From positions 1 to 23,990 of the IMG/VR virus record IMGVR_UViG_3300021957_000302: a stretch of 23,990 nt of DNA; one strand, 5' to 3'. Shown piece by piece: positions 1-23,990 of this stretch. The notes beneath the pieces are model-generated. The model was given only the letters and a program-made list of their open reading frames with translations. It made no database searches and was not told the DNA's origin. This stretch comes from a virus. Position numbers and translations under genes: made by a program. Numbering within the stretch: the stretch's first letter is position 1; each line of letters begins with the position of its first letter.

Positions 1-181
1 TGCATATTCCACGACCACTTTGTTTTTTTACACCCAGCTTTTGCCGCATCTTTCTTACGGCCTGCAAACTTACATGCCTTCCGCTGGACTTGCTTATATT
101 TTCCGCAAGCTCCACATCCTTTAAACGATGTGCATTATCGCGAATGTATTTCTTCTCGGCATCTGTCCATTTTATATTCAT
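1..181 (-). CDS. HTH/Myb-like DNA-binding protein, N-terminal part (runs off window)
   Basis: This minus-strand reading frame starts at ATG 181-179 and stays open to the window edge, giving 60 codons. An AGAGG ribosome site (minus strand of 191-195) lies 9 bases before the start. The visible protein begins MNIKWTDAEKKYIRDNA and continues with a pattern of short helices ending in SLQAVRKMRQKLGVKK. This is the shape of a SANT/Myb-like or sigma-region-4-like helix-turn-helix, in which W5 starts the first helix and the basic QAVRKMRQK stretch would be the recognition helix. It is the only minus-strand gene seen and faces away from the late array, so it may be a regulator or the first gene of a second transcription unit. 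No finer function can be given because the C-terminus is missing. Confidence 0.75.
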   Translation of the reverse strand, partial: MNIKWTDAEKKYIRDNAHRLKDVELAENISKSSGRHVSLQAVRKMRQKLGVKKQSGRGIC

Positions 182-218
182 TTTTCAAAACCTCTGCAAA
201 AAAAGTAGCCTGTTACGC

Positions 219-232
219 ATATAATATTATAT
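219..232. promoter_or_regulatory. Palindromic, bidirectional -10-like element
   Basis: The 14 bases ATATAATATTATAT are a perfect palindrome. They contain TATAAT on the plus strand (220-225) and on the minus strand (231-226). They lie in the gap between the divergent genes starting at 181 (minus) and 273 (plus), so one element could serve as the -10 box in both directions. No good TTGACA-type -35 box is seen on the plus strand at normal spacing. On the minus strand TTTACA (257-252) sits 20 bases away, which is longer than usual. The promoter call is therefore inference from position and the -10 match. Confidence 0.45.
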
Positions 233-248
233 AGTCTGAAACGACAAC

Positions 249-262
249 TTTTGTAAACAAAA
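249..262. promoter_or_regulatory. Short inverted repeat, possible operator
   Basis: TTTTGT and ACAAAA form a perfect 6-base inverted repeat around a central AA, directly before the ribosome site of the gene at 273. The position between a divergent -10-like palindrome and the first plus-strand gene suits an operator for a dimeric regulator. AT-rich inverted repeats of this size can also arise by chance, so this is only a candidate. Confidence 0.25.
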
Positions 263-272
263 TGGAGAAAAA

Positions 273-449
273 ATGAGACACCATCACGAAATTAAAAAAT
301 CTGTGCTTGTAGCCAAAGAAAGCCCCGAACTAAAAGAAGAAATAGAAGCCCAAATTGAATCCGCAAAAGCCAGCAACAAACCCAAGCCTTCAATGAACGA
401 ACTTTTATCTACTTCATCCACCAAAAAGGAAACCCCAGATGAAGATTAA
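273..449 (+). CDS. Small hypothetical phage protein (58 aa)
   Basis: The ATG at 273 is preceded by a GGAG ribosome site at 264-267. The protein starts MRHHHEIKKSVLVAKESPEL and ends KKETPDED. It is highly charged, rich in lysine, glutamate and serine, with no cysteine and no membrane segment. The stop codon overlaps the next gene by 11 bases, and a purine-rich ribosome site for that gene (AAAAAGGA, 423-430) lies inside this one. This indicates a translationally linked pair. It is the first gene of the plus-strand array after the divergent promoter gap. I do not recognise the family; the charged, probably disordered C-terminus would fit a small accessory or DNA-associated phage protein, but that is a guess. 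Confidence 0.6.
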   Translation: MRHHHEIKKSVLVAKESPELKEEIEAQIESAKASNKPKPSMNELLSTSSTKKETPDED

Positions 450-687
450 AATATTCGCCAACGGAAACCCTGTAGACTCAAAAGTTATCAACGCAGAAAC
501 TGGAGAGTTTATAGAGGGTGTAGTATCTGCTCATGTTGACGTAGATGTTGAAGGAGCAGTAGCAACGCTAATAATGCACAATTTTGAAGCCGAAATAACA
601 TGTGAGGCAAACCATGAAACTACCCAAGGGGTACACGGAGACGCAAGTTCTAGAAGTCTTCGAGAGAATAGCGACCCGAATAGCTAA
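439..687 (+). CDS. Small hypothetical phage protein (82 aa)
   Basis: The ATG at 439 has an AAAAAGGA ribosome site 8 bases upstream. The protein begins MKIKIFANGNPVDSKVIN and reads as alternating beta strands up to about residue 55 (GVVSAHVDVDVEGAVATLIM), suggesting a small beta-rich fold. It resembles short conserved hypothetical proteins common in tailed phages, but I cannot name the family. The last 25 residues are polar and are encoded in DNA that also encodes the start of the next gene in another frame (overlap 614-687, 74 bases). The tail may therefore have evolved by readthrough into the neighbour. Function is unknown. Confidence 0.55.
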   Translation: MKIKIFANGNPVDSKVINAETGEFIEGVVSAHVDVDVEGAVATLIMHNFEAEITCEANHETTQGVHGDASSRSLRENSDPNS

Positions 688-1249
688 GAAGTTTAGATTC
701 GGCTATCACGAAGTCGAAGATATGAAGCAACAAATTTTCCTAGAGATTTTAAAGCCCGACAAAAACGGCGTTACAATACTTGAAAAGTTTGATCCCGAAA
801 AAGGAAATACTCTAGACAGTTTTTTATGGATACATGCTAGAAATCGCCTTCATAATTATAAACGCGACAATTATGCTCGCCCAGACAAACCGTGTTTTAA
901 TTGTCCGCTAAACGCATACAAAGAAAACAAATGTACAAAGTATTCCAAAGAAACAGACTGCGAGTTCTTTTATAGATGGTACAGAAGAAACGAAAAAAAG
1001 AAGACTTTGATTGCAAGCAACTCTGTAAATAATGTAGATGTTCAGCAAGAGCAAAATTTTTCCCAAGAAGAAGGTTTGTTCGCCAACGAAATTTATACAC
1101 TCATAGATAAAAACATTCCTATATCTCAACGTCCCGAATGGATCAAGTTCGCAAACAAAATAAAGATTCCAAAAGTCAAGCGAGAAAAACTAATGGAATC
1201 TATAATACAAATATTAAAGGAGAATGGAATTGACAAGGAAACGTGGTAA
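614..1249 (+). CDS. Sigma-70 region-2-like transcription factor with cysteine cluster
   Basis: Likely a phage sigma factor that redirects host RNA polymerase to late promoters. The stretch from ERIATRIAKKF through EDMKQQIFLEIL to FDPEKGNTLDSFLWIHARNR matches the sigma-70 region 2 pattern: core-binding helices, the FDP-x-KGN-x-x-x-SFLW turn, then a basic DNA-facing helix ending NYKRDNYARPD. This spans roughly residues 15-90. Cys94, Cys97, Cys107 and Cys116 then form a CX2C-X9-C-X8-C cluster that could bind zinc. No clear region 4 follows, only a short basic helical C-terminus. Size (211 aa) and architecture recall T4 gp55-type late sigma proteins. I chose ATG 614 over GTG 602 because GAGG at 604-607 lies 6 bases upstream of the ATG. 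The start overlaps the previous gene by 74 bases. Confidence 0.65.
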   Translation: MKLPKGYTETQVLEVFERIATRIAKKFRFGYHEVEDMKQQIFLEILKPDKNGVTILEKFDPEKGNTLDSFLWIHARNRLHNYKRDNYARPDKPCFNCPLNAYKENKCTKYSKETDCEFFYRWYRRNEKKKTLIASNSVNNVDVQQEQNFSQEEGLFANEIYTLIDKNIPISQRPEWIKFANKIKIPKVKREKLMESIIQILKENGIDKETW

Positions 1250-2033
1250 GCTATCAAACGAAGAGATGAACTATATACGTCAAAACTGTTTTGACTTGCC
1301 GTTGGAAGAAATAGCCAACAATCTAAACAGAACCGTAGCCCCGGTCAAAAAGTTCATAGACAAAGAAAATCTCAAAGCACGAGATTTAACCGATGACGAA
1401 CATCTTCTATCTACTTTACGAACGAAATACTATTACCATGAAATCAAAAAGCAATTCTCCGATGCCGAGATTATATTCTTTGAACACAACTGGATTGATC
1501 TTTTCAAGCAGTTCAACGAAGATGTAACCAAAACCGAAGAAATGCAGATTCTTGAAGTAATCAGAACTGAGATTCTTATCAATCGTTCTATGGAAGATCG
1601 CCAGCAAATCATGGAGCAAATAGATATCATGACAAACCTCATAGATGTCGAAATGGATAAACCTGATGAGCTTCAAGATGTTGGTGCAATCGCAATGTTT
1701 CAAACTCAGCTTGGAGCTTTGATCGGCAGCAAATCTAGTTATATCAACGAGCACGAAAAACTTCTAACAAAAAAAGAACGTTATCTAAAAGACCTCAAAG
1801 GTACTCGTGAACAAAGAAAGCGTGTTGCTGACGATGCTAAAACAAACTTTAGTCTTTGGATGCGACAACTAGATACGCTAGAAGCAAAAGAGCGAGAAGG
1901 ATACGATATGGAGGTTCAAGCTATCGCCGCCGACAAAGCACGCGAAAGATTGGCAGACTTCCATGAGTACGAGGACGGAGAGGTAGATCAGCCCCTTTTA
2001 AACACAGACACAGTAATGGACGAGGACAACTAA
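1230..2033 (+). CDS. HTH protein with long helical body; possible small terminase
   Basis: The first ~50 residues (GKLSNEEMNYIRQNCFDLPLEEIANNLNRTVAPVKKFIDKENL) form a helix-turn-helix of the SANT/Myb or sigma-region-4 type, similar in layout to the minus-strand protein at 1-181. The rest is strongly helical and charged, with a long heptad-like part (about residues 105-215) and an acidic C-terminus ending DTVMDEDN. An N-terminal HTH followed by an oligomerising helical part is the layout of small terminase subunits, and packaging genes follow downstream. It is not next to the large terminase, so this is inference; a transcription regulator is the alternative. TTG 1230 is preferred because AGGAG (1218-1222) sits 7 bases upstream, whereas ATG 1224 is only one base from it. 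It overlaps the sigma-like gene by 20 bases. Confidence 0.6.
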   Translation: MTRKRGKLSNEEMNYIRQNCFDLPLEEIANNLNRTVAPVKKFIDKENLKARDLTDDEHLLSTLRTKYYYHEIKKQFSDAEIIFFEHNWIDLFKQFNEDVTKTEEMQILEVIRTEILINRSMEDRQQIMEQIDIMTNLIDVEMDKPDELQDVGAIAMFQTQLGALIGSKSSYINEHEKLLTKKERYLKDLKGTREQRKRVADDAKTNFSLWMRQLDTLEAKEREGYDMEVQAIAADKARERLADFHEYEDGEVDQPLLNTDTVMDEDN

Positions 2034-3094
2034 TGAGTTTACCAAAAGAAGTTCGCCAAATTCTAAAAGACGAAACATCATCATTTAAAAACTATACAAC
2101 TCAATATATTCTTGAGAATTATGAACTTGGACCAAGTGACATGATACTTAGGTTTGTTGGTGGAGAAGTACAAATCTTAAAAAAGACAAAAAGCGACCGA
2201 AAACTACTAGAGGTTAGAAGTCAGCTTTTAGCATTGATGTTAAAAAAGTATAGCAAGAAACATCCGGGAAAACTCAAAGATTTAGACATAGTTATTCCGG
2301 TATGTCTGTCAGATACTTCAGATAGACCTTTGCAAGAAATTCCATGTCTCGTTTTTAGCAAAACATCTTTTTCTAACAACATTCTTATTCCGAGCGTAAA
2401 CAATCTAGCGTATGATATAGAAATCCAGACAGTAAACGGCTTAGATTCTCCGACTCATAAAAAAGAAAAGTCCTTATGCTTTGTTGGCTCGCTTACTGGA
2501 AACACATCAGACGACATAGAAAACAATGTTCGCGTACAGCTTTTAGAGAAGCTAATCGAATGGGAAGACGACCATAGATTTATGAAGTTGATCAGACCTC
2601 CCAAAATGAAAAATGGACAAGAAAGATTCGAGCAGACAATTCTAGACATATCAAAAAGGCTACCAAACCAAGGAATAGATAACATTAAAAAGTATGTCGT
2701 AAACTCAGAGAAAAGAGTTGGCATAGCCGACCAACTAAAGTATAGGTATCAGCTTTGCGTTGACGGTCACACTTGTGCTTGGGCTAGATTACCTTGGCAA
2801 ATGCAGTCGAACTGTGTTCCAATCAAAATACGCAACAGAAGGCACGACTGGAAGGAATGGTTTTACTATCTCTTAAATCCATGTAAACACTTCCTAGAGG
2901 TAGATATAGAAGACCTAAGTATAGCATATGAGTATCTAAAGAACAACCCACAAGCTGAAAGAGACATCGTGCAGGCCGGAAAAGACTTCGTTTCCAAATA
3001 TTACTCTTTGGATTTTGCTCAGGAAGTATTGATTGAAACCCTTATTCTACTTAATAACAAACAAAATAATGAATTTTTCAAAGGTGAAGAATAA
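2033..3094 (+). CDS. Glycosyltransferase family 90 (CAP10/LPS-modifying type)
   Basis: Predicted to move a sugar (xylose or glucose in characterised relatives) onto a glycan or protein. The C-terminal half carries the CAP10-like signature: KYRYQLCVDG (residues 236-245), then ARLPWQ (251-256), a hydrophobic strand with VPIK, WFYYLLNPCKHFLEV (276-290) and a final helix AERDIVQAGKDFV. In the family the DG and the R/S pocket bind the nucleotide sugar, and the NP-x-KH-F stretch is diagnostic. The N-terminal half has the expected DIVIPVCLSDTS and PCLVFSKTS segments. No signal peptide or membrane helix is seen, so it acts in the cytoplasm. At 353 aa it looks complete. It begins in a TAATG overlap with the upstream stop and ends in another with the next gene, GDP-mannose dehydratase, so the pair is probably translated together. 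Confidence 0.8.
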   Translation: MSLPKEVRQILKDETSSFKNYTTQYILENYELGPSDMILRFVGGEVQILKKTKSDRKLLEVRSQLLALMLKKYSKKHPGKLKDLDIVIPVCLSDTSDRPLQEIPCLVFSKTSFSNNILIPSVNNLAYDIEIQTVNGLDSPTHKKEKSLCFVGSLTGNTSDDIENNVRVQLLEKLIEWEDDHRFMKLIRPPKMKNGQERFEQTILDISKRLPNQGIDNIKKYVVNSEKRVGIADQLKYRYQLCVDGHTCAWARLPWQMQSNCVPIKIRNRRHDWKEWFYYLLNPCKHFLEVDIEDLSIAYEYLKNNPQAERDIVQAGKDFVSKYYSLDFAQEVLIETLILLNNKQNNEFFKGEE

Positions 3095-4236
3095 TGAATA
3101 ATATTAAAAAAACCGCACTTGTTACTGGGGTTACTGGTCAAGACGGTTCTTATTTGGCAGAGTTGCTTTTGGACAAGGATTATTTAGTAATAGGAGTTGC
3201 CAGAAGAAGCAGCGTCTCAAAAGAGTCTAATTCTCGGCTGGTTAATGTATTAGGACATGAAAACTTTAAATTTGTCGAAGGAGAAGTTTCTGATGCAAAT
3301 TCGGTGTATTCTTTAGTAGGAATATGGCGACCAGATGAAATATACAATCTGGCAGCACAGTCACATGTCGGAACTTCTTTTGAGCAACCAGACTATACCT
3401 TCCAAGTAAACGCACTTGGGCCAACTTATTTTCTGGAGGCTATCAGAAGATATAGTCCAGAAACTAGATTTTATCAGGCTTCAACCAGCGAAATGTTTGG
3501 CAAGAATAGCGACCAAGTAACCTGTCTTAAAAATGATGCTTTTATTGATCTTCGTATGCAAGGAGACAATACTGCGTTTATGCCTCAATCTCCATACGGT
3601 GTTGCAAAGCTCGCAGCACACCACCAAGTTAGAATATACCGAGAGGCTTATGGTATTCACGCTAGCTGCGGTATTCTCTTTAATCACGAGTCTGAGCGAC
3701 GAGGTGAGAACTTTGTTACTCGTAAGATCACCAAGTGGATTGGTGAGTTTGTGGCATGGAGTGAGGGTGCTGAGTTTGGTGGTGCGGCAATCATCTTGCC
3801 AGAACACGAGGATATGGTTAGGATTTACGGAAAACCCCTAAACAAACCAGAATTTCCAAAGCTGCGTCTAGGCAATTTAGACGCTTATCGCGACTGGGGT
3901 CATGCACAAGACTATGTAGAAGCTATGCACAAAATGCTTCAACAAGATGTTCCAGACGATTATGTGATAGCCACAGGCGAAACTAATTCAGTTCGAGACT
4001 TTTTAAAAGAGGCTTTCAATGAAATCGGTATTACCAACTATAAAGACCTTATCGTTATTGACCCAAAATTTTATCGCCCCGCAGAAGTTGAATTTTTATG
4101 CGGAGACCCGTCTAAGGCTAATACCAAGCTAAAGTGGTATCCCAAGATAGACTTTAAACAACTTGTTAAAAGAATGGTTCGGAGCGATTTAAATGGCAAA
4201 GCGAAGAAAGAGGCGAGTAAAGAAGAAACCTTATAG
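3094..4236 (+). CDS. gmd: GDP-mannose 4,6-dehydratase
   Basis: Converts GDP-D-mannose to GDP-4-keto-6-deoxymannose, the branch point to GDP-fucose, GDP-rhamnose and GDP-perosamine. The N-terminus TGVTGQDGSYLAELLL (residues 11-26) is the NAD(P)-binding GxxGxxG loop of extended short-chain dehydrogenases. NLAAQSHVGTSFEQP and STSEMFG follow, then the catalytic Tyr168-x3-Lys172 in YGVAKLAAH. FNHESERRGENFVTRKIT and LGNLDAYRDWGHAQDYV are typical family stretches. Length (380 aa) is near normal, with short insertions before the YxxxK motif and before LGNLDAYRDW. It is coupled by TAATG to the glycosyltransferase gene, and its last 44 bases overlap the HNH gene. No reductase, epimerase or aminotransferase to finish the sugar is visible here, so the host or another phage region would have to supply it. 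Confidence 0.95.
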   Translation: MNNIKKTALVTGVTGQDGSYLAELLLDKDYLVIGVARRSSVSKESNSRLVNVLGHENFKFVEGEVSDANSVYSLVGIWRPDEIYNLAAQSHVGTSFEQPDYTFQVNALGPTYFLEAIRRYSPETRFYQASTSEMFGKNSDQVTCLKNDAFIDLRMQGDNTAFMPQSPYGVAKLAAHHQVRIYREAYGIHASCGILFNHESERRGENFVTRKITKWIGEFVAWSEGAEFGGAAIILPEHEDMVRIYGKPLNKPEFPKLRLGNLDAYRDWGHAQDYVEAMHKMLQQDVPDDYVIATGETNSVRDFLKEAFNEIGITNYKDLIVIDPKFYRPAEVEFLCGDPSKANTKLKWYPKIDFKQLVKRMVRSDLNGKAKKEASKEETL

Positions 4237-4591
4237 CAAAAGAGAATACTTTAAATATAAGAAAAAAATAAATAGGATAAGAAGTTCTAGAGATTTTAAT
4301 AATCCCCAGTACAGGAAATGGCGAGAAGACATAAAGAAGCGTGATTCATACAGGTGTCAGTGGCCGGGGTGTTTGTCAAACAAGCAGATTCAAGTTCACC
4401 AGATAAAGACATGGGCAAAGTATCCCGCGTTAAGGTTTGTTCAAGCGAACGGAATTACTTTATGTAGAAAATGCCACGATTCAATAAAGGGAAAAGAGCA
4501 TGATTACGAGTCGTTTTTCTATAAGTTGTTAGAGTGGCAGATGATTGAAAAAATAAAAAACTATAACAAGAGGAAGCGACCCAATGGATGA
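4193..4591 (+). CDS. HNH endonuclease with substituted catalytic histidine
   Basis: A 132-residue protein with a very basic N-terminus (KRRKRRVKKK) and a C-terminal HNH domain. The zinc ligands would be Cys55, Cys60, Cys91 and Cys94. The HNH core is VHQIKTW (His69-Gln70), then Asn86 in ANGITLCRKCH, and His95. In related phage proteins the first element is usually HH, with the second His as general base; here that place holds Gln70 (codon CAG, 4400-4402). It may therefore be weakened or may use another residue. HNH proteins encoded next to the large terminase are known to assist DNA packaging in several HK97-type phages, and this one lies two genes upstream of terL. The GGAG site upstream of ATG 4193 lies inside gmd. 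Confidence 0.85.
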   Translation: MAKRRKRRVKKKPYSKREYFKYKKKINRIRSSRDFNNPQYRKWREDIKKRDSYRCQWPGCLSNKQIQVHQIKTWAKYPALRFVQANGITLCRKCHDSIKGKEHDYESFFYKLLEWQMIEKIKNYNKRKRPNG

Positions 4592-5057
4592 TAAATTTAC
4601 AGTAATCAGAGATACAAGAGAAAAAACAGATTGGGGTTGGTCTTATGCCGAAGACGCATATTGCAACGGAACAATCATATCAAAAGTAAACATAGGTGAT
4701 TATACAGTCGAGGGACTAGAAGATTATGTATGTATAGAGCGAAAGGCTTCTATTGACGAGTTTGCACACAACTGCATCGAAAAGAGATGGCAAAAGTGCA
4801 TGGACAGAATGTCAAAAGTCAAGCACTCCTTTATTCTTTTTGAATTTTCTTGGAACGATATAAACACATATCCTAAATCTGCTAAAGTACCAAAGCACGT
4901 TCGCAACAAGCTAAGAATACCTGCTAAGTATATCAGAAAGGTTATCAACACAGCAAGAAACGATTATAACATTCATGTTATAGCTTGTGATAACGCCATG
5001 AAAGCAGAACAGGTCGCCTACAGAATAATGAAGAAAGCATATGAAATACAACGTTGA
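4584..5057 (+). CDS. ERCC4-type (XPF/Mus81-like) nuclease
   Basis: A compact 157-residue nuclease. The ERCC4 core is clear: VIRDTREK with Asp10, then VNIGDYTVEG with Gly38-Asp39-Tyr40, then VCIERKASIDEF with Glu52-Arg53-Lys54, matching the GDX(n)ERKX3D metal-binding signature. The family cuts branched or flap DNA. There is no helicase and no helix-hairpin-helix tail, so it is the stand-alone nuclease form. It overlaps the HNH gene by 8 bases and the terminase gene by 17, so the three are probably co-translated. The context suggests clearing branched replication intermediates before or during packaging, a job done by other nucleases such as endonuclease VII in T4. That role is inferred; the enzymatic family is seen directly. 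Confidence 0.88.
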   Translation: MDDKFTVIRDTREKTDWGWSYAEDAYCNGTIISKVNIGDYTVEGLEDYVCIERKASIDEFAHNCIEKRWQKCMDRMSKVKHSFILFEFSWNDINTYPKSAKVPKHVRNKLRIPAKYIRKVINTARNDYNIHVIACDNAMKAEQVAYRIMKKAYEIQR

Positions 5058-7128
5058 AGATTTCGATTATAGTTGGTTGAGACTTAAAAAATCCGACCTA
5101 AAAGGAATGGAGAACCCTCTGCTTGTCGATGACGAGTGGTCTCAAAACAATTTTCACTTACATGTTCTAAAAAAGATGCGTGATCCACGCTATCTTAACT
5201 GGACTGTCAAGCATCTTTTAAATATAGATTTGCTGCCAGAGCAAGTAGTTATTCTACAGGAGCTTTGGAGCAAGTCTTTTCCTATGTATATAGCTAGTCG
5301 TGGTTTTGGTAAATCTTTTTTGCTTGCCGTGTATGCTAGTTTGCGATGCTTGTTGGTTCCGGGTTCTAAGATTGTTATTGTGGGTGCTGCTTTTAGACAG
5401 TCCAAGGTTATCTTTGAGTACATGGATGTAATATGGAAAAACGCACCTATATTCAGAAGTCTTTGTAGCGATGCTAGTGGGCCAAGAAGAGACGTTGACC
5501 GATGTACTATAAAGGTTAATGATAGCTGGACTATTGCTGTTCCTTTGGGTGATGGAAGCAAGATTCGTGGTCTTCGTGCTCATACGATCATTGCAGACGA
5601 ATTTAACTCTATTCCTGTAGAGATTTACGAAACGGTTGTTGCTGGTTTTGCTGCTGTTTCTAAAGACCCCGTTGGAAACGTAAAGGACGCTGCTAAAAGA
5701 AAAGCCATGAAAGCTGCTGGTGAATGGAGTGAGCGAAAAGAAGAAACATACCAAGAGCGTCACAAAAACCAGTCTATTCTTTCTGGAACTGCTGGATATG
5801 ACTTTGAGCCTTATGCCGATTATCATAGAAAATACAAAGCTACTATCAGAAGTGGTGGCGATATGTCAAAGATTACTGGCGACAAAGAAGATTCTGATTC
5901 CGCTACAGAGATACCAGATTACATGAGAAGGCTAAACCACAATGAGTTTAGTATTATTAGGATTCCTTACGAGCTAATACCAGAAGGATTTATGGATGAC
6001 CAACAGGTTAGTCGATCTCGTGCAACTATGCACAACGGTATTTATTTGATGGAGTATGGTGCTTGCTTTGCCAAAGACTCTCAAGGTTTCTTCAGAAGAA
6101 CCATGATCGAGGCTTGCGTAGCAAGCGAAAAAAACATAAAAAGAGACCATTGGCCTGCAAACATATGCAGCCAGCCATTTGATGCGGTCACAAGAGGAAA
6201 TCAAAACAAGCAGTATGTGTTTGGAATCGACCCTGCTAGTGAAGTTGATAATTTAGCTTTGATTGTTATGGAGCTTCATTCAAACCATCAAAGAGTTGTT
6301 TATTCTTGGACAACCAACAAAAAAGACTTTCAAACAAGGAAAAAGCTTGGCTTAACAGAAGTGCATGATTACTATAGCTTTGTGGTCAGAAAGATACGAG
6401 ACTTGATGCAGGTATTTCCGTGCGTTAAGATCGGAATTGATGCTCAAGGTGGTGGATATCAAATTGCAGAAGGCTTGAGAGACCCTGATAAAATGGATGC
6501 AAGTTTGAATGAGGTGGCTGTTTTACCTATCATCGAGGATAAAGAAAAAGATACAGATAGATTGCCGGGGCTTCACATCTTAGAATTGGTTCAGTTTGCT
6601 AGTGCAGAATGGGTGTCCAAAGCAAATCATGGACTCAGAAAAGACATGGAAGATAGATTTATTCTGTTTCCTAGATTTGACCAGTTGACCTTAGCAATGA
6701 TTTCAAAACAAGATGAGATGAAATTTAAAAAGCTAAAGGAACAAATTGGAGATAGTGCAGCACTTAAATTGTATGACACGATGGAAGATGTTGTGATGGA
6801 TATTGAAGAATTGAAAATGGAACTCTCTACCATAATGGTGAGCCGAACAGCATCTGGGCGTGAAAAATTTGACACACCAGAGATAAAGCTGGGAACTGGA
6901 AAAAAGGGTAGAATGAGAAAAGACCGCTATAGTGCTTTGATAATAGCAAACCAAATAGCTAGAACAATGCACAGAGAAATTCCAAATCCCGCGTATAGCG
7001 TGGTTGGAAGGGTTGCCACGGCAATGGGCGGCAAGAAAAAAGACAAGGTGGAGGACATGTACAAAGGGCAATCTTGGGCTTCTTCGTACACCCCCAGTGT
7101 TGTAAAAATAATTCGCAGAAATCAATAG
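5041..7128 (+). CDS. terL: Terminase large subunit
   Basis: The packaging motor: an ATPase that pumps DNA into the prohead and a nuclease that cuts concatemers. The N-terminal ATPase shows an adenine-binding LLPEQ (65-69), Walker A SRGFGKS (86-92) and Walker B TIIADEF with Asp186-Glu187. The C-terminal RNase H-like nuclease has three acidic residues in expected settings: Asp397 in VFGIDPASEVDN, Asp467 in KIGIDAQGGG and Asp628 in KDRYSALIIA. A charged insert of about 60 residues follows the ATPase core (around 205-265). At 695 residues it is at the long end of the family. It overlaps the ERCC4 gene by 17 bases. Unlike most phages, it is separated from the portal gene by about 4 kb holding two virion-like paralogs and a sulfotransferase. 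Confidence 0.96.
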   Translation: MKYNVEDFDYSWLRLKKSDLKGMENPLLVDDEWSQNNFHLHVLKKMRDPRYLNWTVKHLLNIDLLPEQVVILQELWSKSFPMYIASRGFGKSFLLAVYASLRCLLVPGSKIVIVGAAFRQSKVIFEYMDVIWKNAPIFRSLCSDASGPRRDVDRCTIKVNDSWTIAVPLGDGSKIRGLRAHTIIADEFNSIPVEIYETVVAGFAAVSKDPVGNVKDAAKRKAMKAAGEWSERKEETYQERHKNQSILSGTAGYDFEPYADYHRKYKATIRSGGDMSKITGDKEDSDSATEIPDYMRRLNHNEFSIIRIPYELIPEGFMDDQQVSRSRATMHNGIYLMEYGACFAKDSQGFFRRTMIEACVASEKNIKRDHWPANICSQPFDAVTRGNQNKQYVFGIDPASEVDNLALIVMELHSNHQRVVYSWTTNKKDFQTRKKLGLTEVHDYYSFVVRKIRDLMQVFPCVKIGIDAQGGGYQIAEGLRDPDKMDASLNEVAVLPIIEDKEKDTDRLPGLHILELVQFASAEWVSKANHGLRKDMEDRFILFPRFDQLTLAMISKQDEMKFKKLKEQIGDSAALKLYDTMEDVVMDIEELKMELSTIMVSRTASGREKFDTPEIKLGTGKKGRMRKDRYSALIIANQIARTMHREIPNPAYSVVGRVATAMGGKKKDKVEDMYKGQSWASSYTPSVVKIIRRNQ

Positions 7129-7155
7129 GTATTGGTGTAATAGTCAATAGGTATT
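7122..7155 (+). repeat. 12-base direct repeat TCAATAGGTATT
   Basis: TCAATAGGTATT occurs at 7122-7133, across the terL stop codon, and again at 7144-7155, with start points 22 bases apart, or about two helical turns. The pair lies in the only sizeable gap between terL and the next gene. It could be a regulator or sigma-factor site controlling the next genes, or a trace of the event that inserted the 7191-11123 block. No function can be shown from sequence alone. Confidence 0.5.
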
Positions 7156-7190
7156 AATATCAAACAAAAATTCTCGCGAAAAATAATAAA

Positions 7191-8447
7191 ATGACAAAAG
7201 ATAAATGTAGGTGCAAATGCTTTCAGCAGTCACACGGTAATTATTGTGTTAGCAACCCCTCAATTCAATATCAAGGAATGCTTAGGGCTTCTGGTAATAT
7301 TGGAGTATATGATGTTGTCACATTCAATATCAGTGCCGATGTAGAAAAGTGTTGGGAGGGAACTGGCAATCAGGCAACTCTTGACGCTGGTGGATATAAT
7401 GGCGTTTTTGTTAATCTCAGCGGTTCTAATCTTGGTCCAAACGCCGAGCCAAAAACCTCAACGTCGATTCTTCCTTTAACGGGAATCGCCTTGTCGGACG
7501 AACTAGCTAACAACGACAGCAGTCAAGATCAGACTAGATACTCTAGACAAATCAGCTATATATTTACTGGGGTAGAAGTAGATGCTGCGACTCCTCACAA
7601 TCAGGCTTATGCTGTTGACTGGCAATTAAATGCTGGCTCTGGATCACACGAAACTCCAAGTTGGTGGAATCCAGAAGATGGCAAGCAAGTAGGGGTTCCT
7701 CCTTGCTCTAACTATGGAAGACTGACAGCTATATACGAAGTTCCAGAAGGTTCTTCTAGTGGCGTTAAGGATACTTCAATACCTCTAAAAACTGCTGGAG
7801 CAACCAATACAAACGGTGTTGTTGTTTACGAGCAATCAGTTTTAAATCAGTCTGGATATCCAGATCAGGCTGGGAAAGTTAGTCCCGAACTAATGGGGAC
7901 TGGGGTCATTATTCCTCTTTTAGACCCTCAACCGTGGGGAGGATCGGGGATAGACTTCCCAGAAAGCATTGAGGTTGTTCTTGGAGAAGCATTCGATACA
8001 GTTAGTGGCAGTCTAAACCAAGACGATGTTTTGACTTTGAATTTCGTCACATCAGTCGGCGAACGATATTATTGGTCTGATGGCACGGGTATTGAGCCCG
8101 GAACAGGAACAGATTTGGTTGTGTCTTGGCAGTGGAGTAAGGGTGAAGTAGTTACTGGATATTCGACCGAGCCTTTTACGAGAAGTAGAAACGGTGTCCT
8201 GAACCTCGATATTAGAGCTAATAGGACCGACGAAATCTTCGACGCTGTTTTTACTTTGAATAGAGGAGGTCGTCAATTATCCACTGCTACATACCCCTTT
8301 ACCCTCTTTGACGATTACGGATTTAAAGATTTATTCAACCAGTCTGTAAATAATCCAAATGCATATAATGGTTGGCCTGGAATTACTTACTCTGAAGGTC
8401 TTAGGTGGGGTCAAGAAATGTTTAAAAGCATGACTCCAATTGCTTAG
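7191..8447 (+). CDS. Cysteine-containing virion-type protein, paralog A (418 aa)
   Basis: I do not recognise the family by name. The protein starts MTKDKCRCKCFQQSHGNYC and then reads as beta-rich, with glycine, serine, threonine and asparagine abundant, as in phage surface proteins. It aligns along nearly its whole length with the next gene. Shared landmarks are the N-terminal CxCxC plus GNYCVSN, SGNIGVYDV, DVEKCWEG, NLSGxNLGPN, PLTGI, HNQAYAVDW, VPPCS, LNQSGYP and MGTGV. All six of these cysteines are shared, suggesting metal binding or disulfides. The alignment weakens after about residue 270 and recovers at the end (GW-x-x-x-T-x-S to FKSM). There is no signal peptide. Its place between terL and portal suggests a late virion protein, perhaps a fibre or spike. 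The ribosome site is weak. Confidence 0.75.
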   Translation: MTKDKCRCKCFQQSHGNYCVSNPSIQYQGMLRASGNIGVYDVVTFNISADVEKCWEGTGNQATLDAGGYNGVFVNLSGSNLGPNAEPKTSTSILPLTGIALSDELANNDSSQDQTRYSRQISYIFTGVEVDAATPHNQAYAVDWQLNAGSGSHETPSWWNPEDGKQVGVPPCSNYGRLTAIYEVPEGSSSGVKDTSIPLKTAGATNTNGVVVYEQSVLNQSGYPDQAGKVSPELMGTGVIIPLLDPQPWGGSGIDFPESIEVVLGEAFDTVSGSLNQDDVLTLNFVTSVGERYYWSDGTGIEPGTGTDLVVSWQWSKGEVVTGYSTEPFTRSRNGVLNLDIRANRTDEIFDAVFTLNRGGRQLSTATYPFTLFDDYGFKDLFNQSVNNPNAYNGWPGITYSEGLRWGQEMFKSMTPIA

Positions 8448-8482
8448 AAAAATTATTTAATATTTTACAGAGAAAAAATAAA

Positions 8483-10078
8483 ATGACAAAAGATAGATGC
8501 AGATGTAGATGCACACTTCAAAATCAAGGTAACTACTGCGTTAGCAATGTACAAACCTCTTTCAAATCAATATATAGAAGTTCTGGAAACATTGGAGTTT
8601 ACGATGTTTTTAACTTCACAATACGTGCTGATGTAGAAAAGTGTTGGGAAGGAAACGCTCCTGACGGAGAACACGATGGTGTTTTTATTAATCTAAGCGG
8701 CGTAAATCTTGGTCCAAACACCGAGCCTACAGTAATCCTGCCGCTAACAGGTATTAGTTTATCTCAAGTGCTTGAAACAGAAGACAGTACGCAGGGTCAA
8801 ACAACATTTTCTAGGGACATTTCTTATGTCTTTAGTGGCGTTGAGGTAGATGCTGCCGTTCCTCATAATCAAGCATACGCTGTTGACTGGGAGGTTAATG
8901 CTGGCTCTGGAGAGTTCCAAACTCCAAAATGGGCATCTGGCGAAGAAGTGAGTATTCCCCCCTGTTCCACTTGGGGAAGGATCATTGGAATATATCCCGT
9001 GCCAGAAGGAGAAACAAGTGGTATTGTAGATACGTCTTTGCCACTTTCGCCGGGAGCTACGAATACTAATTTTATTGGCGTTTCTGAGAAGTCTATTTTA
9101 AATCAATCTGGATACCCTGAGCAACCGGGAAGATTAAGTCCCGCAGAAATGGGAACTGGAGTTGTCGGAGGAACACTTCTAGACCCAATGCCTTCAGGTT
9201 TTGCGGAGTTTCCCGAATCTATTGAAATTGTCGCTGGTGCTGCTTTTGACGGAGGTACGAATGTTATAAATGAAGACGATGTAGTAACTTTAACAAAAAC
9301 AGCGGGGTCGAGTGAGAATTTGGTTTACTACGCCGAAATCCCGTCAGAATCAAACGTGCTTTCAGCAACAAATAGGGTTGTTTTGAGCTTTTTGCGAAGA
9401 AACGAGTCGGCTGGCCCTTATGGAACCACGGCTCCAGAGGCTTATATTGCCGTCTATGCTCAACCTAACGGGCAGGCCAGATTTAAAAGATCTAATGGGT
9501 TAATAGCTGACAAAATATATACCTTTGGAGAGTTACTTTTCAATAACTATGCAAACGGTGGAGCAAATGCGACCAATTTTGGCGATTGGTCTAATTTTAC
9601 TTTTTCAAATGGTTCGTCCACTGCGTATGGAACTAATATATTCAAATCTTTAGTTAGCGTTCCAACTCCATCAGTTGCGGTAGAATTAATTACTAATGGT
9701 CTATTTGTAAATCCAAATTTACCTCCTTGGGTAGTAGAGGAGCCTACTTGTTTTGTCACAGAGGGGCCAGACTATACACTTCTTTGTTCGGACAGCTTAG
9801 GCTCTAATCCTAACGCTAGAGTTCAGCAGACATTCGATGTAGAGAGTGGTGTAACGTACAGAGTTTCCTATGAGGGAAAAAGTTCAAACGGTGGAACAGT
9901 TGAGTTTACTATCGGAGGTGTTACCACTTCAGATATAGCTCTTAGTACATTCTTTCAAGCTCGCACTATTGATGTTGTAGCAACAGCGTCAAATTCTTTA
10001 GGAATAGTGATCGGGTCAGAAACAGAGTCGTCTAAGTCTGTCGAATTTGACAAAATTTCAGTTGTAAAGCTTGTGTAA
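8483..10078 (+). CDS. Cysteine-containing virion-type protein, paralog B with extra C-terminal domain (531 aa)
   Basis: A tandem duplicate of the gene at 7191, sharing the N-terminal CRCRC plus GNYCVSN, the VEKCWEG and IPPCS cysteines, and most other landmarks to about residue 265. The region from 270 to 350 has diverged. The two align again around residues 350-395 (DWSNFTFSNG to FKSL), where paralog A stops. Paralog B then adds about 132 residues from Val400. This part reads ELITNGLFVNP, then QQTFDVESGVTYRVSYEGKS, then VEFDKISVVKLV, the layout of a carbohydrate-binding, galactose-binding-like jellyroll (CBM4/9 style). Two further cysteines lie in that domain. A receptor- or glycan-binding surface role is plausible but inferred. 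The spacer before it (8448-8482) is AT-rich, and no strong ribosome site is visible. Confidence 0.78.
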   Translation: MTKDRCRCRCTLQNQGNYCVSNVQTSFKSIYRSSGNIGVYDVFNFTIRADVEKCWEGNAPDGEHDGVFINLSGVNLGPNTEPTVILPLTGISLSQVLETEDSTQGQTTFSRDISYVFSGVEVDAAVPHNQAYAVDWEVNAGSGEFQTPKWASGEEVSIPPCSTWGRIIGIYPVPEGETSGIVDTSLPLSPGATNTNFIGVSEKSILNQSGYPEQPGRLSPAEMGTGVVGGTLLDPMPSGFAEFPESIEIVAGAAFDGGTNVINEDDVVTLTKTAGSSENLVYYAEIPSESNVLSATNRVVLSFLRRNESAGPYGTTAPEAYIAVYAQPNGQARFKRSNGLIADKIYTFGELLFNNYANGGANATNFGDWSNFTFSNGSSTAYGTNIFKSLVSVPTPSVAVELITNGLFVNPNLPPWVVEEPTCFVTEGPDYTLLCSDSLGSNPNARVQQTFDVESGVTYRVSYEGKSSNGGTVEFTIGGVTTSDIALSTFFQARTIDVVATASNSLGIVIGSETESSKSVEFDKISVVKLV

Positions 10079-10097
10079 AGAGTAAAAGGAAAAGCAT

Positions 10098-11123
10098 ATG
10101 GGAATGATTATAGTAACAGGTGACCCTAGAAGTGGAACAAGTTTAACAATGCAAATGTTGGACATGTTGGGAATTGAAGCTACAGGTGAAAAGTTTTTTG
10201 AACCTAAAAAAGAAACTTCAGACGAGTTAACAAAAAGCCGTATGGAGCGTCAGAAAAAGTTAAATCCGGGAGGGTTTTACGAAATTAAAGGTCTTGTTAT
10301 GCGGGGGTTTTTGCCAGATGATGACTTTAGCTTGTTTGAAAATAAGTCTGTAAAAGTTATAGCACCGTCTAGCTTGCCTCCTCGAACACCGCAAGAACAT
10401 GTTGACAAATACGTTTTTTGCGTTAGAAATCCGAAGTCAGTAGCAATGAGTCAGTTAGGTCTTAATGAAACTATTATGACGGAGCAAAAACTTTTAGGTT
10501 CTCCAGATCGCTATATTAGTGAAATAGGAGATATGATTGCGTATCTAAAAGACAATATGGATGACCGTTGGTTGTTTATTGATTACGACGATACGATAGA
10601 AAATCCGATGGCTACCGCTCAAGCGATCTGTGATCATGTGGGTGGTGATCAATCAAAAGTCAAGGACGCTGCGGCTATTGTCAAGCAGAAGCTCAAGCGT
10701 TCTGATAAAGAATTTGCAAAATGGCCTAGCGAACAATCTGGGATGCTTGTAGAAGACATATACAAAGCCTTATCAAATCACGATCTAATGGACGCTGTAG
10801 AGGCAGACAGACAGTCTTACTACGCGTCTCAAAGGTTGGAAAATGTAACTTGGTGGAGTCCAGAATATGGAAGACACATTAATCCTAGTCTAGCAAGGTC
10901 TATAGAAAAAAAGCCTAGATTAAGAAAAAATCTTAAAAAAGATATTGCAAAAAGGACTGAGCTTGGACATTATCCAGAGGTTGTTGAAGCTGAGGAAACT
11001 TATACTATCAAGCGTCCAGATGATCTTGGTGATCTTGTTAGGAATAAAGTAGTGTACGAAGGAGAAGAAATGACTTGGGAAGCTGCTGTAAAAAAACATC
11101 AAGTAAAAAGGTTTAGAAGCTAA
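10098..11123 (+). CDS. Sulfotransferase family protein
   Basis: Predicted to transfer sulfate from PAPS to an acceptor, most likely a sugar. The N-terminus MIIVTGDPRSGTSLTMQML contains the 5'-phosphosulfate-binding loop (Thr7-Ser15, GDPRSGTS). The 3'-phosphate-binding element is KYVFCVRNPKSVAMSQL, where Arg110 and Ser118 are eight residues apart, as in characterised sulfotransferases. NPGGFYEIKG (57-66) is a further substrate-loop type segment. The sulfotransferase core occupies roughly the first 230 residues. The C-terminal ~100 residues are basic and charged, include WWSPEYGRHINPS, and are not recognised. There is no membrane anchor, so it acts in the cytoplasm. An AAAAGGAAAAG ribosome site precedes ATG 10098. 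It sits between the paralogous virion-type genes and portal, an unusual place that suggests late expression. The acceptor is unknown. Confidence 0.85.
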   Translation: MGMIIVTGDPRSGTSLTMQMLDMLGIEATGEKFFEPKKETSDELTKSRMERQKKLNPGGFYEIKGLVMRGFLPDDDFSLFENKSVKVIAPSSLPPRTPQEHVDKYVFCVRNPKSVAMSQLGLNETIMTEQKLLGSPDRYISEIGDMIAYLKDNMDDRWLFIDYDDTIENPMATAQAICDHVGGDQSKVKDAAAIVKQKLKRSDKEFAKWPSEQSGMLVEDIYKALSNHDLMDAVEADRQSYYASQRLENVTWWSPEYGRHINPSLARSIEKKPRLRKNLKKDIAKRTELGHYPEVVEAEETYTIKRPDDLGDLVRNKVVYEGEEMTWEAAVKKHQVKRFRS

Positions 11124-11125
11124 AT

Positions 11126-13273
11126 ATGAATAAAAATATACCAACCCATCAAAAAGAAAATACACAGGCATACGTAAGCTGGGCTTCTGAATCAAATAGA
11201 GAAGAAAGTCTTGCCGCATATGGAAGTGCTTTGATCAAAGCTTCTGATAATATCATACATGCACAGAACAGAGACTTTAGTGGTCTAACCAACTATGCTG
11301 ATGGTAAGCCGGGATTAAATAGCAAGGATTTTGATTGGTTTAGACCGGGGCAAGCCGCACCTAGAACAGAAAAAGAAGCTATAGCGTTCGGAAGATACGT
11401 TTACAAAAGAGTCGGCATAATAAGAAACTCTATGGATTTGATGGGAGACTTTTGTGCTCAAGGTGTAAGACTGGTACATCCTAACAAAAGAATCGAACGT
11501 TTTTATAGAGAGTGGTTTAAGCAAGTTGAAGGTGAAAGAGTCTCAGAGCGTCTCGGTCATCTTCTCTTTAGAGAAGCTAATGTCCCACTGAGATGGTACA
11601 CCGCAAAAATAAATAAAGCCAAACGTTTAGAGATGCAAAAAAGCATTGCTGCTGACATTAGCATAAACAAGAATAGTCAAACATTTCAAAAGGGAGAAAT
11701 TCCTTGGAGATATAGTTTTATCGACCCGCTTTTAGTTTCGCCAATCGGCGGCTCAATGTCGACTCTGACTAATGAAACTCTACTTAAATTAAAAATCCCA
11801 ACTAAGTTAAGAAACGAGATCAGAAGACTCGTAAACATGTCGAATAAGAACGATGCTGAAGGGGTCGCTGCAAGTAGACTATTAAGCCAGATGTCGCCCG
11901 ATATTTTAGAAGCAGTAAAAAGAAACAAAGAAGTGATTCTGCCTCCAGAAAAAAGTAACATATATTATTACAAAAAGGACGACTGGGATTGCTGGGCAAC
12001 GCCTATTTCGTGCTCTGCATTTGAAGCTTTAAATCTATACCAAAGGCTACAGTTAGCAGATAAGGCCGCTTTAGATGGAGCCATGAACAAGATTAGGGTT
12101 TGGAAGATCGGTAGTCTAGAACACAAATTAGCTCCGACTGAGATAGCTTCATCTACTTTATCTGATATGCTTGGAGCCAATGTAGGAGGTGGAACTATAG
12201 ACATAGTTTGGGGTCCAGATATTGAACTTCTGGAAACAAGCAGCGATATTCAGTCGTATCTTGGCGAGGCAAAATACAAGCCTGCTCTAACAGATATATA
12301 CTCAACTCTAGGAATTCCCTCCTCACTAACAGGAAGTGCTTCCGGTGGAACAACAAATAATTACATATCATTAAAAACTCTTGTAGAAAGACTAAACTAC
12401 GTAAGAGCTATAGTAGTAAAGCACTGGGAAGAGCAGATAGAAATCGTACAGAAGGCGATGGGGTTCAGAAAGCCTGCACAGGTAGAGTTTGACATTATGC
12501 ACTTAGAAGACCCAGCGGCAATGACCACACTTCTACTTAATATGGCTGATAGAAATATTGTTAGCGATGAATTTGTCCAGCGTCATGTGAAGGCTGATCC
12601 TGATATGGAAAAAAATAGATTAAGCAAAGAGTCTCAAGACAGAGGCAACAAGGGTCGAGAGAAGGTAAGTCCTTATCATCAGGTAGATCAAGATTATGGA
12701 TTAAAGAAGATCGCACTACAAACAGGTCAGTCTGCACCTTCTGAGGTGGGATTGGAGCTTGAAGAAAAGAAAGAAGGAGAAGATTCTCTTGTGAATCTCA
12801 AAGAACCAAAAGGCAATCCAAGCCAACAGGAGTCTCCAGTTCAAGAGCCGGGAAGACCAAAAAACGTTAAAGATACACAAAAGAGACAAGAGAAAACGTT
12901 TACGCCAAAGATAAAAGCTAGTTTTGGCTCAGATATGATCTGGGCAGAGGATGCTCAGGCAAAAATATCTGATATCATCAACCCCCTAATGCTGACTTCT
13001 TTAGGTAAAAAATCTCTAAGAAACTTAACTTCAGAAGAGTTTGACAGCCTAGAAGATGTAAAATTTGAAATTTTGTGTAATTTAAACATAGGAGACGAAA
13101 TAACTTCTGAGATTATTTCTGAGGTTGTTAAGGTTCCTGTCGAGAATATACACGCAGGGTTCAATCTGTGGCTAGACAATTCTAGAGAAGAGTTTGATTC
13201 TGAATCGCTATCTGTTTCAGAAATGAGAAAAATGCGAACTTATTATTATATTACAAAAAAATACGAGGCATAA
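11126..13273 (+). CDS. Portal protein
   Basis: Forms the ring at the capsid vertex through which DNA enters and leaves and to which the terminase docks. The body (about residues 60-500) has typical portal features: an N-terminal wing (AFGRYVYKRVGIIRNSMDLMGDF), the stretch FIDPLLVSPIGG, then LYQRLQLADKAALDGAMNKIRVW, and the segment DIYSTLGIPSSLTGSASGGTTNNYISLKTL before a long helix. Position before the protease/scaffold and capsid genes supports the call. At 715 residues it is long. After about residue 500 comes a charged linker rich in E, K, Q and P, then a C-terminal domain of some 120 residues (about 595-715) with alternating helices, ending MRKMRTYYYITKKYEA. That domain is not recognised. 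It lies 2 bases after the sulfotransferase stop and 1 base before the protease gene. Confidence 0.9.
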   Translation: MNKNIPTHQKENTQAYVSWASESNREESLAAYGSALIKASDNIIHAQNRDFSGLTNYADGKPGLNSKDFDWFRPGQAAPRTEKEAIAFGRYVYKRVGIIRNSMDLMGDFCAQGVRLVHPNKRIERFYREWFKQVEGERVSERLGHLLFREANVPLRWYTAKINKAKRLEMQKSIAADISINKNSQTFQKGEIPWRYSFIDPLLVSPIGGSMSTLTNETLLKLKIPTKLRNEIRRLVNMSNKNDAEGVAASRLLSQMSPDILEAVKRNKEVILPPEKSNIYYYKKDDWDCWATPISCSAFEALNLYQRLQLADKAALDGAMNKIRVWKIGSLEHKLAPTEIASSTLSDMLGANVGGGTIDIVWGPDIELLETSSDIQSYLGEAKYKPALTDIYSTLGIPSSLTGSASGGTTNNYISLKTLVERLNYVRAIVVKHWEEQIEIVQKAMGFRKPAQVEFDIMHLEDPAAMTTLLLNMADRNIVSDEFVQRHVKADPDMEKNRLSKESQDRGNKGREKVSPYHQVDQDYGLKKIALQTGQSAPSEVGLELEEKKEGEDSLVNLKEPKGNPSQQESPVQEPGRPKNVKDTQKRQEKTFTPKIKASFGSDMIWAEDAQAKISDIINPLMLTSLGKKSLRNLTSEEFDSLEDVKFEILCNLNIGDEITSEIISEVVKVPVENIHAGFNLWLDNSREEFDSESLSVSEMRKMRTYYYITKKYEA

Positions 13274-13274
13274 G

Positions 13275-14831
13275 ATGAAGATATATGAAGCAGAAAAGAA
13301 GCTGGGACTAGAAGATAATATTAGGGCTAATGCTTCTATTGTTGTCGATTGCCCAACAGAAAAAACAAAATGGCAAGATAAAAGGCAAATAGCTGTAGCA
13401 GGAATAGAAGATGATGATTTGTATCATGTTCATTCTATATTGGTTTCCACGTCTTGGAATAAAAACGACGATATATTCGACAGAGAGCAAGTATGGTTAG
13501 CTAAGAGTACCCCAAAATACAAACCAACAAACTTAGAACACGACGAAAAACAACTTGTCGGTGGCATAGTTGACTGTTGGGCTGTTGATGACGAGTACAA
13601 TGAAATAGCAGCGGATACTTCAGTCGAAGAGTTACCAGAGGTATACCATTTATTGGTTTCTTCTGTTATCTATAAACAATGGCAAGACCCAGAACTAAAA
13701 GCTAGAGCAGAAAAGTTGATAAGCGAAATAGAAGCTAATGAAAAATATGTTTCTATGGAGTGTATATTTAGAGGGTTTGACTACGGTGTTGTGTCTCCAG
13801 ACGGGAACAATCATGTAGTAGCCAGAACAGAACAAACAGCTTTTCTAAGCCAATTTTTACGTTCTTACGGTGGGGAAGGTATGTACCAAGACCATAAAAT
13901 CGGTAGGATACCTAAGAATATTACCTTTAGTGGTAAGGGGTTTGTTGCGAGACCTGCTAATAGCGAAAGCATCATATTTGACAAGGGTCAGGTATTTTCC
14001 TTTGCCTCTGATGGTAAAAGTCTATTTTTAGACGACAATGGTGTAAAAGCTAATATAGAAGAGAAGCAACTTTTAAGTGACATTACCAGTGCTCAAGAAA
14101 ACTCTTCTACAGAGGACTGTGTAAGCGATAACAATAATATTATCTCGGATATGGAGAAAAACAATATGTCTGATAATCAAATTCAAGAGTTGAAAGAAGC
14201 TCTTGCTCAAGTAAAAGAAGAAAACAAAGCGTTGGCGAAGCAACTTGCTGAAGCTAATGTTTCAAAGTATGAGTCAACTATCACTGAACTAGAAGCATCT
14301 GTCGCAGAGTTGCAATCTAGTAAAGAAGGTGTTGAGTCAGAACTTAGCGTTTCTAAAGAATCTCTAGATTCAGTTAAATCTGAATTATCTGAAAAGTCTG
14401 AAGCTCTTGAAAAAATCGAAGCAGAAATGCACAAGATGAAAGAGGAAGACAAGAAAAAAGAGAGAAAAGCAAAGATGATGGAAGCTGGAATGGAAGAAGA
14501 AGATGCAGCAGCTAATCTAGAAGTTTTTGCAGAGATGAATGATGAAGCTTTTGCCGTTTTTGTTAAAACTGTTGCAGATATGCACGAAAAAGACAAAGAC
14601 AAAAAAGATAAAGATAAAAAGAAAAAAGAAGCAGAGTCTATGAATAAGAACTACGCTTCAGATGAATCGGATGATGATACTACTTCTGCTACTGATCTCG
14701 TTGATAAAGATTCAACTCAAGCAGGTACTCATTCTCCTTCCTCAGAAAATGAGCAAGACGGAATTGAAGCGACTCGTGCGAGTCTAAGAAGTTTTGTTGA
14801 GCAAACAATCGTTAATAAATCTAATAAGTAA
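13275..14831 (+). CDS. Prohead protease with C-terminal scaffold domain
   Basis: A two-part head-assembly protein (518 aa). The N-terminal half looks like a herpesvirus-assemblin/HK97-fold maturation protease. After VSTSWNKNDDIFDREQVW comes NLEHDEKQLVGGIVD, with candidate catalytic His89, and later KYVSMECIFRGFDYG, with candidate nucleophile Ser160. The spacing and strand context fit that family. From about residue 298 the protein becomes scaffold-like: a long coiled coil (SDNQIQELKEALAQVKEENK onward to about 400), a lysine/aspartate run near 440-452, an acidic serine-rich segment, and a short C-terminal helix (ATRASLRSFVEQTIV) that would bind the capsid protein. An internal start for the scaffold alone is listed separately. 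A GAGG site precedes ATG 13275. The protease would be expected to clear the scaffold during maturation. Confidence 0.85.
   Translation: MKIYEAEKKLGLEDNIRANASIVVDCPTEKTKWQDKRQIAVAGIEDDDLYHVHSILVSTSWNKNDDIFDREQVWLAKSTPKYKPTNLEHDEKQLVGGIVDCWAVDDEYNEIAADTSVEELPEVYHLLVSSVIYKQWQDPELKARAEKLISEIEANEKYVSMECIFRGFDYGVVSPDGNNHVVARTEQTAFLSQFLRSYGGEGMYQDHKIGRIPKNITFSGKGFVARPANSESIIFDKGQVFSFASDGKSLFLDDNGVKANIEEKQLLSDITSAQENSSTEDCVSDNNNIISDMEKNNMSDNQIQELKEALAQVKEENKALAKQLAEANVSKYESTITELEASVAELQSSKEGVESELSVSKESLDSVKSELSEKSEALEKIEAEMHKMKEEDKKKERKAKMMEAGMEEEDAAANLEVFAEMNDEAFAVFVKTVADMHEKDKDKKDKDKKKKEAESMNKNYASDESDDDTTSATDLVDKDSTQAGTHSPSSENEQDGIEATRASLRSFVEQTIVNKSNK
14166..14831 (+). CDS. Nested in-frame scaffolding protein (221 aa)
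   Basis: ATG 14166 is in frame within the protease gene (its codon 298). It is preceded by GGAG at 14153-14156, nine bases upstream, in ATGGAGAAAAACAATATG. Translation from here gives MSDNQIQELKEAL, exactly where the coiled-coil scaffold begins and just after a low-complexity linker that ends the protease part. Nested scaffolds are established in phages, for example lambda Nu3 inside C. They let the phage make many scaffold copies per protease. The product would be an acidic coiled-coil protein with a C-terminal capsid-binding helix. Use of this start is inferred from the ribosome site and domain boundary, not proven. Confidence 0.6.
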   Translation: MSDNQIQELKEALAQVKEENKALAKQLAEANVSKYESTITELEASVAELQSSKEGVESELSVSKESLDSVKSELSEKSEALEKIEAEMHKMKEEDKKKERKAKMMEAGMEEEDAAANLEVFAEMNDEAFAVFVKTVADMHEKDKDKKDKDKKKKEAESMNKNYASDESDDDTTSATDLVDKDSTQAGTHSPSSENEQDGIEATRASLRSFVEQTIVNKSNK

Positions 14832-14833
14832 AT

Positions 14834-14845
14834 AAATTAGGAGAA
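14834..14845 (+). promoter_or_regulatory. Strong ribosome binding site of decoration gene
   Basis: AAATTAGGAGAA is followed by an A/T spacer and ATG 14852, with AGGAG eight bases before the start. The identical 12 bases precede the capsid gene at 15314-15325. The match suggests a shared high-output translation leader for the two most abundant virion proteins. Confidence 0.75.
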
Positions 14846-14851
14846 TATAAA

Positions 14852-15307
14852 ATGGCTCTAAAAGGTGATCGCGTAGAACATCTAACTGATATCAGCTTTT
14901 TCAAAAGCGACACAGTTGCAGAACGCGGAATTATTGTTGTTCATTCAACAGGTGGCTCAGGTGCTGCTATGGATGATTCTTTGGCCCAAGTAGTAGACGC
15001 ATCTGCTTACGCAGACCAACCTGCTGGTCTTCTTTTGAATGATGTTGTTAATATTGACCTCACACGTCAACAGTACAACGCCCACAAAGACGAAATGCAG
15101 CTTGGTGGTAAGGTTACTTTGCTTCGCAGAGGTACAGTTGTAACAGATCAAATTTCTGGTACACCAGTCGTTGGAGAGCAAGTTCACTTCGCTCTTGATG
15201 GCACTTTAACCACTGCAAGCGAAGAAAGCACAAGTGATCAAGTTGGTCGCTGGTTATCCGTCAAGGATACTGATGGCTTTGCTAAGTGCGAAATCAACAT
15301 TGTTTAA
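14852..15307 (+). CDS. Capsid decoration protein
   Basis: A 151-residue beta-rich protein directly before the major capsid gene, the usual place of head decoration (capsid-stabilising) proteins. It begins MALKGDRVEHLTDISFF. It carries VAERGIIVVHSTGGSG, then PAGLLLNDVVNIDLTRQQYNAHKDE, then KVTLLRRGTVVTDQISGTPVVGE, a sequence style I recognise from decoration-type proteins adjacent to capsid genes in other tailed phages. One cysteine is seen near the C-terminus and there is no membrane segment. It would bind the outside of the expanded capsid and steady it against packed DNA. Strong ribosome site 14834-14845. The assignment rests on position and resemblance, so some uncertainty remains over the exact family. 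Confidence 0.8.
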   Translation: MALKGDRVEHLTDISFFKSDTVAERGIIVVHSTGGSGAAMDDSLAQVVDASAYADQPAGLLLNDVVNIDLTRQQYNAHKDEMQLGGKVTLLRRGTVVTDQISGTPVVGEQVHFALDGTLTTASEESTSDQVGRWLSVKDTDGFAKCEINIV

Positions 15308-15313
15308 TATAAA

Positions 15314-15325
15314 AAATTAGGAGAA
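15314..15325 (+). promoter_or_regulatory. Strong ribosome binding site of capsid gene
   Basis: The same 12 bases as at 14834-14845 (AAATTAGGAGAA), with AGGAG ten bases before ATG 15334 and an A-rich spacer. It fits the very high translation needed for the major capsid protein. Confidence 0.75.
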
Positions 15326-15333
15326 GATAAAAA

Positions 15334-16350
15334 ATGTCTTATTTTGAAGATGATCAAACACCAGAGCAAGCAAAGGCAAGCAATGAAGTCCTTATGCAAT
15401 CTGGTTCTAAAAATAGAAATGAGTCTTTAGCTGCTGTTCATGAGCTTGCTAAAGCACTTGAAACACCTCTTCGTAAAGGTATCATGAGTGGCGACATTCT
15501 TCAAGGTATCTTTGAAGTGGTTAACCTTCAACCGGGTGCAACTAGCGAATTCCCATTGGATTTCCTAGCTCCGGGAACAGAGAAGGACTTTGTAGCCTAT
15601 ACAATTCCTAACCACGGACGTATTCCAGAGCGTCATGTAGAAGGCGATTACGTAATGGTTCCTACCTACGATATCGGTGCTTCTATCGACTGGCTTCTAA
15701 AGTACGCTCGTGATGCACGTTGGGATGTTGTAGGTCGTGCGATGGACGTTATGCGTTCACAGTTCACAAAGAAAATGAACGACGACGGATTTCACACATT
15801 GATTTCTGCTGGCGTTGATCGTAACATTCTTGTTTATGATCCTGATGCAGCAGCATCTCAATTCTCTAAGAGATTGGTTTCTTTGCTGAAAATCACTATG
15901 CGTAGAAACGGTGGTGGAAACTCAAGCTCTATCAATCGTGGTCAGTTGACCGACCTATTTATGAGTCCTGAAGGTATCGAAGATATCCGTAACTGGGGCG
16001 TTGATGAAGTTGATGACGTAACTCGTCGTGAGCTTATCACAAAAGAAGGTGGTCTTCTAACTCGCATCTTCCAAGTTAATCTACATGACCTAGATGAGCT
16101 TGGTGTAGATCAAGACTACGAATTGTTCTATGAGAACGATTTGGGTGGAACCCTACCTGCTGGTGACTCTGAGATCGTTGTTGGTCTAGATATGTCAAGC
16201 AATGATAGCTTCGTAATGCCTGTTCGTGCTGGTTTAGAAATTCATGAAGATGAATCTCTACATCGCCAAAGACGTGCTGGCTTCTACGGATGGGCAGAAC
16301 AAGGTTTTGCTGTCCTTGACAACAGACGAGTTATTATCGGCTCATTCTAA
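15334..16350 (+). CDS. Major capsid protein (HK97-fold)
   Basis: The 338-residue protein sits after protease/scaffold and decoration genes and is followed by a strong terminator, the classical place for the major capsid protein. The sequence runs from a charged N-terminal arm (DDQTPEQAKASNEVL) through ALETPLRKGIMSGDIL and FPLDFLAPGTEKDF. It continues to a long helix (WDVVGRAMDVMRSQFTKKMNDDGFHTLISAGV) that fits the HK97 spine helix, then SPEGIEDIRNWGVDE. The C-terminal beta part is GFYGWAEQGFAVLDNRRVIIGSF, where an aromatic GWAEQGFAVLDNR-type segment is usual for this class of capsid proteins. No separate N-terminal delta domain is present, consistent with the separate scaffold. The codon pattern differs slightly from its neighbours (more cgt and ctt/gct), as expected for a highly expressed gene. 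Confidence 0.92.
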   Translation: MSYFEDDQTPEQAKASNEVLMQSGSKNRNESLAAVHELAKALETPLRKGIMSGDILQGIFEVVNLQPGATSEFPLDFLAPGTEKDFVAYTIPNHGRIPERHVEGDYVMVPTYDIGASIDWLLKYARDARWDVVGRAMDVMRSQFTKKMNDDGFHTLISAGVDRNILVYDPDAAASQFSKRLVSLLKITMRRNGGGNSSSINRGQLTDLFMSPEGIEDIRNWGVDEVDDVTRRELITKEGGLLTRIFQVNLHDLDELGVDQDYELFYENDLGGTLPAGDSEIVVGLDMSSNDSFVMPVRAGLEIHEDESLHRQRRAGFYGWAEQGFAVLDNRRVIIGSF

Positions 16351-16373
16351 TCTGTTTCAAAATTATTAATTAT

Positions 16374-16410
16374 AGCCGGTGGTGGCACTTAGCTGCCACT
16401 GGCTTTTTTT
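16374..16410 (+). terminator. Rho-independent terminator after capsid gene
   Basis: A 13-pair stem (16374-16386 with 16392-16404, three G-T pairs) closes the 5-base loop ACTTA and is followed by a run of seven T. It lies 23 bases after the capsid stop and ends the head-gene part of the transcript. Confidence 0.92.
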
Positions 16411-16430
16411 GTAACTATACGGAGTAAGAT

Positions 16431-17519
16431 ATGGCTATTCGTCTTAGAGATAGAGTAAAACAAGGAACAGTTTCAGCAGGTACTGGAACTATATCTCTTT
16501 CTACATCTTTTAGTACGTTTCAAGATTTTGGCGATGTTCTGTCAGATGGTGATTCTACTTATTATACCATAGAGAGCAGTAGTGATTTCGAAGTAGGTCA
16601 AGGAACTTATTCGGGGAACACGCTTTCTAGAGATCAGGTTTTTAGCAGCAGCAACTCAAACGATCTTGTTCCTTTCGCTGGCAGTAGCACGGTGTTCATC
16701 ACATATCCAGCAGAAAAGTCTGTTCATCTAAACGATTCAGAGAGTATTACTGGAATAGAAAGTTTAGACTTTAAGCTAGGGGCGACCCCACCGTATGAAG
16801 AAGGAAGAGTTTTTTATGATAGTGTAAGCCACGCATTGGCTGTTTATAATGACGAGTCAGAAATTACCCTTCAGGTAGGTCAAGAACAATACATTAGAGT
16901 AAGAAACATTTCAGGAAGTACGATTTTAAACGGTCAGGCTGTAAGGCTGGCGGGTTCACAAGGAACAAACCCCACGGCAGAACTAGGTATAGCTCAATCT
17001 TTCGACTTTTCAAATGTAGTCGGTTTAGCAACCCATAGTATAGAAAACAATTCCTTTGGATATATAACAACTTTTGGATTGGTAAACGATGTCGATACTT
17101 CTGATTTTTCTGAGGGTTCAGAATTATATTTATCTCCTTCAGTCTCCGGCGGTCTTACCGGCGTTGCACCATCTGCCCCTTTTTACCAGTCTCCTATAGG
17201 AGTTTGTGTTAGAGAGCATCCCTCGGCAGGAACTGTGTTAGTTCAGCCTAGAGCAACAAAATTGGGAGGGTTTGATGTTAAAAATTTAGGAGATATTCAG
17301 CGTAGCGGAATTGCTTTTGTGTCAGATATATCTGAAAGTTCTGGTGCTATTCTTTCTAGTGATCCAGACTTTGCCTATAACGCAGCAAATAAAATATTAA
17401 GTGTTTTAAATTTAACGTTGAACGGAAATCTAATAGTCACAGGACTAGAATATTCTGATCCAGCCGTTTCTGGTCAGGTTTGGCAAAGTGGAACAGATTT
17501 AAAAATATCATTGGGGTAA
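16431..17519 (+). CDS. Tail-fibre-like virion structural protein (362 aa)
   Basis: The N-terminal ~100 residues (RLRDRVKQGTVSAGTGTISLS, FQDFGDVLSDGDSTYYTIE, FEVGQGTYSGNTLSRDQVFSSS, FITYPAEKSVHL) match a module common at the start of phage fibre and structural proteins. In it a DRVK-x-x-T-x-x-x-GTGT-type strand is followed by LSR and SSN. A central beta domain (about 145-275, YIRVRNISGSTILNGQAVRLAG to VLVQPRATKL) is often seen in fibre proteins. The C-terminus carries ANKILSVLNLTLNGNLIVTG, a shaft-like repeat unit. There are no cysteines outside VCVREH. It is the first gene after the capsid terminator, with GGAG at 16421-16424, so a promoter near 16405-16430 is expected, but no clear box is seen. 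A head fibre or tail fibre role are both possible. Confidence 0.75.
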   Translation: MAIRLRDRVKQGTVSAGTGTISLSTSFSTFQDFGDVLSDGDSTYYTIESSSDFEVGQGTYSGNTLSRDQVFSSSNSNDLVPFAGSSTVFITYPAEKSVHLNDSESITGIESLDFKLGATPPYEEGRVFYDSVSHALAVYNDESEITLQVGQEQYIRVRNISGSTILNGQAVRLAGSQGTNPTAELGIAQSFDFSNVVGLATHSIENNSFGYITTFGLVNDVDTSDFSEGSELYLSPSVSGGLTGVAPSAPFYQSPIGVCVREHPSAGTVLVQPRATKLGGFDVKNLGDIQRSGIAFVSDISESSGAILSSDPDFAYNAANKILSVLNLTLNGNLIVTGLEYSDPAVSGQVWQSGTDLKISLG

Positions 17520-17524
17520 AATAA

Positions 17525-17704
17525 ATGTTAGGATTTTCGCCTATATCAAGTGAACCAATATCTACCATATCTTTTATTTTAATTACTAACGTAGCATACA
17601 ATTATAAACTTCCTGTGGAAGTAAGAGTCGCAGAAAATACCAGTGTTAAAACTTTGGATTGGGTAATGACGTTAAGAGAAACTGTTTGGGAAATTAAGTG
17701 CTAG
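17525..17704 (+). CDS. Small virion-associated protein (59 aa)
   Basis: A short frame, ATG 17525 to TAG 17702-17704, starting MLGFSPISSEPISTISFILI. It fills the gap between two structural genes. The N-terminal MLGFSPISS-x-PIS style is one I recognise from short proteins encoded among virion genes of many phages. A weakly hydrophobic stretch at residues 13-25 is followed by a polar C-terminus ending VWEIKC with a terminal cysteine. The ribosome site is the GGGG overlapping the previous gene's end. Function is unknown, but position and conserved style support a real gene. Confidence 0.65.
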   Translation: MLGFSPISSEPISTISFILITNVAYNYKLPVEVRVAENTSVKTLDWVMTLRETVWEIKC

Positions 17705-17713
17705 AGGTATAAT

Positions 17714-18460
17714 ATGAGTATAACAGCAGAAGACATAGTAATATACGCAAGTCAGAACATGCCTACTGACGACTCTTCACTTACTGGTGGAGACATAGAC
17801 TCTAATGTTAGAGTTGTTTTTACAGATATAGATGCTACGGGTACAATTACAGCACAAAGCGATAATAACGCTGACTCTGGAACCCTTACGGTGACTGGAA
17901 GAAATCGCTATGGTTCAATACTTTCTGAATCATTTTCCATAAGTGGAACTGTGGCAGTTTCTGGAAGCGAAGTATTTGAAAGAATATTAATCGCGTCAAT
18001 CGACTCTTCGCCTGTTGGAGAGGTCGCGTTATCACAAACTCAAGACTCTTCAGATATAGCCAATATATATTCTGGAGAGACAGGGTTCAGAAGACCATTT
18101 TATGATGCCACTGCAAATCTAGTCGGTGGTGCAAACAAAACATTATATGAAAAAGTATTTGTAAAAAATAATAGTTCCACAAACGCATTGCTTTCTGCCG
18201 GAGTTGTAGAAGTTAGTTCTGGACTATACAGTATAGTAGACTTTGGTTTGGAGAGGTCTCAACAATACACAGAGTCTATAGCAAATAGATTAACCCTTCC
18301 AACCGGAGTTCCTTCTTATGGTTCTGGACTGAGCGGTGTCCCCGGAAGCGATATTAATCCATCCTCATACCAAGGAATATGGCTAAAGCTAGATTTGGTT
18401 GCCGGAGAAGCTGCTGCAAATAGTTTTTATGAAATTCAAGTACAAGGAGGAACAACCTAA
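17714..18460 (+). CDS. Virion structural protein, hypothetical (248 aa)
   Basis: AGAGG stands just before ATG 17714. The protein reads DIVIYASQNMPTDDSSLTGGDIDSNVRVVFTDIDATGTITAQ and then runs of short beta strands to about residue 100. A second beta part follows, with NKTLYEKVFVKNNSSTNALL and a C-terminal strand WLKLDLVAGEAAANSFYEIQVQ. It has no cysteines, signal peptide or coiled coil. The beta-rich, G/S/T/D-rich composition and place in the structural cluster fit a tail, fibre or baseplate component. The segment VTGRNRYGSILSESFSISG resembles regions of phage structural proteins of unknown role. Its stop overlaps the next start by one base (TAATG), with GGAGG just upstream, so the two are tightly coupled. 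No specific function is claimed. Confidence 0.7.
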   Translation: MSITAEDIVIYASQNMPTDDSSLTGGDIDSNVRVVFTDIDATGTITAQSDNNADSGTLTVTGRNRYGSILSESFSISGTVAVSGSEVFERILIASIDSSPVGEVALSQTQDSSDIANIYSGETGFRRPFYDATANLVGGANKTLYEKVFVKNNSSTNALLSAGVVEVSSGLYSIVDFGLERSQQYTESIANRLTLPTGVPSYGSGLSGVPGSDINPSSYQGIWLKLDLVAGEAAANSFYEIQVQGGTT

Positions 18461-20187
18461 TGCCTACTCCATTAACAGTTGAATTTATTGGCTCAAGGGC
18501 TGATGCAGCACAAGCCATTACCGACTATACAGCTACTAAAATTACCGGCGGTGGTGCTGGTCCATCTGAAGCATTAGCTTCTTTGTTCAAACAGGGCAGT
18601 GCCGCGATAGCTATGGATTATCCATCAGCAAGCAAGCTACAGTTTTTAAGTTTTGACGATGGTGGTACTACAAGTTTTGACTTTACTTCTGGTGGTGCGA
18701 ATGAAGGTCAGCTTATCTGGGTATGGGGAAATGCTCTTCTTGCTCCTACTTCAACTGGAAGCATAACCAGCACCGCTAGAGGCGGCTTTGGTGTTGTTAT
18801 TTCAGACAATGCCAATATTTCGAACTCTTGGGCTACTTGGACATTCTACGGTGGAGAAAATTATCCCGGCGGTTTCCAGAAGATGGTTATCGACCCGACA
18901 ACTCGCCCCACACAGTCTGGAGGTAGCTTTGCAGCATCTAGCTTATCTTCTATTCGTGGTATCGGTATCTTTTTTGTTGCCGACAACAACGCGAAGGGTG
19001 GTGCTGATGCCGCGATTATCGACGCTATTGATGTTGGTTCTGGATTAAGAATATACGGAAGCGGAACTCCCGATGCGGGCTTTAAGGATTTAATTGATCA
19101 AGACGAGGGTACTGCAAGTAATCAGTACGGTGTTATCAAATCTTTGAACGCAAGTTCTGATATTGTTCAGTATCAAGGTGTTTTAGAGATTGGTAGCGGT
19201 TTAAATGCTCAGACTGTATTTGACGATATTAACAGAGTTGTTGATTTTAATAATCCTCAATATATAGCTACGGACGGAACTGTAAGGTTTGTCAACTCAA
19301 TTCCTTCGGATTTTCAAAAGATTTCTATTGTAGGTAATTCTACATCTGGAACAACAGTAAGACTAGGAGAAAAGGTTGGAGACGGAGATACTGCTAGAGG
19401 TAGAAACGGCTTGGCTATTCTGGGAAACTCGGACTATGACATAGCTTTTAATTTTGCTGATGCGAACACAGACGAAACTTTAATCTACGGAACTACTGTA
19501 AGAAACTTCAGGGGTGGGATAGACTGGAGTTTACCTTCAAGCGGCCACGAGTTTATTGGGTCTGTTTTGGACGGATGTTCTCAACTGGATGCTTCTAGTG
19601 GAGTAAAAATTAGAAACTCTACGTTCCTAAACCATACAGGTCTAGGAGGTGCTGTTGTTTGGAATTCTGGGTTTAACATTAAAAATTCGAGCTTTGTAGC
19701 AAACCTAAACAGCTTGGGAAGCGGTGCTGCAATAGAACATCCATTTAGCGGTTCGTTCATATACGACAATCTTCAGTTTCAAAATAACGATTTCGATATC
19801 AACTTTAGCTTGGCAACTTCTGGCGATCTTCTTGTTCAGGCAACAAACAACGCTAACCCAGCAACGTTTAAAACCGCAAATGCAAACAGTCAAGTAGATA
19901 TTCAAAATACGGTAGTCTTGACTCTGACGGACATTATAGTGGGGTCAGAAGTTCAAATATTCAAATCAGACCCAACAGGAACTTTTCCTATTACTTTAGC
20001 GGGTACAGAGTCAGAAGATGACGGAACGTTCGAATATGCTTACAATTTTACGGGGAATTTTGACGTAGATATCGTTGTGTTAAAATTAGAGTACAACTAT
20101 TTTAGAACTAACAATAATACTTTAACATCAACCCCAAATACTATTAAGATTAATCAAGTTTTTGATAGGAATTACGAAAACCCATAA
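18460..20187 (+). CDS. Virion structural protein with beta-helix-like middle (575 aa)
   Basis: A strong GGAGG site and TAATG junction set the start. The N-terminal ~230 residues are beta-rich, with LTVEFIGSRADAAQAITDYTATKITGG, then FDFTSGGANEGQLIWVWGN and FATWTFYGGENYPGGFQKMVIDP-like stretches. Residues about 270-440 look like a right-handed beta-helix or similar repetitive fold: short strands with N/S turns, such as SVLDGCSQLDASSGVKIRNSTF and GFNIKNSSFVANLNSLG. The C-terminal ~100 residues form a separate beta domain (DIIVGSEVQIF, FDVDIVVLKLEYNYFR) ending VFDRNYENP, a terminal motif also seen in the 844-residue protein. No catalytic motif is visible. It is probably a fibre, spike or tail-associated component; enzymatic (depolymerase) activity is possible for beta-helices but unsupported. 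Confidence 0.72.
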   Translation: MPTPLTVEFIGSRADAAQAITDYTATKITGGGAGPSEALASLFKQGSAAIAMDYPSASKLQFLSFDDGGTTSFDFTSGGANEGQLIWVWGNALLAPTSTGSITSTARGGFGVVISDNANISNSWATWTFYGGENYPGGFQKMVIDPTTRPTQSGGSFAASSLSSIRGIGIFFVADNNAKGGADAAIIDAIDVGSGLRIYGSGTPDAGFKDLIDQDEGTASNQYGVIKSLNASSDIVQYQGVLEIGSGLNAQTVFDDINRVVDFNNPQYIATDGTVRFVNSIPSDFQKISIVGNSTSGTTVRLGEKVGDGDTARGRNGLAILGNSDYDIAFNFADANTDETLIYGTTVRNFRGGIDWSLPSSGHEFIGSVLDGCSQLDASSGVKIRNSTFLNHTGLGGAVVWNSGFNIKNSSFVANLNSLGSGAAIEHPFSGSFIYDNLQFQNNDFDINFSLATSGDLLVQATNNANPATFKTANANSQVDIQNTVVLTLTDIIVGSEVQIFKSDPTGTFPITLAGTESEDDGTFEYAYNFTGNFDVDIVVLKLEYNYFRTNNNTLTSTPNTIKINQVFDRNYENP

Positions 20188-20209
20188 AAAAAGGACGAAG
20201 GTGTATTAA

Positions 20210-20449
20210 ATGACAGAGAAAAAAATAGAGTTTGGATTAATTCAAACATTTTGCCCGCATCCAGAGAACATTGACTGCACAGACAGTAAGTGTAACAGGT
20301 GTATAGGATTTATGCAAAAATGTTTTATAGATCACAAGACTGGCGAGTTATATTGCCAAGATTGTGGGATCATGGTTCGTTACGAGCGAAAAAAACAGTC
20401 CCAAAGGGCAGCTTTAGGTATGCCCGAAATCAAGATAAATGGAGAATAA
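20210..20449 (+). CDS. Small cysteine-rich, zinc-ribbon-like protein (79 aa)
   Basis: A 79-residue basic protein with cysteines at 15, 23, 28, 31, 38, 49 and 52. CNRC (28-31) and CQDCG (49-53) are paired as in a zinc ribbon, the latter followed by the strand IMVRYERKK. FCPHPENIDC adds further possible ligands. A GAAGG site precedes ATG 20210. It is the only cytoplasmic-looking, Cys-rich protein among the virion genes, 3 bases before the 844-residue protein gene. Candidate roles are a chaperone, a transcription or translation effector, or a metal-binding assembly factor. None can be chosen from sequence. Confidence 0.7.
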   Translation: MTEKKIEFGLIQTFCPHPENIDCTDSKCNRCIGFMQKCFIDHKTGELYCQDCGIMVRYERKKQSQRAALGMPEIKINGE

Positions 20450-20452
20450 AAC

Positions 20453-22987
20453 ATGGCGATTATAACCGATCCTGACAATCTAGACAGATTACAGGTTTTA
20501 GTTGATTATTATAATCAAAAGATAGGTATCAAGCCTGTCCTTTCTTCTGCTCCTCTGGTTGATTACGGCCTTTTGGCAGAAACCGGAGTTGGAGAAACCC
20601 AAGGAGACCAACCTTACCCATATGCCTTCAAGGATGCTACCCAAGACTTTGTAAGTTCTGGTGTTGCTTCTGGAGACATACTAACTATCCTTAACGGTCA
20701 AAATATTAACCACTGGACTGTTACGGGTCTAGTCGGATCGACTGGCCTATTGGTCAATTCTGCTTTTGGAGCTACAGGAGAAACAGATATTAATTATGCT
20801 GTCCTCACTGATGTCGGTGGAACAGTGACTGACGGAGCTACGCTTCAGGCTGTATATTCATTCTTGAAAGAAGAATGGAAAACTGCTGGTTCTGGCTTTG
20901 TCGATCTTATTCAGTTTATATTCCCTCTCGAATCTATTACTAGAGAGCAGTTTGAAATCGGTGGTGCTACCCACGGAGATTTTGACTGGAGAGACAATGA
21001 CACCAGAGAGCTTATTCGTACTGGTGGATGGGCTAGACTAGACAGTGCAGGTACAACGAAGCAAGAATATGCTGGAGTTATTACTCTTGGTGAACTTGAC
21101 ACAGACACTCAGGTTTATTACCAGCAAGTAGATTCTACTTCTGGAACAGCTACTGACCCTAAGAACTTTGTTTTGACAGGCCCAGTTAATCAGGCTATTC
21201 TAGTTAGAGATGTAGATGCCGGAGATGACTTTAGAACCTTCCTAAAGATTTTTGCACGTAAAAAAGGAAAGTCCTTCACTCAGTCAGCTATTGCCGATAT
21301 TGGTGTTACCTCTCTTGAGTCTATCGTTAACAGATTCCCTGTTACGCACGGCGATGACCCTGCGATTGTAGCTACAGACGGTGAGCTTGCAGGTGGAACT
21401 ACCGTATACCAAAGCCTTGAAGATGTAGTAGATGGAACAGACGGTGCTACTGTAGCGAACGCCGCTACCGCTCAAGAAAACACGTTTACATTTAATGTTT
21501 CTGCTGGAGATTTTACAGCCTCTGGAGTTCAAGTAAAAGACGTTGTTCTTTTAAGTGGAGTTGACGCAGCGATTGACAACGACTACTTTGAGGTTGTTTC
21601 TGTAGATTCAGCAACATCCTTAACCCTACTTCAAGAGCCGACTGTTGCAATACCAACCGAAGGTAGTGTTACATTTGGTGTAAAGTCAAGGCTTCGTTCT
21701 GCCGAGCTTTCTGATGGCTCTATCCAAGCATTTGGTGGCTCTGATTTAAATTCAGGAAACCTTGTTAGTGCTGCTGCTGACTTTACAAATTCAGGTGTAG
21801 TAGCAGGAGACGTAGTTGGAATCTTAGCTTCTGGTGCAGACGACACGGTTGTTAATGTGGGAACATACCAAGTTCTAGCAAGAACAAACGCTACAACTCT
21901 AGTTCTTGATACTAAAGATCAAAATTTCCCAACAGCAGCTTCTCCGACAGCGTTTAATTACGAAGTTTACAGACCGGGAATGTTCTTGCAGTACAAAGAA
22001 GAGACAGCGACCAACCTAACTTCTACTGGTGGATTTACATTTTCCGCTGGAACTCCTGACACTATTCAAAACTTAGACAATACAGATTTTGAAGATAGTG
22101 GCTATGTAGTAGGAGGTGTTATTAGAGTTGGCGGTGCTAATACAGCAGCTAATGATGGAGCTTATATAATTTCTGGAATTAGCACTTCTACATTCAGTAA
22201 TGATACGATTAGTCTTTTGCAGAACAATACGCTAAGTAACGATGTTGGTGATACTGCACCTACTGTTAGTGGAGAAAATGGATTCTTACGTTCTCCTCAA
22301 GATCAGGCGTTCAGCTATAACTGGAGACTGTTTGGAAACAACGGAACTCTTTCTGAATGTTATCAGTGGTTGCAGAAGCAGCTAAGAAGAGGTTTTGCTA
22401 CAAGTCTAAATGATGGAGATTTCCGTAGTGTATCTGACATTGATACCTCAAGCACATCTTTCCGTGGTGACATTACAGACCTCTTGATGAGATTTGCTTC
22501 TCCTAACGGTACTACATTAAACTTGTTTATTGACGACCTAAACTCTTCTGAGAAAAACAATGTTACCTTCGAAGACCTACTAGGTGTCGGAAGAAACTTT
22601 GCGTTTATCTCAACAGTTAGTATTTCTGTAAACCAGAACCTAATTGACGATGTAGGTACAAAACTTGTTGTATTCTTTACCAACGATGATGCTGGAGATA
22701 ACACAGGACGCGATTATGGTACAGATGAGGCGATTATTGTTAAAACAACAGCAGGTACTGATATGGTTGAGTTTGACCCGTCACTATCTCCTGTAGATTT
22801 TGAGTTTGATTTTGACAACAACACTCAAAGGGGTTCAGCGTCTGCTGGAGAAAATGCCCCAGTCACTATCGTTGCTATCGGACTAGGCACAGCCCAGTAT
22901 GTTTCTACTGCTGGTACTGTAACAAGACAGAACACTAATGTTTTCTCTCTTGTATCTGCTCTCGAACGTAACTTTAGCAATCCGTAA
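20453..22987 (+). CDS. Large virion structural protein with repeated beta units (844 aa)
   Basis: A large Gly/Ser/Thr/Asp-rich protein. The N-terminal part (MAIITDPDNLDRLQVLVDYYNQKIGIKPVL) is followed by four related beta units, each starting DF-x-x-SG and marked by GD or KD and a NYF/Y-V-V strand. The Asp residues lie at 65, 353, 443 and 545. A different domain lies between unit 1 and unit 2 (about 150-310, including LIQFIFPLESITREQFEIGG and FLKIFARKKGKSF). After the units, the C-terminal ~200 residues include LRRGFATSLNDGDFRSVSDI and end LVSALERNFSNP. The cysteines are few. It is probably a tail, baseplate or fibre-network component. A GGAG site precedes ATG 20453, and a terminator follows the stop. 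I cannot assign it to a named family. Confidence 0.75.
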   Translation: MAIITDPDNLDRLQVLVDYYNQKIGIKPVLSSAPLVDYGLLAETGVGETQGDQPYPYAFKDATQDFVSSGVASGDILTILNGQNINHWTVTGLVGSTGLLVNSAFGATGETDINYAVLTDVGGTVTDGATLQAVYSFLKEEWKTAGSGFVDLIQFIFPLESITREQFEIGGATHGDFDWRDNDTRELIRTGGWARLDSAGTTKQEYAGVITLGELDTDTQVYYQQVDSTSGTATDPKNFVLTGPVNQAILVRDVDAGDDFRTFLKIFARKKGKSFTQSAIADIGVTSLESIVNRFPVTHGDDPAIVATDGELAGGTTVYQSLEDVVDGTDGATVANAATAQENTFTFNVSAGDFTASGVQVKDVVLLSGVDAAIDNDYFEVVSVDSATSLTLLQEPTVAIPTEGSVTFGVKSRLRSAELSDGSIQAFGGSDLNSGNLVSAAADFTNSGVVAGDVVGILASGADDTVVNVGTYQVLARTNATTLVLDTKDQNFPTAASPTAFNYEVYRPGMFLQYKEETATNLTSTGGFTFSAGTPDTIQNLDNTDFEDSGYVVGGVIRVGGANTAANDGAYIISGISTSTFSNDTISLLQNNTLSNDVGDTAPTVSGENGFLRSPQDQAFSYNWRLFGNNGTLSECYQWLQKQLRRGFATSLNDGDFRSVSDIDTSSTSFRGDITDLLMRFASPNGTTLNLFIDDLNSSEKNNVTFEDLLGVGRNFAFISTVSISVNQNLIDDVGTKLVVFFTNDDAGDNTGRDYGTDEAIIVKTTAGTDMVEFDPSLSPVDFEFDFDNNTQRGSASAGENAPVTIVAIGLGTAQYVSTAGTVTRQNTNVFSLVSALERNFSNP

Positions 22988-22995
22988 TTTTTGAC

Positions 22996-23042
22996 AACGA
23001 ATTAAATCCTCCCTGTTTCGACGGGGAGGAGTTCGTTTTTTT
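22996..23042 (+). terminator. Rho-independent terminator with TTCG loop
   Basis: A ten-pair stem (23007-23016 with 23021-23030, one T-G pair) closes a TTCG tetraloop, and a further outer stem (22996-23001 with 23032-23037) lies beyond an internal loop. A T run follows (23036-23042). It ends the transcript after the 844-residue gene, with a new gene starting 16 bases beyond. Confidence 0.9.
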
Positions 23043-23057
23043 ATATAAGGAATAGAT

Positions 23058-23990
23058 ATGAGTGGTTCAGAAAACGGGTTTGTAAGATTACCTCCTGACA
23101 GTACGGGTAAAAAGTCTGGTGCTGCCGGTCGTTTGATTATAGACTTTACAGGAGAAGCCGAAAGCCCAGAGTTTCAGATAGGGCAAACGGTAACTGGGGG
23201 TTCTAGCAATGCTACAGGAAGAATAACAGGTATTACTAGGGACGGGTTTACTGACGGAGAAGGTCAGTTATTCATTGATGTAGATTCGGTAGAGAACGGC
23301 CCTTTTTCTTTAGGTGAAAACCTTCTTGTTGGTGTTACTACCTACGCACAAATTAAAGGTGCGGCTGATTTAAACGAAATATATTACCAAAAAGACGTAA
23401 TAGTAGATAGGGACAATCCGAATAGGGCTTTAACTTTAGACGACAGAGGTGCTGCTAATGTAAGATTTACAGATGGTCAGCCGTCTTTAAGTACGTTTGG
23501 TGGTTTGATAGTAGACGGGCCAGAGTCTGTAAGGCATTATGTATATGCTTACGATGGTTTAGACGACAGGTTTTATTCTGTTACATCTGGAAGTGGAGAC
23601 ATAACGTACTTACCTAATGAAAGGTCGGTTTTGTTTGATACCAACGGAACTGCTTCTGGAGACTTATCGCAAAGAACATCGCATTTTTATCATCCGTATC
23701 AGCCGGGTTCAATGCTAAGAATAATGCAAACTATTGTTCTTGGAGATTCTGGAAAAGACGGGGTAAGAAGACGATGGGGTTACTTTGATGACAATAATGG
23801 TTTATACTGGGAATTAAGAGGTACTGAGTTATGTGTTGTAAACAGAAGTAATACTGAAGGAACAGTAACAGAAGATGCAGTAACACAAAGTGACTGGAAT
23901 AGAGATAAGCTAGACGGGTCAACAAGGTTTGATATAGACGTTACAAAAACAAACCTATACTGGATAGACTTTCAGTGGCTCGGTGTAGGC
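23058..23990 (+). CDS. Virion structural protein, N-terminal part (runs off window)
   Basis: From ATG 23058, with an AAGGAA site 9 bases upstream, the frame is open for 311 codons to the window end. The protein begins MSGSENGFVRLPPDSTGKKSG, followed by a small beta domain (about 30-105) holding FQIGQTVTGGSSNATGRITGI and FSLGENLLVG. Such F-x-x-G-x-T-V-x-G and F-x-x-GENL units occur in phage tail and baseplate-type proteins. Later parts include DLNEIYYQKDVIVDRDNPNRALTLDDRGAANVRF and, at the edge, YWIDFQWLGVG. The last is a segment I associate with structural proteins of large marine phages. The C-terminus is missing, so its length and exact role cannot be judged. It starts a new transcription unit after the terminator; no promoter box is evident in the 16-base gap. 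Confidence 0.7.
   Translation, partial: MSGSENGFVRLPPDSTGKKSGAAGRLIIDFTGEAESPEFQIGQTVTGGSSNATGRITGITRDGFTDGEGQLFIDVDSVENGPFSLGENLLVGVTTYAQIKGAADLNEIYYQKDVIVDRDNPNRALTLDDRGAANVRFTDGQPSLSTFGGLIVDGPESVRHYVYAYDGLDDRFYSVTSGSGDITYLPNERSVLFDTNGTASGDLSQRTSHFYHPYQPGSMLRIMQTIVLGDSGKDGVRRRWGYFDDNNGLYWELRGTELCVVNRSNTEGTVTEDAVTQSDWNRDKLDGSTRFDIDVTKTNLYWIDFQWLGVG

Follow-up and report, generated by a model that had tools for sequence, protein, structure and literature searches.

Sulfotransferase genes in phages have been reported before: they are carried by OM43 and Synechococcus phages, where their function is stated to be unclear (PMC10580990), and by viruses from glacier ice (PMC8290583). That a phage may modify its own virion is exemplified by the mycobacteriophages, in which virions are glycosylated by phage enzymes (Freeman 2023, as described in PMC12363180), and in the Rax system a bacterium makes a tyrosine-sulfated peptide (PMC6637879, PMC4216712). 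A literature search by phrase returned neither a sulfated virion nor a tested phage sulfotransferase. Here we consider a stretch of viral DNA of 23,990 bases (the window), which is probably a fragment of a virus genome and which encodes such an enzyme. An earlier reading of these letters (the sequence-only reading) had proposed sulfation as a distinct phage strategy, which is too strong in view of the phage sulfotransferases already reported (PMC10580990, PMC8290583). The window enzyme joins these known cases, and it is its genomic setting that is unusually informative. Two proteins that are candidate acceptors came with the gene, the insert has defined limits and its empty site is known, and by this the recurring question of the phage sulfotransferases is narrowed.

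The gene lies at positions 10098..11123, on the plus strand like all features of the window given below, starts with ATG downstream of AAGGA, a plausible ribosome site, and encodes 341 amino acids. Its product exceeds the curated Pfam cut-offs of Sulfotransfer_3 (PF13469; E 2.3e-10, 41.6 bits vs a cut-off of 27), Sulfotransfer_1 (PF00685; E 5.6e-8, 32.9 bits vs 22) and, barely, Stf0 (23.2 vs 22), and these matches are far beyond chance, while searches of PHROGs, NCBIfam and the INPHARED phages with the same protein gave zero matches. A related phage contig, L003, has an orthologue that is 93% identical, and comparison of the two genes gives a dS of 0.19 and a dN of 0.035. Their ratio of 0.18 means purifying selection, which argues that the gene is functional; it resembles the ratios for the GT90, dehydratase and sigma-like genes of the same phages, the core genes having ratios of 0.02-0.09. 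The sequence-only reading had claimed an intact PAPS sulfotransferase, and the Pfam matches, the selection on the gene and both PAPS loops agree with this, so that the product is very likely a sulfotransferase of the PAPS type.

The 5'-phosphosulfate-binding loop GDPRSGTS (residues 8-15; 10119..10142), of the PxSGTT-like kind typical of the PAPS sulfotransferase superfamily, is conserved across 58 relatives, with G8, R11, G13 and T14 invariant in 58/58 and P10 and S15 present in 57/58. The 3'-phosphate-binding motif R110...S118 (10425..10451) aligns with R130...S138 of SULT1A1 (own numbering) and has the same spacing of 8. Both of its residues occur in all 58 relatives, and loop and motif stand where the sequence-only reading had placed them. 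In SULT1A1 alignments, K86 (10353..10355; 57 of the 58 relatives) aligns with the catalytic Lys106, and SULT1A1-type enzymes are found by the 58-sequence profile at E 1e-10 to 1e-9. A counterpart of the catalytic His108 of SULT1A1 was not found among the 58 relatives, where the column holds Ile, Val or Leu (I88 in the window). In TPST and in heparan-type enzymes the base is a Glu, and to judge from conservation either E62 or E31 is probably the catalytic base here. E62 (10281..10283), the Glu of an NPxGxxE motif, is present in 58/58 relatives and is a candidate catalytic or substrate residue; E31 (10188..10190), acidic in 56/58 by column counts, is a candidate general base. E31 may lie near the position of TPST Glu99, in TPST2 the catalytic Glu after the first loop: counted from the Arg of the loop, E31 has offset 20 and the TPST Glu offset 21, and the profile aligns TPST over the first loop only.

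A structure model built with the 58 sequences has a mean pLDDT of 72.6, high at residues 1-205 except for about 120-140 and low beyond. When the model is compared with the PDB by Foldseek, 50/50 among the matches listed are sulfotransferases (prob 1.00, E down to 9.8e-7), with retinol dehydratase and SULTs at the top and with TPST and antibiotic sulfotransferases also included; viral kinases rank lower. The TM-scores are low, about 0.36, so that in the model the fold class is clear but the geometry is not. It might be thought that the fold has been kept without the chemistry, as in a binder of PAP or another nucleotide, or that a kinase-like P-loop enzyme has been misread. In line with this, L003 apart, the phage and bacterial members are only about 23-34% identical, there is no characterised close relative, the pLDDT is moderate and the TM-scores are low. 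The residues that contact PAPS are, however, intact and invariant, the gene is under purifying selection, and we regard loss of the chemistry as very improbable. The kinase-like P-loop reading has been dropped: a missing PAPS pocket or kinase-like relatives had been named in advance as contrary to the sulfotransferase assignment, and what was found was Sulfotransfer_3 in 18/18 aligned phage members and nothing but sulfotransferases among the PDB matches listed, with the viral kinases below them.

The C-terminal extension (about residues 205-341; 10710..11120) is modelled with low confidence. The earlier description of a basic C-terminus with no recognised domain holds, since a Pfam search with the C-terminal ~135 residues alone gave zero family matches. 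The extension is missing from the short phage and bacterial relatives and partly aligns with one other phage sulfotransferase (L110, see below). A NUMOD-like or zinc-ribbon origin, which had come from inspection of the sequence, was unsupported.

The virus belongs to an uncultivated tailed-phage group. The terminase large subunit (TerL; 5041..7128; PHROG terminase 6.4e-17) has 131 relatives in viral contigs, its matches in 50,697 phage records are weak (best 25% identity over 60% of the length; about 33% over a shorter stretch), and the portal protein has zero matches in the same records. Among 84,980 species genomes of bacteria and archaea, none could be confirmed to contain a TerL relative, and host assignment failed; close relatives of the group were likewise sought in collections of cultured phages and species genomes, and none were found. 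The group as such is large (the window and L006-L085), with contigs of up to 126 kb. Across 80 kept loci, scored wherever covered and with few exceptions, the gene order is sigma-like, unknown, (GT90), GDP-mannose dehydratase, HNH, ERCC4 nuclease, TerL, portal, protease/scaffold-like, cement and major head. For the major head protein there is a capsid structure match (E 4e-9), and the portal (11126..13273) is supported by its conserved position and its relatives, one of which matches a PHROG portal family at E 1.9e-7, while six members reach a different portal family (0.0075 at best). In the window the GT90-type glycosyltransferase (2033..3094; PF05686 5.7e-11) is a possible source of a sugar acceptor, and it is followed by the GDP-mannose 4,6-dehydratase-like gene (3094..4236; PF16363 8.8e-109), which scores 367 bits with TIGR01472, below the equivalog cut-off of 415. 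Where a relative covers this region, the dehydratase-like gene is nearly always found three genes ahead of TerL (window, L007-L085); a near-core sugar-nucleotide gene inside a packaging module is unusual.

Between TerL and portal lies an accessory insert of about 3.94 kb (7170..11105), which contains two tandem Cys-rich proteins, here called slot proteins, and the sulfotransferase. Its limits follow from the relative L212, where the TerL end is almost identical to that of the window, the portal is 90% identical, and 80 bases separate the two genes. The junction in L212 reads TCAAACAAAA CCCTTGCGGGAAAAACAAC AAAAGGTTTAGAAGCTAAAC ATG; in the window its left part ends at 7169 and its right part occupies 11106-11125. 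The old portal leader, untranslated at the empty site of L212, now codes for the final five residues of the sulfotransferase, KRFRS (11106..11120), and the stop. Most relatives have the portal immediately after TerL, a few carry Cys-rich proteins in between, and among the related phages only the window and L003 have the sulfotransferase in the slot. Sulfotransfer_3 was sought in 46 further records, many of them short fragments although most span the slot, and was found in none; a rescan of 45 of these with Sulfotransfer_1 also gave none. Judged from these junctions, which were out of reach of the sequence-only reading, the sulfotransferase gene is accessory, a part of the insert, with the empty site that is expected of a phage accessory gene (moron) present in L212. 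The many empty sites favour a gain of the insert in the window, and the slot-protein homologues in L007-L013 allow for a loss in L212. The junction is a variable slot in L007, L008, L009, L010, L011, L013 and L033; most of its occupants share CxCxC...WC, and that of L033 is an unrelated protein of 372 aa.

The sulfotransferase gene ends 2 bases ahead of the portal start, and its place in the packaging and structural gene array makes late expression plausible, as far as gene order can indicate; promoter and terminator scans of the DNA came out near the shuffled expectation. The sequence-only reading had given the order as virion-type proteins, sulfotransferase, portal. The order itself stands and the portal is supported through its relatives, but family searches gave no confident match that would mark the slot proteins as virion proteins. 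Slot protein 1 (7191..8447) has an N-terminal domain with CxCxC...YC and an extra C-terminal domain, and slot protein 2 (8483..10078) is its tandem paralogue, with a weak match to a carbohydrate-binding family (CBM_4_9, E 0.003) below the cut-off. Both are beta-rich; L003 has one such protein, which is longer, and a search for more slot proteins returned L003 only. Their relatives share CxCxC...WC/YC and further conserved positions. The extra C-terminal domains occur only in the slot proteins of the sulfotransferase-bearing window and L003, with lengths of 418, 531 and 670 aa vs 259-307 aa elsewhere, and related phages also carry slot proteins without any sulfotransferase. Between window and L003 the GT90 and slot-protein genes have a dS of about 1.0, and their neighbours 0.1-0.6. 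Such values suggest allele swapping, at 2033-3094 and 7191-8447 in the window and at 2588-3835 and 7966-9978 in L003. The strong divergence of both had suggested a connection of GT90 with the slot proteins, which was dropped since GT90 occurs without slot proteins.

Further relatives of the domain were sought with the pattern PRSGTSxxMxML, which hit viral contigs at 22 places, or 21 when L003's contig is set aside; an earlier, narrower DNA pattern for the loop had given, beyond L003, only chance matches in other genes. The neighbours of the phage members match families of head closure, DNA ejection, terminase, portal, major head, scaffold and tape-measure proteins. The 57 neighbour genes gave about 29 structural family matches, vs 9 for 47 genes that lie on five of these contigs at a distance of 8 kb or more; as the counts are of family matches and not of genes, they show a tendency and do not amount to a test. 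In the L110 locus (IMG/VR 3300024581_002315) a long homologue, 25% identical over residues 3-286 and thus into the C-terminal extension, comes after a tape-measure gene and a pair of Cys-containing paralogues and stands in a row with an APS-kinase-like gene (PF01583, 8e-10, above the cut-off) and a second sulfotransferase. This row fits PAPS chemistry, and L110 5422-7633 is a possible phage-borne unit for making PAPS and for sulfation. An APS-kinase gene was sought in L003's record, a fragment, and none was found.

In bacterial genomes the domain has at least 442 confirmed loci. The best 80 of these comprise 24 stand-alone ORFs (190-246 aa), and most of the others are ORFs of about 850 aa, of which three were scanned and found to be phosphodiesterase-TPR-sulfotransferase fusions. 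Large fusion proteins of this type, with a type I phosphodiesterase, TPR repeats and the sulfotransferase domain, are counted in L126, L121, L186 and about 50/80 bacterial loci, three of them by scan and the others by the length of the ORF. With homologues widespread in bacteria and often parts of such fusions, the natural substrate may be a metabolite or a glycan of bacteria. One reading is that the phage enzyme acts on its host, sulfating a surface polysaccharide or lipid and thereby altering receptors (superinfection exclusion) or envelope traits; the GT90 and GDP-mannose-dehydratase genes could serve such envelope changes, and the gene is accessory, like morons. Its spot before the portal, together with the slot proteins, suggests on the other hand structural timing, when a change of receptor is less useful, and phage relatives of the domain are also found in structural modules, so that action on the envelope appears possible but on the unlikely side. 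A further reading is that the enzyme sulfates a host protein or a small molecule, for instance so as to weaken a defence signal or adjust metabolism. The phosphodiesterase fusions are compatible with a small-molecule acceptor, and enzymes of the same fold often act on small molecules, as do the top PDB matches. The catalytic histidine of the cytosolic SULTs has, however, no counterpart here, and the cassette has no defence or metabolic neighbour; we consider this improbable.

The reading that we prefer, though tentatively and at somewhat less than an even chance, is that the enzyme, inserted with the slot proteins in the packaging and head gene array, sulfates a surface made by the phage, either the slot proteins or a glycan. 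In this mechanism the PAPS-dependent sulfotransferase, which shares its insert in the TerL-portal junction with the two Cys-rich slot proteins, would be translated within the packaging and head array and would draw PAPS from the host pool, and sulfate would be added to the slot proteins, or to a sugar placed on them or on the virion through the phage GT90 and GDP-mannose-dehydratase genes. A phage-made surface is favoured because the insert joins slot proteins and enzyme and an empty site exists, because the phage relatives of the domain adjoin head, portal, terminase and tail genes, because the extra slot-protein domains occur only where the enzyme is present (in one lineage), and because sugar genes stand upstream. 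Each of these four arguments is circumstantial. The neighbourhood in L110, with its tape measure, paired Cys proteins and APS-kinase-like gene, counts in the same direction, as does the existence of phages that glycosylate capsid and tail proteins of their own (PMC12363180). GT90 and dehydratase are also found in relatives without slot proteins, from which follows that they need not act on slot proteins. A narrower version, in which the cassette is self-contained and the slot proteins, with their extra C-terminal domains, belong to the virion surface and are sulfated, on tyrosine or on a deoxyhexose glycan, by the enzyme inserted with them, we hold to be rather unlikely. If true, it would give a sulfated virion coat, which in the literature searched is unreported for any phage.

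The nearest described enzymes are the phage proteins of Sulfotransfer_3 type in Synechococcus phage S-SKS1 (AGH31791), S-SRM01, OM43-phage-like genomes (PMC10580990) and Xanthomonas phage FoX4, which share the fold and the PAPS loops and are stand-alone genes. The window enzyme is only about 26% identical to that of S-SKS1, the sole annotated sulfotransferase found by relaxed tblastn (at E 10), and it differs from all of them by its greater length (341 aa), its C-terminal extension and its place in a TerL-portal insert with two slot proteins. The bacterial PF01663-TPR-PF13469 proteins have the same domain in their C-terminal ~190 residues, about 25-34% identical, but with a phosphodiesterase and TPR repeats, both of which the phage protein lacks. 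TPST1/2 have the PRSGT loop and the sulfotransferase fold as here, the profile meeting TPST over the first loop and TPST being among the PDB matches; the bacterial RaxST would share both features. The nearest long homologue, in L110, shares the paired paralogous Cys-containing proteins and a tail-gene region, but belongs to a different phage, stands after the tape measure and is accompanied there by an APS-kinase-like gene and a second sulfotransferase. With matched relatives that differ by the insert, and with a phage locus that has an APS-kinase-like gene of its own, the acceptor is directly testable. For the preferred mechanism, sulfation of a phage-made surface, the model is the virion glycosylation of mycobacteriophages (Freeman 2023, as described in PMC12363180): there experiment has found sugar on the phage's own capsid and tail, whereas here gene content suggests that sulfate would be added.
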